64,000 bases of DNA from Bryobacterales bacterium F-183 (GCA_016865505.2 AP025252.1:3038001-3102000), one strand, 5' to 3'; numbered from the stretch's first letter, positions 1 to 64,000 are shown. A program made the numbers and translations. The notes: a model not told the origin generated them from the sequence alone.

Positions 1-1562
1 TCGTCAAACGTGGCTTCCGCTTCCTTGTACTTCTTCTGTTCAAAGAACGTGTACCCCAGGTGGAACCGCGCATCGGCCAGCGACGGATTCGCCTTCAGCA
101 GACCCTGGAACGTCGCCTGCGCCTTTTCGTACTCGTGCAGGCCGCGCCATGCGACACCGCGCATCAACAGGGCTTGCACATTACCCGGCTGCTTCGAAAG
201 AATCTCTTCCGCCGCCTGTACACCCTTCGAAAAATCGCCACGGTTGATGTACACCTGGCTCAACAGCAGACGCGCCAGCGCAAAGTCGGACCGTAGGCGC
301 ATCGCTTCTTCGAGCTCCACCCGCGCGCGATCAATCAAGTCCGTACGCGTATTCTCCTTCGCCGCTTGCGACATCAAAGCGCGCGCCAGTTCGTACCGGA
401 AGATCGGATTGTCCGAATTCTGCCGCACCATCGCCGACAGATCGTTCACCGCCTTGGTGATCTTCGCCAGGTCGCCGGATCCCACTTCCAAAGCCGACTT
501 CATCGCCTTGGCTTCTTCGTCCTTGGGATCTTCCGCCAGCAGCTTATCCACCATCTGCGTGGCCGTATCCAGCTTGCGCTCGGACACATCCAATTGGATG
601 ATGCGCTTGATGTACGTGTTCTTGGCGGACTTCTCGGTGGCCTTGCTCAAGCCTGCTTCAAATTCCTGCCGGGCCTTGGCGTTCTCACGCAGAGTGGCGT
701 AAAACTCACCGGCGCGCAGATGCGTCTCGGTGATGTCCTTGCGATCCGTCATCTGCTTGATCGTCGCTTCCATCTCCGGGCGCCGCTGCGTACCGTAATA
801 GTGCGCTGCCATCTGCAGGTAGGCTTCGGGGCTGCCCACGTTCGCAACCTTCTGCTTCAGGATCTCTTCGGCTGGCTGCGGCTTGGACTGCGTCATGTAC
901 AACCCGTACAGCAGGTCGTAAAACGGCGCGGCCTTTTTGTTCCGCCCAATCTGTTCCTTGCCCAGCGATTCCGCGGCCTCAAACTGCTTATCGTTCAACA
1001 GCGCCTGCGCCAGCGGTACAGTCACTTCCTGTTGATCCGGCTTCGCCGCATTCGCCTTCTGGTACTTCTCAATTGCTTCTTTCGCCCGACCCTCGGCCAA
1101 GTCCAAAAACGCTGCCAGACGCAGACCGTCAAACGACTTCGGATCCCGCTTCAGCAGCCGGTCCGACACGTCGCGAATTTCCTGCGCAAACTGCTTGGCG
1201 CGCTTCGGATCCTGCGCCGTCGCGATCATGTAAATTTCCGCCAGCTTCGCGCCCGCGTCCGAATTATTGGGGTTCAGCGTAAACGCACGTTGCAACGCGC
1301 CGATCGCGTCAGACCAGTTGTTCAGCTTGATGCTGGTGAGCCCAAGTTTGTAATAGGCGTCGGCAAACGTGGCATCTTCGCGCAGCGCGCGGCGGTAGTA
1401 CAGCGCGGCCTGTTTAAACTCGTTTTTCGCGTACAGCTTGTCGCCGTTGTCGAGAAATTTCTTGCTGCGGACCTTCGGGTCAGAACTGCAGCCCGTGGCT
1501 GCAAACAACAGGATAAAGGCGAGCAAAACTCCGCCTAGTCCTGACTTGACAAAGCGCTTCAT
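1..1562 (-). CDS. TPR-repeat lipoprotein (3' end beyond left edge)
   Basis: The reading frame runs from the ATG at 1562 to the left edge without a stop, giving about 520 residues. The N-terminus is a lipoprotein signal: basic start MKRFVKS, a hydrophobic stretch and the lipobox ATGC at residues 22-25. The rest is a series of degenerate 34-residue tetratricopeptide helices, for example YYKLGLTSIKLNNWSDAIGA and ALLMRGVAWRGLHEYEKAQA. TPRs are protein-protein scaffolds, so an envelope-anchored assembly or secretion role is likely; the PEP-CTERM-type TPR lipoproteins are built in this way. The substrate is unknown. It is transcribed divergently from the PQQ-propeller gene at 1664. Confidence 0.88.
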   Translation of the reverse strand, partial: MKRFVKSGLGGVLLAFILLFAATGCSSDPKVRSKKFLDNGDKLYAKNEFKQAALYYRRALREDATFADAYYKLGLTSIKLNNWSDAIGALQRAFTLNPNNSDAGAKLAEIYMIATAQDPKRAKQFAQEIRDVSDRLLKRDPKSFDGLRLAAFLDLAEGRAKEAIEKYQKANAAKPDQQEVTVPLAQALLNDKQFEAAESLGKEQIGRNKKAAPFYDLLYGLYMTQSKPQPAEEILKQKVANVGSPEAYLQMAAHYYGTQRRPEMEATIKQMTDRKDITETHLRAGEFYATLRENAKARQEFEAGLSKATEKSAKNTYIKRIIQLDVSERKLDTATQMVDKLLAEDPKDEEAKAMKSALEVGSGDLAKITKAVNDLSAMVRQNSDNPIFRYELARALMSQAAKENTRTDLIDRARVELEEAMRLRSDFALARLLLSQVYINRGDFSKGVQAAEEILSKQPGNVQALLMRGVAWRGLHEYEKAQATFQGLLKANPSLADARFHLGYTFFEQKKYKEAEATFD

Positions 1563-1663
1563 GGCAGTTTTCAATTCACTCTTAGTTCAGCACAAACGTT
1601 CTAAACGCCGCAATGGAGCATGGGTACAGGACCGCGGCCCTATAAATTGATAAGCTGAACCTC

Positions 1664-2929
1664 ATGAAACGCTGCGTCCTGTTGCTGCTGGGGGGATGGC
1701 TCCTCGGGATTGCGAGCTTCGCCGAAAACTGGCCCCAATGGCGGGGTACCGGACTCGACGGAGTCAGCAAAGAGCGCAATCTGCCGGTGAAGTGGTCATC
1801 CACCGAAAACATCACCTGGAAACTGCCCATGCCCTCGTGGACGGGCGCGACCCCCATCATCTGGGGCGAACGGATCTTCTTGAGCGTCGCCGACGGCGAC
1901 AATCTTCAACTCTGGTGTGTCGACCGCAACGACGGCAAGCCGCTGTGGAAAAAGCACATTAGCGGCGGCAACGTCAAAATGCGCAAGCAGAACATGTCCT
2001 CGCCCTCCCCCGTCACCGACGGCAAGTGGGTCTGGGTCATGACCGGCACCGGCTTCCTCAAAGCCTTTGACTTTCAAGGCAACGAGCAATGGGTGCGCGA
2101 CATCCAGAAGGACTACGGCAAGTTCGGCCTCAACTGGGGCTACGGCTCTTCGCCGCTCTTGCACGAGGACTGGCTCTTCGTCCAAGTGCTACACGGCATG
2201 ACCACGGACGACCCGTCGTACGTCCTCAAGCTCGATAAGAAGACCGGCAAGACCCTCTGGCGCGTGGAACGCCCCACCAAGGCCATTCAAGAGTCGCCAG
2301 ACTCCTACACCACGCCTGTCCTCGCCACCACCGCCGCCAAAACCAAGGAACTCATCATCAGCGGCGGCGACGCCGTCACCGGGCATGACCTCGCCACCGG
2401 CAAGGAACTTTGGCGTGCCGAAGGCTTCAACCTGCAGAACAACGGAGCCTACCGCGTCATCGCCAGCCCGCTCACCTACGGCGACCTCGTCTTTACTCCC
2501 ACCCGTATCCGGCCTCTGCAGGTGTACCGCGCCGGCGGCAAGGGCGACGTGACGGAATCCCGCCGCGTCTGGAAGTTTGAGAACGGACCCGACGTCCCCA
2601 CGCCTGTCACCGACGGCAACCTGTTCTACTCCATCAACGACCGTGGCATCGTCTGGGCCCTCAAGATGCAAACCGGCGAAGAGGTCTACGGCGGCAAACG
2701 CATCAAGCCCGGCACCTACAGCGCTTCCCCCGTCCTCGCCGACGGCAAGATCTACATCACCAGTGAAGACGGCGTCACTACCGTACTCAAGGCCGGACCC
2801 GACTTTGAGATCCTGGCAGAAAACAACATCGATGAGTACGTCCTCAGCTCCGTCGCCGTATCCGACGGCCAGATCTTTCTGCGTGGCGACAAGCACCTCT
2901 ACTGCATCGGCAAGCGAGTCAAACAATAA
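1664..2929 (+). CDS. Secreted PQQ-like beta-propeller protein
   Basis: A 421-residue protein with a signal peptide ([20 protein letters not shown]), then the [11 protein letters not shown] opening that is common in exported PQQ-like/BamB-type propellers of Acidobacteria and Planctomycetes. Repeated blades carry the tryptophan-docking pattern G-x-x-L-W-x (for example [27 protein letters not shown]). Such proteins are periplasmic or surface propellers, usually without a proven cofactor. Its stop codon overlaps the next start (TAATG at 2927-2931), so it is translationally coupled to the methyltransferases. A scaffold role is inferred; no quinoprotein dehydrogenase active site was recognised. Confidence 0.9.
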
Positions 2930-4386
2930 TGAGCAACCCAGTCCGTACGGACTACGACGTTGTTGAGTATCCGCATCGCCCATTTGCCCAGACCCAACCG
3001 GACCGCTTGGCCGTCATCGGCACGTTGTTCGGCATGCAGCCCGCGTTGCCGGACCGCTGCCGCGTGCTCGAATTGGGCGGTGGCTCCGGCGGCAACCTGA
3101 TCCCGCTTGCGGACCTCTTCCCCAACTCCACCTTCTTCGGTGTCGACCTCGCGCAAACCGCCATCAACCAGGGCCAAAAGCGCATCGACGCCCTGGGACT
3201 CAAGAACATCCGGCTCCAGCGGATGGACGTGATGGAGTTCCCCGCCGATGCCGGCGAGTTCGACTACATCATCGCCCACGGCCTCTTCAGTTGGGTGCCC
3301 GATTTTGTACGCGACAAGGTCCTGCAGATCTGTCAGGATCACCTCGCCCCCCAGGGCATCGCCTACATCAGCTACAACGCGTACCCCGGCTGTCACATCC
3401 GCCAAATGTGGCGCGACATGATGGTATTCCATACGCGTCAATTTACGGAGCCAAACGATAAGGTCCAGCAGGCCAAAGGCATGATGAACCTTGTCGCCAA
3501 TGGCTGCACCCGGCAGGACCCTGCCCACATGCTCGCCAAGGACGAGGTGGAAAAGCGTTCCAAGCTCGACGATTCGGCCATTTTCCACGACGATCTCTCG
3601 CCGGTCTGGCAGCCCTTTTACGTTACCGAGTTCCTCTCGCTGGCTGGCGCCAAGGGCCTCCGCTTCCTCGGCGAAGCGACCTACAGCGACCTGCAGCCCA
3701 CAACCCTCACCCCCGAAGCGCTCGCTCAATTCGGCCCCATGCGCGACGCAGACCCCGTCATTTTCGAGCAGTACATGGACTTCTTCAAGATGCGCAAGTT
3801 CCGCCAGACTCTGCTCTGCCGCGCGTCCGTCCCGGTCCAGCCTGCCGACCCCAACACGCTGCGCTCGTTCCACTTCACAGCGCCTATTCAGCAGGTCCCC
3901 GTGCAGGACCCCAACGCCCCGCCCGGCACCGCCGCCTTCCGCCACGGCATCAACGAGGTTACGGTCACCACCAACAACCCCGTCACCCTGCCGGCGCTAC
4001 GGATGCTGGCCGACCGCTGGCCCTCGTCCTCTTCCTTTACCGAACTGGCCGCCGCATCCGGCGATGGGGACGCACTCTGCCCCATCCTGCACTCGTTCTA
4101 CGCGTCCTCGTTCCTCAACCTCCACTCCATCCCGCGCAAACTCGGCGGCCGCGGCAGCGACAAGCCCGAGGTTTGGCGCGTCGCGCGCTTTGAAGCCACG
4201 CTCGACCGAGGCATCCCGCACCTCCACCACGGCGCGATTGAACTCGAAGACGACGCCACTCGTCAACTCGTATCTCTCATGGACGGCACCCGTACCCGCG
4301 CCGAACTCGCTCTCTACGGCGGCGGACCCGCACAACTGGACGCCACCATCGCCAAGATGGTGCGCGCCGGAATTCTGATCCGGTAG
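2929..4386 (+). CDS. SAM-dependent methyltransferase with regulatory domain (copy 1)
   Basis: A 485-residue protein. Motif I for S-adenosylmethionine binding is VLELGGGSGGNLIPLA near residue 45, followed by FFGVDLA (motif II acidic residue) and FDYIIAHGLFSWVPD. The middle and C-terminal part matches the methyltransferase regulatory region usually seen behind this catalytic domain (PF10119-like). The start at 2929 overlaps the previous stop. The gene next door encodes a paralog of the same length and motif order, so a tandem duplication is clear. The substrate is unknown; in this family it is often a surface polysaccharide or a peptide. Confidence 0.88.
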   Translation: MSNPVRTDYDVVEYPHRPFAQTQPDRLAVIGTLFGMQPALPDRCRVLELGGGSGGNLIPLADLFPNSTFFGVDLAQTAINQGQKRIDALGLKNIRLQRMDVMEFPADAGEFDYIIAHGLFSWVPDFVRDKVLQICQDHLAPQGIAYISYNAYPGCHIRQMWRDMMVFHTRQFTEPNDKVQQAKGMMNLVANGCTRQDPAHMLAKDEVEKRSKLDDSAIFHDDLSPVWQPFYVTEFLSLAGAKGLRFLGEATYSDLQPTTLTPEALAQFGPMRDADPVIFEQYMDFFKMRKFRQTLLCRASVPVQPADPNTLRSFHFTAPIQQVPVQDPNAPPGTAAFRHGINEVTVTTNNPVTLPALRMLADRWPSSSSFTELAAASGDGDALCPILHSFYASSFLNLHSIPRKLGGRGSDKPEVWRVARFEATLDRGIPHLHHGAIELEDDATRQLVSLMDGTRTRAELALYGGGPAQLDATIAKMVRAGILIR

Positions 4387-4407
4387 GAAGCCTCAAAAAT
4401 CACGCAA

Positions 4408-5844
4408 ATGTCCACCGAATACGATCAGATCGCATACATCAGCCGGCCCTTCCGGCAGACCCATCCGGACCGTCTGGCGACCCTCGCAATCGTGCATGGG
4501 CTCACCCCGCCAAACCCCGCCACCGCGCGAGTTCTGGACATCGGCTGTGGCAACGGTGGCAACATTCTTCCGATGGCCGCCTGCCTGCCGGATGCACACT
4601 TCTTCGGTTTCGACCTGGCCGCCACCGTGATCGCGGACGCTGAGGTTCGCCGCCAGCGCTTGGGCCTCAACAACGTCCGCCTCGAGGCGCTCGACGTGAT
4701 GGAGTTCCCGGAAGACGCCGGCCAGTTCGACTACATCATCGCCCACGGCTTCTATTCCTGGGTGCCGGACCCTGCACGCCTCGCCATGTGGAAGCTGATA
4801 GAAAAGCACCTCAGCCCCCACGGTGTCGCCTATGTCAGCTTCAATGCGTACCCCGGCGCGATGCTCCGCCACGCCTGGCGCGATGCGGCTGCCTTTCACA
4901 CCCGTGGCATCACCGACATCAACGAACGCAAAGCCAAGTCCGTAGAGATGCTACGCATGATGGCCAGCGCCACCAAACGCGCCGGACCTTGGGAAGCCGT
5001 CGTACAGGAAATGGTCAAGGCAGTGGATACCAAGGGCGAGAACTGGGTCATCCACGACGATTTCGGGCCCTTCTTTCAGCCCTATTACTTCCACCAGATC
5101 GCGGACAGTGCGGGCCAGCATGGCCTCCGCTACCTGTCCGACGCCAGCTACTACGACATGCAGCCGCACGAAATCGTGCCGGACGCAAAGCCCATCCTCG
5201 ACCAACTCGCTGCGCAGAGCATCGAGCTTCGCGAGCAGTACTACGACTTTTTGGAACTGCGCGCTTTCCGCCAGTTGCTGCTCTGCCGTCAGGATCAGCC
5301 CATCGCCCGTCCCGTCGATCCTGCGCGCCTCCAATCGCTGGAGTTCAGCACCGCCGCCAACACAGCCGGATCTACCGCCAACGGCGTGTTTGCCGTACAC
5401 AACCCGTTAACCGGCATCCAGGCGGAGATCCCCGCGCCGTACAAGCGCATTCTCGATCAGATCCGCGCCGCTTGGCCCAACAGCGTGCCGTTCTCCGCAA
5501 TCTTCCCGTCGGAGACCAACCGTGCGGCCATCGCCCAGATCGTCGACAACCTTTGGGGCGGGGCATTGATTGAAGCCCACGCCGTACCGCAGCGTGCCGG
5601 TGACGGCAAGGCGGACCGGCCCGTGGTCTGGCACATCGCCCGCGACGAAGCGGCGCAAGGCTTGCCCGTCACCACTCGTCTGCACACGCAAACGCAGTTG
5701 GACGACGTCAGCGCCAAGCTGGTGGCTCGTCTCGACGGTACGGCCTCGCGCAGCGACCTCGCGGCCGAGTTTGAAGAGTTGGATGAACGCCTGCTCTGGC
5801 TAGGCGCCATGGGCCTGCTCGACCCCACTCCGTCTCACTCGTAA
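4408..5844 (+). CDS. SAM-dependent methyltransferase with regulatory domain (copy 2)
   Basis: A 478-residue paralog of the protein encoded at 2929. It repeats motif I (VLDIGCGNGGNILPMA), FFGFDLAATVIADAE and FDYIIAHGFYSWVPD, and the same C-terminal regulatory region, which ends in a short DGTASRSDLAAEF segment equivalent to DGTRTRAELALYG in copy 1. The two genes are 21 bp apart and probably form one operon with the propeller gene. Many substitutions separate the copies, so the duplication is old and the substrates may differ. The last 10 bp overlap the convergent ADOP permease gene. Confidence 0.88.
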   Translation: MSTEYDQIAYISRPFRQTHPDRLATLAIVHGLTPPNPATARVLDIGCGNGGNILPMAACLPDAHFFGFDLAATVIADAEVRRQRLGLNNVRLEALDVMEFPEDAGQFDYIIAHGFYSWVPDPARLAMWKLIEKHLSPHGVAYVSFNAYPGAMLRHAWRDAAAFHTRGITDINERKAKSVEMLRMMASATKRAGPWEAVVQEMVKAVDTKGENWVIHDDFGPFFQPYYFHQIADSAGQHGLRYLSDASYYDMQPHEIVPDAKPILDQLAAQSIELREQYYDFLELRAFRQLLLCRQDQPIARPVDPARLQSLEFSTAANTAGSTANGVFAVHNPLTGIQAEIPAPYKRILDQIRAAWPNSVPFSAIFPSETNRAAIAQIVDNLWGGALIEAHAVPQRAGDGKADRPVVWHIARDEAAQGLPVTTRLHTQTQLDDVSAKLVARLDGTASRSDLAAEFEELDERLLWLGAMGLLDPTPSHS

Positions 5845-8339
5845 CGTAGCGCGTGCATCGGATCGATGCGGGTGGCCCTGAGCGCAGGCACATAGCCCGC
5901 CAGCAGGGCCACCAGAGCCATCGCAATCGTCGCGGACCCCACCACCAGCGGGTCCGACACTTCCATCTTGTACAACTCGCTGGCAAACAGCCGTGCCAGT
6001 CCCAGCGCCGCCGGGATTCCAACAACGGTTCCAATCACCACCATCCGCGTGACCTCTCGCAGCACCATATTGCGGACGGACGCCGCATCGGCGCCCAACG
6101 CCAGCCGAATGCCAAACTCACGCGTACGCCGCGCCACCGAGTAGGCCAGCACGCCGTACAGCCCCACTGCGGCCAGCAACGTCGCAAGCAGCGCAAACGC
6201 CGAGGCCTGCGTGGTAATCATGCGATCTACAAACACGTTCTCTTTGATCTGCGTCTCCATCGTCTTCAAATTCTCGATGGGCAGTTGGCTGTCTTCATTG
6301 GCCACCGCGCGGCGCACCAGCGGAATAATCTGCTCCGGCGGCAAGGCCGTACGCACGTACAGCGACACCGACCCAAAGTCCTTCCGTTGCCGGAAAGGCG
6401 TATAGAACAACGGTGGAACCGCGTCCTTCACGCTGCTGTACGTCGCGTTCTTCGCCACACCGACAATCGTGATGTCGTTCGGCTCCTTCGCGCTCGCCCC
6501 GCGCCGCATACGCTTGCCGATCGGCGCAGTGCCGCTACCCAGATTGAACTTCCGCGCAAACGCCTCGTTGATCACCGCCACCTTAGGACCCGCCGCATTG
6601 TCGGCCGCCGTAAACTCGCGTCCCGCCAGCAGTGTCATGCCCACCGTACTGAAGAAGTTGGGGCCTACTTCGTTAATCATCGAGTCCATATCGGTGTCCG
6701 GACCAGCCACAAAGCCATCCACGGTCACATTCGTGCCATGGTTATCGCCGGCCACCAACGGCACTGTCGCGCCGGTCACCCCGCTCACACCGGGAATCGC
6801 AGCCAGCGAGCCTTCCAACTTCTCCACCAACGCCAACGCCCGTTGCGGCGTGTACCCGCTCAGATCGGGCGAGATCCCAAACGTAATCAGGTTGCTGGTC
6901 CGGATACCCAACTCCACCCGAGCGATGTTCACCAGGCTCTTCAAAAACAGCCCGGCGGAAATCAACAACACCAGCGACAATCCAATCTGCGCCGTCACCA
7001 ACGTCGACCGGAACCGCGCCGCCGCCCCCGATGCCGACACCTGCCCGGCCTGATCCTTCAATGTATTCGACAAGTCCGGACTCGTACTGTGCAGGGCAGG
7101 GAAGATCCCAAACATCAACCCGGTCAGCAGCGAGATGCCCAGCGTAAACAACAGTACGCGCCAGTCCGTAGTCTCGGCAAAGAACGCCTGCCCTTCGGCC
7201 GGCATCATCGACACCATGCCGTACAACGTCCAGCGCGACACCAGAATGCCGCCCAAGCCGCCCAGCATCGCCAACACCATCGACTCGGTCAACAACTGCC
7301 GGATCAACTGCCAGCGGCTCGCGCCAACCGACAGGCGAATCGAAATCTCACGGCTCCGGTTCGCCGCCCGAGCCAGCAACAAGTTCGCGATGTTCGCGCA
7401 GGCAATCAGCAGCACAAACCCGGTAATCGCCAGCAAAAAGCCCAACACCGGCCGGCTGTCCCGCCGTAGACTCCCAAACCCTAAGCGCCCGCTTTCGAGC
7501 ACCAACTGCTTGGCCTTGAAGCGATCCATATAGGTCTTGCTACCGCTCTTCTGCAGTGGCAAATCGACCTCTTTGATAATCCCCGTGTACACGACATTGA
7601 TCGCGGTCTGCGCCTGCTCCATCGACATACCGGGCTTGAGCCGCCCGAACAGGTACACCCAATAGCTCATCCGCTCCGCCAGCCCCGTCCAACCCGGCGT
7701 CAAAGCCTCACGCATCGCCAGCGGCGCATACAGATCCGGTTCCAGCCCGATGCTCGTGCTCGTAAACTCCTGCGGACCCACGCCGACAATGGTCATCGCC
7801 TTGCCGTTCACGGTCATGGTCTGCCCCAGTACATCGGTGCGCGACCCCAACTTGTTTTCCCAATACTTGTGGCTCAGCACCACCACCGGATGCCCGCCCG
7901 GCTTCTCATCATCGCCGGGACCCAGCAGGCGTCCAGCCGTCGCCTGCAACCCCAGAAGCCCAAAGTACTGCCCGGACACAAACAGTCCAAGGCTCGAACT
8001 GGTCTGCCCGCGAAACGCTACATTGGCGCCAAAGTTCCGGAACCCCGCCACCCCTTCAAAGACATTGCTTTTTTCCAGGTCCCGCAGCATCGGGGCGCTG
8101 AACACATAGCTCGGCCCGCCGCTATCGTTGGCCGAACTGCTCCCCATCTTCGGACCTTCATCGCGCAGGTTCACTAACCCTTCTGGGGCGTGAACAGCAA
8201 GCGGCTTCATCAGGATCTGGTCGAAAAGCGAAAACATGGCGCTATTGGCGCCAATCCCAAGCGCAAGCGAAAGTACAGCCACCGCCGAAATGACGGGCGT
8301 CTTGGCAAGAGTTCGTACAGCAAACCGGAGGTCCGACAT
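5835..8339 (-). CDS. ADOP-family ABC transporter permease (MacB/FtsX type)
   Basis: An 834-residue membrane protein beginning MSDLRFAVRTLAKTPVISAV. It has two MacB-type periplasmic core domains, each followed by an FtsX permease block. The first block shows LLIACANIANLLLARAANRSREISI and the second shows the related RTREFGIRLALGADAASV. This tandem layout, the GIGANSAMFSL segment near residue 30, and the R-x-T-R-I-D-P ending are typical of the ADOP permeases (TIGR03434) greatly expanded in Acidobacteria. They are thought to export peptides or lipids with a separate ATPase, which is not encoded nearby. An in-frame TTG at 8351 is an alternative start; ATG at 8339 is preferred because it matches the family N-terminus. 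Confidence 0.93.
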   Translation of the reverse strand: MSDLRFAVRTLAKTPVISAVAVLSLALGIGANSAMFSLFDQILMKPLAVHAPEGLVNLRDEGPKMGSSSANDSGGPSYVFSAPMLRDLEKSNVFEGVAGFRNFGANVAFRGQTSSSLGLFVSGQYFGLLGLQATAGRLLGPGDDEKPGGHPVVVLSHKYWENKLGSRTDVLGQTMTVNGKAMTIVGVGPQEFTSTSIGLEPDLYAPLAMREALTPGWTGLAERMSYWVYLFGRLKPGMSMEQAQTAINVVYTGIIKEVDLPLQKSGSKTYMDRFKAKQLVLESGRLGFGSLRRDSRPVLGFLLAITGFVLLIACANIANLLLARAANRSREISIRLSVGASRWQLIRQLLTESMVLAMLGGLGGILVSRWTLYGMVSMMPAEGQAFFAETTDWRVLLFTLGISLLTGLMFGIFPALHSTSPDLSNTLKDQAGQVSASGAAARFRSTLVTAQIGLSLVLLISAGLFLKSLVNIARVELGIRTSNLITFGISPDLSGYTPQRALALVEKLEGSLAAIPGVSGVTGATVPLVAGDNHGTNVTVDGFVAGPDTDMDSMINEVGPNFFSTVGMTLLAGREFTAADNAAGPKVAVINEAFARKFNLGSGTAPIGKRMRRGASAKEPNDITIVGVAKNATYSSVKDAVPPLFYTPFRQRKDFGSVSLYVRTALPPEQIIPLVRRAVANEDSQLPIENLKTMETQIKENVFVDRMITTQASAFALLATLLAAVGLYGVLAYSVARRTREFGIRLALGADAASVRNMVLREVTRMVVIGTVVGIPAALGLARLFASELYKMEVSDPLVVGSATIAMALVALLAGYVPALRATRIDPMHALRYE

Positions 8340-8455
8340 CGCCAAGCGCAAAGTGCAACTGGCTCGCCAGACTTTTCCTTTTTGTTTTCAACGATCCCAC
8401 ATGGGGCGGTGTCCGTTTCCGAACAAGGTATGAATGATTTTGCAAAAGGCGGCCA

Positions 8456-8701
8456 ATGCGGCACAATGTGGACATGGAGCCGGCCATCACGCGAAATCCG
8501 AACGTCATGCACGGGCAACCCGTGTTCCGTGGTACTCGCGTCCTTCTCCAAACCCTGTTCGACTATTTGGAGCACGGCAAAGGCTTGGACGACTTTTTGC
8601 GTGGCTACCCCACCGTAAGCCGCGATCTCGCCATCCAGGTGCTCGAAGAGTGCAAGCAACTGCGTCTCGCACAAGTGGAAGATGCGGCTCCTGTTGGATG
8701 A
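8456..8701 (+). CDS. DUF433 domain protein, probable antitoxin
   Basis: An 81-residue protein with the DUF433 signature: ITRNPNVMHGQPVFRGTRVL, then a helix-turn-helix-like segment GKGLDDFLRGYPTVSRDLAI. DUF433 proteins are small winged-helix-like proteins often paired with PIN-like toxins. ATG at 8456 has AAGG six bases upstream; a second in-frame ATG at 8474 would begin MEPAITRNP, which fits the family N-terminus equally well. The end overlaps the following PIN-like gene by 20 bp, the coupling expected of a toxin-antitoxin pair. Antitoxin function is inferred from family and context. Confidence 0.85.
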   Translation: MRHNVDMEPAITRNPNVMHGQPVFRGTRVLLQTLFDYLEHGKGLDDFLRGYPTVSRDLAIQVLEECKQLRLAQVEDAAPVG

Positions 8702-9005
8702 GTGCGTCGACGAGGACCTTCGTCACAGCCTAACGGACCACGACTGCCAAACCGCCCGCTATGCGCAACTTGCCGGTCTCGATGACAACCAACTCCTGAC
8801 CGCAGCCGAAGCAAAAGGCTTTGAGGTGCTGATCACCGTGGACCAGCACCTGCCCTTCCAACAGAACCTCGAAGCGGGCAACCTTGCGATCGTCGTACTC
8901 TGCGGAAGATTCGCGCGCCTTTCCGATCTCGAACGTCTCGTCCCCTCCCTTCAGTCGGCGCTGGCGGAGATCCGACCCGGGCGCGTGGTTCGCGTTACCC
9001 AATAA
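8682..9005 (+). CDS. DUF5615 PIN-like protein, probable toxin
   Basis: A 107-residue PIN-like protein. The N-terminal MRLLLDECVDEDL and the later EVLITVDQHLPFQQNL supply the acidic residues expected of the metal-dependent ribonuclease fold (DUF5615, the Mut7-C-like branch of PIN). It overlaps the DUF433 gene by 20 bp and so is co-translated with it. Its predicted role is an RNase toxin held in check by the DUF433 partner. Its last 11 bp overlap the convergent CreD-like gene. Confidence 0.85.
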   Translation: MRLLLDECVDEDLRHSLTDHDCQTARYAQLAGLDDNQLLTAAEAKGFEVLITVDQHLPFQQNLEAGNLAIVVLCGRFARLSDLERLVPSLQSALAEIRPGRVVRVTQ

Positions 9006-10260
9006 GCGACGGTGGACGTTGCATCTCCCGGCGCGACGCGAACTTCTCATTCCAGTTGATCTTCGCCGTCAACTGCATCACCACAAACAGCGTCAGAATC
9101 GATCCGATCGTCACCGCCAACCCTGTCACGCCCTTAAAGAAGAATGCGTAGGAAAACAGCACTAGATAGATCAACTGCGCACCCCCTGCCTCCACCGCCG
9201 CGAACCGGATTCCCACTACAGCCCGCAAATAGCTCACCACCAAAAACACCGAAACTGCCGCGCTAATCCAAAACGCCAGGTGAATCGAAATCAGGTCGCA
9301 CAAGTACGCCAGCAGCAGGTGGAACGCAAAGAAGGCAGCCGCCAAAAAGAAGTAGTTCATCGGATGCAGATCCACATCCCGCAAGGTCGTGATCACCAGC
9401 AGGATGAAGAAGAAAAAGAACAGCGACACCGGCGCAAAAAAGCTGATCGCCCCCACCAGCGGACCCGGTTGCAACTTCTCCGGCATCACCATCGCCACCT
9501 GGTACCCCGACACCAGCGTGTCGTACTTCCAACTGAGTTCCCATCCGTCGCCGGTCTCCCGCTTCGTCACAGGCGACAGCGTATTCTCGGCAAAATCAAT
9601 CTCCTTGAAGTTGGTCTTCATGTCCAACTGAAAATCCTTCGCCTGCGCGACCTCAGTTTGCCCAAAGTGATACCGCCATTGGTCCAGCCCTTGCGACTTG
9701 TACGCCGTTCGCAAACTCACCACCGCGCCCGGCGCAACCGTAGCCTTCGCCCGCGCCTTCCCCTCGCGATTCTGGATCTCCATCGCTCGCCCATCTAGCA
9801 TCAGCGCCAGGTCGCTATACATTGCCTGCGAACTCGGAAACGGCAACTCGAACACGATATCTTTCGCTACGCCCGTGTCGTTGCGGAACCGGTACACACC
9901 ATCGAACCCAACCGTGTAGGTGCTGTACCAGCGCAACCCCTTCTGCCGGTGCGCGAGGTTCAAATCCACCTGAATGCGCGACCCCTCCAGCGGCAACGGA
10001 TGCGCGATCTCCACCATCCGCGTCTTCTGCACGTTCTGATTGTTCTCGATGGTCGTAACAATCTGACTCTCCTCCGTGTACCAAAGTGCCTGCGGCGGAT
10101 GCTGCTCCTGGGCCGTTCCCCAGATCGTCGCTACCTTACCTCGCAAGCTGCCATCGGCGGTGTTGGTGCGATGATCGAGCGTGATACCCAGAAAGAACCA
10201 CGCCAGTGTCGTGCAAATGAAGATGAAGAAGATGGCGGCAAGCCGCGCGATGATGTTCAT
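8995..10260 (-). CDS. CreD-like inner membrane protein
   Basis: A 421-residue membrane protein. It begins MNIIARLAAIFFIFICTTLA (one membrane helix), has a roughly 250-residue extracytoplasmic beta-rich domain, and ends with about five helices containing DVDLHPMNYFFLAAAFFAFH and the terminal KINWNEKF. This order, with the L-x-P-M-N-Y and K-I-[DN]-W motifs, is that of cell-envelope integrity protein CreD, whose E. coli gene belongs to the CreBC regulon. No CreBC kinase/regulator genes are beside it. The ATG at 10260 was chosen because a hydrophobic start follows at once and AGGA lies upstream; the frame is open further upstream but without family resemblance. Confidence 0.83.
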   Translation of the reverse strand: MNIIARLAAIFFIFICTTLAWFFLGITLDHRTNTADGSLRGKVATIWGTAQEQHPPQALWYTEESQIVTTIENNQNVQKTRMVEIAHPLPLEGSRIQVDLNLAHRQKGLRWYSTYTVGFDGVYRFRNDTGVAKDIVFELPFPSSQAMYSDLALMLDGRAMEIQNREGKARAKATVAPGAVVSLRTAYKSQGLDQWRYHFGQTEVAQAKDFQLDMKTNFKEIDFAENTLSPVTKRETGDGWELSWKYDTLVSGYQVAMVMPEKLQPGPLVGAISFFAPVSLFFFFFILLVITTLRDVDLHPMNYFFLAAAFFAFHLLLAYLCDLISIHLAFWISAAVSVFLVVSYLRAVVGIRFAAVEAGGAQLIYLVLFSYAFFFKGVTGLAVTIGSILTLFVVMQLTAKINWNEKFASRREMQRPPSLIG

Positions 10261-10401
10261 GAAGTGCTTTGTCCTGTGAAGTAATGCTGCACTTCGCCAG
10301 CCGCAGATAAGTCCCCTGAAATCAACGACCTTCGTCCAAGAATTGCGGCCATCCCCACACATGTGTCTACTTTGTGACGCAAAGCGGACCCGCAAAGAAA
10401 A

Positions 10402-10424
10402 GGGGAGGCCACAAGAGCCTCCCC
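10402..10424 (-). terminator. Intrinsic terminator after the Asn-rich protein gene
   Basis: A perfect 8-bp stem (GGGGAGGC/GCCTCCCC) with a 7-base loop. Read on the minus strand it lies about 20 bp after the stop at 10443 and is followed by TTTTCTTT, as expected for a Rho-independent terminator of the minus-strand gene. The remainder of the 10261-10442 gap shows only the likely promoter region of the CreD-like gene. Confidence 0.8.
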
Positions 10425-10442
10425 CAATCAAAGACAGAGTCG

Positions 10443-11768
10443 TTACTGCTCGGTCGAGTACCCTTCGCCGATCAGCGTCATGCCGTTCGAACTTGAGGTA
10501 ATCTGCAGCACCGGCCGTGCCTGACCCGCGCCCGGAGCCTGGCCCGAAGCATTCACTTCGGCCACCGGACGGCGCAGCACGAACGAGAACGTCATCGCCT
10601 GGGTCGTCGTACCGTTGGCGGTGTTGTTATTCCCGTTGTTGTTGTTATTGCCGTTGCCATTTCCGTTCCCGTTTCCGTTGTTGTCGTTGTTCATCGGAGC
10701 CATGCCGGTCAGGGTCATGGTGCCGGTGCAATCCGCGTTCACGGTGTACGTACCCGAGTAGCGCAAGTAGCTAAGCGGCGAGTTCGGCAGCTGCGAGGCC
10801 GGCGTTACGCGACCCGGGCCGTCAAACGTGACGGTGGCAATGATGAAGTACGGAGTCTGCATCGACGCGTTGTTCTCGTTGTTGTCCCCGTCGCCGTTGG
10901 AGTTATCGCCGTTATTGTTGTTATTCCCGTTGTTGTTGTTGTTGCCGTTGTTATTGCCGTCGCCGTTTCCATTGCCGTTGTCGTTATCGTCGTCGCTGTC
11001 GCGGTGCGAACCGAAGCCCTGGATCACCAGGCCGTACGTACCCGAAAGGCTCGACGCACTGCAAGTACCCGGCAGCGTACGCGTCAGACGGACAATCGCG
11101 CTCGACTGATATCGGTCAGCCTGTTGCTGATCGTCATCGTCAGCGTCGTCATCGTCGTTACCATTGTTTCCGGAGTTACCGTTCTGATTGTTCATGTTCG
11201 GAGCATTCGGAAACCAACCCAGCACGATCTCTCCACCGTTACGAAGCACCACGCCGTGTAAAGTCGTCCCGGTAGAAGTGTTCAGCGGCTGCCCGGGAAT
11301 CAACACGTTCGGCCGGCCAAACGTATCCACAAGGGTCATCATGACGGTGCAATCGGAGTTCACCGTATAGGTGCCCACCTGCACGTTGGTCATGTTCATC
11401 GACGCGGCATCCGCCGTGATGATGCCGTTTTCCAGAGTGAGCGTGCCAGTACCCGTAAAGGCACCGGTATTCCCAATCCCCTTTAGCAAACGGCCCACCT
11501 CCGTATCGCTGTACGTCGGCTGTTGGGAGTTATTGTTGTTGTTATTGTTATTGTTGTTATTCCCAGTCCCGTTGCCGTTGCCATTCCCGTTATTGTTGTT
11601 GTTGTTGTTATTTTCGTCAGAAGCGGTAAGGCCGTTCCCAAGCGAAGAAAAAGAATAGCTGCCGCCCACAGAGGCACGACAGGTTTGGGCGTATGCCGGG
11701 GCCACACTCAAAAGCGCGGACGCCGTCCCGAATACGACGAGCTGAGAAAACGTTCTCATTGACATCAT
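10443..11768 (-). CDS. Secreted Asn/Gly-rich protein with duplicated beta-rich module
   Basis: A 441-residue protein whose function is not recognised. A signal peptide (SQLVVFGTASALLSVAPAYA) is followed by two copies of a cysteine-containing beta-rich module. Copy 1 begins CRASVGGSYSFSS and holds GTYTVNSDCTVMMTLV; copy 2 begins CSASSLSGTYGLV and holds GTYTVNADCTGTMTLTG. Between and inside the modules are long Asn or Asn-Gly tracts (about 11525-11620, 10870-11000 and 10615-10690). The tracts mix AAC and AAT codons. ATG at 11768 follows AGGAAAG; further ATGs at 11765 and 11759 are possible starts. A terminator follows. Probably a cell-surface or matrix protein. Confidence 0.8.
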   Translation of the reverse strand: MMSMRTFSQLVVFGTASALLSVAPAYAQTCRASVGGSYSFSSLGNGLTASDENNNNNNNNGNGNGNGTGNNNNNNNNNNNSQQPTYSDTEVGRLLKGIGNTGAFTGTGTLTLENGIITADAASMNMTNVQVGTYTVNSDCTVMMTLVDTFGRPNVLIPGQPLNTSTGTTLHGVVLRNGGEIVLGWFPNAPNMNNQNGNSGNNGNDDDDADDDDQQQADRYQSSAIVRLTRTLPGTCSASSLSGTYGLVIQGFGSHRDSDDDNDNGNGNGDGNNNGNNNNNGNNNNNGDNSNGDGDNNENNASMQTPYFIIATVTFDGPGRVTPASQLPNSPLSYLRYSGTYTVNADCTGTMTLTGMAPMNNDNNGNGNGNGNGNNNNNGNNNTANGTTTQAMTFSFVLRRPVAEVNASGQAPGAGQARPVLQITSSSNGMTLIGEGYSTEQ

Positions 11769-11915
11769 CAATCTCGACTTTCCTTTGGTAGAGGTTCGTT
11801 GGGGCGCTACAGAAGTACATCCTCGTGCGCCCACATGGACCTCACACGTGCAATTCACGTGCCCATTGGTCGATATGCTGTGTCAGTGAAGTGGCTGGAA
11901 CGATTGGTCTTATTA

Positions 11916-13154
11916 CTATCCAGCGCCCAGCATCCGGGTCGGATCCACCGCTACTGTAGGCTTCGCAAACGGCAGCATCCGCCGTGCAACCCGCCACCAC
12001 AACGGAAGACTCGGCCGCTGACTTTCGCTGGACGGCGCCTCGATCCCGCACAGCCGCCGGCTCAAGTCCGCAAACTGCCGCCCCAGTGGCGTATCCGAAT
12101 CCACAGGACGTCCATTCAACAACGCCCTCTGCAGTCCCGCATAGTCATTATCGAGAACAGCAAACAAATCGGTACGCAGAATCCCTTCCAGATCCTTGGG
12201 CGTCAATGCCGCCCGTCCATGATGCCGGTTCAGAATCACCTTCACCCGCGGCGCCAATCCGCGACCTCGCAACTGCTCCATCCGCCGCTTCGCCAGGTGT
12301 ACGGCATGTAGTTCCGGCGTCGTTACCAGAAAGATCGTGTCCGAATTTTCCAGCACCGCCTGCGCGCAATCCGTCAGCGACCCCTGCAGGTCCACACAAA
12401 CATAGTCATAGCTGCTACGCGCAAATCCCAGCACATGCTCGATGTCCCGCGGCGTAGGATTCTTCGACTCGCCCGACCCCGCACGCATCACATCCAGCGT
12501 CGCGTACCGCTTTACCACCTTCGCCCAGATCGTCTCATCCAACTGCGACCCGAACTCCGAGATATTGCTCAACCCCTGCTCAAACGGCAGCTTCAACATA
12601 AAGTCGATCGCCCCCGCCTCAAAGTCCATGTCCATCAAATTCACCTTGGACTTCTCGAGCATCGTCGACATCGCAAACGCCGTCTGCAGCGCCACCGTAG
12701 ACGCGCCAGACCCGATCTTGCTCGGCAAAAAGCTTACAATCTGGTGCTGTGCAATCGGCAACCGCTGGTGGATCTGCCATTCCGCCGTAGCCCGCTCCAG
12801 GCTCGAATAGATCATCGACGGCTGCAGCGGCGTCACCAGTACATCGCGCAGCTTGCAGCGTATCGCCATCAGCAGCGCGTCCTGGCCCACGTTACGCGCG
12901 ACACCAATCACCTGCGTCGAACGGCTCAACCGGTACAGGATCGTGCAAACGCGCTCGGCCGCCTCCACCTCGGTCACATCCAGGAACACGATGGACGGCA
13001 TGTACAGCCGCACCGTCGCCTCCAATTGCGCCTCATCCCGCAGCGAACCGACCACTCGGAGTTGAACGCGCGAACCCGCCTCTCCCGCCACCTTCTGCAA
13101 CTCTTCTGAAAGACCGGCGTCCGCACTCACGATCAACCCGCGTAAACAACTCAC
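11916..13154 (-). CDS. CpaE-like MinD/ParA-family ATPase
   Basis: A 412-residue protein with two parts. The N-terminal ~120 residues form a receiver-like fold (LIVSADAGLSEELQ, IVFLDVTEVE, DVLVTPLQPS). A MinD/ParA-type ATPase follows: the degenerate P-loop SKIGSGASTVALQ around residue 155 lacks the second lysine, then VNLMDMDFEAGAIDFML (switch/Walker A' partner) and YDYVCVDLQGSLTDCA. This REC-plus-deviant-ATPase layout is that of CpaE/TadZ, which positions Flp pilus machinery, but no tad genes are nearby. GTG at 13154 is chosen because GGAGG lies 9 bases upstream; an upstream GTG at 13193 is possible. The 243-bp gap upstream shows nothing else recognisable. Confidence 0.8.
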   Translation of the reverse strand: MSCLRGLIVSADAGLSEELQKVAGEAGSRVQLRVVGSLRDEAQLEATVRLYMPSIVFLDVTEVEAAERVCTILYRLSRSTQVIGVARNVGQDALLMAIRCKLRDVLVTPLQPSMIYSSLERATAEWQIHQRLPIAQHQIVSFLPSKIGSGASTVALQTAFAMSTMLEKSKVNLMDMDFEAGAIDFMLKLPFEQGLSNISEFGSQLDETIWAKVVKRYATLDVMRAGSGESKNPTPRDIEHVLGFARSSYDYVCVDLQGSLTDCAQAVLENSDTIFLVTTPELHAVHLAKRRMEQLRGRGLAPRVKVILNRHHGRAALTPKDLEGILRTDLFAVLDNDYAGLQRALLNGRPVDSDTPLGRQFADLSRRLCGIEAPSSESQRPSLPLWWRVARRMLPFAKPTVAVDPTRMLGAG

Positions 13155-13397
13155 CGAAACACCCCTCCGAAAACCGAGATTCTCTGGCGGCACACATCGC
13201 TGCCTGACCCATAGTGCCCCAGCGCCCGGTTCGCAAGGAATCGGGAATCGGTACCATTCGGCAAACGCATTCGGACTATCGCTGCAAAAGTGCCGTACCG
13301 GTACAGAGCAACACTTCGGTTGGCCCGTTCTGGACCTCTGCTTTTTAGGGGAAAAACGAAAGTTGCAACGCTACTCCGTACGGCATAGCCCGTACTC

Positions 13398-13763
13398 TTA
13401 CTCTGCGTCTATCAGACCTTCGCGGATCAGGTCGCGACGCAGGGCCCAACCCGCATTGCGCGGATAGCCGAAGTCCCAGAAAGGTGCGCGTTCATTGCTT
13501 TCCCAAACGCGTACCTCACGATGCGCCAGCATCTCATCCAGGCGTGAGTCCTCGGCCGCGACCTCATCGTCCAGCGAGAACAGTTGGATCAGACCCCGGA
13601 TGTCGAGATCGTTCCGGTAGTTATGCAGATTGTGTGGATATCCGGCTTCCACCTCGCCGACAAACTGCTTCCAGCGCTGGATCAGCCCGGCCTTCCCGCC
13701 ATTCACAATGTGCGGCGGGTACCCGTTGTCGTCGAGATAGCCAACGATCTCTTCATCGGTCAT
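13398..13763 (-). CDS. Conserved-looking hypothetical protein, 121 residues
   Basis: Not recognised. It is a soluble, acidic, tryptophan- and tyrosine-containing protein with no signal peptide or membrane segment. It begins MTDEEIVGYLDDNGYPPHIV and ends in a basic/acidic helix RRDLIREGLIDAE. It starts 7 bp after the end of the Gfo/Idh/MocA gene on the same strand, so it is probably the last gene of the operon that starts at 16334. The short spacing and coding-like base use support a real gene. No function can be given. Confidence 0.65.
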   Translation of the reverse strand: MTDEEIVGYLDDNGYPPHIVNGGKAGLIQRWKQFVGEVEAGYPHNLHNYRNDLDIRGLIQLFSLDDEVAAEDSRLDEMLAHREVRVWESNERAPFWDFGYPRNAGWALRRDLIREGLIDAE

Positions 13764-13770
13764 AGCAGAG

Positions 13771-14937
13771 CTACCGAAGCGCGACGGTGTTGGTCGAATA
13801 GTCGATCAACGCCTCGAGACCCTGGTTCAGCAGCGACAACCGTCCGGCTTCCACAACCAGTTCGTTGTACCGTGAGTTCCCCGGCGTCGCGACCACACCT
13901 GCACTCTCAATCTGCTGCAGGCGCGACATCCCCTCTTGCTCCACCGCCTGACACGCCGACACCAGCACATCAATCGACCGGAACCCATACCCCACTGGCG
14001 ACAGCCCATTGCCTGTACCCAGATCGATGTACTGGAAATAGTCCGGACTCGGCTCTTCATACCGGTCGTGATAGCAGTACTCAAGCCCGCGATACTGATC
14101 CGAATGCCGGATCATTGCACCCTCGCCCTTGCCCGAACAGTACAGGATAATGCCCTGCGCGTTCGATCCCGGTCCGTTCTCCGGGTACCCCAGCGCGTTC
14201 TGCACATTCAGGCACGCGCCATTCTCCCAGATCACCCGGGCATCGGCCCAGAGATAGCCCACATTGCCATTCGGAAACGTATCCTTCAGGCCGTACACGC
14301 TCACGCTCGCCGGCTTCAGCCCCGTGATGTAGTGCACAAGGTCCACATAGTGGCAGCCAATGTACGTGAATGCATCGGAGTTCTCGCACGTGAACCAGTT
14401 CTGAAAGTTCGAACTGCGGTAATTCCACTTCTCATGCAGCCACGCATTACCCAGCCGGAACTCGCCAAAAAGACCTTCGCGATACCGCTGGCGCGCCATA
14501 AAGCTGCGGTCGTCCAACCGCTTGTGATACTCCACCGCCACCAGCAGACCGCGTTCCTTCGCCGTCTTCTCGATCTCAATCGAGTCCGCCGCCGAAAGCA
14601 CCAGCGGCTTCACGCAGATCACGTGCTGGTCCGCCTGCAGGCAATCCATCACCGCGGCATGATGCAGTTGATCCGGCAGCGCGATGATGACAATGCTCCG
14701 CGCCGGCAACTCCGCGATCAGGTTCTTCCAATCGCCCGGGCGATCTTCAAATTTGTGACCAGGAAACGCCGCGGCAATCTTCGCATTCCCTCGCAGCGCA
14801 TCCAAAGTCGATTGATTGCGCGCGCAAATCCGAATCGATCCAATCCGTCCGCGCCGCTGCAGTTCATACAACGAGGGCAGAATCTGATCGTGCAGAATCA
14901 TTCCGGCGCCGATCACGCCGATCTCAGTCGCAGCCAT
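13771..14937 (-). CDS. Gfo/Idh/MocA-family oxidoreductase
   Basis: A 388-residue cytoplasmic NAD(P)-dependent oxidoreductase. The N-terminal Rossmann fold has IGVIGAGMILHDQI (G-x-G-x-x). The conserved lysine of the family falls in HVICVKPLVLSAADS, the equivalent of the EKP motif with a cysteine-valine variation. The second domain contains EYHKRLDDRSFMARQ and CHYVDLVHYITGLKP. There is no export signal, unlike the two other members in this window. Its ATG overlaps the stop of the upstream aminotransferase (TAATG), so the two are translationally coupled and probably act on the same sugar or amino-sugar intermediate; the substrate is unknown. Confidence 0.9.
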   Translation of the reverse strand: MAATEIGVIGAGMILHDQILPSLYELQRRGRIGSIRICARNQSTLDALRGNAKIAAAFPGHKFEDRPGDWKNLIAELPARSIVIIALPDQLHHAAVMDCLQADQHVICVKPLVLSAADSIEIEKTAKERGLLVAVEYHKRLDDRSFMARQRYREGLFGEFRLGNAWLHEKWNYRSSNFQNWFTCENSDAFTYIGCHYVDLVHYITGLKPASVSVYGLKDTFPNGNVGYLWADARVIWENGACLNVQNALGYPENGPGSNAQGIILYCSGKGEGAMIRHSDQYRGLEYCYHDRYEEPSPDYFQYIDLGTGNGLSPVGYGFRSIDVLVSACQAVEQEGMSRLQQIESAGVVATPGNSRYNELVVEAGRLSLLNQGLEALIDYSTNTVALR

Positions 14938-16334
14938 TAGGCCAGGACTTCCTGAGGCTGCGCGTGCGCGGCAGCGGCCGCTTCCACCATCGCTTCTTCA
15001 AGTACAGCCAATCCTTCGCGCAACGCCTCTTCGGTGATCACCAGCGGCGGGCAGATCTTCACCGCAGCTCCGCCAAAGCCCACCGGAGTGAACATCAGCA
15101 GACCCTTCTCGATCGACCGTCGCACGATCTCCCAAGCCATCTCAGAATCCGGATCCTTCGTACCCGGCTTCACGATGTTCACCGCCGCTACCAGGCCAAC
15201 GCCGTCCACCGCGCCGATGTAGTCAAACCGCGGCTTCAACGCCCGCAGACCCTCAATCAGGATCTTGCCCAGCCGCGCCGCGTTCTCCACCAGCTTCTCT
15301 TCGACAATCACATCGATCGATGCCATGGTCGCCGCACAGCAAACCGGGTTGCCCGTATGCGTCGAGCTCATGCTGCCCGGCGGATGCAGATCCATGATGT
15401 GCGCCGGTCCCGCCAACGCGGACAGCGGCAGCGATCCCGAAATGCCCTTGCCAAATCCAACCAGATCCGGCACCACGCCGTAATGCTCGAAGCCCCACAT
15501 TTTGCCCGTACGCCCGAATCCGGCCTGCACCTCATCGGCGACATACAGGATCTTGTGGCTCGTGCACCACTGCCGAAGCTTCTGTACAAAATCCACCGGA
15601 GCAAGCCCCGCGGTCGCACCCGGGAAGGTCTCCATCACCACACCAGCGATGTTCGACGCATCCACGCCGGCCTCGCTCAAACAGCGCATAAAGTGGTCGA
15701 ACGTCACATCCGGCGTGCGATACCCGTCAGGGAAGGGAACTTGAATAAAGCCCTTGTCCAGATTGACGATCCACTCCTTCAGCGCCGGCGTACCGCCAGC
15801 CTGTTGCGACCCCATAGTCCGCCCGTGGAAGGACTTCTCAAACGACACGATCAGGTGCTTCGCGCGTCCGCCGACCTTCACGCCATGCGTCCGGCACAGC
15901 TTGATCGCGCACTCAATCGTTTCCGATCCAGTGGTGAGCAAAAACACTTTCTTCAACGGATCGGGCAGCAATCCGGCCAGCTTTTCGACAAGCTCTGCAC
16001 GCCGCTCCTGCGGAAAGCAGTAGTTATGCAGAATGCCCGTGGTCGCCTGCTTGACGATCGCTTCCACAACCTTCGGATGGCTGTGCCCGGCGTTGGTCAC
16101 CACCACGCCGCTCGACCAGTCAATCCACTGGTTGCCGGACTTGTCGTAAACCTGAAAACCCTGGGCGCGATCCCACACCACCGGCGGTTGACCCGCCATG
16201 GCGCGAGGTTCGTACTTCGCCAGTTTCTGAATGATCTCCACCGATTCCGGAGGCGGGAACTCACCGGTAATTCTGCGGTATTTCGTCTCAACGGCGGGGA
16301 CTGTGCGGGATTCGAGGCTGAATTCTTTTGCCAT
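14937..16334 (-). CDS. Class III aminotransferase (4-aminobutyrate/acetylornithine type)
   Basis: A 465-residue PLP-dependent transaminase. It shows WIDWSSGVVVTNAGHSHP, LTTGSETIECAIKL (phosphate-binding region), YVADEVQAGFGRTGKMW (the Asp that holds the PLP ring nitrogen) and VGFGKGISGSLPLSA with the Schiff-base lysine. Length and motifs fit fold type I class III enzymes such as GABA transaminase. It heads an operon with the Gfo/Idh/MocA oxidoreductase and the 121-residue protein. The pairing of a transaminase with a sugar-type dehydrogenase suggests amino-sugar or amino-acid catabolism, but the substrate cannot be assigned. Confidence 0.92.
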   Translation of the reverse strand: MAKEFSLESRTVPAVETKYRRITGEFPPPESVEIIQKLAKYEPRAMAGQPPVVWDRAQGFQVYDKSGNQWIDWSSGVVVTNAGHSHPKVVEAIVKQATTGILHNYCFPQERRAELVEKLAGLLPDPLKKVFLLTTGSETIECAIKLCRTHGVKVGGRAKHLIVSFEKSFHGRTMGSQQAGGTPALKEWIVNLDKGFIQVPFPDGYRTPDVTFDHFMRCLSEAGVDASNIAGVVMETFPGATAGLAPVDFVQKLRQWCTSHKILYVADEVQAGFGRTGKMWGFEHYGVVPDLVGFGKGISGSLPLSALAGPAHIMDLHPPGSMSSTHTGNPVCCAATMASIDVIVEEKLVENAARLGKILIEGLRALKPRFDYIGAVDGVGLVAAVNIVKPGTKDPDSEMAWEIVRRSIEKGLLMFTPVGFGGAAVKICPPLVITEEALREGLAVLEEAMVEAAAAAHAQPQEVLA

Positions 16335-16363
16335 AACGGGGGGAACCTTTATTCTAAAACGGT

Positions 16364-16693
16364 ATGATCCTGCAAGATGTGGTGTCGCTGGCGGAGTTCC
16401 AGCCGGAAAAGATGGGCAAGGTGTCCCTGGTCGGCGGGCAGTACCTGTTCGCAGGCCTCAACTGCTTCGAACCAGGCCAGGAACATGCAGCCCACGTGCA
16501 CGACGGCCAGGACAAGCTCTACACCGTGCTCCAAGGCCAAGGCGAAGCGCGCGTTGGCGAACTGGTCCGTTCGGTCAAGCCGGGCGACATCGTCTTCGCC
16601 CCCTCTGGCGTCGTCCATTCGATGAAGAACGCCTCCGCGTCCGAACGCCTGGTGGTGATGACGGTCTTCGGCCCGCCTCCCCACAAAAAGTAG
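16364..16693 (+). CDS. Small cupin-domain protein
   Basis: A 109-residue single cupin. Motif 1 is HAAHVHDGQDKLYTVLQG, with the histidines and a later glutamate-like position for metal binding; motif 2 is PGDIVFAPSGVVHSMKN with the last ligand histidine. It is divergent from the aminotransferase, with only 29 bp between the starts, so both promoters must overlap there or lie within the genes. Cupins of this size bind a small molecule or act as isomerases or oxygenases; no specific role can be given. Confidence 0.88.
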   Translation: MILQDVVSLAEFQPEKMGKVSLVGGQYLFAGLNCFEPGQEHAAHVHDGQDKLYTVLQGQGEARVGELVRSVKPGDIVFAPSGVVHSMKNASASERLVVMTVFGPPPHKK

Positions 16694-16734
16694 CTACACT
16701 AAAGGAGTAGTTCGCCGACCCCTCTATTTTCCTG

Positions 16735-17556
16735 ATGTATTCTCTGCTCATCGCGCTGGTTCTGGTCCAGCAAGACCCCAAACCTGTCTCTACGAATCCT
16801 GAGATCCAGCGCTTGGAAGAGCTAGTCGCCGCAGGTGCCATCGCGCCCCTCCGCCTTGTAGAAGCGCGCCAGAACCTCGCGGATTCGGAAGACGCCGCGA
16901 TCCTCTCCCGCACCATGTACGCCCGCATCACGCCGGAAGAGTTCACCGCAGAGCAGGCCGCAGCGATGACAGCAGCCGCCAAGCGCCGTCTCGATCGCCA
17001 GCAGGAAAAGATCGACCGGATGCAAAAGCTCGTCGATTCCGGCGTCTCCGCCAAGTCGGACCTTGAGCCGCTCCAGGCAGAACTCGAAGCACGTCTCTCC
17101 GTCTTCCGCCTCGCCGAATCTCGCGCCGCGCTTCTCGCGGAACTTGCGGAAATGGCGCAAGCCGAACAGGCCGCCGCCGCCACCATCGTCATGACGCCTT
17201 CCACCGTGGACGGCACCGGACCCATGGTCGAACACTTCGCCGGCGTCGGCAAGTTCAATGATGCGGACCTCAAGCGCGTCGTCCTCGCGTTTGAAAAGGA
17301 GTTCGCCCGGCCGCTACCCGTCAGCGCCAAAGGCGAAACTGCTGTACATCGTTCGCTAGGCTTTGACCACCGCGGCCGCATCGACGTCGGCGTCAACCCC
17401 GACAGTGGCGAAGGCCAGTGGATCCGCAAGTTTCTGGCGTTGAACAAAATCCCCTACATCGCCTTCCGTCGCGCCATTCAAGGCCAGGCCACCGCGCCGC
17501 ACATCCACATCGGACCGCCCAGCCCTCGTCTCGCACCTACGACAACGACCGACTAA
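16735..17556 (+). CDS. Coiled-coil protein with C-terminal LAS-type zinc-peptidase-like domain
   Basis: A 273-residue protein. Residues 1-16 (MYSLLIALVLVQQDPK) form a short hydrophobic export or anchor segment. Residues about 20-150 are alanine/glutamate-rich helix with heptad character. The last ~100 residues contain GFDHRGRIDVGVNP and, further on, APHIHIGPPSP. The His...Asp...His-x-His order resembles the zinc ligands of LAS (M15/D-Ala-D-Ala) peptidases, with one residue less between the first His and Asp than the usual S-x-H-x-x-G-x-A-x-D. A cell-wall hydrolase role is an inference. The end overlaps the convergent kinase gene by 20 bp. Confidence 0.72.
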   Translation: MYSLLIALVLVQQDPKPVSTNPEIQRLEELVAAGAIAPLRLVEARQNLADSEDAAILSRTMYARITPEEFTAEQAAAMTAAAKRRLDRQQEKIDRMQKLVDSGVSAKSDLEPLQAELEARLSVFRLAESRAALLAELAEMAQAEQAAAATIVMTPSTVDGTGPMVEHFAGVGKFNDADLKRVVLAFEKEFARPLPVSAKGETAVHRSLGFDHRGRIDVGVNPDSGEGQWIRKFLALNKIPYIAFRRAIQGQATAPHIHIGPPSPRLAPTTTTD

Positions 17557-18691
17557 CGGACGGCAGCGTGAAGTAAAACGTCGAACCCTGCCCCGGCACG
17601 GACTCCGCCCAGATCTGTCCGCCGTGCTTCTCCACTATCTGCTTGGCCAAAGCCAACCCCACACCCGTACCCGGCCTGTCCCCGCTGTGCAACCGCTTGA
17701 ACAGCCCAAAAATCCGCTCGCCGTACTCTTTCTCAAACCCGATCCCGTTGTCGCTCACCGCAATCTGCCAGTAGCTTCCATCGGGCTTCCGCGTCGCAGC
17801 AATCCGTATCTCCGGCGCGACATCCCTGCGGTACTTCAAGCTATTCGAAATCAGATTCTGAAACACCTGGCTCACACGCTCTGGATCCGCATGCACCACC
17901 GGCAACTCACCGTCGATCTCAACCCGTGCGCCGCTTTCGGCTAACGCCGGCTGAAACAGCGGCAACACCAGATCCCGCAGGACATCCGCCAGCGCGACGT
18001 CCTTCATCGTCTCGGCATCCATGTGGCTCACCCGCGAATACGACAACAGGTCATGCACCAGATTGTCCATCCGCGTGGCCCCCGTTTCGATAAAGCTCAC
18101 ATACTGGCGACCCTCGTCATCCAGATTCTCGTGGTACCGCCGGGCCAGCAACTGCGAATAGACCTTGATCATTCGCACCGGCTCCTGCAAATCGTGCGAC
18201 GCCGCATACGCAAACTGCTCCAGCCGCTGATTCACTCGCGCCAGTTCCTCGGACCTCGCCTTCTCCTTCTCGAGCAGCAGCGCACGCTCCTGTTCCGCAT
18301 CGCGACGCGCACGCTTTTCCGCCGCCTCCGCCATCGCGCGACGCACCGCCGCCGACAACCGTTGCGGACGCTGCTTCAGCACGAAATCGGTCGCCCCGCG
18401 CTGTAGCGAATCAATCGCTACTTCCTCGCCAATCACGCCGCTCACAAACAAAAACGGCGTTTCAGGACACAGCCTCTGTGCGATCTCCAGCGCCGCCAGT
18501 CCGTCAAACTGCGGCAGCGAATAATCAGCAAGAATCAGGTCAAAGCAGCCTTCACGCAGATGGCGCTCGTAGTCGCCTTCGGTTTCCACATGCGTCACCG
18601 AGTGCTCGATGCCGCCCTTAGTCAGCAGGGACAGGGAAAACTCCAAATCGATCGGGCTGTCTTCGAGATACAGAATCGAGATTGGGTCCAA
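17537..18691 (-). CDS. Receiver-histidine kinase fusion (REC-HisKA-HATPase)
   Basis: A 384-residue signalling protein. The N-terminal receiver has ILYLEDSPIDLEF, the phospho-acceptor Asp in FDLILADYSLPQFDG and VLKQRP. A helical linker leads to HisKA with the phospho-His in YAASHDLQEPVRM, then the ATPase with N-box LISNSLKYRR, VSDNGIGFEKEYGERIFGLF and GTGVGLALAKQIVEKHGG. Such kinases with an N-terminal REC accept phosphate from other kinases. TTG at 18691 follows GGAGG by 10 bases and lies just after the preceding stop; ATG at 18736, inside the upstream gene, is the alternative. It is the last gene of the phytochrome operon. Confidence 0.87.
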   Translation of the reverse strand: MDPISILYLEDSPIDLEFSLSLLTKGGIEHSVTHVETEGDYERHLREGCFDLILADYSLPQFDGLAALEIAQRLCPETPFLFVSGVIGEEVAIDSLQRGATDFVLKQRPQRLSAAVRRAMAEAAEKRARRDAEQERALLLEKEKARSEELARVNQRLEQFAYAASHDLQEPVRMIKVYSQLLARRYHENLDDEGRQYVSFIETGATRMDNLVHDLLSYSRVSHMDAETMKDVALADVLRDLVLPLFQPALAESGARVEIDGELPVVHADPERVSQVFQNLISNSLKYRRDVAPEIRIAATRKPDGSYWQIAVSDNGIGFEKEYGERIFGLFKRLHSGDRPGTGVGLALAKQIVEKHGGQIWAESVPGQGSTFYFTLPSVSRSLS

Positions 18692-18692
18692 G

Positions 18693-19148
18693 CTATTCCG
18701 GCCTCCGGAAGCGGACGCTGCCTGGTGGTGGCTCATTCAAAAGAGCCCAAAATCCGCCCAGATCCTGCACCGCTTTCACAAAATCCTGAAAGTGCACCGG
18801 CTTTACGACATACGCATTCGCACCACTCTGATAGCTCGCTGCCAGATCCGGCTCCTCGCGCGAACTCGTCAACATCACCACCGGAATGCTCTTGAGCGAC
18901 GGCTGGCTCTTGATAAATGCCAGCACTTCAAGACCATCCACCTTCGGCAGTTTGATATCCAGCAGGATCAGTGCCGGGTTCCCCCTGTCGCGATTTACGT
19001 AGCGGCCCTGGAACGACAAATAATCCATCGCCTCTTCGCCGTCGCGCAGCACGATCACTTCATTCGCCAGCCTCGCTTTGGTAAGCGCCGCCAGCGTCAA
19101 CTCCACATCCTGTCCGCTGTCTTCAACCAGCAGTATGGGCTTTAACAT
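18693..19148 (-). CDS. Rcp1-type single-domain response regulator
   Basis: A 151-residue stand-alone receiver. It has the acidic pair in LLVEDSGQDVE, the phospho-acceptor Asp in LILLDIKLPKVDG, the switch Thr in VVMLTSSREE and the conserved Lys in VVKPVHFQDF. The long insertion ahead of the Asp (DYLSFQGRYVNRDRGN) is characteristic of Rcp1-like regulators that accept phosphate from phytochrome kinases. It has no output domain. It lies 16 bp after the phytochrome gene and ahead of the REC-kinase, so phosphate probably passes from the phytochrome to this regulator and/or to the REC-kinase. Confidence 0.92.
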   Translation of the reverse strand: MLKPILLVEDSGQDVELTLAALTKARLANEVIVLRDGEEAMDYLSFQGRYVNRDRGNPALILLDIKLPKVDGLEVLAFIKSQPSLKSIPVVMLTSSREEPDLAASYQSGANAYVVKPVHFQDFVKAVQDLGGFWALLNEPPPGSVRFRRPE

Positions 19149-19164
19149 CCAGAAAAAACCAATC

Positions 19165-21462
19165 CTATTTCGTACTCTGTATCGCCGGAGTCACCACCGG
19201 CAGGGTGAACCAAAAAACGGCCCCCTCGTCTAACTTGCCTTCTGCCCATGTCCTGCCGCCGTGCTTGCCAACCGCTCGACGGACATTGGCCAATCCAATG
19301 CCAGTACCTTCAAACTCCTCCTGGCTATGCAACCGCTGAAAGACCCCAAACAGCTTGCCCGCGTACTTCTGCTTGAACCCCGCACCGTTATCCGCGACAG
19401 AAAACGTATGCCAGTCGCCGCTTGTCTCACACCGCACCTTCACCAGCGCCTTGCTCCGCTTCCGCGAATACTTCACCGCATTCGAGAGCAGATTCATCCA
19501 CACCATCCGCATCAACACCGGGTCGCACTCCACCACCGGCAGCGGACCCACATCCCACTCGACATCCCGATCCTCCGGCTCCAGTTCCATCAACTCCTGC
19601 CGGATCTCCTCCACCATCGTCTCCATCGGCACAGGAATCGGATGCAGCGCCGCACGACCCACGCGTGAAAAATTCAGCAGATTATCGACCAGCGTCCCCG
19701 CCGAATGCGCCGCGCCCGCAATCGTATTCAGAAAGCGAATCGCAGTCTCATCGGCCTTATCGCCAAGGTGATCCTCGAGCAGATGCGCGTACCCGACAAT
19801 GTGCCGGAACGGCGCCCGCAGGTCATGCGACACCGAGTACGAAAACGCCTCCAGCTCTTTGTTCGACCTTTGCAACTCCGCCGACAGCGCCGCCAACTCC
19901 TCGGCCTTCCGCAACACCACGCCAACCAGCGCATTCCGCAACTCGGACGCCGCTTCCACTTCGCTCTGCCGCCACGGAAAGCTACGCCCGCGCACCGTCT
20001 CTTTCCATGCCTCAAAAGACTTGCGAGGATGAATCCGCATGTTCCCGGGCTCCACCGGCTTATTCGGATCTCCACCCCAAGTCACCGTACGAACCACTTC
20101 CGGCCGGAACCACATCACGTACGAGTTGTAGAGCTTCGAAATGCTGATGGCCAATACGCCGCTCGCCGTCTCACGCAGCGCTTCGCCGCCCGGCATGCTC
20201 GACGGCAACCCGTCTGTCGCAAAGATCTCGTCCGTCGCATGCTCGCGATTCAGCCACTCCGCCACCTCGCGAATCATCGGCTCTGCCGGAGCCTTACCCA
20301 CGCGGATGCACTTGCCTTCCACCAATACCGCCGCGCCGGCTGCATCCGTCAAGGTCAGCAGTTCATCCGGATGATTCACCAGACCGTCGATAAACCGGTC
20401 TTCCTCCGCCATGTACCCCAGCAACTTCGCGGTAATCGACTTCAAGTACAGCCGGTGTTCGTACTCAGCCTGCCCCTCTTTCGCTGCCAGATGCGTCGAC
20501 AGCGCCTGCCCCAAAAAGTCGCACGCCACGCGAACTTCAAACGGCACCGTCTTCGGACTCCGGTTGTGCAGCGAAATCAAACCCCAAAGCTTCCCATCAC
20601 GGATCACCGAAATCGACATCGACGCCCGCAGACCCATGTTGTTCAGGTACTCGATGTGCACCGGCGACACGCTGCGCAGCGTCGAAAAAGAAAGATCCAG
20701 CGGCGCATTCGTCTCCGGATCCAATGGCGGCACCAAAGGCACCGGCTGGTAGTTCGTATCCGCAATCAGTCGCAGACGGTTGATCCGGTACAACTCGCGA
20801 GCCTGCGCCGGAATATCGGACGCCGGAAACCAAAGGTCCAAGTAAGGCTGAAACTCCGGCCCGCAGGACTCCGCGATCACGTTGCCGTTCCAATCGGGAT
20901 CAAAGCGATACACCAGCGACCGTTCGAACCCCGTAATCGACCGCACCTCATCCGCCGCCATCTGCGCAAGCTCCGGAATCGTAGCCACGCCTTGCAGCCG
21001 GTCCATAAAGGTCCGCACCAACGGGTACAGATTTTGAAAGGAAATCGACGACGTGCCAGTGCTCGCTTCTTCCAACTCCACGATCACGCGTTGACGGTGC
21101 AGATGCGCCACCGCGCGGTACAACCGGTCATTCCCCCCGCCTGCCCGAACGCCAATCGAGGCCAGGTACACCGGCGTACTCTCGAGTACGGCCCGCTCAA
21201 TCGCCTCCAGCATCTCGCCCGCATCACGCGACAGCAAGACTTCAGACAGCGTACGCCCGATCAGTTCCTCCGCCGGTACGCCAAACAAGTCGATTGCATT
21301 CGCACTCGCTTGCAGTACGCGGAACGACGCATGATCTAAGGACAATAGGATGCCGTGCGGTTGAATGCTGCCCGGAATGTGGATCGGCTCACGGTCGCAC
21401 GTCGTAAGATCCGAGGGGGCGCTTCTACCTGTGGATGCTGCGGCTGCGGTGGAATCTTTCAC
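19165..21462 (-). CDS. bphP: Bacteriophytochrome histidine kinase
   Basis: A 765-residue red/far-red light sensor kinase. Order: PAS (20-130), GAF (145-310), PHY (320-500), HisKA and HATPase (515-755). Cys22 in LTTCDREPIHIPGSIQPHG is the position that binds biliverdin in bacteriophytochromes. The GAF domain has WFPASDIPAQARELY and the chromophore-pocket His in SVSPVHIEYL; the PHY tongue has HPRKSF (PRxSF). The kinase has YSVSHDLRAPFRH with the phospho-His and NLLSNAVKYSRKR. It starts 24 bp after the heme oxygenase gene, which makes its chromophore, and is followed by its likely phospho-acceptors. Confidence 0.96.
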   Translation of the reverse strand: MKDSTAAAASTGRSAPSDLTTCDREPIHIPGSIQPHGILLSLDHASFRVLQASANAIDLFGVPAEELIGRTLSEVLLSRDAGEMLEAIERAVLESTPVYLASIGVRAGGGNDRLYRAVAHLHRQRVIVELEEASTGTSSISFQNLYPLVRTFMDRLQGVATIPELAQMAADEVRSITGFERSLVYRFDPDWNGNVIAESCGPEFQPYLDLWFPASDIPAQARELYRINRLRLIADTNYQPVPLVPPLDPETNAPLDLSFSTLRSVSPVHIEYLNNMGLRASMSISVIRDGKLWGLISLHNRSPKTVPFEVRVACDFLGQALSTHLAAKEGQAEYEHRLYLKSITAKLLGYMAEEDRFIDGLVNHPDELLTLTDAAGAAVLVEGKCIRVGKAPAEPMIREVAEWLNREHATDEIFATDGLPSSMPGGEALRETASGVLAISISKLYNSYVMWFRPEVVRTVTWGGDPNKPVEPGNMRIHPRKSFEAWKETVRGRSFPWRQSEVEAASELRNALVGVVLRKAEELAALSAELQRSNKELEAFSYSVSHDLRAPFRHIVGYAHLLEDHLGDKADETAIRFLNTIAGAAHSAGTLVDNLLNFSRVGRAALHPIPVPMETMVEEIRQELMELEPEDRDVEWDVGPLPVVECDPVLMRMVWMNLLSNAVKYSRKRSKALVKVRCETSGDWHTFSVADNGAGFKQKYAGKLFGVFQRLHSQEEFEGTGIGLANVRRAVGKHGGRTWAEGKLDEGAVFWFTLPVVTPAIQSTK

Positions 21463-21486
21463 TGCGGGGGTCTCTTCTATTCGCTC

Positions 21487-22050
21487 TCACGGCCTGAGCC
21501 AAGCCGCTAGCGCTTCAAAAGTAGACCTCGCCGCAACTACGAAAGTTTCCCGGTCACCCAAACTTTCCGCCTCAGAAAGCGCTTTTTGGAAGGACTTCCA
21601 ACGGTAACCGGTCTCACGCCCGTACACCGTGTAAAAATGCAGCGCCTCTGCTGGGATTTGAAGGGTTTTTCTGAAGTGATTGCTCAAAAATTGCCCACCC
21701 AAAGTGGACCCTTCGAGCACATACGCGGACCCCAACGCACGTGGCAAATCGCTTACGTCCGGCAACTGCTCACACAAAGGCAAACTCGACGCGTCGATGC
21801 CCAAAAAGTGCAGGTCCGCCGCCAGTGCAGGCACCTTCTCGCGGCCTACGAACAACTCCGCGTTCCAGTCCATCAACAAAGGCAAAGCCGCGCGTTCCCA
21901 CGGCGCATAAAAGCCATAGAAACGCGCGAGCAATTGCGAATAATCAGTAAGGGAGAATCCGTCGCGCAAAAGATCCAGGCGATCTTCGACGGATTTGTGA
22001 ATCGCAGCGGTCTGCTGCTTCAGGCGTTCCGGAAGAGTGAGTTCCTGCAA
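21487..22050 (-). CDS. Biliverdin-producing heme oxygenase
   Basis: A 187-residue BphO-type heme oxygenase: LPERLKQQTAAIHKSVEDRL carries the proximal heme-ligand His, and SAYVLEGSTLGGQFLSNHF is the distal-helix glycine motif. It opens heme to biliverdin, the chromophore of the adjacent phytochrome. No in-frame ATG fits: those upstream lie inside the SDR gene, and the next is past the catalytic His. TTG at 22050, 19 bases after the SDR stop, gives the normal family length and is chosen. An assumed ATG start would add about 60 non-homologous residues. Confidence 0.9.
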   Translation of the reverse strand: MQELTLPERLKQQTAAIHKSVEDRLDLLRDGFSLTDYSQLLARFYGFYAPWERAALPLLMDWNAELFVGREKVPALAADLHFLGIDASSLPLCEQLPDVSDLPRALGSAYVLEGSTLGGQFLSNHFRKTLQIPAEALHFYTVYGRETGYRWKSFQKALSEAESLGDRETFVVAARSTFEALAAWLRP

Positions 22051-22069
22051 ACACCCGCATGGTAGCGCG

Positions 22070-22822
22070 TCAAATCGCAGCGCCGCCCGAAACGAAGATC
22101 GTCTCACCAGTAATCCATCGCGAATCATCGGAAGCAAGAAACGCCACCGGATCCGCAATATCATCCGGCTGCCCCGCGCGGCCCAGCGGCGTACCCGCCA
22201 CCGCCTGCTTCTCAAAGTCGGAATCGGCAATGCCCGCCGCGTGTGCTCCCTCGGTAATCACAATGCCCGGATTAACCGCATTCACGCGGATCTTGCGCGC
22301 ACCCAACTCCTTCGCCAGTACCTTGGTGATCGTATCCACTGCAGCCTTTGTCGAAGAATAAACCGCCGTCGCCGGAGGCGCCAGCGAAGACACAACAGAA
22401 CTGATGTTGATGATGCTGCCACCTTCCGCCGGGAACAACGGCAAAGCGGTCTTGGTGGTCAACAACACACCCAGTACGTTGATGTCGTACTGCCGGCGAT
22501 AATCGTCGGCGTTAAAGTAATCGATCGGCGCAAAGCTGTACACACCGGCGTTATTCACCAGAATGTCCACCTTGCCAAACGCCGCCTTAGTCTCTTCAAA
22601 AATCTTCGTGACGTCGGCTTCCTGGCTCACGCTGCCACCAACGGCAATCGCCTTGCCGCCCGCGCTCACAATCTCGTTCACCACGCGATCGGCGCCTTCC
22701 TTGCTCGACGCGTAATTCACCACAACGCTCGCGCCTTCTGCCGCAAGCTTCTTCGCAACGGCAGCGCCAATCCCCTTGGACGCGCCCGTCACAACCGCTA
22801 CCTTACCGGTAAGTTTGCTCAT
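22070..22822 (-). CDS. SDR-family oxidoreductase (FabG-like)
   Basis: A 250-residue classical short-chain dehydrogenase. It has the cofactor motif TGASKGIGAAV (TGxxxGxG), VDILVNNAGVYS, the catalytic Ser in INISSVVSS, and YSSTK with the catalytic Tyr and Lys. The C-terminus PDDIADPVAFLASDDSRWIT is typical of 3-oxoacyl reductase-like members. An Arg/Ser-rich segment after the Rossmann motif (NYASSKEG) suggests NADPH, but the substrate is unknown. It is the first gene of the transcription unit that includes heme oxygenase and phytochrome. The 80-bp gap upstream separates it from an ArsR-type regulator that may repress it. Confidence 0.92.
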   Translation of the reverse strand: MSKLTGKVAVVTGASKGIGAAVAKKLAAEGASVVVNYASSKEGADRVVNEIVSAGGKAIAVGGSVSQEADVTKIFEETKAAFGKVDILVNNAGVYSFAPIDYFNADDYRRQYDINVLGVLLTTKTALPLFPAEGGSIINISSVVSSLAPPATAVYSSTKAAVDTITKVLAKELGARKIRVNAVNPGIVITEGAHAAGIADSDFEKQAVAGTPLGRAGQPDDIADPVAFLASDDSRWITGETIFVSGGAAI

Positions 22823-22902
22823 GTTCCATTCCCTCGATTTCAGATCGCTTCGATCTACATCGAAATGGATGAAGAGCTCACCGGGAAGGATTCGAGCCGG
22901 AT

Positions 22903-23172
22903 TTAGATTTCAGAAAGTTTTTTGAGGTACTCGTCCCAGATGTCGCGCCGTAACGAAACGTGAACATACTTGCCGCAACGCTCGGCGGCAATCAAACCAG
23001 CAGCCTCGAGTTCCTGCAAGTGATGAGTCACCGTAGCAGGGGAAAGCCCCGTCCATTCCTTGATGCAGGAACAGGTCGGGGCTTCCTTGGACTTTGCGAT
23101 GCGACGGAGCATCTCAAAACGTTTGCCATCGGCCAAAGCTTTGCCAATGGCAAGAACCTGCGAATCATCCAT
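22903..23172 (-). CDS. ArsR-type winged-helix transcriptional regulator
   Basis: An 89-residue repressor-like protein. The winged helix is visible as GKALADGKRFEMLRRIA, CSCIKEWTGLSPATVTHHL (recognition helix SPATVTHHL) and ELEAAGLIAAERCGKYVHVSL (wing). The cysteine pair in TCSCIK lies where metal-sensing ArsR members have C-x-C in helix 3, so metal or thiol sensing is possible but not shown. Its ATG overlaps the stop of the Tat oxidoreductase upstream (TAATG), so the two are coupled. It precedes the SDR-phytochrome genes on the same strand and is a candidate regulator of both. Confidence 0.88.
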   Translation of the reverse strand: MDDSQVLAIGKALADGKRFEMLRRIAKSKEAPTCSCIKEWTGLSPATVTHHLQELEAAGLIAAERCGKYVHVSLRRDIWDEYLKKLSEI

Positions 23173-24371
23173 TACAGCGGTTGGATTTCCTCGCGTTGCG
23201 GATCAAAATTCAAACGCCGCTTCTGCAGATACGCGATGTTACCCAGGTGCGACGCCTGTGCCGAACGATGCCCAATCAGCACATCGCCATTCGGACGATT
23301 GCGCGTCTTGATGCACTCCACAAAATTCTTCACGTGGTCGAGCGTCATGTCCTGCGGCTCTGCCTTCACTTCCACGGGAGTCGCGCCACGCGTCGCTTCT
23401 ACAAATTCAAACCGGCTCCGGTCAATGTACAGCCTGCCCTTCGTACCGCAGAACTCGATGCCCGCGCCACGCACACCAGGAGACAGCGTCGCTTCAAACG
23501 TCGCCGTGTAGTCGCCCGGGTATTCCAGCAGCACGTTGATCGTGTCCGGCGCCGTACGGCCGTCTTTATACGTGTACACACCGCCGCTCGCCACCGCTGA
23601 CGTCGGGACGTCCTGGCCCATGTACATGTGAACCACATCGATCCAGTGCGTGAACAGATCCGTCACCTGTCCGCCGCCAAAATCCAAATAAGCGCGCCAA
23701 TTCCAGTACTGCTGCGGATCCCAATCGCGCCACTTCAGCGGACCCAGGAACCGGCCCCAATCCAGGTTCGACGGCCGCGTCGCCAACGTCGCCGGAGCCT
23801 TCCGCAGGTGGTACCCATTGCCATGCCACCACGTACGCACCAGGCTGATCTTCCCAAGCTTGCCCGTGTCGATGTACTCTTTTTTCGCGCGAATATAGTG
23901 AACGCCCGAACGCTGCTGCATGCCCACCTGGCATACGCGTTCGTTCATGCGCGCCACTTTCACAATCTCAGGACCTTCCTCAATCTTCAAGGTCAGCGGC
24001 TTTTCGACGTATACGTCCTTGCCCGCGCGCATCGCGTCGCAAGCAGTCGTAAAATGCCAATGGTCTGGCGTCGCAATCAGGACAGCGTCGAGTTCCTTCA
24101 CCTCCAGAAGCTTCCGGTGATCCGAGAAGTTCCGGGCGTTGGTCGCCTTCTGTCGCGCCTTGTCAATGTTCTCGCTGTAGATGTCGCACACAGCGCCGAC
24201 ATTGACCTGATTGGTGGCCTGGAACTGGCTCATCACGAAGCGGCCGCGTTCGCCGGATCCGATGAGACCAAGTTGGACGGTATCGTTCGCACCCATGACA
24301 CGCGAATAGGACGCCGCAGTCATGGCGGTAGCAGCGCTGGTAACGCGCTTGAGGAGTTCCCTACGTAACAT
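23172..24371 (-). CDS. Tat-exported Gfo/Idh/MocA oxidoreductase
   Basis: A 399-residue protein. The N-terminus MLRRELLKRVTSAATAMTAA is a twin-arginine-like export signal. The Rossmann motif is LGLIGSGERGRF, and EKPLTLKIEE holds the family lysine. The C-terminal domain has GGGQVTDLFTHWIDVVHMYM with the histidines typical of secreted acidobacterial and planctomycete members. These are periplasmic NAD(P)-dependent sugar oxidoreductases or glycosidases, with the cofactor loaded before export. It is co-transcribed with the ArsR regulator. Confidence 0.92.
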   Translation of the reverse strand: MLRRELLKRVTSAATAMTAASYSRVMGANDTVQLGLIGSGERGRFVMSQFQATNQVNVGAVCDIYSENIDKARQKATNARNFSDHRKLLEVKELDAVLIATPDHWHFTTACDAMRAGKDVYVEKPLTLKIEEGPEIVKVARMNERVCQVGMQQRSGVHYIRAKKEYIDTGKLGKISLVRTWWHGNGYHLRKAPATLATRPSNLDWGRFLGPLKWRDWDPQQYWNWRAYLDFGGGQVTDLFTHWIDVVHMYMGQDVPTSAVASGGVYTYKDGRTAPDTINVLLEYPGDYTATFEATLSPGVRGAGIEFCGTKGRLYIDRSRFEFVEATRGATPVEVKAEPQDMTLDHVKNFVECIKTRNRPNGDVLIGHRSAQASHLGNIAYLQKRRLNFDPQREEIQPL

Positions 24372-24385
24372 CAGGGGAAAGTATA

Positions 24386-25111
24386 TCAGCGTTCAACAAG
24401 CACCGGATCGCCAACCGACACCCGGCCCGGCAGCATCGCGCCGCCGTACATCCCAAAGCGTGCGTTGCGCTGTTTGGCAATCGTCCGCAACACCGCAGGA
24501 TTCGCGTCCGCCGGAGCATCGGGATTCACATTCACCATCATGCACCGTTGATCCCGTGCATTCAGCCGGATCCGCGCCTCGCCAATGCGCAACGTACAGC
24601 TTTCCCAACCTTCTTCGGGAAATGGCGATGTCGCATCGCTGCTATCAATTACCAGATTGGGCCGGAAGCGCAACGGCGTTAGTGCCGGATTACCTTCAAT
24701 CAGCGAAGCCAATCCATCCACGCTTTGTACGCTCAGCAACGACAAAGGGAACGTATCAAAGATCCCGCTGTACTGCTTCATCACCCGTACCCCATCGCCC
24801 AACTCGCTGGCCAACTCCGGATCCGTCACCTCAAACTCCCGGCCATCCGGCGTACGCACCAGCATCTTCGAACCTTCCACATCCGCAGGATCGGCAAACA
24901 CCGCGCGGTACTGCCACATGTCCGGTTTCTCGCGGATGGTCATCCAAGGGAAGCCGCTTCCTTCAGAGTTCGGACGCAAAAATGCCCACCGCCGGTCTCC
25001 GGCCAAGCCATGCCAACCCACGTACACAGACTCAAGAGGCTCAGCAGCCATCGACTTCACGGGGTAACGGTACAGCGCGCGGACGGTCCCAACGACGGCA
25101 ACGGTTTCCAT
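24386..25111 (-). CDS. MOSC-domain protein
   Basis: A 241-residue molybdenum-cofactor-sulfurase C-terminal-type protein. The MOSC N-terminal beta-barrel is VRALYRYPVKSMAAEPLESV and GDRRWAFLRP. The MOSC domain has FRPNLVID and the conserved cysteine in RDQRCMMVNVNPDA, ending PGRVSVGDPVLV. These proteins carry sulfur or bind molybdenum cofactor (YcbX- and mARC-like); the redox partner is often encoded elsewhere. It starts 5 bp after the EthD gene on the same strand, so the two are co-transcribed, although no functional link is known. Confidence 0.92.
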   Translation of the reverse strand: METVAVVGTVRALYRYPVKSMAAEPLESVYVGWHGLAGDRRWAFLRPNSEGSGFPWMTIREKPDMWQYRAVFADPADVEGSKMLVRTPDGREFEVTDPELASELGDGVRVMKQYSGIFDTFPLSLLSVQSVDGLASLIEGNPALTPLRFRPNLVIDSSDATSPFPEEGWESCTLRIGEARIRLNARDQRCMMVNVNPDAPADANPAVLRTIAKQRNARFGMYGGAMLPGRVSVGDPVLVER

Positions 25112-25116
25112 GGTTT

Positions 25117-25428
25117 CTATAGAACCACTTCACAAACCTGCACATCCGGCTGGACATCGGTAAAGTTGGGGATATCGCCCAGGATCTGCCCGCCACCATT
25201 CGAAATACACTTGCCAAGCGCTTCCTGTGACTCAAAGGTCAGCATCCCGGCAACCACGTAAGTGGCCTGCGTACCGGGCATCAGGCCGGAAATACCCCGG
25301 CTGACGGACACCCCAATCAGCCCGTGCGGCTTCCAGAGTTCTTCCACCATCGGGATGTGCTTCGACAGATAGTAGTCCATGTCAAAGCGCGTAGCAGATG
25401 AGGAGTAGAGGACAAGTGCGCGGATCAT
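25117..25428 (-). CDS. EthD-family protein
   Basis: A 103-residue dimeric ferredoxin-like alpha+beta barrel protein. MIRALVLYSSSATRFDMDYYLSKHIPMVEELW carries the Y-x-x-x-H-x-P-x-v pattern of EthD, and IPNFTDVQPDVQVCEVV closes the barrel. EthD is needed for the cytochrome P450 EthB system in Rhodococcus, but most homologs occur without it and have unknown roles. Its gene is followed closely by the MOSC gene. No P450 or ferredoxin gene is present in the window. Confidence 0.88.
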   Translation of the reverse strand: MIRALVLYSSSATRFDMDYYLSKHIPMVEELWKPHGLIGVSVSRGISGLMPGTQATYVVAGMLTFESQEALGKCISNGGGQILGDIPNFTDVQPDVQVCEVVL

Positions 25429-25456
25429 AGTGTCCTACGCAGTATACAGCGGGCGT

Positions 25457-25906
25457 TTAGGACGGATCGGGCAGAACAGGAGCGGAAGCTACGGCGGATG
25501 TAGAAAGAGTCCGGCGCGCTTCCCAGTCTTTCATCAATTTCCAAACCAAAATGGTCTCGCCGGGCTTTGCTCCGACGCTGGTAACCAACCACTGCAAATT
25601 GCCCTGAGTGGGCGGAATGTAAAAGTTATGGAGTTCAAAATGGCGACTCTCCATTTTGGCAACGGCCTGCTCAATGGCGGCCTCCCGGACCGATTTCACG
25701 GGAGGCTGCTTCTGCTGGACGTTCTCTCCTCCGAGCAACCAATTCGAAGCGGACAACAAAACAAAGATGGCGATAAGTTTGGCGAACATCTGCGACATGC
25801 TCTTCTGAACATTCATGCGCCGACGCTCGGAAAACTGGTTCACGACGATCAGCCGTGGCCGCCCGCCCATCTCCTCGGCAATAGCTAAGTTGTTGTAGCG
25901 ATTCAT
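25457..25906 (-). CDS. Hypothetical protein with one membrane segment
   Basis: Not recognised. A 149-residue protein with a 30-residue arginine-rich N-terminus, one hydrophobic segment (FAKLIAIFVLLSASNWLLGG, about residues 40-59) and a soluble tail that contains YIPPTQGNLQWLVTSVG. ATG at 25906 is preferred because GAAGGTG lies a few bases upstream. A later start at 25816 or 25798 would place the hydrophobic segment at the N-terminus as a signal peptide. Longer upstream readings would run over the divergent parD gene and are unlikely. Confidence 0.6.
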   Translation of the reverse strand: MNRYNNLAIAEEMGGRPRLIVVNQFSERRRMNVQKSMSQMFAKLIAIFVLLSASNWLLGGENVQQKQPPVKSVREAAIEQAVAKMESRHFELHNFYIPPTQGNLQWLVTSVGAKPGETILVWKLMKDWEARRTLSTSAVASAPVLPDPS

Positions 25907-25956
25907 AAGACACCTTCTCGCGCAGTTGATCACCGCACGGGTGCCAATGTTTCTCA

Positions 25957-25970
25957 ACCCGATTTCGGGT
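25957..25970 (+). promoter_or_regulatory. Palindromic operator candidate ahead of parD
   Basis: ACCCGATTTCGGGT is a dyad with 6-bp arms (ACCCGA/TCGGGT) and a 2-base centre, ending 11 bases before the parD ATG. ParD antitoxins repress their own promoter through such dyads. A related ACCCAAA-x-TGGGT dyad pair occurs at 33329-33366. Confidence 0.5.
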
Positions 25971-25981
25971 ACTTTGAAAGC

Positions 25982-26251
25982 ATGGCGATCCAACTTGCCC
26001 CTGAACTTGAGCGCCGTATCGAATCGCTGATGGCGGACCGCGGCTACGCAACCCCCGAACTGGTCGCAGAAGCAGCGCTGCACGCACTGGAAGACTCGCC
26101 AGATGAGCTCAGTGATGGCGAAATGGAAGCGCTATTGGAAGAGGGTCTGAATTCGCCCCTAATCGTCGCGGATGATGCGTACTGGGCTTCCTTCAATGAA
26201 CGCCTCGGCAAAATGCGGGACGAGCACCTGGCCTCGAAAGCTCGTGCATGA
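25982..26251 (+). CDS. ParD/CopG-like antitoxin
   Basis: An 89-residue protein. The N-terminal MAIQLAPELERRIESLMADRGY followed by ATPELVAEAALHALE is a ribbon-helix-helix DNA-binding domain of the ParD/CopG type. The acidic C-terminal half (SDGEMEALLEEGLNSP) is the usual toxin-wrapping segment. Its stop overlaps an ATG (ATGA at 26248) that opens a 27-codon frame matching only the last part of a ParE toxin, so the partner appears to have been lost. The dyad just upstream is a likely auto-repression site. Confidence 0.83.
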   Translation: MAIQLAPELERRIESLMADRGYATPELVAEAALHALEDSPDELSDGEMEALLEEGLNSPLIVADDAYWASFNERLGKMRDEHLASKARA

Positions 26252-26331
26252 GCGTTGTCGTTCGAGAGATGGCCGAAGGCGGCATCGACCTATTCCGGCT
26301 GTTGCATGGCAAACGCATTTGCGGCGACTGA
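26248..26331 (+). pseudogene. ParE toxin remnant (C-terminal stump)
   Basis: A 27-codon frame joined to parD by ATGA. It reads MSVVVREMAEGGIDLFRLLHG then KRICGD. The segment GIDLFRLLHGKR resembles the end of ParE/RelE toxins (x-V-x-V-x-R-V-L-H-G-x-R), but the first ~70 residues of the toxin, including most of the fold, are absent. The reading frame and coupling suggest an internal deletion that joined the toxin's start to its end. A short expressed peptide cannot be excluded. Confidence 0.5.
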
Positions 26332-26345
26332 CTTAACCAAAAAGA

Positions 26346-26377
26346 AAAAGGCTAGGTCCAAGCGAACCTAGCCTTTT
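26346..26377. terminator. Bidirectional intrinsic terminator between parD and lon
   Basis: A perfect 12-bp stem (AAAAGGCTAGGT/ACCTAGCCTTTT) with an 8-base loop, A-rich on the left and T-rich on the right, so it can stop transcription in both directions. It separates the parD remnant locus from the convergent lon gene, whose stop is at 26398. Confidence 0.88.
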
Positions 26378-26397
26378 GCAAGAGCGCTACCTTTACC

Positions 26398-28758
26398 TTA
26401 GGCCACGTTCTCCAGAGTCAGCGAATGCTGTAGCGCCGGAATCGCCGCCTCCAGCACTTCCTCAATCCGCTCGGCAAAGATAAACGTCATCTCCGCCCGT
26501 ACGTTCTCCGGAATCTCACGCACATCCTTGCGATTGGCCGCAGGCAGGATCACCCGCGTCAACCCCGCGCGACGTGCCGCGAGCACCTTCTCCTTCACGC
26601 CGCCAATCGGCAGCACCAACCCAGTCAGCGTAACTTCGCCAGTCATGGCAGTATCGTTCCGCATCGGCAACCCCGTATGCAGCGACGTCATCGCCACAAC
26701 CATCGTCACGCCCGCCGACGGACCATCCTTCGGAATCGCCCCCGCCGGTACGTGCACGTGTACGCCGTCTTCCTTAAAGGCCTCCGGCGCAATGCCCAAC
26801 GCCCCAGCGCGCGACCACACAAAGCTCCGCGCCGTCTGTGCGGACTCCTTCATGACATCGCCCAGTTGCCCGGTCAACGTCAGACCCTTGCCCGCCGGCA
26901 AACGCGTCGCCTCGATGTACAGTACATCGCCGCCCGCCTCGGTCCACGCCAGCCCCGCCGCGACACCCGGAGGCATCTGGCGGCGCATCGTCTCCTGTTG
27001 GAACGGCTCCGGACCCAGCATCTCGGACACCATCTCCGGTGTCACTTCCGCCAGCTCCGTCCTACCCTCAGCAAACAACAGCGCGACCTTACGAAGCAGC
27101 CTTCCGACAGCCTGTTCCAAGCGACGCAACCCGGCCTCACGCGTGTACCCCTTGATCACCGCCGACAACGCAGCATCGGAGATCACAACTTGCTCGGCCG
27201 TCAGCCCGACATCCGCCATCTTCTTCGGCACAATGTACCGCTTGGCGATGTCCAGCTTCTCCTCTTCGGCGTAGCCCGACAACCGCAGGATCTCCATACG
27301 GTCCAGCAGCGGCCGCGGGATCGTATCCAGCGTATTCGCCGTCGTGATGAACAACGCCTGCGACAGATCAAAGGGCAGGTCGAGATAGTTATCGCGGAAC
27401 GTCTTGTTCTGCTCCGGATCCAGTACCTCGAGCAGTGCCGCCGCCGGATCTCCCCGGAAGTCGCGACCCAGCTTATCGATCTCGTCCAGCAGCAACACCG
27501 GATTCTTCGACCCCGCTCTGCGCATCGCCGTAATCAAACGGCCCGGCATCGCGCCAATGTACGTCCGCCGGTGTCCGCGCAACTCGCTCTCATCATGCAT
27601 GCCGCCCAGACTCATGCGTTCGAACTTGCGTCCCAACGCCCGCGCAATGGACTGCCCCAGCGACGTCTTACCCACGCCCGGAGGCCCGACAAAGCACAGA
27701 ATCGGGGCCTTCGCCGAAGGATTCATCTTCAGAACAGCCAGCTGTTCCAGGATGCGCTCCTTCACTTCCTTCAACCCGAAGTGATCCTCATCCAGAATCG
27801 CCCGCGCATTCGAGATGCTCAGGTTATCCTCGGTCGTCGCCTTCCACGGCAACTCCAGTACGTACTCCAGGTACGTCCGGATCACCTGGTACTCAGGCTG
27901 TGCCGAAGGCAACCGCTCCAGCCGCGACAGCTCTCGCTTCGCTTCCTTGGCGACATCCTCGGGCAAATCCGCTTTTTCCAACTTCTCGCGAATCTGCTGG
28001 ATCTCGTCCTGGTCGTTGCCCTTTTCGCCTAACTCCTGCTGGATCGCGCGCATCTGCTGCCGCAGCATGTACTCGCGCTGATCCTTATTCATCTCCGTCC
28101 GCGCCTCGGTGTTGATCTTGGCGCGAATCTCCAGCACCTGCACCTCATGCGACAGATACTTGTGCATCAGCCGCAACGCATCGACCGTCGTCTCGCTCTC
28201 GAGCAGTTCCTGCTCCTTCGGTACATCGATGCTGAACATCGACGCCAGCAGATAAGCCAATCGCACCGGCTCATCGGAACTGCCATGCAGCATCTGGCTG
28301 ACCTCGGCCGGCGTCTGTGCGGACTGCGCCAACGCAATGGCCTTCATCGCCAGTTCGAACAGCGCACCCTGCAGCGCTTCCACTTCCGTACCGCGATCCT
28401 GCGGAGCAGGCAGCGGCCGGACCTTCGCCCGCAGCAGACCTTCTTCACGTGTGACGCGGGTGATCACGACACGCTCCGTGCCCATCACCAGCAGTTCAAT
28501 CAATTCCGAATTGGGGCGAGAGATCTTGCGGATCGTGGCCTTCGTGCCAATCGTGTACAGCTCGTCCTGGCCCGGTTCATCGGTCTCGGGGCTACGCTGC
28601 GCCACAACCAGGATCTCTTTCTCTTCCGTTTTGAGTGCCGCTTCCACCGCTTTGATGGATGCGTCCCGGCCCACGGAAAGGGGCATCAGCAGGCCGGGGA
28701 ACAACACCGCGCTCTTCAGCGGCAGAATCGGCAGTATCTGGACCTTATCGGTTCCCAT
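26398..28758 (-). CDS. lon: ATP-dependent protease Lon
   Basis: A 786-residue LonA protease, the usual length. The N-terminal substrate domain starts ILPILPLKSAVLFPGLLMPL. The AAA+ module has Walker A GPPGVGKTSLG, Walker B PVLLLDEIDKLG and sensor segments. The proteolytic domain has the catalytic Ser in KDGPSAGVTM and the Lys in GGVKEKVLAARRAG. It degrades misfolded and regulatory proteins in the cytoplasm. It lies 36 bp downstream of clpB on the same strand and probably shares its heat-shock transcript. It ends near a strong bidirectional terminator. Confidence 0.98.
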   Translation of the reverse strand: MGTDKVQILPILPLKSAVLFPGLLMPLSVGRDASIKAVEAALKTEEKEILVVAQRSPETDEPGQDELYTIGTKATIRKISRPNSELIELLVMGTERVVITRVTREEGLLRAKVRPLPAPQDRGTEVEALQGALFELAMKAIALAQSAQTPAEVSQMLHGSSDEPVRLAYLLASMFSIDVPKEQELLESETTVDALRLMHKYLSHEVQVLEIRAKINTEARTEMNKDQREYMLRQQMRAIQQELGEKGNDQDEIQQIREKLEKADLPEDVAKEAKRELSRLERLPSAQPEYQVIRTYLEYVLELPWKATTEDNLSISNARAILDEDHFGLKEVKERILEQLAVLKMNPSAKAPILCFVGPPGVGKTSLGQSIARALGRKFERMSLGGMHDESELRGHRRTYIGAMPGRLITAMRRAGSKNPVLLLDEIDKLGRDFRGDPAAALLEVLDPEQNKTFRDNYLDLPFDLSQALFITTANTLDTIPRPLLDRMEILRLSGYAEEEKLDIAKRYIVPKKMADVGLTAEQVVISDAALSAVIKGYTREAGLRRLEQAVGRLLRKVALLFAEGRTELAEVTPEMVSEMLGPEPFQQETMRRQMPPGVAAGLAWTEAGGDVLYIEATRLPAGKGLTLTGQLGDVMKESAQTARSFVWSRAGALGIAPEAFKEDGVHVHVPAGAIPKDGPSAGVTMVVAMTSLHTGLPMRNDTAMTGEVTLTGLVLPIGGVKEKVLAARRAGLTRVILPAANRKDVREIPENVRAEMTFIFAERIEEVLEAAIPALQHSLTLENVA

Positions 28759-28794
28759 TATGTTGCTTGTTGCACCTATCCCTTTCGATCAGTC

Positions 28795-31374
28795 TTACGC
28801 GGCCACTGGGGCCTGGGTTTCAAACCGCAGAGCCCCGTTGCCATCCGTGTCTATATAGATGCGCTTCCCATCCGATACGTCGCCGGAAAGAATCTTTCGA
28901 GCCAGGGGAGTTTCAATCTCCTTCTGGATCGCCCGCTTCAACGGCCGCGCACCGTATGTCGGGTCATACCCCACGCGCACCAGATGCTGCCGCGCCTCTT
29001 CCGACAGCTCCAGCTCAATGCGACGCTCCGCCAGCCGCGCTCGCAAGCCGCTCAACTGCACTTCCACAATCTGCGACAGGTTCGCTTCCGTCAGCGCATG
29101 GAACACAATCAACTCATCCACACGATTCAGGAACTCCGGCCGGAAGTGCTTCCGCAACTCATCCAGTACCTGCCCGCGCATCCGTTCATACGGACCACCA
29201 TCCAGAATCCGCTGCGACCCCACGTTCGACGTCATGATCACAATCGTGTTCTTAAAGTCCACCGTACGTCCCTGCCCATCGGTCAAGCGCCCATCGTCCA
29301 GCACCTGCAGCAGGACATTGAAGACGTCCACATGCGCTTTCTCAATCTCATCGAACAGAATCACGGAATAGGGACGCCGCCGTACCGCCTCCGTCAACTG
29401 CCCGCCCTCATCGAAGCCGACATATCCGGGAGGCGCGCCAATCAGCCTTGCGACGGTATGCTTCTCCTGGTACTCGCTCATATCGATGCGAATCATGTTG
29501 TGCTCGTCATCGAACAGGAACTCCGCCAGTGCCCGCGCCAACTCCGTCTTGCCGACACCCGTCGGACCTAAGAAGATGAACGAACCGATCGGCCGCCGCG
29601 GATCCTTCAATCCACTGCGCGCACGAATCACCGCTTCTGACACCGCGGTCACCGCCTCTTCCTGCCCGATCACCCGCTTGTGCAATTCGACATCTAGCGA
29701 CAGCAGCTTCTGCATCTCGCCTTCCAGCAGCTTGGTCACCGGCACACCGGTCCAACGGCTCACCACTTCCGCGATGGCCTGCTCGTCCACTTCATCCTTC
29801 ATCAACTTCGGACGTTCCGATTGCTCCGTCAGTCGCGCCAGTTCTTTCTCAAGCTCCGGCAGTTTGCCGTACATCAGCCGCGACGCCGTCTCGATCTCCG
29901 CCTTACGCTGCGCCTGTTCGATCTCCAGCCGCGTCTGCTCAATTTGCGACTTCACCGCACGCAGCTTCTCGACGCCAGCCTTTTCCGACTGCCACTGCGC
30001 CTGCAACGCTTGCGACTCGGTCTTCAACTCCGCCAGTTCTTTTTCAAGCTTCTGCAGCCGATCCTTCGACGCTTGATCGGACTCTTTCTTCAACGCCTCG
30101 CGCTCGATCTCCAACTGCATCGTCCGCCGCAGGATCTCGTCCAGCTCTGCGGGCATCGAATCGATCTCGGTACGTAGCTTGGCAGCAGCTTCGTCCATCA
30201 AGTCGATCGCTTTATCCGGCAGGAAGCGATCCGTGATGTACCGGTTCGACATCACCGCCGACGCAACAATCGCCGAGTCCTTGATCCGTACCCCGTGATG
30301 CTCCTCATACCGCTCACGCAGCCCGCGAAGGATCGAAATCGTATCCTCCACCGTCGGCTGATCCACCAGCACGGTCTGGAAGCGGCGCTCGAGCGCAGCG
30401 TCTTTTTCAATATGCTTGCGATACTCATCGAGCGTGGTCGCGCCAATGCAGTGCAACTCGCCGCGCGCCAGCATCGGCTTCAGCAGGTTGCCCGCGTCCA
30501 TTGCGCCCTCGGCCTTACCCGCGCCCACCACCGTATGCAGTTCATCGATGAACAGAATGATCTCGCCCTCTGAGCTCTGCACTTCTTTCAGTACGGCCTT
30601 CAGGCGTTCCTCAAACTCGCCGCGGAACTTGGCGCCCGCAATCAGCGCGCCCATGTCCAGCGACACGACCTTCTTATCCTTCAAGCCTTCCGGTACGTCG
30701 CCACGCACGATGCGCAGCGCCAGACCTTCGACAATCGCGGTCTTACCCACGCCCGGCTCACCAATCAGCACCGGATTGTTCTTCGTCCGGCGCGACAGCA
30801 CCTGGATTACGCGACGAATCTCCTCATCGCGCCCGATCACCGGGTCCAGCTTGCCCTGGCTCGCGTACTTCGTCAGGTCACGTCCGTACTTCTCGAGCGA
30901 CTCATACGTCGCCTCCGGATTCTGGGTCGTCACCCGCTGATTCCCCCGGACCTCCTGCAAAGCCTTCGCCAGCTTGGCCTCGGTCAGTCCGGCTTCCTTC
31001 AAAATCTTGTGGTCGTGAACGGCCGCGAGCAGGACATGCTCAACGGAGATGTACTCATCCTTGAGCCTGGTCGCCTCAGCCTGTGCCTTCACCAGTAACT
31101 GCTGCAGTTTTTGCGTGACGTACACCTGGTCCATGCCTGGTCCGGAGCCCGATACCTTCGGCATACGGTCCAGTTCCTGCTTCAGGCGGCGATGTACGTT
31201 TTCGAGGTTGATGTCTGCTTTCAACAAGATAGACGGCGCTAGGCCGCCTTCCTGTTCGAGCAGGGCGAGCAGAAGGTGGTCGATGTCAACTTGTTGATGG
31301 GAGTGGCTGACGGCAATGGATTGAGCGGCGCGTACGGCGTCCTGCAGTTTCTCGGTAAAACGGTTGAAATCCAT
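28795..31374 (-). CDS. clpB: ATP-dependent chaperone ClpB
   Basis: An 859-residue Hsp100 disaggregase. The Clp N-domain repeats begin [21 protein letters not shown]. The first AAA+ module has [15 protein letters not shown], the coiled-coil middle domain spans about residues 400-525 ([20 protein letters not shown]), and the second AAA+ module has [15 protein letters not shown]. There is no ClpP-binding IGF/IGL loop, as expected for ClpB. It rescues aggregated proteins together with DnaK. A sigma-70-like promoter lies about 40 bp upstream; no HrcA/CIRCE or HspR dyad was found in the short leader. Confidence 0.98.
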
Positions 31375-31409
31375 GGTTATTTGGCACCTCGCTCTGGTCT
31401 TATACGATC

Positions 31410-31437
31410 ACTATAGCATAATGTGAGTGCAATGCAA
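31410..31437 (-). promoter_or_regulatory. Sigma-70-like promoter of clpB
   Basis: On the minus strand TTGCAT (31437-31432), a 16-base spacer and TATAGT (31415-31410) form good -35 and -10 boxes, about 35 bases upstream of the clpB ATG at 31374. This is a consensus match by eye only; a heat-shock sigma factor could use the same region. Confidence 0.5.
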
Positions 31438-31486
31438 TCAAATATTGCGCTGCGCAGTTTCCCACCCCTTCTGCGCCTGTCTTTAC

Positions 31487-32149
31487 GTGATCTACCTCGT
31501 CGCCCTCCTCTCTGCTCTCTTCGGCGGCGCCGCCCTAGGGTTCGGCGTCGGCTACGGTGCTGCCGAGTTGTTCACTCGGTTGGGAGGCTCCCGCGAAGGC
31601 GCTAACGCCATGGGCGGCTTCTTCTTTATTGGCCCGTTCGGTCTCATCGCTGGCGCCCTGGCTACTTTCGGAGCCGTGGTACGCTACGGCGGCGGCAGCC
31701 CGGCCATCGCCAAGTGGTCGCTCATCGGGGGCGGGGTAGTGGCGGCGCTCGGGTCTTTCCTCGTGCTGTTTCTGGTGGCGAGCCACACCTCAAGCGGTTC
31801 CGGTGGCGCAGATTTCGTCCTCGAGTACGAGTGGGAATTCCCGCCGAATATTGACCCGATGCGGCCCCCAGTAACGTACGGCTACCACGGGCACGGCGAC
31901 GAAGCCTTCCCCACCTGGACCTTCTATAGCGTCCGCAAGTCTGACAGCGGAGCCAACATCGCGGGTAGCAGCATGTCGATGCTCGACTATCCGCCCAAGC
32001 GCACCGCTCTGCTCTCGCTCGATGGCAAGAACCTGTTACGGTTCGACATCCCAGTCCCCGGCCGTGTGGACCAAGCAGTAGATTGGACGGATTGGCAAGA
32101 AGGCGAAGGCGGCGTCCGCTTCCGTTGGCGAATGCGAAAGGCGAATTAA
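31487..32149 (+). CDS. Hypothetical membrane protein with glycine-rich helices
   Basis: Not recognised. A 220-residue protein. The first ~100 residues form three hydrophobic, glycine-rich segments (VIYLVALLSALFGGAALGFG, GGFFFIGPFGLIAGALATFG, LIGGGVVAALGSFLVLFLVA). A soluble domain of about 110 residues follows, with FVLEYEWEFPPNIDP and a tryptophan-rich end (AVDWTDWQEGEGG). GTG at 31487 is chosen because the next gene, a shorter paralog, begins MIYFVA at the equivalent point; an upstream ATG at 31427 is possible. It ends 2 bp before that paralog. Confidence 0.68.
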   Translation: MIYLVALLSALFGGAALGFGVGYGAAELFTRLGGSREGANAMGGFFFIGPFGLIAGALATFGAVVRYGGGSPAIAKWSLIGGGVVAALGSFLVLFLVASHTSSGSGGADFVLEYEWEFPPNIDPMRPPVTYGYHGHGDEAFPTWTFYSVRKSDSGANIAGSSMSMLDYPPKRTALLSLDGKNLLRFDIPVPGRVDQAVDWTDWQEGEGGVRFRWRMRKAN

Positions 32150-32151
32150 AA

Positions 32152-32481
32152 ATGATCTATTTTGTAGCGTGTATCGCGGCCCTGATTGGTGCCGCGCTCG
32201 GCGGGTATGCCGGCGGCGCTTTCGTTGCCGAAGTCTTTGTACGCATCGCCCGCGGACCCGGCGACGGTGGCGGCAACGCCATGTCCGGTTTCATTATTGG
32301 TGCCCCATTTGGTGCAGTCACAGGATTTTTGGCCTTTTTTGGAGGTTGCGTCCTCTGGGGCGGAGGCAGCGATAGTGCCGCGCAAACGGCCTTTGCCTTG
32401 GCGGGAATCGGCGCGGCAGCCGGAGTGATAGTCCTCGTTTTCTCCGTGGTGGATTACAAACTGCGCCGCAAAGTACTGTAA
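32152..32481 (+). CDS. Small hypothetical membrane protein, paralog of its neighbour
   Basis: A 109-residue protein equivalent to the membrane half of the preceding gene: MIYFVACIAALIGAALGGYA, GNAMSGFIIGAPFGAVTGFL and a third hydrophobic segment AFALAGIGAAAGVIVLVFSV, with the soluble domain missing. The shared G-A-N-A-M-[GS]-G-F motif between helices one and two supports common ancestry. ATG at 32152 has AAAGGCG about 10 bases upstream. Function unknown. Confidence 0.68.
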   Translation: MIYFVACIAALIGAALGGYAGGAFVAEVFVRIARGPGDGGGNAMSGFIIGAPFGAVTGFLAFFGGCVLWGGGSDSAAQTAFALAGIGAAAGVIVLVFSVVDYKLRRKVL

Positions 32482-32529
32482 CAATCCTGCTATGGTGGCG
32501 GTACAAATCCCGTCGCTACCATACACACG

Positions 32530-33297
32530 TTGATCGTTTATTCCAAGCAGTCCGTTCGCATCGCAGAGGTGTTTTCCCTGGCCGACGCACAGTCCCCGGC
32601 CCAGGTCGACATTCTGCGCTTTCGCGACTGTTCGGCCCCCGTTTCCGGAACCATCAGCTACTCGCACTTCACCTGGCAGGTCGCGCTCGACCAGGATCCA
32701 GACGCAATCCTCGCCGGTATGCGCAAACGCGCCCGCCGCAAGATCCGCGCCGGTGAACAAGCCGGACTCGCCTACGAGTGGCGCGCCGGACGCGACTGTG
32801 CCCCCTGGCTCACGCATTTCTTTGAATTCTTCGATCGGTTCGCTGAACTCCGCGGTCTGCCCTCGGCCAACCGCGAGCGTCTGGAAACCCTGGCAGCCTC
32901 AGGGATCCTGCAACTCACGCGGGCCAGCAGCAAAACCCACGGGGTCATGGTTTACCACGCGTACACGGTAGCGGCGGGTACGGCGCACCTTCTGCACTCG
33001 GCCTCGCTCTTCCGCGAGCGTCAGGAGGATGCGCGTTATATAGAGGACGTGTCCAACGCCAATGGCTGGCTCCACTGGCAGGACATGGTGCGGTTCCGTA
33101 ATGAAGGATGCAAGGCTTACGACTTCGGGTCGTGGCACACCGGCAACAACCCGGATCATCTCAAGTTGAACACCTTCAAGCACAGCTTTGGAGGTGCCGC
33201 CGTACCCCTTTACTTTGCCGATCGCGGGCTCACCTTCAAAGGGAAACTCGCGATTTATGCGCGCAAGATACAGGGTGTCGTTCGAAAAGGCCGCTAA
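32530..33297 (+). CDS. GNAT/FemAB-like acyltransferase
   Basis: A 255-residue protein of the GNAT-fold group close to FemAB and related aminoacyl or acyl transferases. The pattern RARRKIRAGEQAGLAYEW followed by HFFEFFDRFAELRGLP, and the end segment YDFGSWHTGNNPDHLKLNTFKHSFGG, are typical; G-x-x-x-F-K-x-x-F-G near the end is the best marker of the family. Such enzymes add amino acids to peptidoglycan stems or act in exopolysaccharide synthesis. The start is TTG at 32530, since no ATG precedes the conserved N-terminal strand. Confidence 0.72.
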   Translation: MIVYSKQSVRIAEVFSLADAQSPAQVDILRFRDCSAPVSGTISYSHFTWQVALDQDPDAILAGMRKRARRKIRAGEQAGLAYEWRAGRDCAPWLTHFFEFFDRFAELRGLPSANRERLETLAASGILQLTRASSKTHGVMVYHAYTVAAGTAHLLHSASLFRERQEDARYIEDVSNANGWLHWQDMVRFRNEGCKAYDFGSWHTGNNPDHLKLNTFKHSFGGAAVPLYFADRGLTFKGKLAIYARKIQGVVRKGR

Positions 33298-33328
33298 GAA
33301 ATCAACAACTTAACATCGCGCCAGCATC

Positions 33329-33366
33329 GTACCCAAAATGGGTACGTGGATACCCAAATTGGGTAT
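33329..33366. promoter_or_regulatory. Pair of near-identical perfect dyads
   Basis: Two perfect inverted repeats in tandem: GTACCCA-AAA-TGGGTAC (33329-33345) and ATACCCAA-A-TTGGGTAT (33350-33366). Their centres are 21 bp apart, two turns of B-DNA. They sit in the 74-bp gap between two convergent genes. There is no T-tract, so they look more like operators than a terminator, although small hairpins are possible. Confidence 0.55.
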
Positions 33367-33371
33367 TTGGC

Positions 33372-34346
33372 CTATTCGGCCTCGCCGTCGCGATGCGAAG
33401 GAAGCCCGTGGCCGTAAGCCGCTTCTTCCTTCTTCTTATAGCTCTCGATCTTCGACCCAAACGGACCCTTCTTCGTACGGTCCAGCAGGCTCGTGATCTC
33501 GGCTTTCGACATCTTCTTGAAGCTCTTCAGCACGCCGATGTTGTGTTCCAACTGCTCGACGGTCTCCGCGCCCGACACAAGCGTGTCCACATCCTGGCTC
33601 CAGGTGTAGCGCAGGCACTCGTCGATGGTGGCAATGTTGTTCTTGGTCAGCGCGCCGATCGCGTTGCTCTTCATTGCCAGCAGGCCTAAGCCCTTCTTGC
33701 GGATGTTCGGCAGCACCGTATTCACAAAGCTCAGGTAGTGCGGATCGATGCAGTTCACCGGATGCTGCACCGTTTCCCAACCGTCGTACCCGTCGAGCAA
33801 CCGCTGATGTACCGCCGGATCGGCATGGCCGGTGAACCCGATATGCCGGACCTTGCCTTCCTTCTTCGCCTTCACAAACGCCTCAAGCGAACCGCTAGGT
33901 CCAAAGATTTTGTCCACTTCGGCATGAGTGACGACTTCGTGGCAGCACCACAGGTCGAGGTAGTCCGTCTTCATGCGGCGCAGCGTATTTTCCAGCTGCA
34001 GCATCGCTTCATCGCGAGTACGCTTTTCCGCCTTGGACATCAGCAGCACCTTGCCGCGCAGTGACGACTTGCCGCCCAACGCTACACCGTACGCCTCGTC
34101 CGAAGCCCCATCGTGGTACTTGGCCGCGCTGTCGAACATGTTCACGCCCAGGTCGATGGCGCGATGAATGATCTTCACCGCCTCTGCCTCGCCCTTCACC
34201 CGCATGTGGTATCCGCCCACCGTGTAGCGGGAAACCTTCATCCCGCTCTTGCCCAGGGTGGACATCGGCATTGGGGTGTCGGCGATTGCTTTAGCGGCCG
34301 TAACACCTACGGCGGAGGAGACTTGCAGGAATTGGCGTCTGTCCAT
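33372..34346 (-). CDS. Aldo/keto reductase with Tat-like N-terminus
   Basis: A 324-residue AKR-type oxidoreductase. An N-terminal export-like signal MDRRQFLQVSSAVGVTAAKA (R-R-Q-F-L-Q) is followed by the barrel. Catalytic tetrad candidates are Asp and Tyr in VNMFDSAAKYHDG, Lys in VLLMSKAEK and His in LDLWCCHEVV. The cofactor region includes VDTLVSGAETVEQLEHN. It probably reduces a carbonyl with NADPH; the Tat-like start suggests export with cofactor bound. It is divergent from the propeller gene at 34497. Confidence 0.9.
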   Translation of the reverse strand: MDRRQFLQVSSAVGVTAAKAIADTPMPMSTLGKSGMKVSRYTVGGYHMRVKGEAEAVKIIHRAIDLGVNMFDSAAKYHDGASDEAYGVALGGKSSLRGKVLLMSKAEKRTRDEAMLQLENTLRRMKTDYLDLWCCHEVVTHAEVDKIFGPSGSLEAFVKAKKEGKVRHIGFTGHADPAVHQRLLDGYDGWETVQHPVNCIDPHYLSFVNTVLPNIRKKGLGLLAMKSNAIGALTKNNIATIDECLRYTWSQDVDTLVSGAETVEQLEHNIGVLKSFKKMSKAEITSLLDRTKKGPFGSKIESYKKKEEAAYGHGLPSHRDGEAE

Positions 34347-34442
34347 TTGCTTCCTAATTTACAACACCTGTGCCGCGCGCGGCACACCCCACAATCTGCT
34401 AAGCTGCTGAAATTCCGGCATGAACGGCTGAGCCTATCCAAT

Positions 34443-34451
34443 TGCTATACT
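34443..34451 (+). promoter_or_regulatory. Extended -10 promoter candidate for the TIGR03437 protein gene
   Basis: TGCTATACT fits an extended -10 element (TGn-TATACT) 46 bases before the ATG at 34497. It lies within the loop of a weak inverted repeat, CCTATC (34433-34438) and GATAGG (34454-34459) followed by TTTTT, which could attenuate transcription. No good -35 box was seen. Confidence 0.35.
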
Positions 34452-34496
34452 GAGATAGGTTTTTCCCCGCTCCGCACACTCTCTGAATCGAAACGA

Positions 34497-37232
34497 ATGA
34501 AGTACTGCGCCCCTGTCCTTATTTCGCTTGCATGTCTGACGCAACTGCTTCCTGCCCAGGATTTTCTTCAGGGTCAGGCCGCTCGTGTCGTTCTTGGCCA
34601 GCCTACATTTACCTCGCAGGATCCCGGAGCTTCCGAGCGGCTGCTTGGCGCTGCCGGCGGCGTGGCCTACGCCAACGGCATGCTGTTTGTCGCAGATGCT
34701 AACCGCATCGCTGCTGCCCCTGTCAATCATCGCGTCCTTGTTTATAGGGACATCAAGCGCGCCTTCCCGGCTGCCACCGATGAAATTGCCCTCGACGAAA
34801 CCAACCGTTGCCCGGTTTGCACCGGCCGCACCAATCTGCCGTACGGCGCCGCCGATCTCGTTCTCGGCCAGTCCACCTTCACCGGCACCGACCTCGGCCG
34901 TTCGCGCAGCGCTCTTCGCCTGCCGACCCACGTCGCCTCCAACGGACAGATCCTCGTCGTAGCCGACACGGAAAACAACCGCGTCCTGATCTGGCGCACG
35001 ATTCCGACCTCGAACAACGCGCCTGCCGATGTCGTCCTTGGCGCTGCCGACTTCACCACCATCCGCGCCGGCGTTCTCGACAACAAGAGCTTCCGCGGTC
35101 CGCAGGGCGTTTGGATCCAGGGCAACCGCCTCTTTGTCGCTGACACCTTGAACCATCGCGTGATGGTTTGGAACAACATCCCCACCGCGAACGATACGCC
35201 CGCCGACTTTGTACTGGGCCAGAAGGATTTTGTCACCACCTCGGAACGCGACCTTCTACAGTCGCCCGTCGCTCCGGTAGCGAACCGTCTGAAGAATCCG
35301 GTATCCGTCACTAGCGACGGTACCCGCCTCTTTGTCGCCGACCTCGGCTACAACCGCGTGTTGATGTGGAACTCGATTCCGACACGCACCGAACAGCCCG
35401 CCGACCTCGTGCTGGGCCAGCCGGACATGACGTCCGAGCTTTCGAACAACGTCCGCAATCTCTGCACATCCACCGGCAAGGACGCCGACGGGAACGATCT
35501 TTACCCGGTACGCTGCGGCCGTACCATGGACTTCCCCCGCTTTGCGCTCAGCGATGGCAAGCGGCTGTTTGTGGCCGATAGCGGCAATGACCGTATCCTG
35601 GTTTGGAACTCCATTCCCACGGTGAACGCTCAGCAGCCCGACCTCGTGATTGGCCAGCCCGACTTCACCAGCAACATCGTGACGGACCGCGAAGACTTCT
35701 TTACGCCCAACCTGCTGCGCGGCGCGCCCAACACGACGCGTACTCCGACGGCATTGGCCTGGGACGGCGAGAACCTCTATGTGGCCACTCCCTATGACCG
35801 CCGCGTGATGGTGTTCACCGCTGCCCGGCCCAACGTGCCGCAGAACGGTGTCCGCAACGCGTTTTCCCGGAATGTCTACGCCATCGGCGTAATGGAATTC
35901 AGCGGTACGATTACCGTCGATAACGAACTCACCATCAAGATCGGCGGCGACTCCGGCAAGGAATACAAATACAAGGTGGTCACCGACGACACCATCGCCA
36001 AGATCGTCACCAAGGTGGCCGCGCTTATCAACGACGGCGAAGGCGACCCGCTGGTGATCGCACAGGGTGTGCCTCAGGTGAACGCGATTATTCTGACGGC
36101 GCGCCAACCCGGCGAAACCGGCAACGCGATCACCGTTACGCAGACGCTCTCTACCGATGCCACGCTGATCGTGTCTGGTGGAACGCCCACCGGCGGCGGC
36201 GACGCCACCCGCGTAGCGCCCGGCGGCCTGGTTGTGATCCAGGGCGAGAACCTCGCCGAAGGCACCGCTGCTGCTCCGGAAGGCGCGCAGGTTCTGCCTC
36301 GCGAACTGGCCGGTGTCCAGGTCTACATCGATGGCATTCGCGTGCCGCTGCTCACTGTTTCGCCCAACGAAATTCAGGCGCAGGTGCCGTGGTCAGTGTT
36401 CGATGCGAACAGCTCCAGCCTTTACGTCCGCACCAAGCGCGGCGACGGTTCGATCACGACGACGACTGCTGTAAACCTGCCCGTCGCACTGCAGAACCCC
36501 GGCATCCTGGCTGCGTCCGGCGACGACCCCCGCCCCGGCCTCATCTACCACTCGTCGAGTGTTGCCACCGGTACGGTGCTCATCGACGGTACGCCCGTTG
36601 CTGGCGACGTGGTGAGAGTGATCATCGAAGATCGCGAATACAGCTACACCGCCGTTGCCAACGACACGGTGGCCATTATTCGCGACGCTCTGATCGGCCA
36701 GATCAACGGCAACCCCGACGAAAAGGTGTTTGCGGAACCGGTGCCGCAGTTCTCGCGCATTCGCTTGAAGGCGAAGATTGAAGGTCCGGAAGGCAACCGC
36801 ATCGCGATTGCGGCCTCCAACAGCGAAAACGCAGGCACGATCATGAACGTCACCCGCGGTACGCTGTGCTGCGCCAACATCGAAGGCGCTCCGGTGACGG
36901 TCGATAATCCTGCGCAGCCCGGCGAACAGATCATTCTGTACGCCACCGGCCTGGGAATTGTCAGCCCCGACGCGGCTCGTGAAAACGCCGTGACGGGCGT
37001 GGCGTACGACAACACGGAATTCAACACTCCCGTGGAGTTCGTATCGTCGCTCGCCGGTGGCCGTACCGCCAACGTCATCAAGGCGGCTTTGAAGCCCGGT
37101 CTGGTGGGTGTGTACGAAGTGATCCTGGAATTGAACAGCGACCTGCAGACCAACCCCCGCACGCAGCTGACAATTTCGCAGTATCTATACACCAGCAACA
37201 TTGTTACGTTCCCCGTTGTACGCCAGAATTAA
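34497..37232 (+). CDS. Secreted NHL-type beta-propeller with TIGR03437 C-terminal domain
   Basis: A 911-residue exported protein (signal MKYCAPVLISLACLTQLLPA). Residues about 40-450 contain six blades of the type LFVADSGNDRILVWNSIPT followed by DLVLGQPDF. The C-terminal part has APGGLVVIQGENLAEGT, LAGVQVYIDGIRVPLLTVSP and PGEQIILYATGLGIVSP, the TIGR03437 domain known from Solibacter. That domain is interrupted by a ~110-residue beta-rich module, and a second copy of the same module lies just before it (EYKYKVVTDDTIAKIVTKV and EYSYTAVANDTVAIIRDAL). ATG at 34497 is chosen because a signal peptide follows immediately. Confidence 0.9.
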   Translation: MKYCAPVLISLACLTQLLPAQDFLQGQAARVVLGQPTFTSQDPGASERLLGAAGGVAYANGMLFVADANRIAAAPVNHRVLVYRDIKRAFPAATDEIALDETNRCPVCTGRTNLPYGAADLVLGQSTFTGTDLGRSRSALRLPTHVASNGQILVVADTENNRVLIWRTIPTSNNAPADVVLGAADFTTIRAGVLDNKSFRGPQGVWIQGNRLFVADTLNHRVMVWNNIPTANDTPADFVLGQKDFVTTSERDLLQSPVAPVANRLKNPVSVTSDGTRLFVADLGYNRVLMWNSIPTRTEQPADLVLGQPDMTSELSNNVRNLCTSTGKDADGNDLYPVRCGRTMDFPRFALSDGKRLFVADSGNDRILVWNSIPTVNAQQPDLVIGQPDFTSNIVTDREDFFTPNLLRGAPNTTRTPTALAWDGENLYVATPYDRRVMVFTAARPNVPQNGVRNAFSRNVYAIGVMEFSGTITVDNELTIKIGGDSGKEYKYKVVTDDTIAKIVTKVAALINDGEGDPLVIAQGVPQVNAIILTARQPGETGNAITVTQTLSTDATLIVSGGTPTGGGDATRVAPGGLVVIQGENLAEGTAAAPEGAQVLPRELAGVQVYIDGIRVPLLTVSPNEIQAQVPWSVFDANSSSLYVRTKRGDGSITTTTAVNLPVALQNPGILAASGDDPRPGLIYHSSSVATGTVLIDGTPVAGDVVRVIIEDREYSYTAVANDTVAIIRDALIGQINGNPDEKVFAEPVPQFSRIRLKAKIEGPEGNRIAIAASNSENAGTIMNVTRGTLCCANIEGAPVTVDNPAQPGEQIILYATGLGIVSPDAARENAVTGVAYDNTEFNTPVEFVSSLAGGRTANVIKAALKPGLVGVYEVILELNSDLQTNPRTQLTISQYLYTSNIVTFPVVRQN

Positions 37233-37235
37233 GGT

Positions 37236-38186
37236 GTGAGCGAGCTTCGCTGGCATCCGTTTTTGAGGCAGTGGGTCGCCGTTGCGGCCCACCGCCAGGA
37301 CCGCCCGCAGATGCCTCGCGACTGGTGCCCGTTCTGCCCGGGTTCCGGCAAAGTCCCCGAGTCCTACAGCACTCATCTTTACCGCAACGACTTTGCGGCG
37401 TTCTCTCCAGACGACGAGCCGTTCTTCGATTCTCGCGGCCTGTACGCCACCACCGGTGCACGCGGTGTTTGCGATGTGGTGCTCTACAGTCCGGACCATC
37501 ACAAAACCCCTGCGCAACTCACAGTCGACCAATGGCGCGAAGTGATCGGCCTTTGGACCACGCGCGGCGAAGAGCTTTACGCGACCCTTGGCATTGCCTA
37601 CGTCGCCATCTTTGAGAACCAGGGCGAAGCGATCGGCGTCACCATGCCGCATCCACACGGGCAGATCTACGCGTTGCCGGTGGTGCCGTCGCTCGTGGCG
37701 ACGGAGATCGAAAGCGCGCGGCAAAACTTTGATTGTTACGGCGAGTGCCTGCATTGCCGGGTGATTGTGGAAGAGATCGAGGCCGGCGTGCGCATCGTGG
37801 CCAGCAATGACCACTTTATTGCGTTTGTCCCGCATTACTGCCGCTTTCCCAGCGAAGTACATCTCTATGCGCGGCGCCATGTGGGGCGGCTAGCCGAACT
37901 CGATCCCGGTGCCGAGACACAGGCTCTGGCGTCGATCCTGAGCGAAGTGCGACGCCGTTACGACGGGCTGTACGGCTTCCCCTTGCCGCTGATGATGGCG
38001 GTGCGGCAGCGCAGCAGCAACGACGACGAACGCAAGTACGCGCACCTGCACATTCAATTCACTCCGTTGCAGAGGTCCGCGACCAAGCTCAAATACCTGG
38101 CCGCCGCAGAGACCGCGCATGGTCTGTTTTTGAACGATACACGAGCCGAAGATCAGGCCCGGGCATTGCGCCAGGTACCCCTCTAA
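37236..38186 (+). CDS. galT: Galactose-1-phosphate uridylyltransferase
   Basis: A 316-residue HIT-superfamily nucleotidyltransferase. The zinc-binding pair is in DWCPFCPGSGKVPE, and the active-site motif H-P-H is in GVTMPHPHGQIYALP, whose second His takes the UMP. A second metal-site cysteine pair is in CLHCRVIVEE. It transfers UMP between UDP-glucose and galactose 1-phosphate in the Leloir pathway. The start is GTG at 37236, only 3 bp after the propeller gene, so it depends on that gene's transcript; no galK or galE is nearby. Confidence 0.93.
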   Translation: MSELRWHPFLRQWVAVAAHRQDRPQMPRDWCPFCPGSGKVPESYSTHLYRNDFAAFSPDDEPFFDSRGLYATTGARGVCDVVLYSPDHHKTPAQLTVDQWREVIGLWTTRGEELYATLGIAYVAIFENQGEAIGVTMPHPHGQIYALPVVPSLVATEIESARQNFDCYGECLHCRVIVEEIEAGVRIVASNDHFIAFVPHYCRFPSEVHLYARRHVGRLAELDPGAETQALASILSEVRRRYDGLYGFPLPLMMAVRQRSSNDDERKYAHLHIQFTPLQRSATKLKYLAAAETAHGLFLNDTRAEDQARALRQVPL

Positions 38187-38464
38187 AGGACCTCAAAAAA
38201 GCGATTCCGAAGTGCATTGCAACGGCGTGCCCGTTACATCTGCAAATTGTTGCAGCGATTCGGCGTATGCCATGTTTGGGCCTGTTGCGCGGCTTGCCGG
38301 CCAAGTGTTTCCTGAGATAACGTTAACCCTATGTAAATTCTAGGCCTCCAATGTCCTCTCGACTGTTGTACACTTTTAGCTAGCTTGTTTTCGAGGGAGA
38401 AGTACGTACTGGTCCCTCGAATTCTGACTATCAAACTGCTTCGAAGTAGAAGTTAAGGGGTTTC
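38187..38464. other. Longest intergenic gap; leader of the TonB receptor gene
   Basis: A 278-bp gap without a plausible gene and less GC-rich than its surroundings. It holds a hairpin TTCGAGGGA/TCCCTCGAA (38390-38398 and 38413-38421) whose loop contains the palindrome AGTACGTACT. A second short palindrome, CTGCTTCGAAGTAG (38437-38450), follows, and AAGGGG lies 4 bases before the receptor ATG. No clear -35/-10 pair and no exact DnaA box was seen. It lies in the zone where strand composition changes. Confidence 0.55.
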
Positions 38465-41400
38465 ATGAAACACTTCTCCACGGGCGGGCGGATTCTGGCG
38501 GCAGTGACGCTTCTTGCAAGCCTTGCACTGTCTCCAACCGCTCAAGCCCAAGTCTTGTACGGGAGTGTGGTCGGTACGCTGGAAGATGCATCCGGCGCCG
38601 CCATTCCCAATGTCAATCTCGTTCTGACCAACACGGCGACTGGCAAAATCTACGAAGACAAAACCGACGGAACCGGCCGCTACGCGATCGGCAACGTTAT
38701 TCCCGGCACCTACGATCTGAAGGCATCGGCCACTGGCTTTAAAGCGTTGTCCCGCACCGGCCTGAACGTGACGGCGAACACCGTTACGCGTCAGGATCTC
38801 ACCATGCAGGTCGGCTCGCTGACCGAAGAAGTGACGGTCTCCGCGGACGCCACGCAACTGCAGACGGACAAGTCCGATACCCACACCGAACTGAGCGCCA
38901 AGCAGGTAGCAAGCCTGCCGCTTCCCGGCTACCGCAACTACCAGAGCCTGATCAATCTGGTTCCTGGTGCGACCCCGGCTGCGTTCCAGAACTCGGCCAC
39001 GGACTCCCCGGGCCGTTCGCTCCGTACCAATATCAACGGCACGAACGCCAACAACAACACTACGCGTATCGACGGCGCCGCCAGCGTCAACCTCTGGCTG
39101 CCGCACCACGCTGGTTATGTGATGCCGGCCGAAATGGTGGACGTTGTGAACGTCACCACGACGGCTCCCGACGCGGAACAGGGAATGGCGGGCGGCGCGG
39201 CCGTTACCGTTCTCACCAAGTCCGGCACCAACGAATTCAAGGGCAGCGCGTTCTGGTTCCATGACAACCAGCACCTCAAGGCCCGCAACTTCTTCCAGCC
39301 GGTTGGCGTGGAGCAGCCCCTGAGCATCTACAACAACTACGGCGGAACGATTGGCGGCCCGATCGTGAAGAACAAGCTGTTCTTCTTCTATAGCTTTGAC
39401 GGCACCAAACAGCGCACCGGCGCGACGGCGTTCTACTCCGTCCCGACGGCTGATATTCGCACGGGCAACTTCAGCGCCTATCCGACCGCGATTTTCGATC
39501 CGGCGACCGGCGATCAGACGACCGGCCAGGGCCGTACGCAGTTTGCGGGCAACATCATTCCGGCGAGCCGCATTTCGGCGCAGGGTGCTCGCCTGATGAG
39601 CTACTTCCCGCTGCCGACTCGCGAAGGCGCGCAGAACAACTTCTTTGCTGCGGCCACGCCGAAGTTTGACCGCGACTACAACGATCTGAAGATCAACTAC
39701 AACCGTACGACCAACCACTCGATGTACTTCCGCTGGGGCCGTATGGACGCACTTGTCGGTGGCGTTGGCGCCTTCGGCGACGCGATCGGCGGCGCTCCCG
39801 GTTCGGACCCCGGTCTGGGCGACACCAAGGTCAAGAACATGTCCTTGGGCCACACCTGGACGCTTTCGCCGAGCATCATCCTGGACGGCGTGATCGGTTA
39901 TCAGCGTCAGGACCAGGTGGTTCGCGGCAACGACTTCGGTAAGGACTTCAGCACCGTCCTGGGCATCCCGGGTATCGGTGGTTCCGACCCCCGCGAGCAG
40001 GGCTTCCCGAACATCTCCGTTTCGGGCTACACCGGCTTTGGTGTTCCCGGCTGGATGCCACTTGAGCGCATTGAGCAGAACTACACGATGAGCCACAACC
40101 TCAGCGTGATCAAGGGCGCTCACGAAATGCGTTTCGGCTTTGACGGTACGAACTATCGCATGAACCACTGGCAGCCGGAACTGGGTGCTGGTCCTCGCGG
40201 CGCCATCAACTTCACCGGTGGCACCACGTCGGCGGGCGTCTTCAACCTGTACAACGCTGCGGGTGCGTTGCTGCTCGGTCTGCCGAATCAGATGCAGAAG
40301 AGCATCCAGTACATTCTGATGACGCCGCGTGAATATCAGTTCGGTATCTACGCGCGTGATCGCTGGCAGGTGAACAAGAAGCTGACCGTGAACCTTGGTC
40401 TGCGCTGGGAATACTATCCGTTGATGACCCGCGCCGGCGGCAAGGGCATCGAGCGGTTGGATGCCGAAACCAACCAGGTGTTCCTGGGCGGCCGCGGCAA
40501 CATCCCGGTGGACAACGGCATCACGGTGAGCAAGCGTCTGTTTGCTCCTCGCGTTGGCATCGCCTACCGCATGAACGACAAGACGGTTCTGCGCACCGGT
40601 TACGGCATCAGCTACGATCCGCTTCCGTTCTCGCGTCCGCTCCGCGGCTTCTATCCGCTGACGGTGAACTTCAACTTTGTTGCTCCGAACGAACTGCTGC
40701 CGGTTCGTACGCTGGCGCAGGGCATCCCCGCCGTGTCCGGTCCGGACATCAGCTCGGGTGTCGTGAATCTGCCGAACGTGGCCGATATGCGTACGCCGTA
40801 CAAGGGCCAGATCAATCGCGGTTACACGCAGAGCTGGAACTTCACCCTGGAACGCAACCTGCCGCAGAACATTGTCGGTACGCTAGCGTATGTGGGCACC
40901 CAGTCCACCAACCTGCTGGCTGACCTGGACATCAACGCCGCCACCTCCATCGGGTCCGGCGCTGCTGGCCGTCCGTACTTCTCGCGCTTCAACCGTTCCA
41001 TCGCCACCAACCTGTGGGATGGTTACCTGAGCAGCAACTATCACTCGCTCCAGAGCAGCCTGCGCAAGTCCTTTTCGAAGGGCCTGATGTTGCAGGGCGC
41101 CTACACCTACTCGAAGGCCATCAACATGACCGACGAAGACGGTTGGGCTTCTGTGACCTGGAACTATCTTCCCGCTTTCGGCCGCAACCGCGCCGCTGCC
41201 GGTTATGACCGCCGCCACGTCTTCCAGATGGGCTGGCTGTATGACCTGCCGATGGGCAAGGGCCACGCGTTTGCATCGAGCGGAGTTCTGTCGCACATCC
41301 TGGGCGGCTGGTCGGTTTCCGGTATTGCATCTGCCTACACCGGTACGCCGTTCACGCCGTCGGCTCCCGCAGGCACGCTGAACACCCCTGGTATCGCCAC

Positions 41401-41764
41401 GCAGACTCCGGATCAGATCAACCCGAACGTAACCCGTATCGGCGATGTGGGTCCGGGCACCCGCTTCTACGACATCACCGCCTTCCAGGCTCCGGTCGTA
41501 GCTCCGGGAACCTTCCGCATGGGCAGCATGGGCCGCAACTCGTTGCGCAACCCCGGCCGCGTCACGACGGATCTCTCGCTGGCGCGTACGTTCAAGATGG
41601 GCGAACGCTTCACGACGATGTTCCGCGCGGAAGCGTACAACTTCACGAACACCGGGCAGTTCACCGGGTTTGCCAGCGCCAACGTTGCGGACCCGAACTT
41701 CTTGCGCGTGCTGAGCGCCACTGGCGAACGCCAGGTACGCTTTGGCCTGCGTCTCGGGTTCTAA
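38465..41764 (+). CDS. TonB-dependent receptor, Oar-like, with carboxypeptidase-regulatory domain
   Basis: A 1099-residue outer-membrane protein. A signal peptide (LAAVTLLASLALSPTAQAQ) precedes a Cna-B/carboxypeptidase-regulatory domain (about residues 30-115, with GSVVGTLEDASGAAIPNVNL and GRYAIGNVIPGTYDL). Then comes a plug domain (NGTNANNNTTRIDGAASVN, VLTKSGTNEFKGSAFWFH) and a long beta-barrel ending QVRFGLRLGF, a C-terminal aromatic typical of BAM substrates. This Oar-like architecture is greatly expanded in Acidobacteria and is thought to take up large oligosaccharides or peptides. No TonB box was identified. Base use is balanced, unlike its flanks, perhaps because of high expression. Confidence 0.95.
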   Translation: MKHFSTGGRILAAVTLLASLALSPTAQAQVLYGSVVGTLEDASGAAIPNVNLVLTNTATGKIYEDKTDGTGRYAIGNVIPGTYDLKASATGFKALSRTGLNVTANTVTRQDLTMQVGSLTEEVTVSADATQLQTDKSDTHTELSAKQVASLPLPGYRNYQSLINLVPGATPAAFQNSATDSPGRSLRTNINGTNANNNTTRIDGAASVNLWLPHHAGYVMPAEMVDVVNVTTTAPDAEQGMAGGAAVTVLTKSGTNEFKGSAFWFHDNQHLKARNFFQPVGVEQPLSIYNNYGGTIGGPIVKNKLFFFYSFDGTKQRTGATAFYSVPTADIRTGNFSAYPTAIFDPATGDQTTGQGRTQFAGNIIPASRISAQGARLMSYFPLPTREGAQNNFFAAATPKFDRDYNDLKINYNRTTNHSMYFRWGRMDALVGGVGAFGDAIGGAPGSDPGLGDTKVKNMSLGHTWTLSPSIILDGVIGYQRQDQVVRGNDFGKDFSTVLGIPGIGGSDPREQGFPNISVSGYTGFGVPGWMPLERIEQNYTMSHNLSVIKGAHEMRFGFDGTNYRMNHWQPELGAGPRGAINFTGGTTSAGVFNLYNAAGALLLGLPNQMQKSIQYILMTPREYQFGIYARDRWQVNKKLTVNLGLRWEYYPLMTRAGGKGIERLDAETNQVFLGGRGNIPVDNGITVSKRLFAPRVGIAYRMNDKTVLRTGYGISYDPLPFSRPLRGFYPLTVNFNFVAPNELLPVRTLAQGIPAVSGPDISSGVVNLPNVADMRTPYKGQINRGYTQSWNFTLERNLPQNIVGTLAYVGTQSTNLLADLDINAATSIGSGAAGRPYFSRFNRSIATNLWDGYLSSNYHSLQSSLRKSFSKGLMLQGAYTYSKAINMTDEDGWASVTWNYLPAFGRNRAAAGYDRRHVFQMGWLYDLPMGKGHAFASSGVLSHILGGWSVSGIASAYTGTPFTPSAPAGTLNTPGIATQTPDQINPNVTRIGDVGPGTRFYDITAFQAPVVAPGTFRMGSMGRNSLRNPGRVTTDLSLARTFKMGERFTTMFRAEAYNFTNTGQFTGFASANVADPNFLRVLSATGERQVRFGLRLGF

Positions 41765-41773
41765 TAGAAGTTG

Positions 41774-43264
41774 ATGCAGCAAGTGCAGTACAAGAAAGGG
41801 CGGCCCTCGAAAGGGGTCGCCCTTTTGCTATTGAGCGCGGGTTTGTTGTGTTGTTTTGGGCAAACCGAGCAACAGTCGCGCCAGGCGATGCAGGCTAAGC
41901 AGTGGATGTCCGAGGGGCGGTTTGAGGACGCCGCGAAGGCGTACAAGGCGTTGTCGGACGCGATGCCTGCGAATACGGGATTGCGGTTGAACACAGGACT
42001 GGCACTGCATATGGCAGGGCGTGCTGCGGAGTCCGTACCGTACTTTGAAGCGGTGCTGAAGGCAGATCCTGCCGCGTTGCCGGCGTTGTTGTCGCTGGGA
42101 ATGGCGCGGTTGCAGTTGAACCAACCTGCCGCCGCAGTGGCGCCGCTATCCAAGGCTGTCACGATGGTCCCGAATCAGGTGGATGCTCGCGGGATGTTGG
42201 CGAATGCGTTGTTGTCGCTGGATCGTCCCGACGAGGCGGCGCCGCACTTTCGCAAGCTGACCACGCTGACGCCGCAGGATGTACGCGCGTGGAGCGGACT
42301 TGGGAAATGTTATGAGTCGCTGGCCGCGAAGTCTTTTGAACAGATCCCGCGCGGATCCGCCGAGTGGTTGGCGTTGATCGCGGATACGAGGTTTGTACAG
42401 CGGCAGTTTCGAGCGGCTTTCTATTTTTACAAGCAGGCTTTGGAGAAAGATCCGAAGATGCGCGGGGTGCATGCAGCGGTGGCCCGGGTGTACGAGCAGA
42501 CGGGCAATGCGGAATGGGCCGCGCAGGAGCAGGTGAAAGAGAAGGCCTTGCCGAAAGCCGTCTGTACGGTGGATAAGCAGGAGTGCGATTACGAGGCCGG
42601 GCGGTATCTGGAAGCTTCGGCGGGAAAGTCTGCGTACTGGCGTACGAGAGCGTTTAATGAGCTTGCGACGCGTGCCTTTGCCCAGTTGGGCAAGCTGCCG
42701 CCGTCGCCGGACTTGTACTTGCTGAAGGCGGAGTTGGCGTCGCAGCGGGGTCAGCATGCGGAGGCTGCTAAGGAATTAGCAGAGGCGCTGAGGTTGGTGC
42801 CCGGGGATCGGCGGCTGGAGTACAACTACGCGGCTTCGGTGTTCTTGTCGGGAGACTACGAGAAGGCGATTCCGCTGCTGGAGCGGGAGATGAATCGCGA
42901 TGCCAAGAACGCGGAGATCTACTTCTTTCTGGGGAGTGCGTACAGCCGGTTGAGCCGCGCTGAGGATGCGTTGACATACCTTCGGGCAGCAGTGGCGTAT
43001 GATCCGAAGTTCCTGGACGCGCGGGCGGCGCTGGGTCGTGCATTGGCGCAGAGCGGGAAGGCTGCGGAGGCGATTCCGCACCTCGAAGCGGCGTTGCCGC
43101 AGGATGAGGATGGGAGCCTGCTGTATGAGCTATCGCGCGCGTACCAGGCGGCTGGGGATCGCGAGAAGGCTCGTGCCGCGGTGGCGAAGTATCAGGAGAT
43201 ACGCGGAAAGCTCGAGGATGAGAAGCGGAGCTTGGAAGAGGAAGTCAAGATCACTCCGCCGTGA
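41774..43264 (+). CDS. TPR-repeat protein, exported
   Basis: A 496-residue protein. The N-terminus MQQVQYKKGRPSKGVALLLL then SAGLLCCFG is a signal peptide with a basic n-region. About ten TPR units follow, for example AKQWMSEGRFEDAAKAYKAL, LNTGLALHMAGRAAESVPYF and ALGRALAQSGKAAEAIPHLE. It is likely a periplasmic scaffold; no enzyme domain was seen. It begins 9 bp after the receptor stop, and a terminator-like hairpin lies inside its first codons. An in-frame TTG at 41825, just behind the hairpin, is an alternative start that would shorten the signal. The end overlaps the convergent PIN gene by 14 bp. Confidence 0.85.
   Translation: MQQVQYKKGRPSKGVALLLLSAGLLCCFGQTEQQSRQAMQAKQWMSEGRFEDAAKAYKALSDAMPANTGLRLNTGLALHMAGRAAESVPYFEAVLKADPAALPALLSLGMARLQLNQPAAAVAPLSKAVTMVPNQVDARGMLANALLSLDRPDEAAPHFRKLTTLTPQDVRAWSGLGKCYESLAAKSFEQIPRGSAEWLALIADTRFVQRQFRAAFYFYKQALEKDPKMRGVHAAVARVYEQTGNAEWAAQEQVKEKALPKAVCTVDKQECDYEAGRYLEASAGKSAYWRTRAFNELATRAFAQLGKLPPSPDLYLLKAELASQRGQHAEAAKELAEALRLVPGDRRLEYNYAASVFLSGDYEKAIPLLEREMNRDAKNAEIYFFLGSAYSRLSRAEDALTYLRAAVAYDPKFLDARAALGRALAQSGKAAEAIPHLEAALPQDEDGSLLYELSRAYQAAGDREKARAAVAKYQEIRGKLEDEKRSLEEEVKITPP
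41795..41825 (+). terminator. Terminator-like hairpin after the TonB receptor, inside the TPR gene start
   Basis: AAAGGGCG (41795-41802) pairs with CGCCCTTT (41818-41825), with an inner CCCT/AGGG stem closed by a CGAA loop, followed by one more T. It begins 31 bp after the receptor stop at 41764 but overlaps codons 8-18 of the next gene. It may end most receptor transcripts, leaving the TPR gene weakly read through. Confidence 0.6.
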
Positions 43265-43712
43265 CTTCGATGATGGGGCATCCGGCAGCGCGGGCGGCTT
43301 GGGAGAGTCGTTTGTCGGCGGTGACCATGTGTGCTGCCCGTTCGGCTTGTATCAATCGAAGAGCGATTGCCAATTGAAGTGCATCCAGGGTGCGCAAGCC
43401 GGTGGTGGTGCCGAACCGACCCAACAATGCGCGAGCGGAGATACAGTCCTGCCTTTCAATTTGCGCACCCAACTGAACCCGGCGTGACGCGAGGTCCACC
43501 CGAAGTCTTCTGCGCCAAATGTCCTCTGCTTGTCCAACAAGGGTACGCATACGCTTTTTTGTAGCTAGCGCGGATTCTAGCTCAACGAGGGTCAACTCTG
43601 AAATGACAACGGAATGTTCGGAGCGAAATGCCAATTCCCGAACGAGGGGAGTTCCCGGCTCCTTATGATAGAGCTTCGTGAAAGCACTTGAGTCGAAGTA
43701 GTTAGGGAGCAA
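43251..43712 (-). CDS. PIN-domain protein, VapC-like toxin
   Basis: A 153-residue PIN ribonuclease. The acidic active-site set is visible: Asp in NYFDSSAFTKLYHKEPG, Glu in SELTLVELESAL, Asp in LRTLDALQLAIAL and Asp in MVTADKRLSQAA. It begins with TTG at 43712, two bases after the stop of the DUF104 antitoxin gene; no ATG gives a sensible N-terminus. It is the last gene of a run of minus-strand genes that starts at 49280. VapC-type toxins cleave specific tRNAs or rRNA; the target here is unknown. Confidence 0.82.
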   Translation of the reverse strand: MLPNYFDSSAFTKLYHKEPGTPLVRELAFRSEHSVVISELTLVELESALATKKRMRTLVGQAEDIWRRRLRVDLASRRVQLGAQIERQDCISARALLGRFGTTTGLRTLDALQLAIALRLIQAERAAHMVTADKRLSQAARAAGCPIIEVTAE

Positions 43713-43714
43713 GT

Positions 43715-43978
43715 CTACTCGTCTCGCAACTCGCGGATAGTGTCCGATAGACTGCCCGGAATCGTAGACAGCGCGGCATGCACCTCTTCGAGCGTGATGT
43801 CGTCGGTGAGGGCCGCTTCGTACTCTTCCTGGGTCATGTACCAAGCAAGATCTGCCGGGATTTGCGGCTTGTCGGCGACCGTTAGCGTGATGCGGACCTT
43901 TTCGTGATCCTTGAGAGCGAGCGGTTCCAGCGGTCGCAGAACGCCACCCTCGTAGACAGCTTCAATCGTGGTCTGCAT
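43715..43978 (-). CDS. DUF104 (AF2212-like) antitoxin
   Basis: An 87-residue protein. The first 35 residues, IEAVYEGGVLRPLEPLALKD and EKVRITLTV, are the AF2212-like DUF104 DNA-binding domain. The acidic C-terminal half (MTQEEYEAALTDDITLEEVH) is the probable toxin-binding part. It lies directly ahead of the PIN toxin gene and only 11 bp behind the spermidine-synthase-like gene, so it may be read from the polyamine operon as well as from its own promoter. Confidence 0.88.
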   Translation of the reverse strand: MQTTIEAVYEGGVLRPLEPLALKDHEKVRITLTVADKPQIPADLAWYMTQEEYEAALTDDITLEEVHAALSTIPGSLSDTIRELRDE

Positions 43979-43989
43979 ACGACTTCAGT

Positions 43990-45489
43990 CTATCGCGTAA
44001 TCGCTTTCCACTCGTTCTCGTAGTAGCGGACCAGGACCTGATCGTTCAGGCGGTTGACCTCTGCTTCTACGGGCTTCATGTCGGCGGGGAACTGGAAGAG
44101 CTGGGCGACATTGTCCGCCGTTAGATAGCGCAGCCCTTGCGGTACGGCGACCGGCGGTTCGTAGCCTTGGAAGCTGGCGAGCACGTAGCCCCATTCGCCG
44201 AAGGATGGGACGTAGGTGTGGTACGGGTGCGTCTTAAAGCCTGCGGCCTGCATGGTTTGTACGATGCACCAGTAGCTTTGGCGGGCGAAGAGGGGCGAGG
44301 TACTTTGGACCACGACCAGTCCTGCGGCGCTCACGTGCTTCTTCAGCAGGCGGTAGAAGGCTGTCGTGTACAGCTTGCCCAGCGAATAGTTGGTGGGGTC
44401 CGGAAAGTCGATGACCACGAAGTCGTACATGTCGCCAGCGTTCTGTTCGAGCCATACGAAGGCGTCTGCGTTGGTGACCTTTACCCTCGGGTTCTTTAGC
44501 GAGCCGCCGTTCAACTGCGACATCACGGGGTGCGTGGTGAAAAGCTGCGTCATCTCCGGGTCAAGGTCCACGAGGTGGATGGATTCGACGGTCGGGTACT
44601 TCAGAATCTCGCGGACGGCGAGTCCGTCGCCGCCGCCTAACACCAGGACGCGTTTCGCTCCCGGAAGCGCTGCGAGTCCAGGGTGGACCAATGCTTCGTG
44701 GTAGCGGTACTCGTCGCGCGAGCTGAACTGCAGGTGCGAGCTGAGGAAGAGACGAAAGTCGTCCTTCCACTTGGTGAGCACGATGCGCTGGTAGCGAGTG
44801 TTGCGGGAAAAGATGACGTCGTCGGCGTAGAGGTTGTCGTCGGCGAGCGAAGAGATGTGGTCTGAGAAGGCGAAGCCTCCGCAGAGTGCGATCAGCACCA
44901 GGACACAAGGTACGACCAAGTTCCGCTGGCGGCCGATTTGGTCTTTGAACAGGATCGTAGACCATAACGCGACGCCTGCGTTGACGATGCCGAACAGGAT
45001 CGCGGATCGCACCAGGCCTAGCTTGGGAACAAGGAAGAGCGGGAAGAGCAGGGATGCGCCGAGGGCGCCCAGATAGTCAAACGTGAGGACGTTGGCGACA
45101 AGGTCGTGGAACTGGAAGCGCTCCTTGAGGATGCGCATGAGCAGCGGGATTTCGAGTCCCACGAGGGTGCCGACCACGAAAACGATGAGATACAGCAGGA
45201 AGCGGAAGCTCTGGGTGTAGGCGAAGGCCAGGAAGAGCAGCGACGAGGAAAAGCCGCCGATCAAGCCCACCATCAGCTCGATTTGGATGAAGCGGGCGAC
45301 GAGGCCGCGTCCGATGAAGCGTGAGAGGTAGCTTCCGACGCCCATGGCGAACAGGTAGCTGCCGATGATGGTGGAAAACTGCAGTACGCTGTCGCCAAGT
45401 AGGTAGCTGGCAAGGGTCCCGGCGATCAGCTCATAGATCAGCCCGCAGGCCGCAATGAGGAAGACCGAGACGAATAATACTGGCGCCAC
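43990..45489 (-). CDS. Membrane spermidine-synthase-like aminopropyltransferase
   Basis: A 499-residue protein. The N-terminal half contains about six to seven membrane helices (FVSVFLIAACGLIYELIAGT, YLIVFVVGTLVGLEIPLLM, VVPCVLVLIALCGGFAFSD). The C-terminal half is a spermidine-synthase fold: QRIVLTKWKDDFRLFLSSHL, the SAM-type nucleotide site VLVLGGGDGLAVREILKYP, HLVDLDPEM, and DFVVIDFPDPTNYSLGKLYT with the catalytic aspartates. It probably transfers an aminopropyl group to an amine at the membrane. It belongs to the operon that also encodes AdoMet decarboxylase, the donor-forming enzyme. Confidence 0.92.
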   Translation of the reverse strand: MAPVLFVSVFLIAACGLIYELIAGTLASYLLGDSVLQFSTIIGSYLFAMGVGSYLSRFIGRGLVARFIQIELMVGLIGGFSSSLLFLAFAYTQSFRFLLYLIVFVVGTLVGLEIPLLMRILKERFQFHDLVANVLTFDYLGALGASLLFPLFLVPKLGLVRSAILFGIVNAGVALWSTILFKDQIGRQRNLVVPCVLVLIALCGGFAFSDHISSLADDNLYADDVIFSRNTRYQRIVLTKWKDDFRLFLSSHLQFSSRDEYRYHEALVHPGLAALPGAKRVLVLGGGDGLAVREILKYPTVESIHLVDLDPEMTQLFTTHPVMSQLNGGSLKNPRVKVTNADAFVWLEQNAGDMYDFVVIDFPDPTNYSLGKLYTTAFYRLLKKHVSAAGLVVVQSTSPLFARQSYWCIVQTMQAAGFKTHPYHTYVPSFGEWGYVLASFQGYEPPVAVPQGLRYLTADNVAQLFQFPADMKPVEAEVNRLNDQVLVRYYENEWKAITR

Positions 45490-45498
45490 TGTGGATCG

Positions 45499-45711
45499 CT
45501 AATGGATCGCGGAGGCGATGATGATGGACATGCCGATGGACATGGCCCCCACCATGATCGCCAGGGCGATGTTCTTGTGTTCGACGATCTCTTCCCACAG
45601 CTTGTAGGGGGTGAGCCAATCGGTGATGGCGAACGCGATGCAGAAGATCAGGATGCCGAGCGCGGCAAAGACGGCTGCGTTCACAAGGGTGATGAAGTGG
45701 AATTCCGTCAT
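45499..45711 (-). CDS. DUF350 membrane protein
   Basis: A 70-residue protein with two membrane helices (VFAALGILIFCIAFAITDWL and IALAIMVGAMSIGMSIIIAS) separated by a polar loop YKLWEEIVEHKN. This is the single-unit DUF350 (YjfL-like) fold: most members carry the E-x-x-x-x-x-N-x-A-x-A-I motif seen here. The function is not known. Co-occurrence with spermidine synthase, SPFH and DUF4178 genes is a repeated genomic pattern. It lies 9 bp ahead of the aminopropyltransferase gene. Confidence 0.9.
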   Translation of the reverse strand: MTEFHFITLVNAAVFAALGILIFCIAFAITDWLTPYKLWEEIVEHKNIALAIMVGAMSIGMSIIIASAIH

Positions 45712-45721
45712 AAGAATCTCT

Positions 45722-45907
45722 TTATTTGCCTCCCATGTAGCGGGGAATGTAGCTGTAATGCGAGCGGTAGGCGCCCGGGTTGTCGCGAATGGAGCGGGGT
45801 ACGTTCTTCAGGCGGGTGACGCTCGCGAACCCGCCGCCACGGTACTCCGTCCAGGCCAGGTAGCCGGTGAGCAGACTTCCAAAAATCAGGTAGATCGGAT
45901 GGCGCAT
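45722..45907 (-). CDS. Small membrane protein, 61 residues
   Basis: Not assigned to a family. It begins MRHPIYLIFGSLLTGYLAWT, one hydrophobic segment, followed by a basic tail (SVTRLKNVPRSIRDNP) and an aromatic end GAYRSHYSYIPRYMGG. The 10-bp gap to the DUF350 gene and 14-bp gap to the DUF4178 gene, all on the same strand, support a real operon member. It could be the small conserved membrane subunit often seen with DUF350. Confidence 0.72.
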   Translation of the reverse strand: MRHPIYLIFGSLLTGYLAWTEYRGGGFASVTRLKNVPRSIRDNPGAYRSHYSYIPRYMGGK

Positions 45908-45921
45908 GGTTGTCTCTTCCG

Positions 45922-47247
45922 CTATTCGTCGTCGTCGCTGCCGCCGCCCGACGCGGGAGCGTAGTCGCTTTCCGCCCAGCGCGATTGTTCAAATCCCCAG
46001 CGGCGAACGCCTCTCCAAAGCGGTGGGATCGCCAAAGGGATCAGCAGCAAAAAGTATATGGCGATGGCCGGTTTGTCGTGTCGAACAATAATCTCATAGT
46101 TCACCATGCGGGCAAACTGTGTGTCGCTTTCGCCGGGTTCTTTGTCGCGATCGGGCTCTACGCGCAGGTAGTAACGGCCGGGCGGGACTTCCGGTACGGT
46201 CACGGTGAAGCCGCGTGAGCCTTCCGTCCAGGATTCGCCACCGTCGACGCCCGAGTAGTAGCTGACGTCCTTGCCGAAGTCGAAGGCTTCACCCGTCTGG
46301 TCGTTGATGAGGGCGATGGCGAAGGCTGCCCAGTTGTTGGAAACGTCGGTGGAGACTTCAATCTCAGTAGCGGCGCGACGCCAGCCGGGGAGTTCGAAGG
46401 TCTGGGTGACGAACGAGGGTTCGCTGTTCGACGCTGGGTTGAACTGGTAGCTCTGATGGAACACCTGCTTGTTCGGCTTGGCGATGCAGGAGTACATGGT
46501 GATGAAGGTCATCAGCATGAAGAACATCAGAAAGATGCGGCCGATGCCGGGTTCACCGTGCGGGTTGGGCTGGTTGGCAAACACGCCGACCGGCGCAGGC
46601 GGATTCACCTTCATCTGGAAGGCGTCGTAGATTTCTTTGGGCGGCGTGTAAACGCCAGCAGACCACGTGACTTCTTCGTTGTTTCGCTCGGACGAGAGCA
46701 GATACGGCGGTGCGACGTAGTCGTCGACGGTTGCCGATTCCCCTACGCGGATCTGCCAGGGAAACTCCCCGACCACATAGGAGGTACGCGCGACCGCATT
46801 TTGAAAGTGCTTATACTTCTGGCCGTTTACGAAGGGCTCATTGCCGCCGACAAACTTGGGTACGGCGGCGATGGGACGGATGTAGTTCCAGTGGTTGTTG
46901 TACTCGCTGAGGTAGCGGAAGCCCTTGTAGGGATGGAACAGCAGGTACTCGTCCCAACTGTAGGTGACGCCTTCCACCTGAATGCCGCGGCGCTGAAAGC
47001 CGATGGCTTCAAACTCCACGCCTTCAAACTTGCCACGGCTGCCCATGGGGATTTTCGGGTCAATTCGCTGGGCTTTTTGAGCCTTTTGCAGGACGGTGAC
47101 CCGGTTGTCGCTATTCGCGTCGAGCACGGAACGGCACTTGTCGCAGACGACGTTGAGGGTGTGGGCAAAGCCGCGAATCTGGACTGACCCGCCACAGTTG
47201 GGGCAGGTGATGGCGCGTGCCGGAACCTTGGGGACGCTGATGGACAT
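45922..47247 (-). CDS. DUF4178 protein with zinc ribbon and two membrane helices
   Basis: A 441-residue protein. It starts with a zinc ribbon (ITCPNCGGSVQI and VVCDKCRSVLD). The DUF4178 domain follows (IPMGSRGKFEGVEFEAIGFQ, VTYSWDEYLLFHPYKGFRYL). A first membrane helix is IFLMFFMLMTFITMY, then an extracytoplasmic beta-sandwich region with VPPGRYYLRVEPDRDK, and a second helix AIYFLLLIPLAIPPLWRGV. DUF4178 has no known activity. The neighbouring 212-residue gene encodes a second, soluble DUF4178 protein. The beta-sandwich between two helices suggests a sensor or anchor part. Confidence 0.88.
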   Translation of the reverse strand: MSISVPKVPARAITCPNCGGSVQIRGFAHTLNVVCDKCRSVLDANSDNRVTVLQKAQKAQRIDPKIPMGSRGKFEGVEFEAIGFQRRGIQVEGVTYSWDEYLLFHPYKGFRYLSEYNNHWNYIRPIAAVPKFVGGNEPFVNGQKYKHFQNAVARTSYVVGEFPWQIRVGESATVDDYVAPPYLLSSERNNEEVTWSAGVYTPPKEIYDAFQMKVNPPAPVGVFANQPNPHGEPGIGRIFLMFFMLMTFITMYSCIAKPNKQVFHQSYQFNPASNSEPSFVTQTFELPGWRRAATEIEVSTDVSNNWAAFAIALINDQTGEAFDFGKDVSYYSGVDGGESWTEGSRGFTVTVPEVPPGRYYLRVEPDRDKEPGESDTQFARMVNYEIIVRHDKPAIAIYFLLLIPLAIPPLWRGVRRWGFEQSRWAESDYAPASGGGSDDDE

Positions 47248-47250
47248 GGC

Positions 47251-47889
47251 CTAAAACCACCCCTCAAACTGCCGCAGGTTCGTGAGTCGGAGCTGTTCGA
47301 AGTCTACAAACTGGCCCAGAAAGATAAGGGCAGGCGACTCGCTGAAGTCGATGGTGGCAAAGCGGGCGTCCTGGGTGCGGAGGTCGACAAAGCCCACCGA
47401 AGTCTTGTCCCAATACTGAAAGGGAAGTTCGCCTTCGACGCCGCGGTAACGCGCGTTGGTGCGCGAGGTGACCTCGTATTCGACGTTGTTCCAGGTGAAC
47501 TTGCTGCCGATGGTGATGCGATGGGCCTGATCTGCGGTGATCGACTGGTTGTGCGGAAAGGTGATGGCCCATTCCAGTTGCGCGTCCGACAGCCAGCCGC
47601 TGGTACCGTCCTGGAATACCAGGTGCCATTCGTTCCAAGTCCCGAGGCTGTACTCGTAAATGATGCGGCCGGCGACATAGAAGGCCTTGTTCATCCAAAT
47701 GCCTTCGGTGCCGAGTTGAATGGGCGATGCGTTGGCTGGAAGGTCCGCCACGACGCCGACTTTTTCAAGATCGATGTCGCCGCGGATGAGGATCGACTGG
47801 CAGAAGTCACACGTGGTTTGGAGTGCGCCAGACCACTTGAACTCGATTTTTGCGCCGCATTGCGGGCAGGTTCCAGCCGGACGTGACAT
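47251..47889 (-). CDS. DUF4178 protein with zinc ribbon, soluble
   Basis: A 212-residue protein: zinc ribbon GTCPQCGAKIEFKWSG and TTCDFCQSILI, then one DUF4178 domain with QLGTEGIWMNKAFYVAGRI, WNEWHLVFQDGTSGWLSDAQ and a further VEYEVTSRTNARYRGVEGEL. It has no membrane helix. Three bases separate it from each neighbour (AdoMet decarboxylase upstream, membrane DUF4178 downstream), so it is firmly part of the operon. The biochemical role is unknown. Confidence 0.88.
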   Translation of the reverse strand: MSRPAGTCPQCGAKIEFKWSGALQTTCDFCQSILIRGDIDLEKVGVVADLPANASPIQLGTEGIWMNKAFYVAGRIIYEYSLGTWNEWHLVFQDGTSGWLSDAQLEWAITFPHNQSITADQAHRITIGSKFTWNNVEYEVTSRTNARYRGVEGELPFQYWDKTSVGFVDLRTQDARFATIDFSESPALIFLGQFVDFEQLRLTNLRQFEGWF

Positions 47890-47892
47890 CGC

Positions 47893-48237
47893 CTATGCGT
47901 ACGGCCTTTCGATCCGGCGTACCTTCACCGAATGGGCGTCAAACAGGCCTTGGAGAATGGATTCAAAGTCCCAATCGGGGCGCGGCTTGCAGCAGAAAAC
48001 GTTCAGGCAAAGCGACCCGTATTCGGGAAAGGTATGGCAGGCGAGGTGCGACTCTTTGAGCAGGCGTAGACCGGTGATACCGCCGGGACCAGGGAACTGA
48101 TGCCAGTTGCCGGAGTCCACAGGGTGGAGGTTCATGCCGTCGATGATGTTTTGGAACAGCAGTTGGAGGCGGGGCAGATCCCGTAAGGAATCCGCCCCGC
48201 AGCCATGAGCTTCAATGATCCATTCGCTGCCGGACAT
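47893..48237 (-). CDS. S-adenosylmethionine decarboxylase proenzyme (SpeH type)
   Basis: A 114-residue pyruvoyl-dependent AdoMet decarboxylase. The self-cleavage site is in LLKESHLACHTFPEYGSLCL: the Ser of E-S-H becomes the pyruvoyl group, and the later His and Cys match catalytic positions. The N-terminal strand WIIEAHGCGADSLRDL is typical. It makes decarboxylated AdoMet, the aminopropyl donor for the spermidine-synthase-like protein of the same operon. ATG at 48237 matches the family start; an ATG at 48279 would overlap the SPFH gene. Confidence 0.9.
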   Translation of the reverse strand: MSGSEWIIEAHGCGADSLRDLPRLQLLFQNIIDGMNLHPVDSGNWHQFPGPGGITGLRLLKESHLACHTFPEYGSLCLNVFCCKPRPDWDFESILQGLFDAHSVKVRRIERPYA

Positions 48238-48257
48238 TGCGTTGTGTGGCGAGAGGA

Positions 48258-49280
48258 CTACGCTTGCGGCTGGCCGCATTCGGCGCAGAACTTGGCGGCG
48301 CGCGGGATCTTGGTGCCGCAGTTCATGCAGAACTTGGTTTCGCCCGCGGGGCTGCTGATGGGGCCAGTGGGGGGTGCTACGGGCGGGGGTGCCTGCGGCG
48401 GTTGCGGCGGCTGCTGCTGGGGCACGTTGAGGGCGCCCATCATCGCGTTGGCCATGGCGACACCAGCTCCGAGGCCTGCACCAATACCGGCCGCGCCACC
48501 GCCTTCATTGGCGGCTGCGATGGGCAGCGAGTTAGCGACCTGGAACTGCGTGTACTGCTGCATGTTGCCGATCATGTTCATGCCAATGCGGGTGTCGAGC
48601 ATCTTCTGCAGCTCTTCCGGCAGCGACAGGTTTTCGACGACGAACGTGTCCAGCGTCAGACCCATCTCCGCAAAGTGCGGGCGCATGAAGTCGGCGACCT
48701 TCTTGCCGAGTTCCACCTGGTTGGCGGCCATGTCGAGGAACGGCACGCCGCTCTCTGCGAAGGTGTCCGTCATCCAGCCGATGATGGAATTACGGAGCTG
48801 ACCTTCCAGTTCCGCGACGCGGTAGATTTCCTGCGTACCGCTGATCTTGGTGTGGAACGCGCGAGGGTCGCTCAGGTGGTACGAATAGATGCCGAAGGCG
48901 CGCAGGCGGACCATGCCGAAGTCTTTGTCGCGGATGGTGATGGGCTGCGCGGTGCCCCACTTCTGGTTGGTCTGCTGGCGCGTGGAAAAGAAGTAAACGT
49001 CGCTCTTGAACGGGCTTTGGAACAGCTTGTCCCAGTTCATGATGTTGGTCAAGAGCGGCAGTGTACGCGTGTTCAGCGTGTAGAGGCCGGGGCCAAATAC
49101 GTCGGCCATGCGGCCTTCGTTCACGAAAGCGGCCATCTGCGACTCGCGTACCGTCAATTGCGCGCCATTCTGGATTTCCATGTCCTGCATGGGGTAACGG
49201 GCGGCAAGGATGCCGTTCTCCGTTTCCGTCCAGTTGATGACGTCAATAAATTGCTTCTTGATGAAGTCCATGAAGGCCAT
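48258..49280 (-). CDS. SPFH/Band-7 protein with C-terminal zinc ribbon
   Basis: A 340-residue protein and first gene of the operon. The SPFH domain spans about residues 25-230 (YPMQDMEIQNGAQLTVRESQ, GPGLYTLNTRTLPLLTNIMN, DTFVVENLSLPEELQKMLDT). A glycine-rich segment (GGGAAGIGAGLGAGVA) and a proline-rich linker follow, then a zinc ribbon FCMNCGTKIPRAAKFCAECG. It resembles the virion-core-protein-like SPFH group (YdjI type), which associates with PspA-like stress systems. A -10-like TATAGT (49318-49313) lies upstream. Confidence 0.92.
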   Translation of the reverse strand: MAFMDFIKKQFIDVINWTETENGILAARYPMQDMEIQNGAQLTVRESQMAAFVNEGRMADVFGPGLYTLNTRTLPLLTNIMNWDKLFQSPFKSDVYFFSTRQQTNQKWGTAQPITIRDKDFGMVRLRAFGIYSYHLSDPRAFHTKISGTQEIYRVAELEGQLRNSIIGWMTDTFAESGVPFLDMAANQVELGKKVADFMRPHFAEMGLTLDTFVVENLSLPEELQKMLDTRIGMNMIGNMQQYTQFQVANSLPIAAANEGGGAAGIGAGLGAGVAMANAMMGALNVPQQQPPQPPQAPPPVAPPTGPISSPAGETKFCMNCGTKIPRAAKFCAECGQPQA

Positions 49281-49371
49281 TGGTGTTCCGAGCCGCTCCT
49301 CCGGCTCTAGAGACTATAACGCATTTTCTTTATTACTGGTTCTCAATAAAGTATGAGGTATGCTAGCCCCT

Positions 49372-49842
49372 ATGGTTCGTTTGATTTGCGTGATTGCCGG
49401 ATGCCTTTTGGCGATGTCCTGCGGGGGCGAACAGACGGCGGAAAAGAAGGGTCCGACAAAGGTGCAGGTGGCGGCTCCGATGGACGAAACCCGGCGCTTT
49501 GAAATGGCCGGCCGCGAGAAGGTGGAAGTGGTTCCCGATCAACTGTTTGGCAAAAGTTTTCTGCCTGGCGGAAATGTCGCGTCGTACGAGAAAGGCGGCA
49601 AGCGCTGGCAGCAGTTTGTGATCAAAGCAAAGTCGCCTGCGGATACGGCGATTTTGCTGGGCCAATTCAAGGACGCGATGCAACAGCCGAAGTTCGTGGC
49701 GCACATGGGCGGATATTACGGCACCGATGGAGCGCGGTCGTACTTCGTTTTTCCGAAGGGAAATTGGCTGGCTGGAGTGGCTGGATTGCCGCTCGAAGAG
49801 TCCGATACGATCGGGCGGCAGATGGCGCTGCTGCTGAACTAA
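49372..49842 (+). CDS. Small lipoprotein, function unknown
   Basis: A 156-residue protein with a lipoprotein signal: MVRLICVIAGCLLAMSCGGE, where the lipobox reads LAMSC. The mature part is soluble, with FGKSFLPGGNVASYEKGG and GGYYGTDGARSYFVFPKGN. It matches no family I can name. ATG at 49372 is chosen over 49360 because GAGGT sits too near the latter; the spacing of 12-13 bases to 49372 is somewhat long. It is divergent from the SPFH operon, and its end overlaps the convergent hpt gene by 4 bp. Confidence 0.72.
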   Translation: MVRLICVIAGCLLAMSCGGEQTAEKKGPTKVQVAAPMDETRRFEMAGREKVEVVPDQLFGKSFLPGGNVASYEKGGKRWQQFVIKAKSPADTAILLGQFKDAMQQPKFVAHMGGYYGTDGARSYFVFPKGNWLAGVAGLPLEESDTIGRQMALLLN

Positions 49843-50363
49843 CTGAGAATGCAGACGTCGGGCAGGTTGCGGTAGTCCTCGGCGTAGTCGAGACCGTAAC
49901 CGACCACAAACTCATCGGGGATCGAGAAGCCGACATAATCGACGTGGACCGGGCGCATGCGGCGGTCCGGCTTGTCTAGCAAGGCCGCGATCTTGAGGCT
50001 GCGAGGTTTGCGCTGTTCGAGTAGCTGCTTCAAATAGCTAAGGGTGACGCCGGAGTCCACAATGTCCTCGACGATGATGACGTCGTGGCCTTCGATGGAG
50101 ACATCGAGGTCCTTGGTGACCTGCACCTGGCCGGACGTCGTCTTGCCGCGGCCGTAGCTGGAGATGCCCATGAACTCGATGCGCGCGGGAGTCTTCATCG
50201 CGCGGGCGAGGTCCGCCAGGAACATACAAGCGCCTTTGAGGATGACGAGCAGGTACACCGGGCCTTGACCCGAGTAGTCAGCGTCGATCTGCTGGCCGAG
50301 TTCCTGAATGCGTTTGTCGATCTGCTCTGCCGAGAGGTAAACCGTTAAGTTGGCGGCGGACAT
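49839..50363 (-). CDS. hpt: Hypoxanthine phosphoribosyltransferase
   Basis: A 174-residue type I phosphoribosyltransferase. The PRPP loop is VIIVEDIVDSGVTLSYL with the two acidic residues; VYLLVILKGACMFLADLARA and IEFMGISSYGRGKTTSG supply the first loop and the flexible catalytic loop. The base-binding end is RMRPVHVDYVGFSIPDEFVV and YGLDYAEDYRNLPDVCIL. It salvages hypoxanthine (and guanine) to IMP/GMP. It starts 6 bp after the stop of rsfS and is probably co-transcribed with it. Confidence 0.96.
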   Translation of the reverse strand: MSAANLTVYLSAEQIDKRIQELGQQIDADYSGQGPVYLLVILKGACMFLADLARAMKTPARIEFMGISSYGRGKTTSGQVQVTKDLDVSIEGHDVIIVEDIVDSGVTLSYLKQLLEQRKPRSLKIAALLDKPDRRMRPVHVDYVGFSIPDEFVVGYGLDYAEDYRNLPDVCILS

Positions 50364-50369
50364 GAGATT

Positions 50370-50870
50370 CTATTGTGCCGGAATCTCGACGGACTTGGCA
50401 TGGCGCCACAGGCGTTCGAGTTCGTAGAACTCACGGGACTTGGGCGAGAAGACGTGCACCACCATGTCGCCATAGTCGGCGAGCACCCATTCGGCGTTTT
50501 TGAAGCCTTCTAGCGAGGTCGCCTTTTCGCCAGCCTTGGCGAGTTGGATGTCGATCTCTTCGGCGATCGCCTGGACCTGGCGCGGGTTGGAGCCCGTGCA
50601 GATCACAAAGAAGTCGGTAAACGAGGTGACCTCGCGAAGGTCGAGTACCTGGATGTCGATGGCCTTCTTGGATTCGGCGGCGCGTACGGCGATGAGCCAG
50701 TTGGCGGCGGACTCCTTGGCAGGCGCAGGCGCCGCTGCGGCTGGTTTGGTTTTTGCCGGAGCCGGTGATGCGGCCGCTTTGCGTGCGGCCTTTACTGCAG
50801 TCGAAACTTTCTTAGCCGCAGTCTTTTTGACTGCTCGCTTTTTCGTTGTCGCGATCTTCTTGGTTGCCAA
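50370..50870 (-). CDS. rsfS: Ribosome silencing factor RsfS with Lys/Ala-rich extension
   Basis: A 166-residue protein. Residues about 55-166 are the RsfS/Iojap domain: AAESKKAIDIQVLDLREVTS, FTDFFVICTGSNPRQVQAIA, EWVLADYGDMVVHVFSPKSR and FYELERLWRHA. It binds uL14 on the large subunit and blocks subunit joining in starvation. The first ~55 residues are unusual: repeated K-K, A-A-K-K and P-A-P-A-K motifs resembling histone H1-like tails, absent from typical RsfS of about 105-120 residues. It starts only 29 bp from the divergent ThyX-like gene. Confidence 0.93.
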   Translation of the reverse strand: MATKKIATTKKRAVKKTAAKKVSTAVKAARKAAASPAPAKTKPAAAAPAPAKESAANWLIAVRAAESKKAIDIQVLDLREVTSFTDFFVICTGSNPRQVQAIAEEIDIQLAKAGEKATSLEGFKNAEWVLADYGDMVVHVFSPKSREFYELERLWRHAKSVEIPAQ

Positions 50871-50899
50871 ACTTACAGGGTACTATTGTGAGATTCACC

Positions 50900-52324
50900 A
50901 TGTCAGAACGACAGCGAAGGGTGCTGACCGTGGCCCCGATGCCCGCGGAGAAATGCGCCTACGCGTTAGCACGCTATAGCCGGTCGCCGGATTCGATTGC
51001 GAAGTCCTTGGAATGGGTTCGCACACACGACGAATCCAAGTTTTTGGACAGTTTCTACTTCCAGTACGGGCATGCCTCGATTGCTGATCTTGGGCATGTC
51101 GTGCTGTGTTTTGAAGGCGTGTCGGAACTGGCTGCGACCGAACTCGAAGACGAACAGCTTTGGGATGGGCAGGCGAGATCGTCGCGGTATCAGGATTTTG
51201 GGTCGTCGGGCTTCATCACGCCGCCTGAGCTGGAGGGCAATGCGCTTTATGCCGAAACGGGTACCGCGCTGTTGGCGGCGTATCGCGAGATGCATGCTCG
51301 CGCGGTGGAGCATCTGACGGAACGGCTGCCTCGGCCTGAGGCGATGAAGCCTGACGCTTATCAGCGCAACATCGCGGCTCGGGCGTTTGACATCGCGCGG
51401 TACTGCTTGTTTTGGGGGATCCCGACGGGCGTGGGTCAAGTGACGAGCATTCGTACCCTGGAGCGGCAGATCCGGCGGTTGAAGACGTCGGAGTACGCCG
51501 AGGTGCGGGATCTTGGGGCAGAGGCCGCTACGGCTTGCCAGGAACCTGCTGCCGTGACGTTGGACGGTACGCCTGCGACTGTGCCGTTTGCGCCTACTTT
51601 GGCGAAGTATGTCGACGCTGACGAGCATGTGCTGCAATCGCGAGCGGATGTCGCGCTGTGGGCGGCGCACAACATCCCAACGTCTTTAAACGCGAGTGTC
51701 CCGGATGTGGATCTGCTGGAGCCACGGTGTCCGGAGTCCGACATCGCGGCGACGCTTGTGTATCCTTCGGCAACGATTCCGTATCGCGCGCTGCTGACGT
51801 TCTTTGAAGATCATGCCGGGCTGCGGCGCGACGTAATCGATACGGCGTTACGGTCTCGCAAGCGTCGCGACGATTTGCTGCGGGAGTTTCGTGGCGGGCC
51901 GTTTGTGTACGACATTGTGATGGACATCGGCGCGTATCGCGATTTGCACCGGCACAGGCGTTGCCAGCAGTACCGGCAGGCGTACGGTACGCACTTGGGG
52001 TACGCCAAGCCGGATGCCATTGCACAGGCTGGCCTGCTAGAGTTGTACAGCGGAATTATGGAACGCACGTTTAGCGCGATCGAGCAGTTGCCCGCGCCGG
52101 GCTCGCACTACCTGCTTCCGTTTGCCGCCAACGCCAGGTTTCTGTTCAAGATGGACTTTGCCGAGGCCGAATACATCAGCCGCTTGCGAAGCGGCGTTAA
52201 GGGACATTTCAGCTACCGCCGCATAGCATGGGAAATGAAACGCAAGATGGAGTCTTTGCGCCCGGAACTGGGGCGTCTGATCGAGGCGACTCCACCCGAA
52301 GAAGAAGATCCTCTTCAGAGATAA
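50900..52324 (+). CDS. Double-domain ThyX-like protein
   Basis: A 474-residue protein made of two ThyX-type domains (about 1-245 and 260-470). ThyX enzymes carry F-x-x-x-G-x-S-R ... R-H-R-x-x-S-x-N-E-x-S-x-R-Y. Domain 1 keeps the later half (ARSSRYQDFG) and the FEGVSEL start but has no RHR. Domain 2 keeps YRDLHRHRRCQQYRQAYG with the RHR but has glutamine where the serine should be. Each half thus holds part of the flavin/dUMP site. It may be a pseudo-dimer with one active site, or have a new role. Start chosen at MSERQRRV (50900). Confidence 0.8.
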   Translation: MSERQRRVLTVAPMPAEKCAYALARYSRSPDSIAKSLEWVRTHDESKFLDSFYFQYGHASIADLGHVVLCFEGVSELAATELEDEQLWDGQARSSRYQDFGSSGFITPPELEGNALYAETGTALLAAYREMHARAVEHLTERLPRPEAMKPDAYQRNIAARAFDIARYCLFWGIPTGVGQVTSIRTLERQIRRLKTSEYAEVRDLGAEAATACQEPAAVTLDGTPATVPFAPTLAKYVDADEHVLQSRADVALWAAHNIPTSLNASVPDVDLLEPRCPESDIAATLVYPSATIPYRALLTFFEDHAGLRRDVIDTALRSRKRRDDLLREFRGGPFVYDIVMDIGAYRDLHRHRRCQQYRQAYGTHLGYAKPDAIAQAGLLELYSGIMERTFSAIEQLPAPGSHYLLPFAANARFLFKMDFAEAEYISRLRSGVKGHFSYRRIAWEMKRKMESLRPELGRLIEATPPEEEDPLQR

Positions 52325-52332
52325 TCAACGTC

Positions 52333-54156
52333 ATGATGCTGGGCGGCGTCCGGAATCCTTTCCAACTGCAGTCCATCGCGGACCCATGGTCGCGCGTGGA
52401 CTCTGACGTATCCGCGCTCTATCAGGCCCTGCTGGACCAGGCGGCCGATTTGATTGTCGCGGTGCAGTTGCGGTCGCAGACGTCGTGTTTGTTGATCGAA
52501 GGTGAGTCCGGGGTCGGCAAGACGCATTTTTCTGCACGATTTCGGGCGCATGTGCTCGATCGCGAAGAGCCATCGTACTTCTTCAGCGTGCCGTGCGAGG
52601 TAGCGCCGTCGCGCATCTGGCGGCATTTGCGGCAGTGCATGGTGGATTGCCTGTTGCGGCAGGGTCCGCGAGGTACGACACTGCTCTCGCGGTTGATTGG
52701 GCAACGCGATCTGGCTGCGGCGAGCGCGACGATCAGCTACAACCTGGCGACCGTGTTGGGGCATTATCGCGCCGACCATTACCGGGCGTGGTGTACGGCT
52801 TGGTTGCGTGGTGAGCCGTTGCCGGACAAAGCCACGGCGAAGTTGGAAGTGTCCGAGACGCGCGGCAACGATCGCGAGTTGGAAGAACAATCGCGGCAGG
52901 TGGTGCTGGAGTTGGCGCGATTGGCATCGCCGGGTGTGGCCGTGTTTTGTTTTGACCGGATAGAGGCGCTTGAGTACTATCCGGGGAGCACGGAAGGTCT
53001 GGCAGCGTTTGAAACGATGTTTCTGGACCTGGCGCAGTCCCTTGCCAATGGTTTGATTCTGAGTTGCCTACAGCCTGGGTTTGTGGCAAAGTTGCCTCCT
53101 GCATTGAAAGAGGCGATGGCGGAGAACCGGGCTTTGCTGAAGAAGGTCGGGCCAGAGCAAGCAGAGTATTTGCTGCGTACGGCAATGGATTGGGAACCGC
53201 AGATTGGGGTGGCGCGTACGCGAGAGTCCGGGCATACCCTGTGGCCGTTGCCAGCGGAGTTCCTGACGGAGTTGGGTACGCCAGCACCTTGGACGCCGCG
53301 CTACCTGCTGGCGAAGGCAGAGCAGGCGTTTGAGACGTGGCGAAGTCCTGCGGCGGTGGCGGGTACGGCGGATGTACGGGCGTTTTTGGAGTCCGAGTAC
53401 GTGCAGCGGCTGGAAGCTGGGTTAGCGAATCCGGCGCTGGATTCCGATGCTGTATTTTTAGCAGCGATGCCGGTGCTGCTGGCTCCCCAGGGGCGCAGGG
53501 GTACCTTTACGCGGGAGCATCCGTCGATCGACTTTACAGTCGAGACGCCGGGCGCGCCGATTGCAGTTTGCATGGTGAACCAGGTGCATGAGCCGGACGT
53601 CGCACAGCGGCTGCGCGAGATTTCGGACACCTGGAATGCGCGCGAGTTTGCGCGCCTCCGGCTGGTGCGCGATGCGCGGTTGCCGTTTCATGGCGGTGGG
53701 AAGCCGGCGCAAGAGGCGCTGAAGGGTTTGCGTACGCGAGGGGCGAAGCTGGTACGTCCGTCGACGGAGGCGATTGCGGCTTTGGAGGCCGCGCGGAGTT
53801 TGTATGCGGATGCGCAGACGGGCCATCTGTACGAAAAGAGCGGCGAGGCAGTGGCGCCGCAGGCCGTACTAGACTGGTTGTCCAAGCATGCGCCGTTGAT
53901 CTTGCAGGAACTCGCGTCCGAGGTGTTGGAAACCGGAAGTGAAGATACGCAGTTTGCAGGTGGCTTGCTCGAATACCTGCAAAAGAAGTCGATTGTGAAA
54001 TTAGAAGATGCCGCCGATGCTGTTGGGGCTTCGGCGGAGGAAGTCGCAGCCTATGCGCGTAGTCATCCCTCTCGAATTGGATACCTTGCCGGACCGCCAC
54101 AGGTCCTCTTTCATCCGGTTGCTGCAAGGGCTCGGCCTGAAGTTACAGCGGACTGA
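52333..54156 (+). CDS. P-loop ATPase of unknown function, partner of the FtsK-like gene
   Basis: A 607-residue protein. Walker A is IEGESGVGKTHFSARF near residue 57, and Walker B-like VAVFCFDRIEALEYYPG near residue 215. N-terminal NPFQLQSIADPWSRVDSDV resembles the opening of KAP/STAND-like or BREX-type ATPases that bind a regulated partner. The middle is helical (QAEYLLRTAMDWEPQIG), and the C-terminus looks like winged helices (QFAGGLLEYLQKKSIVKLED, VGASAEEVAAYARS). The family is not recognised. It overlaps the next gene by 104 bp in another frame. Starts at 52333 or 52336 are both possible. Confidence 0.78.
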   Translation: MMLGGVRNPFQLQSIADPWSRVDSDVSALYQALLDQAADLIVAVQLRSQTSCLLIEGESGVGKTHFSARFRAHVLDREEPSYFFSVPCEVAPSRIWRHLRQCMVDCLLRQGPRGTTLLSRLIGQRDLAAASATISYNLATVLGHYRADHYRAWCTAWLRGEPLPDKATAKLEVSETRGNDRELEEQSRQVVLELARLASPGVAVFCFDRIEALEYYPGSTEGLAAFETMFLDLAQSLANGLILSCLQPGFVAKLPPALKEAMAENRALLKKVGPEQAEYLLRTAMDWEPQIGVARTRESGHTLWPLPAEFLTELGTPAPWTPRYLLAKAEQAFETWRSPAAVAGTADVRAFLESEYVQRLEAGLANPALDSDAVFLAAMPVLLAPQGRRGTFTREHPSIDFTVETPGAPIAVCMVNQVHEPDVAQRLREISDTWNAREFARLRLVRDARLPFHGGGKPAQEALKGLRTRGAKLVRPSTEAIAALEAARSLYADAQTGHLYEKSGEAVAPQAVLDWLSKHAPLILQELASEVLETGSEDTQFAGGLLEYLQKKSIVKLEDAADAVGASAEEVAAYARSHPSRIGYLAGPPQVLFHPVAARARPEVTAD

Positions 54157-56029
54157 CCCGGTCTCGCTGCCAGCCTCGCGCGTTCGCGCGGAAATCTCGG
54201 GAGTCGCGGAAGGCGCATGGCGCGCCGGCGGGTCCAACGCGCTGCTCAATCAGGTATTTCGGGATTCGTTTGCAGATCTGTTTACCGCGACGCACGAGGC
54301 GCGCTGGCAACGGGTACTGACACCGGCGGATCTGGAAGATCCGTCGATACTCGCGCATCATGTGTACCAGGAGTTGGCCGGTCCCAGGTTGATTCGTCAG
54401 CAGGCCGCGCTACAGGAGTTTTCGCAGGAACTGCTCAACTTTTGGGAAGCCGTACAGAGCCTGTGCGCGTGGTTCTGCGGCGTGCTGCGCGCAGCGCTGG
54501 CGAACAAGCACATCCGGTACGACGAGTTCACCTGTTACTGGATCAATGTGGACAGCCTGGTGCGTCCGGAGCGTGATTTGTACTGGACGGTGAACGACCC
54601 ATCGTGGTCCGCGCCGGTACGGATTGAGGGCCGTCCGGGTACGGCATTGCGGATGCCGGGGTCCGAAGACTGGTTTGTACTGGAGACGCAGTTGAGCGGC
54701 GCTTCTGCCGAGGCGGATCAGGCCAAGGCTTGCCTGCATTATGGTTTGTTGACGGCGGCTGCCGCGGGTACGGGCAGCGTGTCGATGCTGACGTTTCATC
54801 CCGAGGTGCGGGAGAAGCGGTTTGCGGCGGAAGAGGCGGAGCCTGCGCTGAAGGTACTGAAGCCGATCATCGGGCGCCTGGCTGGTGTGTCGTTATCGCC
54901 GAGTGCGAATGTCACGGCCCCTCGCGTTGCGGTGGTAGAGGAACCTGCGTCGGCGACGTCCACATCAGGCGAAGAGAATCCAATCCATCAGGCGATGTAC
55001 AAGGTGCTGGCTTCGTGCCGTTTGATGGGCGCGAATGTACATGTGGTGGGGCAGCCGATTGCGGGGTGTGCGTTTCTGCGGTTTGTGCTAGAGCCTGCTC
55101 GCGAGATCCCTGCGAAGAAGGTGGAGAGCCTGCTGCTGGACATGCGCGTACGAATGGAGTTGAGCGCGTTGCCGGTGTTGATGCGTCGCGGCGAGCAGGT
55201 TTGGCTGGATGTACAGCGCAAGGACCGTCAGCCGGTATTGTTCAGCGAGATTCGCGACAAGATCCTGCCGGGCGATGCGTCGTCGCGGGTGCCGATTGGC
55301 GTGGATACCAACGGGGTGCTGCGGTCCCTCGATTTGTCGAACCCGCTGCATGCGCATGTGCTGGTGGCGGGTTGCGACGGGTCCGGCAAGACCGAGTGGC
55401 TGCGCGCCGCAATTGCCGGACTGCTGGTAGCGAATACACCGGAAACGTTGCGTCTGGCGCTGGTGGATCCCACGGGTACATCGTTTGCGGACTTGAAGGA
55501 TTCGCCGTTTTTGTATCGTGCGCCGGGTGGTTCGGATTCTGTGATCGACACGCTCGATTCGCTGATCGCCGAGATGGAGAACCGGCAACGCATGCATCAG
55601 AAGGCGCATGTTGACGACTTGCGGCAGTACATGGATAAGACGGGCGAGAAGCGGCATCGTATTGTGTGCGTGATGGACGAGTACGCTGTGCTGGCAAGTA
55701 CGGGCGGCGGCAGGAAGTCCCGCAGAGAGATTGATGCGCGGATCGCAAGGCTCGGGGCAAGAGGTCGTGCGGCGGGGATACACATGATGGTTGCGACGGG
55801 GCAGATCAATCGCGACGTGATTGGCGGCGCGCTGCAAGCGAACATGACCTGTCGCGTGGTGATGCGCACGAACAATGCGATTGAATCGCGGCTGCTGTTG
55901 GGTGTGAGCCGTGCCGAAGGGCTGCTGAATAACGGCGATCTGCTGTTTCAGGACATCCAGGATCCGGTGCGGTTGCAGGCGCCGTTTTTGACGGAGCGCG
56001 AGCGGCAGACGATCTTCGCCGGAAGCTAG
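54053..56029 (+). CDS. FtsK/SpoIIIE-like DNA translocase domain protein
   Basis: A 658-residue protein. The last ~230 residues form an FtsK/HerA-type motor: Walker A VAGCDGSGKTEWLRAAIA, Walker B RIVCVMDEYAVLAS, then RLGARGRAAGIHMMVATGQ and TCRVVMRTNNAIESRLLLG, typical of FtsK. The N-terminal ~400 residues are of no recognised family and lack membrane helices, and there is no DNA-reading gamma domain, so this is not chromosomal FtsK. ATG at 54053 is chosen for GGAGG 12 bases upstream; an earlier in-frame ATG is at 54008. The pairing with the upstream ATPase suggests a two-motor DNA-processing machine. Confidence 0.82.
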   Translation: MRVVIPLELDTLPDRHRSSFIRLLQGLGLKLQRTDPVSLPASRVRAEISGVAEGAWRAGGSNALLNQVFRDSFADLFTATHEARWQRVLTPADLEDPSILAHHVYQELAGPRLIRQQAALQEFSQELLNFWEAVQSLCAWFCGVLRAALANKHIRYDEFTCYWINVDSLVRPERDLYWTVNDPSWSAPVRIEGRPGTALRMPGSEDWFVLETQLSGASAEADQAKACLHYGLLTAAAAGTGSVSMLTFHPEVREKRFAAEEAEPALKVLKPIIGRLAGVSLSPSANVTAPRVAVVEEPASATSTSGEENPIHQAMYKVLASCRLMGANVHVVGQPIAGCAFLRFVLEPAREIPAKKVESLLLDMRVRMELSALPVLMRRGEQVWLDVQRKDRQPVLFSEIRDKILPGDASSRVPIGVDTNGVLRSLDLSNPLHAHVLVAGCDGSGKTEWLRAAIAGLLVANTPETLRLALVDPTGTSFADLKDSPFLYRAPGGSDSVIDTLDSLIAEMENRQRMHQKAHVDDLRQYMDKTGEKRHRIVCVMDEYAVLASTGGGRKSRREIDARIARLGARGRAAGIHMMVATGQINRDVIGGALQANMTCRVVMRTNNAIESRLLLGVSRAEGLLNNGDLLFQDIQDPVRLQAPFLTERERQTIFAGS

Positions 56030-56523
56030 AAGAACATTTCGAGCAGGACTTCATCGTCCGGAGCGCCGTCGATGATGACTTGTCCTTTCATCCGGCCGCA
56101 TTCCTGAAAGCCGAGGCTTTTGTAATAGCCCTGTGCGGCGATGTTGGAGCCGCGGACCTGGATGGCGGCCTTGGTGTAGCCGTTGACGACGGCGTACGCT
56201 TTGGTGGCGCGCCACAACTGCTTGCCCAAGCCACTGCCGCGAAACTGCGGGCGTACGAAGGTGCCGATGGCGGCGACGTGCGACATCGATGGAAGGATCG
56301 CGGAGTAGAGGTCGAGGAACTGGCAGCCAATGACCTGTCCGTCGTCGCCGATGGCGACAAACACGGCCTCGCGCGCGGTCTGTCCGAGAATGAACTCACG
56401 CTGCTTTTTGGTGGGCCAGCCATCGGTGATGGCCGAATGGATACGTTCGCGGGCCACTTCACTGACCACGTCTGTGATGCCTTGGGCATCTTCGGGTATG
56501 GCTTTGCGGATGCGGAAAGACAC
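56026..56523 (-). CDS. GNAT-family N-acetyltransferase
   Basis: A 165-residue acetyltransferase. It begins MSFRIRKAIPEDAQGITDVV; the acetyl-CoA pyrophosphate loop is RPQFRGSGLGKQLWRATKAYA (R-x-x-G-x-G/A pattern), and NIAAQGYYKSLGFQECGRM closes the fold. The acceptor substrate cannot be predicted. The end overlaps the convergent FtsK-like gene by 4 bp. Confidence 0.9.
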   Translation of the reverse strand: MSFRIRKAIPEDAQGITDVVSEVARERIHSAITDGWPTKKQREFILGQTAREAVFVAIGDDGQVIGCQFLDLYSAILPSMSHVAAIGTFVRPQFRGSGLGKQLWRATKAYAVVNGYTKAAIQVRGSNIAAQGYYKSLGFQECGRMKGQVIIDGAPDDEVLLEMFF

Positions 56524-56549
56524 TGTTGCTTTCAGTTTAGGATGAATAA

Positions 56550-57575
56550 ATGCACCGGCGATCGTTTCTCGGATTCGGAATGGCTACGATGTTTGCGCAA
56601 CAGCAGGCAGCACCTGGGATCGTGAAGCCCAAAACGCTGAAGCCTGGCGATAGCGTGGCGTTGATTACGCCGTCGACTTTCATCACCGACCCGGACCTGC
56701 TGGTGAAGATCACGCAGACCATCGAGTACTTTGGCTTGAAGCCGGTTTTGGGCAAAAATGTCAAGAAAAAGTGGGGTTATGCGGGCGGCACGATTGCCGA
56801 GCGAGTAGCGGACCTGCATTGGGCGTTCAGCGATCCGGCGATCAAGGGCGTGTTCTGTATGCGCGGCGGGTACGCGGCGGGGCACCTGTTGGCGGACATC
56901 GATTACGACATCATCCGGCGGAATCCCAAGGTGTTTATCGGGTACAGCGACATCACGGCGCTGCATCTGGCTATCCACCGGAACACGGGGTTGGTGACAT
57001 TTCATGGTCCGGTGCCGACATCGGCATTTACGCCGTACACGCAGGATTGCTATAAAAAGGCCCTGTTTAGCGGGCAGGCGTTGGGTGCGCTGACGAATCC
57101 GAAAGAGGCGAACACCTTGCGCCCGCAGCATCGTTTGCGTACGGTCCGTGGCGGCAAGGCTCGCGGGCGGTTGATTGGCGGCAACCTGTCCTTGATTCTG
57201 GCGACGATGGGTACGCCGTACGAAATCGATACGCGGGACAAGATTCTCTTTATCGAAGATGTGGATGAGCAGCCGTATCAGATTGATCGCATGTTGACCA
57301 ATTTGCGGTTGGCTGGAAAGCTGCAGGCTGCGGCGGGGATCGTGTGGGGCGAGTGTGAAGATTGCCGTCCCAAAGACTACAAGCCGTCCTTTGTGGAAGG
57401 CAATTTTGCGTTGGGCGAAGTGGTGGACAACATCTTTGGCGGACTCAAGACGCCGGTGCTGTCGGGCCTGACGATTGGGCATACCAGCGACCAGTTGACC
57501 TTGCCGATTGGCGCTGTGGCAACCCTCGATGCCGACGCGGGTACGCTGACGGTGGAAGAGTCCGCGACTGTTTAG
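56550..57575 (+). CDS. LD-carboxypeptidase (peptidase S66), exported
   Basis: A 341-residue serine peptidase of the MccF/LdcA family. The N-terminus MHRRSFLGFGMATMFAQQQA is a Tat-like signal. The nucleophile Ser is in KVFIGYSDITALHLAI, the Glu in IVWGECEDCRP and the His in SGLTIGHTSDQLTLPIG. It removes the terminal D-alanine from peptidoglycan tetrapeptides for recycling, or inactivates microcin-like peptides. The next gene starts 3 bp after its stop, so the two are an operon. Confidence 0.93.
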   Translation: MHRRSFLGFGMATMFAQQQAAPGIVKPKTLKPGDSVALITPSTFITDPDLLVKITQTIEYFGLKPVLGKNVKKKWGYAGGTIAERVADLHWAFSDPAIKGVFCMRGGYAAGHLLADIDYDIIRRNPKVFIGYSDITALHLAIHRNTGLVTFHGPVPTSAFTPYTQDCYKKALFSGQALGALTNPKEANTLRPQHRLRTVRGGKARGRLIGGNLSLILATMGTPYEIDTRDKILFIEDVDEQPYQIDRMLTNLRLAGKLQAAAGIVWGECEDCRPKDYKPSFVEGNFALGEVVDNIFGGLKTPVLSGLTIGHTSDQLTLPIGAVATLDADAGTLTVEESATV

Positions 57576-57578
57576 GCA

Positions 57579-58652
57579 ATGCGGTTTTCGCAAAGGCTGA
57601 ACTGGCATGCGCCGGTAAATGAGATCGCGCGGCGAGTGGCGGAGAGGCCTCCGTTGTACGATCTGACGGAGTCGAATCCGACGCGCGCGGGTTTTGCGTA
57701 TCCTTCGTCCGTACTGGAGGCTTTTGCGAATCCTCGCGCATTGCAGTATGTGCCTGATGCGCGTGGGCTGGCTGAGGTTCGCGCGTTGGTGGGTGCTGAT
57801 TTTTTAACAGCCAGTTCCAGCGAGTCTTATTCCTACATCCTGAAACTGCTGTGCGACCCCGGCGATGAGATTCTGGTGCCGCGTCCGTCGTACCCGCTGT
57901 TCGATTATCTGGCGCATCTGGATTCCGTCCGAACGGTGCAGTACCCGCTGTTTTACGACCACGGTTGGCATGTCGACATCGGCGCGCTGCGGGCCGCGGT
58001 GACTGAGCGTACGCGGGCGATCGTGATCGTGAATCCGAATAATCCGACGGGGTCGTACTTGAAGCCTCGCGAGTTGGAGGACTTGGAAGCGCTGGGTTTG
58101 CCGCTGATTTCAGACGAGGTGTTTGCGTGTTATCCGCTGACGGACGAACCTCGTGTGACATGTGTCGCGGCGGTGTCCAAGGTGCTGAGTTTTTCGCTGG
58201 GCGGGCTGTCGAAAGAGGCCGGGATGCCGCAGATGAAGCTCGGATGGATTCGTGTGGGCGGCGAGGGTCGCGAGGCGGCTGTCGAGCGGTTGGAGTTGAT
58301 CGCGGATACGTATCTGTCGGCGGGTACGCCAGTGCAACTGGCGGCTCATGCGCTCTTGAACTGCGGCGTGCGGGAGCAGATCCACGAGCGGGTTCGTGCG
58401 AATCTGGCCTTGGTGCCGGAGGCACTGCATGCGGAAGGCGGATGGTACGCGATTTTACGGCTGCCTCCGGTGCGCACGGAAGACGAATGGGTGCTGCATC
58501 TGCTCGATGCGCACGGCGTGTACGCGCAGCCGGGGTACTACTTCGACTTTGATTCCTCAGCGCCGCACGCTGTGGTGTCGCTACTGACCCTTCCTGAAGT
58601 GTTTGCTGCGGGGATGGCGAAGATCAGATCCGCTCTAGGTACTGTTTGGTAA
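57579..58652 (+). CDS. Class I/II PLP-dependent aminotransferase
   Basis: A 357-residue fold type I aminotransferase. It has DLTESNPTRAGFAYP at the N-terminus, IVIVNPNNPTGSYLKPRELE (N-P-x-N-P-T-G), LISDEVFACYPL with the PLP-ring Asp, and the Schiff-base Lys in SLGGLSKEAGMPQMKLGW. Length is slightly short (about 390 is usual). It follows the LD-carboxypeptidase gene by 3 bp, so it may act on a peptidoglycan amino acid, but this is only context. Its 3' end overlaps the convergent cupin gene by 29 bp. Confidence 0.92.
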   Translation: MRFSQRLNWHAPVNEIARRVAERPPLYDLTESNPTRAGFAYPSSVLEAFANPRALQYVPDARGLAEVRALVGADFLTASSSESYSYILKLLCDPGDEILVPRPSYPLFDYLAHLDSVRTVQYPLFYDHGWHVDIGALRAAVTERTRAIVIVNPNNPTGSYLKPRELEDLEALGLPLISDEVFACYPLTDEPRVTCVAAVSKVLSFSLGGLSKEAGMPQMKLGWIRVGGEGREAAVERLELIADTYLSAGTPVQLAAHALLNCGVREQIHERVRANLALVPEALHAEGGWYAILRLPPVRTEDEWVLHLLDAHGVYAQPGYYFDFDSSAPHAVVSLLTLPEVFAAGMAKIRSALGTVW

Positions 58653-58983
58653 CGTCCGCCACGACGTCGCCGGTGTGCTTGATGACGGCCGGTTCAAATA
58701 GCAGGACCTCGACTTCGTGTTCCGCGTACGGACGGTGTTCGACGCCGCGGGGTACGACGATGAATTCGCCCTGGTTGACGGTGACCGAATGGTCGCGAAA
58801 GTCCATGCGGAAGCTTCCTTTGTACACCAGAAACATCTCGTCTTCGTCCTTATGGTCATGCCAGACGAACTCGCCCTGGAACTTGACGAGCTTGACCTGC
58901 TGGCAGTTGAGGTCGGCGGCGATGCGGGGATTCCAATGGTCGTGGATGAGGGCGAATTTTTCGGCGAGATTGACCTTGTCCAT
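58624..58983 (-). CDS. Cupin-domain protein (phosphomannose-isomerase-like)
   Basis: A 119-residue cupin. Motif 1 is FVWHDHKDEDEMFLVYKGSF with two His and one Glu ligand; motif 2 is NQGEFIVVPRGVEHRPYAEH with the fourth ligand His. The W-H-x-H-x-x-x-D-E-x-F-x-V pattern is typical of the small mannose-6-phosphate-isomerase-like group found widely in Acidobacteria. Substrate unknown. Convergent with the aminotransferase gene and divergent from the oxidoreductase at 59057. Confidence 0.9.
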   Translation of the reverse strand: MDKVNLAEKFALIHDHWNPRIAADLNCQQVKLVKFQGEFVWHDHKDEDEMFLVYKGSFRMDFRDHSVTVNQGEFIVVPRGVEHRPYAEHEVEVLLFEPAVIKHTGDVVADVTKQYLERI

Positions 58984-59056
58984 TGCTGTGATGCTAGCAA
59001 CACAGCCTGTTATGCTGGTGAGTTAAAGAACCTGAAGGAGCTTTTGAGCACCCACC

Positions 59057-60325
59057 ATGAGTGATTCCGTTACCCGGCGCACCCTTATCAAGTCCGCCAG
59101 CCTTGCGGCCGCGCCCGCCGCTATGCAGAAGGCGTTGGCAGCAAACGACCGCCTGCAGATTGGCGTTATCGGCACGGGCGGCCGCGGTTACTACCTCACA
59201 ACCCGTTTTTACGAAGGTTCGGCCGAGATGGGCAACGTCGCAGCGGTTTGCGACGCGTTTGACGACCGTCTGGCACGCGCCAAAGACCTGGTGCAGACGA
59301 AGGAGAACAAGACTCCCAAGACCACCAAGGATTACAAGGAGATCCTGGCCGATCCATCGATTGACGCGGTGATCATCGCGACGCCAGAGCATCTGCACTA
59401 CCAGATGTTCATGGATGCGATCAAAGCGGGCAAGCATATTTACGTCGAAAAGCCGCTGGCGCACACGATCGAAGAAGGCTGGGAGATGCTGAAGGCCCAC
59501 GAGAAGTCGGGCAAGATCGTGCAGGTGGGTACGCAGAACCGCAGCAATTCGCTGTACATCAAGGCGAAGGAAATGGTGGCGGCCGGTATGATCGGCGAGT
59601 GCCACTATGTGCGCGCGTTCTGGTACCGCAATTCGCTGGACGACAATCCAGCCTGGCGCTATGCGATTCCGCCGAATGCGACGCCGCAGAATACGGACTG
59701 GGACCGGTTCCTGGGTTCGGCGAAGAAGCGTCCGTTCAACAAAGAGCGCTTCTATCAGTGGCGTTTGTACTGGGATTATTCGGGCGGTATTTCGACGGAC
59801 TTGCTGGTGCACCAGACGGACATCACCAACTTCGTGGTCGGGCAGGCCGTACCGAATTCGTGCGTGGCGTCGGGCGGTGTGTACCGCTGGACGGGCGACG
59901 ATCGCGAAGTGCCGGATACGTTCAGCGCGCTGTATGAGTACCCGCGCAACTTCCACATCAACTACAGCTGCTACTTTGGCAACGACCATTACGGTTACGG
60001 CGAGCAGTTTATGGGGAACGAGGGTACGATCGAGGTCAACAGCCGGCAGTATCTGAACTTCTATCCGGAGAGCTTCCAGGGCAAGGCTCCGGACAAGATC
60101 AAGGCTCGCAAGGTGGAGCAGATCCATCTGCCGGGCAACGATAACAAGGCGGTTGAGGCGCATATCCGCAACTGGCTGGAGTCGGTGCAGGGTAAGGCGA
60201 AGCCGATTGCGCCGCCGTCTGTGGGTCAGGAAGCTGCGATTTGCGGTCACCTGGCGACGCTGTCGTTCCGGAATCAGAAGAAGGTCCTGTGGGATCACGC
60301 GGCGAAGAAGTATAAGTTCGTGTAG
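59057..60325 (+). CDS. Tat-exported Gfo/Idh/MocA oxidoreductase
   Basis: A 422-residue protein. MSDSVTRRTLIKSASLAAAP is a twin-arginine signal. The Rossmann motif is IGVIGTGGRGYYL, the family lysine is in HIYVEKPLAHTIEEG, and the C-terminal domain has SGGISTDLLVHQTDITNFVV and NEGTIEVNSRQYLNF. It is probably a periplasmic sugar oxidoreductase or glycosidase with bound NAD(P). AAGGAG lies about 20 bases upstream. Its last 90 bp, from codon 394 to the stop, are repeated 780 bp downstream beyond a PIN gene pair. Confidence 0.93.
   Translation: MSDSVTRRTLIKSASLAAAPAAMQKALAANDRLQIGVIGTGGRGYYLTTRFYEGSAEMGNVAAVCDAFDDRLARAKDLVQTKENKTPKTTKDYKEILADPSIDAVIIATPEHLHYQMFMDAIKAGKHIYVEKPLAHTIEEGWEMLKAHEKSGKIVQVGTQNRSNSLYIKAKEMVAAGMIGECHYVRAFWYRNSLDDNPAWRYAIPPNATPQNTDWDRFLGSAKKRPFNKERFYQWRLYWDYSGGISTDLLVHQTDITNFVVGQAVPNSCVASGGVYRWTGDDREVPDTFSALYEYPRNFHINYSCYFGNDHYGYGEQFMGNEGTIEVNSRQYLNFYPESFQGKAPDKIKARKVEQIHLPGNDNKAVEAHIRNWLESVQGKAKPIAPPSVGQEAAICGHLATLSFRNQKKVLWDHAAKKYKFV
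60236..60325 (+). repeat. 90-bp direct repeat, copy 1 (3' end of the oxidoreductase gene)
   Basis: Matches 61016-61105 at 86 of 90 positions; differences are at 60250, 60272, 60274 and 60286. It begins on a codon boundary and ends exactly at the TAG stop. It encodes the last 29 residues of the intact oxidoreductase, starting AICGHLATLSF. Confidence 0.95.
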
Positions 60326-60364
60326 TTCTCAGGTTCTGCCGGCTGCGAGCGTTGCCTTGTGACG

Positions 60365-60808
60365 ATGAAAGTCTACATGGATGTGTGCTGCGTCAGCCGG
60401 CTCACCGATGATCAATCGCAAGCCAGGATCCGCGAAGAGGCTGAGGCCGTGGAGCTGGTTCTGGCGGGCGTTCGACATCGCACCGTCCAACTGATTTCCA
60501 GTGAAGCTTTGGAAGACGAGGTCTGGCGTAACCCGTCAATCGAGCGACGGGTTGAGGCGTTATGGATTTTGTCTCTGGCGGCGGTGAAGGTACAGATCGA
60601 CGAGGTGATCGTTTTGCGTGCTCGTCGGCTTGTTGAGGCGGGTTACGGTCCGTTTGACGCCCTTCACATCGCGTGTGTGGAGTCAGCTCAGGCTAATGTT
60701 CTGCTCACAACAGATGATCGGCTCTTGCGGCAGGCCTCGCGCGGACTGGGGCGTCCTCAAGTTTCTGTGCAAAATCCAGTATTGTGGATCAGGGAGCGGA
60801 GTTTATGA
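60365..60808 (+). CDS. PIN-domain protein, probable toxin
   Basis: A 147-residue PIN-fold protein. Active-site acids: Asp in MKVYMDVCCVSRLTDD, Glu/Asp in SSEALEDEVWRNPS, Asp in YGPFDALHIACVE and Asp in VLLTTDDRLLRQAS. It begins at ATG 60365 (an in-frame GTG at 60359 is possible). The stop overlaps the start of the next gene (ATGA at 60805-60808), so the pair is coupled with the toxin first. Gene pair and surrounding 690 bp lie between two copies of the oxidoreductase 3' end, a sign of insertion. Confidence 0.87.
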   Translation: MKVYMDVCCVSRLTDDQSQARIREEAEAVELVLAGVRHRTVQLISSEALEDEVWRNPSIERRVEALWILSLAAVKVQIDEVIVLRARRLVEAGYGPFDALHIACVESAQANVLLTTDDRLLRQASRGLGRPQVSVQNPVLWIRERSL

Positions 60809-61095
60809 TCGCCATCGACCAAATGACCGATGAAGAGTTTGAGCGTCGGGCGCTCGATCTTCTGCACCGCGAGCTTGGGCCGGATGGCGTTGCTCGCTTC
60901 CTTCGGCTAAATCGTTCGGGTACGGACGACTACACACGGGATCGTGAAAATCTTCAGCAAGACCTGACGCTCGATCAGATTCTTCTCTCTGTAGAAGAGC
61001 GCCGCGCACGAGGCGGCGATTTGCGGTCATCTGGCGACGCTGTCGTTCCGGGACCAGAAGAAGGTTCTGTGGGATCACGCGGCGAAGAAGTATAA
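60805..61095 (+). CDS. Putative antitoxin with C-terminus formed from the neighbouring gene's repeat
   Basis: A 96-residue protein. Residues 1-70, with MTDEEFERRALDLLHRELG and GVARFLRLNRSGTDDYTRDR, form a small helical protein commonly found next to PIN genes and a likely antitoxin. From residue 71 (GGDLRSSGDAVVPGPEEGSV) it is translated from the second 90-bp copy of the oxidoreductase end, in a shifted frame, so the last ~26 residues are not native to the family. GGAGCGGAG stands 4-8 bases before ATG 60805. Whether the altered tail is tolerated is unknown. Confidence 0.75.
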   Translation: MIAIDQMTDEEFERRALDLLHRELGPDGVARFLRLNRSGTDDYTRDRENLQQDLTLDQILLSVEERRARGGDLRSSGDAVVPGPEEGSVGSRGEEV

Positions 61096-61105
61096 GTTCG
61101 TGTAG
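61016..61105 (+). repeat. 90-bp direct repeat, copy 2 (displaced oxidoreductase 3' end)
   Basis: 86 of 90 bases equal 60236-60325, the offset being exactly 780 bp. Three of four differences fall at third codon positions of the oxidoreductase frame and the fourth changes Asn to Asp, so this copy evolved as coding sequence. It ends at the same TAG. It is followed 24 bp later by a terminator that probably once ended the oxidoreductase transcript. Confidence 0.95.
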
Positions 61106-61129
61106 AGCGAACGCAGGCAAATTCGAAAC

Positions 61130-61150
61130 GAGCCCTCCTCGAGAGGGCTC
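61130..61150 (+). terminator. Intrinsic terminator beyond the PIN cassette
   Basis: GAGCCCTC (61130-61137) pairs with GAGGGCTC (61143-61150) around a 5-base loop CTCGA, followed by TTCGTATTTG. The T-tract is broken, so strength is moderate. It lies behind the second repeat copy, where the oxidoreductase's own terminator would be expected. Confidence 0.65.
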
Positions 61151-61179
61151 TTCGTATTTGAGGGCACTGTGTTCGCAAT

Positions 61180-62433
61180 ATGAGCAAGCTGGAGTGGATA
61201 CTACGTCAACTAAGCGGGAAGCTGTGGATTCGCTCCGCCCTGTTTTGTGTGTTGGGCGCCGCCACCGCTTTGGTGGCGTTTCTGGTCAAAGATCTCATCC
61301 CCCAGGATGTTCCTCGCAAGATCGGTGCTGACGCGGTCGACAGCATTCTGCACATCATCGCCAACAGTATGCTGGCGGTTACGACATTTTCTTTGAGCAC
61401 CATGGTTTCCGCCTACGGTGCCGCGACCTCGAACGTTACGCCCCGCGCTACACAGCTTTTGCTGCGCGACCGGACATCGCAAAACGCACTTTCTGTATTT
61501 GTCGGGGCGTTTCTGTTTAGCCTGGTGGGGATTGTCGCGCTCAGCATCGGCTTGTACGGCGAAAGTGGCCGCGTGGTGCTGTTTGTCGTTACCGTTGGCG
61601 TGATTCTGCTGATCGTCGCGGTGATGTTGCAATGGATCAACTATCTTTCGCGGTTCGGCAGGGTGAGCGAGACCATCGACCTGGTTGAGAAGGTCACCGC
61701 GCAGGCAATCGGCGAGCGCATCAAGGAACCGTACCTGGGTGGTAAGAAGCTGCACACGGACGCGTCGGCGGCAGGGAGCTATCCGGTGCGTTACGGCAAA
61801 ATCGGATACGTCCAGCACCTCGATATGTCGGCGCTGTCGAAACTCTGCGGGAAGATCCATGCCGAATTCTTTCTCTGCATGACGCCGGGCGCCTTTAACG
61901 ATGGAGCCAAGCCCTTGTTCTATAGCTCCGTGGCGATGGACGACGAGGCGATACAGGTAGCCTGTCGCGCCTACACCATTGGGGATGACCGCTCATTTGA
62001 GCAGGATCCACGCTTTGGCGTGATCGTACTTTGCGAGGTGGCGTCGCGCGCACTGTCCCCGGCGGTGAACGACCCCGGCACGGCGATCGACATCATCAAC
62101 ACGTCGGTGCGGGTGCTTGCGCCCTGGGTGTCCCGCCATGACACGCCCGACCCTGACCCGATCTACCCAGCCATTCACGTCCGACCGCTGGCGACTGCCG
62201 ATTTGTTCGACGACATTTACGGACCCATCGTGCGCGATGGCAGCGGTATGGTGCAGGTGGCGGTGAAGGTCCAGAAGGCGATGGCGTCGCTGGCGAGGAT
62301 GGGAGACGCGGAAACCAAAACCGTAGCGGTAAGGGTTTCGGAGTACGCGTTTGCCCACGCCAAGGAAGCGTTGCGATTGCCGGACGATAAGGAGACGATA
62401 CGGTCGCTGGCGGAAGCCGTAAGAGAGGTTTGA
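61180..62433 (+). CDS. DUF2254 membrane protein
   Basis: A 417-residue protein. The N-terminal third has four membrane helices: LWIRSALFCVLGAATALVAF, ILHIIANSMLAVTTFSLSTM, ALSVFVGAFLFSLVGIVALS and VVLFVVTVGVILLIVAVMLQ. The DUF2254 signature LAVTTFSLSTMVSAYGAATSNVTPRA lies between helices two and three. The cytoplasmic part carries FGVIVLCEVASRALSPAVND with a conserved A-L-S-P-A-x-N-D-P. Function is unknown; a channel-like role has been suggested from topology only. It lies outside the PIN cassette, just behind the terminator. Confidence 0.92.
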   Translation: MSKLEWILRQLSGKLWIRSALFCVLGAATALVAFLVKDLIPQDVPRKIGADAVDSILHIIANSMLAVTTFSLSTMVSAYGAATSNVTPRATQLLLRDRTSQNALSVFVGAFLFSLVGIVALSIGLYGESGRVVLFVVTVGVILLIVAVMLQWINYLSRFGRVSETIDLVEKVTAQAIGERIKEPYLGGKKLHTDASAAGSYPVRYGKIGYVQHLDMSALSKLCGKIHAEFFLCMTPGAFNDGAKPLFYSSVAMDDEAIQVACRAYTIGDDRSFEQDPRFGVIVLCEVASRALSPAVNDPGTAIDIINTSVRVLAPWVSRHDTPDPDPIYPAIHVRPLATADLFDDIYGPIVRDGSGMVQVAVKVQKAMASLARMGDAETKTVAVRVSEYAFAHAKEALRLPDDKETIRSLAEAVREV

Positions 62434-62443
62434 CCAAATGAAA

Positions 62444-62466
62444 AAGCCTCCCGTATGGGGAGGCTT
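62444..62466. terminator. Bidirectional terminator between DUF2254 and leuD
   Basis: AAGCCTCCC (62444-62452) pairs with GGGAGGCTT (62458-62466) around a 5-base loop. Preceding A's give a T-tract on the minus strand, the direction of leuCD; on the plus strand TT-C-TT follows. It sits 10 bp after the DUF2254 stop and 19 bp before the leuD stop. Confidence 0.85.
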
Positions 62467-62484
62467 CTTCAGGATGCGACTGGT

Positions 62485-63081
62485 TTATGCGAGGGTGTTC
62501 AGCGAGCCCACGCGCTTGGCCTCGAACGCCTCAATCGCAGGACCCTGCTGCAGGATGTACCCCAGCTCGTCGACGCCTTCCAGCAAGCAGTGCTTCATGA
62601 AGGGGTCGACCGGGAACGTGACGCTGCGGCCGTCGGCGATCGTCAGGGTCTGGCTCGCCAGATCGATCTTGACCGTGCTGTCCGGGTTGGCGAAAAGCCA
62701 GTCCTGAATGTCCTTGGGGACCACGATCGGGAGCAGGCCGTTCTTCAAACTGTTGCCCTTGAAGATGTCCGCGAACGACGTGCTGATGACCGCGCGGAAG
62801 CCGTACTGCGTCAGCGCCCAGGGAGCGTGCTCGCGGCTCGATCCACAACCGAAGTTGTCTCCCGCCAGCAGGACGGCCTTTGACTTCGACGCTTCCTGAT
62901 TCAGGATGAAGTCCGCTTTGGGGGAGCCGTCGGCTTCGTAGCGCCAATCGTAGAACAACTGGTCTCCGAGGCCGGCTTTGGAGATCGTCTTCAGAAAGCG
63001 GGCCGGGATGATCTGGTCCGTGTCGATGTTGTCGATGCCCATCGATACGAACTTGCTTTCTAGGGTCGTAAACTTGGCCAT
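62485..63081 (-). CDS. leuD: 3-isopropylmalate dehydratase small subunit
   Basis: A 198-residue LeuD. The swivel domain has DNIDTDQIIPARFLKTISKA, and the substrate-gating loop GDNFGCGSSREHAPWAL is the family hallmark. FADIFKGNSLKNGLLPIVVP follows. With LeuC it isomerises 2- to 3-isopropylmalate in leucine synthesis. It starts 3 bp after the leuC stop, the usual leuCD order, and ends just before a terminator. Confidence 0.97.
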   Translation of the reverse strand: MAKFTTLESKFVSMGIDNIDTDQIIPARFLKTISKAGLGDQLFYDWRYEADGSPKADFILNQEASKSKAVLLAGDNFGCGSSREHAPWALTQYGFRAVISTSFADIFKGNSLKNGLLPIVVPKDIQDWLFANPDSTVKIDLASQTLTIADGRSVTFPVDPFMKHCLLEGVDELGYILQQGPAIEAFEAKRVGSLNTLA

Positions 63082-63084
63082 GGC

Positions 63085-64000
63085 TTAGCTGAGGCTCCTG
63101 ACGTCGGTGACTTTGCCGGTGACGGCCGATGCTGCCGCCGTGAGCGGGCTGGCGAGGAAGGTACGGCCGCCCTTGCCTTGGCGTCCTTCAAAGTTGCGGT
63201 TGGACGTGGACACGCTGTATTCGCCGGGGCTCAACTGGTCGCCGTTCATGGCGATGCACATCGAGCAGCCAGCTTCGCGCCAATCTGCGCCTGCTTCCTT
63301 GAACACCTTGTCCAGACCTTCTGCTTCGGCCTGACGCTTGATGATCTGTGAGCCTGGGACCACCATCATGCGAACTCCGGGAGCGACCTTGCGGCCTTTC
63401 AACACCGAGGCCGCGGCGCGGAGGTCCGACATGCGGCTGTTGGTGCAGCTGCCGACGAACACGACGTTGACGGGCTGTCCGGTGAGGGGCTTGCCGGCTT
63501 CGAGGTTCATGTACTGGAGGGCCTTGATGAGCGAATCGCGTTCGAGCGGGTCGCTGTAGGAGGCCGGGTCCGGGATGTGGCCGCTGATGGGCATGCCCAT
63601 GCCGGGGTTGGTGCCGAAGGTGATCATTGGCTCCAACGCGTCGGCGTCGATGGTGACGGACTTGTCGTAGGTGGCGCCGGGGTCGGTGGGGAGTTGCTTC
63701 CAGCGCTCGACGGCGGCGTCCCAATCGGCGCCCTTGGGGGCGTAGGTACGGCCCTTGAGGAATTCGAAGGTCGTTTCGTCCGGGGCGATGAGGCCGGCGC
63801 GGGCGCCTGCTTCGATGGCCATGTTGCAGACCGTCATGCGCTCTTCCATGCTCAGCGAACGGATGGCCGAACCGGTGAACTCGAAGACGCAGCCCGTGCC
63901 GCCGCCGATGCCGATCTTGGCGATCAGCGCGAGGATGATGTCCTTGGCCGAGACGCCGGGCTTGAGTGTACCGTCGACGCGGACTTCGTAGGTCTGCGAC
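63085..64000 (-). CDS. leuC: 3-isopropylmalate dehydratase large subunit (5' end beyond right edge)
   Basis: The frame runs from the stop at 63085 to the right edge without interruption, giving the C-terminal ~304 residues of a protein that is usually about 470. The first visible residues are [20 protein letters not shown]. Iron-sulfur ligands are Cys in [16 protein letters not shown] and the pair in [10 protein letters not shown]. The end has [20 protein letters not shown], typical of the aconitase superfamily. A methionine at 63849 is internal, not the start. Confidence 0.97.

What the first reader, a model, noticed from the sequence alone, without database searches (positions are those of the whole stretch)
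52333..56029. Two overlapping ATPase genes: an unassigned P-loop protein and an FtsK-like motor
The first gene encodes a P-loop protein with winged-helix-like end. The second starts 104 bp inside it in another frame with its own GGAGG site, and ends in an FtsK/HerA-type motor without membrane or DNA-reading domains. Such a long overlap implies strict co-translation. Paired regulatory ATPase and translocase are typical of DNA-processing or defence systems, but neither N-terminal region matches a known system, and no nuclease gene lies next to them. This is the strongest candidate here for an undescribed molecular machine.
Basis: partly seen in the sequence, partly recalled or inferred. Interest (0 to 1): 0.65.

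Follow-up and report, generated by a model that had tools for sequence, protein, structure and literature searches.

The report
FtsK-ATPase invader trap, nuclease site lost
Two overlapping genes encode a relative of a predicted bacterial machine that seizes and cuts invading DNA, but in this genus the cutting site has been erased while the protein is still tightly conserved, so it has probably been turned to a job that does not cut DNA.

Summary
Gene A (52333-54156) and gene B (54053-56029) overlap by 104 bp, and B has a GGAGG site. The pair is not undescribed. A is an Orc/CDC6-type AAA+ ATPase with a restriction-enzyme-like insert and a winged-helix end. B is a RecB/Cas4-type PD-(D/E)XK domain joined to an FtsK alpha+motor. 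This is the Orc/CDC6 class of 'HerA/FtsK capture' anti-invader systems predicted in NAR 2024 (PMC10853773). I recovered 71 loci with A next to B, in at least five phyla; three are fused, and 58 have a winged-helix gene C directly upstream.

What is new: in the window genome and its only congener held, B has lost the nuclease motifs (G66N, H70R, D196G, K213Q, Q225K, Y229H), gene C is absent, and the motor's sensor-1 glutamine is gone (Q583G). Those motif residues are (nearly) invariant in 71 other B sequences. Yet B is under strong purifying selection (dN/dS 0.063; nuclease domain 0.041; neighbouring thyX 0.059) and sits at a fixed locus behind thyX. The tree shows a long stem, then short tips.

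Best reading: a defence machine that lost its nuclease and was kept for a non-cutting, DNA-binding or scaffolding role. The function is inferred, not shown.

The parts
52333..54156 (+). Gene A (P0001, 607 aa): Orc/CDC6-type AAA+ ATPase with restriction-enzyme-like insert and C-terminal winged helix; start may be 52336
   Evidence: AF2 model pLDDT 89, pTM 0.83; Foldseek top hits Orc4 and Cdc6/Orc1; Walker A GESGVGKT and Walker B FCFD intact
52420..53202 (+). AAA+ ATPase domain of A (about residues 30-290)
   Evidence: AAA_16 3.1e-05 over residues 47-212, below Pfam's cut-off; ORC/Cdc6 structures
53443..53820 (+). Restriction-enzyme-like, apparently inactive insert of A (about residues 371-496)
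   Evidence: Predicted helix-strand-strand-helix-strand-helix-strand-helix, no D-ExK in the family, at the place where PMC10853773 puts the iREase; inference from topology
53944..54117 (+). C-terminal winged helix of A (about residues 538-595)
   Evidence: Predicted H-E-H-H-E-E
54036..54040 (+). GGAGG ribosome-binding site of B, inside A, 12 nt before the B start
   Evidence: Sequence
54053..54156 (+). 104-bp overlap of A and B
   Evidence: same or similar overlap in several Bryobacterales relatives
54053..56029 (+). Gene B (P0002, 658 aa): dead PD-(D/E)XK domain fused to FtsK alpha + motor
54230..54907 (+). Former RecB/Cas4-type nuclease domain of B (about residues 60-285), catalytic residues lost
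   Evidence: Full-length homology to relatives with Pfam PDDEXK_1 3.2e-11 and 2.6e-11; motif table; deviations G66N H70R D196G C208F K213Q L223Q Q225K Y229H; dN/dS 0.041
54989..56026 (+). FtsK alpha domain and motor of B (about residues 313-658); Walker A GSGKT and Walker B DE present, sensor-1 Q583 changed to G
   Evidence: FtsK_SpoIIIE 3.7e-24; Foldseek FtsK motor, TM normalised by target 0.69-0.81 for the 17 best hits
50846..52324 (+). thyX (flavin-dependent thymidylate synthase) ending 8 bp before A; takes the place that gene C has in relatives
   Evidence: Thy1 9e-24; same order in the congener

Best explanation
A and B descend from an Orc/CDC6-coupled 'HerA/FtsK capture' system. In the ancestral, working form (inferred): protein C (tandem winged helices) and A (AAA+ with winged helix) recognise DNA and load B; B forms an FtsK-type ring that pumps double-stranded DNA past its own PD-(D/E)XK nuclease domain, which cuts the invader. 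In the window's genus, gene C is gone, the nuclease active site has been erased and the motor's sensor-1 glutamine replaced. Both proteins are kept as folded and constrained parts at a fixed chromosomal site behind thyX. The machine therefore probably still assembles on DNA but does not cut it, acting as a DNA-binding, road-blocking or scaffolding complex. Shown: homology, conserved pairing, loss of the motifs, loss of C, purifying selection, synteny. Inferred: assembly, DNA loading, the non-cutting role and the defence role of the ancestor.
For: Family: A matches ORC/Cdc6 structures. B has FtsK alpha + motor, closest in PADLOC to the SspH C-terminus, plus a domain that in relatives is RecB/Cas4-like. 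71 loci have A next to B and three are fused; C lies upstream in 58. The architecture matches PMC10853773 section 22, including the optional wHTH gene and the fused exonuclease. Inactivation: in the 71 other B sequences G66, H70, K213, Q225 and Y229 are invariant and D196 is 99%; window and SZAS-8 lack all six, with identical replacements. The window departs at 17 of 74 conserved columns, against a median of 1 and a maximum of 11 elsewhere. Retention: dN/dS of B 0.063, of its nuclease domain 0.041, of thyX 0.059. Stem 1.38 then tips 0.04/0.13, pair support 100/100. Synteny on both sides is shared with the congener. No C-like gene in either genome.
Against: The new role has no direct evidence. 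Only two species show the inactive form and one (SZAS-8) is a fragmented MAG. Its A is cut by a contig end and has lost the Walker A threonine (GKM) and the Walker B aspartate, which could mean slow decay of A rather than reuse. The nuclease domain of B in the model is less certain than the motor. A non-canonical active site cannot be excluded by sequence.
Confidence: 0.6

Rival explanations
1. The pair is still an anti-invader system in this genus, with the cutting done by another nuclease in trans, or with DNA blocked or pumped rather than cut.
For: Walker A and B of both ATPases are intact in the window copy. All parts of B remain under selection. Other defence systems use separate nucleases with HerA motors (established knowledge; e.g. 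PMC11291478, seen as title and abstract).
Against: No nuclease gene seen beside the pair; recognition gene C not found in the whole genome; sensor-1 glutamine of the motor lost; stable chromosomal synteny rather than a mobile or defence-island setting.
Confidence: 0.2
2. A dying relic: the system was disabled and is drifting towards loss.
For: Loss of C, of the nuclease site and of motor residues; the congener's A shows Walker A and B losses and only 73% identity.
Against: Both species keep open frames where sequence is available. B dN/dS 0.063, about the same as thyX (0.059) and below the aminotransferase (0.107). The dead domain is the best conserved part of B.
Confidence: 0.15
3. B still cuts DNA through a rearranged active site.
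For: E211 of the ExK motif is retained, and a fold with charged replacements (H70R, Q225K) persists.
Against: The metal-binding aspartate, the lysine and the motif I histidine are all gone. I did not search for a replacement acidic cluster.
Confidence: 0.05

Closest known systems
Orc/CDC6-coupled 'HerA/FtsK capture' systems (PMC10853773, NAR 2024)
   Same: Orc/CDC6 AAA+ with insert and C-terminal wHTH; REase-fold + FtsK alpha + FtsK motor; optional wHTH gene; optional fused 3'-5' exonuclease in cyanobacterial relatives
   Different: Window copy has no active REase, no wHTH gene C, an altered motor sensor-1 and a fixed place behind thyX
DndFGH / SspFGH
   Same: The motor of B and its relatives is closest in PADLOC to the SspH C-terminus (3.2e-32 for P0002, 8.5e-68 for P0003); three-part plan of ATPase, wHTH protein and nuclease-motor
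   Different: No 1700-aa DndH with helicase-like, TRD and methyltransferase-like domains; no DndF or DndG match in NCBIfam or PADLOC
Housekeeping FtsK/SpoIIIE
   Same: Alpha and motor domains
   Different: No membrane domain, no gamma domain; the genome has a separate FtsK in a 905-aa frame at G000:C1:3518060
Cas4/RecB-type nucleases
   Same: Fold and motif order in relatives; the Pseudanabaena form also has Cas4-like cysteines
   Different: Catalytic residues absent in the window copy; the cysteine cluster is not seen in the acidobacterial forms aligned
BREX-related capture (BRC) systems (PMC12839542)
   Same: ORC/Cdc6 ATPase together with a HerA/FtsK motor
   Different: No PglZ, BrxA-like or BrxB-like gene seen beside the pair

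Membership tests
Orc/CDC6-coupled HerA/FtsK capture system | Orc/CDC6 AAA+ ATPase | tested here: met
   Foldseek of the A model: Orc4, Cdc6/Orc1 among the top hits, E about 1e-5
Orc/CDC6-coupled HerA/FtsK capture system | Inactive REase inserted between AAA+ and wHTH | tested here: inconclusive
   Right place and a compatible order of helices and strands, no D-ExK; no profile or fold match was obtained for this stretch alone
Orc/CDC6-coupled HerA/FtsK capture system | Active REase | tested here: not met
   Motif residues intact in about 70 relatives, lost in the window copy; the paper lists it as a usual core domain
Orc/CDC6-coupled HerA/FtsK capture system | HerA/FtsK motor (with FtsK alpha in one set) | tested here: met
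Orc/CDC6-coupled HerA/FtsK capture system | wHTH at the end of the ATPase | tested here: met
   Predicted secondary structure of residues 538-595
Orc/CDC6-coupled HerA/FtsK capture system | Extra gene with 2-4 wHTH domains (only in a subset) | tested here: not met
   No match in G000 or G001, matches in four same-family genomes
Orc/CDC6-coupled HerA/FtsK capture system | Restriction of invading DNA | not testable with these tools
   Predicted by the paper's authors; no assay
DndFGH / SspFGH | Large DndH with MTase-like, TRD and SNF2-like domains | tested here: not met
   P0002 matches only the last 300 residues of SspH
DndFGH / SspFGH | DndF and DndG partners | tested here: not met
   No NCBIfam or PADLOC match to them for A or C
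RecB/Cas4-type PD-(D/E)XK nuclease | G..H, D, ExK, QxxxY motifs | tested here: not met
   N, R, G, ExQ and KxxxH in the window copy
Housekeeping FtsK | Membrane-spanning N-terminus and gamma domain | tested here: not met
   Domain scan and model; a separate FtsK is present

The most novel reading that the evidence does not exclude
A DNA-destroying invader trap was domesticated in one acidobacterial genus: after losing its nuclease and DNA-recognition subunit, the ORC-like ATPase and FtsK-like protein became a fixed, non-cutting chromosomal complex, perhaps expressed with thyX and acting on the cell's own DNA.
Probability: 0.4. Interest if true: 0.65.

Novelty: new variant of a known kind. Interest (0 to 1): 0.5.

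Why it matters
HerA/FtsK capture systems of the Orc/CDC6 class are, as far as I found, only a prediction (PMC10853773). This work adds 71 paired loci across at least five phyla with a consistent C-A-B order and three A-B fusions, which support a single complex. It also shows a lineage where the effector was switched off but the machine was kept. That is a natural separation-of-function case: it suggests the ATPase-motor part has a selectable role without cutting. It also gives natural active and inactive versions for asking whether the motor alone blocks DNA.

Tried and rejected
NCBIfam, PADLOC and Pfam on the two window proteins alone gave only generic AAA hits for A and FtsK for B; the nuclease only appeared through relatives. 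Phylum-wide search with full B is swamped by housekeeping FtsK and cannot be read as presence of the pair. Plasmid search found one true member (Pseudanabaena pPSE7367.01, H1); one further hit that I opened (H18) is FtsK-like by motor only, and the rest cover only about half the query. Viral contigs gave two weak motor matches, not examined. A direct Foldseek match for the nuclease domain was not obtained because the FtsK motor fills the list. An empty-site comparison was not possible: in other genera thyX does not have these neighbours. The idea that L010 and L011 lack C was dropped: C is there but was hidden by the ORF choice; the same script flaw makes the count of 58 a lower bound. Housekeeping FtsK and DndFGH membership were considered and rejected (see membership test). 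L125-L128 match by motor only and are not in the pair counts.

Full report
Observation. A is 52333-54156 and B 54053-56029, both on the + strand, overlapping by 104 bp, with GGAGG at 54036-54040. In the host genome (6.28 Mb, 4 contigs) the pair is single copy, and a separate housekeeping FtsK exists. The nearest genes are thyX upstream and a GNAT gene, an LD-carboxypeptidase and an aminotransferase downstream; the Pfam scan of ten neighbours (one without a match) showed no nuclease, methylase or other defence gene.

What the proteins are. B ends in an FtsK/SpoIIIE motor (Pfam 3.7e-24). With relatives, a profile reaches the FtsK structures over the alpha and motor domains (2e-86), and the AF2 model (pLDDT 83.5) matches the FtsK motor with a TM-score (normalised by target) of 0.69-0.81 for the 17 best hits. 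The N-terminal half of B is homologous along its length to proteins in which Pfam sees PDDEXK_1 (3.2e-11 in a cyanobacterial plasmid protein, 2.6e-11 in a same-family acidobacterium); in the cyanobacterial one NCBIfam and PADLOC see Cas4 (2e-06; 5e-07). A gives only weak AAA hits by sequence, but its model (pLDDT 89, pTM 0.83) finds human Orc4 and archaeal Cdc6/Orc1 among its best structural matches. It ends in a winged helix, and between the two lies an alpha/beta insert without a D-ExK motif.

The family. Including loci found in related genomes and on a conjugative plasmid of Pseudanabaena, A lies next to B in 71 loci including the window, from Acidobacteriota, Planctomycetota, Myxococcota/Thermodesulfobacteriota, Verrucomicrobiota and Cyanobacteriota among others. 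In three (L060, L077 Minicystis rosea, L124) A and B are one protein. Directly upstream of A, in at least 58 of the 71, is a fast-evolving gene C whose profile matches winged helices of SelB and, weakly, LexA. Many cyanobacterial B proteins carry an additional N-terminal 3'-5' exonuclease (L098: DNA_pol_A_exo1 2.4e-32; also by alignment L086 and L123).

Known or not. This composition is what PMC10853773 (section 22) calls a HerA/FtsK capture system of the Orc/CDC6 class: Orc/CDC6 ATPase, inactive REase before the C-terminal wHTH, active REase, HerA/FtsK with FtsK alpha, a subset with a 2-4 wHTH protein and others with a fused 3'-5' exonuclease. A 2026 paper refers to it again (PMC12839542). 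I found no experimental paper on this class in the library searched. The defence role of the family is therefore a prediction.

What is unusual here. In a motif table of 74 B rows, the RecB/Cas4 signature (G..FH, D, ExK, QxxxY) is intact in nearly all, but the window copy and SZAS-8, the only other species of the genus held (G001; its gene appears as L073 and L129), read N..FR, G, ExQ, KxxxH. Over 74 columns conserved in at least 93% of the 71 other B sequences, the window departs at 17; the median of the others is 1 and the highest 11, the latter in a broken gene (L065). Eight of the 17 are in the nuclease domain (G66N, H70R, D196G, C208F, K213Q, L223Q, Q225K, Y229H), all shared with SZAS-8. 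The motor also lost the sensor-1 glutamine (Q583G, both species) and a lysine (K474T, window only); Walker A and B remain in the window copy. Naming Q583 as sensor-1 follows the description of this residue in PMC10853773 and the position after the strand-4 ATQ motif. Gene C is absent from both whole genomes and found in four same-family genomes by the same search.

Selection. Between the two species B is 87% identical with dN/dS 0.063, and its former nuclease domain 90% with 0.041; thyX next door gives 0.059, the GNAT 0.068, the aminotransferase 0.107 (Nei-Gojobori, synonymous sites near saturation, so the ratios are rough). A (first 401 residues, all that the sister contig holds) gives 0.114. 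A tree of the motor domain alone puts the two together (100/100) inside the non-cyanobacterial group on a stem of 1.38 changes per column, with tips of 0.04 and 0.13. That is a burst followed by constraint, though the exact attachment of the stem is weakly supported (83/70), and a stem of this length also reflects missing intermediate species. Genes on both sides are in the same order in both species; outside the genus thyX does not have these neighbours.

Mechanism. For the family (inferred): C and A recognise and load onto DNA, B's FtsK ring moves double-stranded DNA and its PD-(D/E)XK domain cuts it. For the window genus (inferred): the complex no longer cuts. Loss of the metal-binding aspartate and the lysine, with arginine and lysine put in place of histidine and glutamine, would fit a pocket that binds DNA without cleaving. 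Since the congener's A has also lost Walker residues (GKM, FCFH), even ATP hydrolysis by A may be dispensable, which points to a scaffold or a road-block. The alternatives are a trans-acting nuclease, slow decay, or a non-canonical active site; the selection data speak against decay of B.

Membership. By descent the pair belongs to the Orc/CDC6 capture class; it fails the usual core feature 'active REase', so I file it as a derived variant and not as a working member.

Limits. Two species only, one a fragmented MAG; the iREase in A rests on topology and position; the nuclease part of the B model is less certain than the motor; no assay exists for any member that I could find.

Noticed in passing
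L017:364-1482 (-), G408 contig C17: In a distant acidobacterial member the A-B pair is followed directly by a gene whose product reads as DinB (DNA polymerase IV) by eye; a damage-response link would be worth checking.
   Followed up: no
L113:10624-12123 and related genes in 17 loci: In many cyanobacterial loci a protein with an HSDR_N-like start (HSDR_N_2 1.8e-07) and a ParA-like ATPase lies within a few genes of the system.
   Followed up: partly
L087, L119, L097: Some cyanobacterial loci hold two copies of A (with a second C in L119) beside one B, so ATPase/recognition subunits may be duplicated in tandem.
   Followed up: no
L124:5095-8136 (+): SAR324 member: A fused directly to the FtsK part with no PD-(D/E)XK domain found by Pfam, possibly an independent loss of the nuclease.
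   Followed up: no
L012:4498-5724 (+): The congener SZAS-8 A has GKM in Walker A and FCFHQ in Walker B, so its ATPase is probably inactive, if the MAG is right.
   Followed up: partly
window 38465-41764 (+): Large 1099-aa ORF with a distant homologue (27%) downstream of the system in SZAS-8 (L073:5786-9097); unrelated to the pair as far as seen.
   Followed up: no
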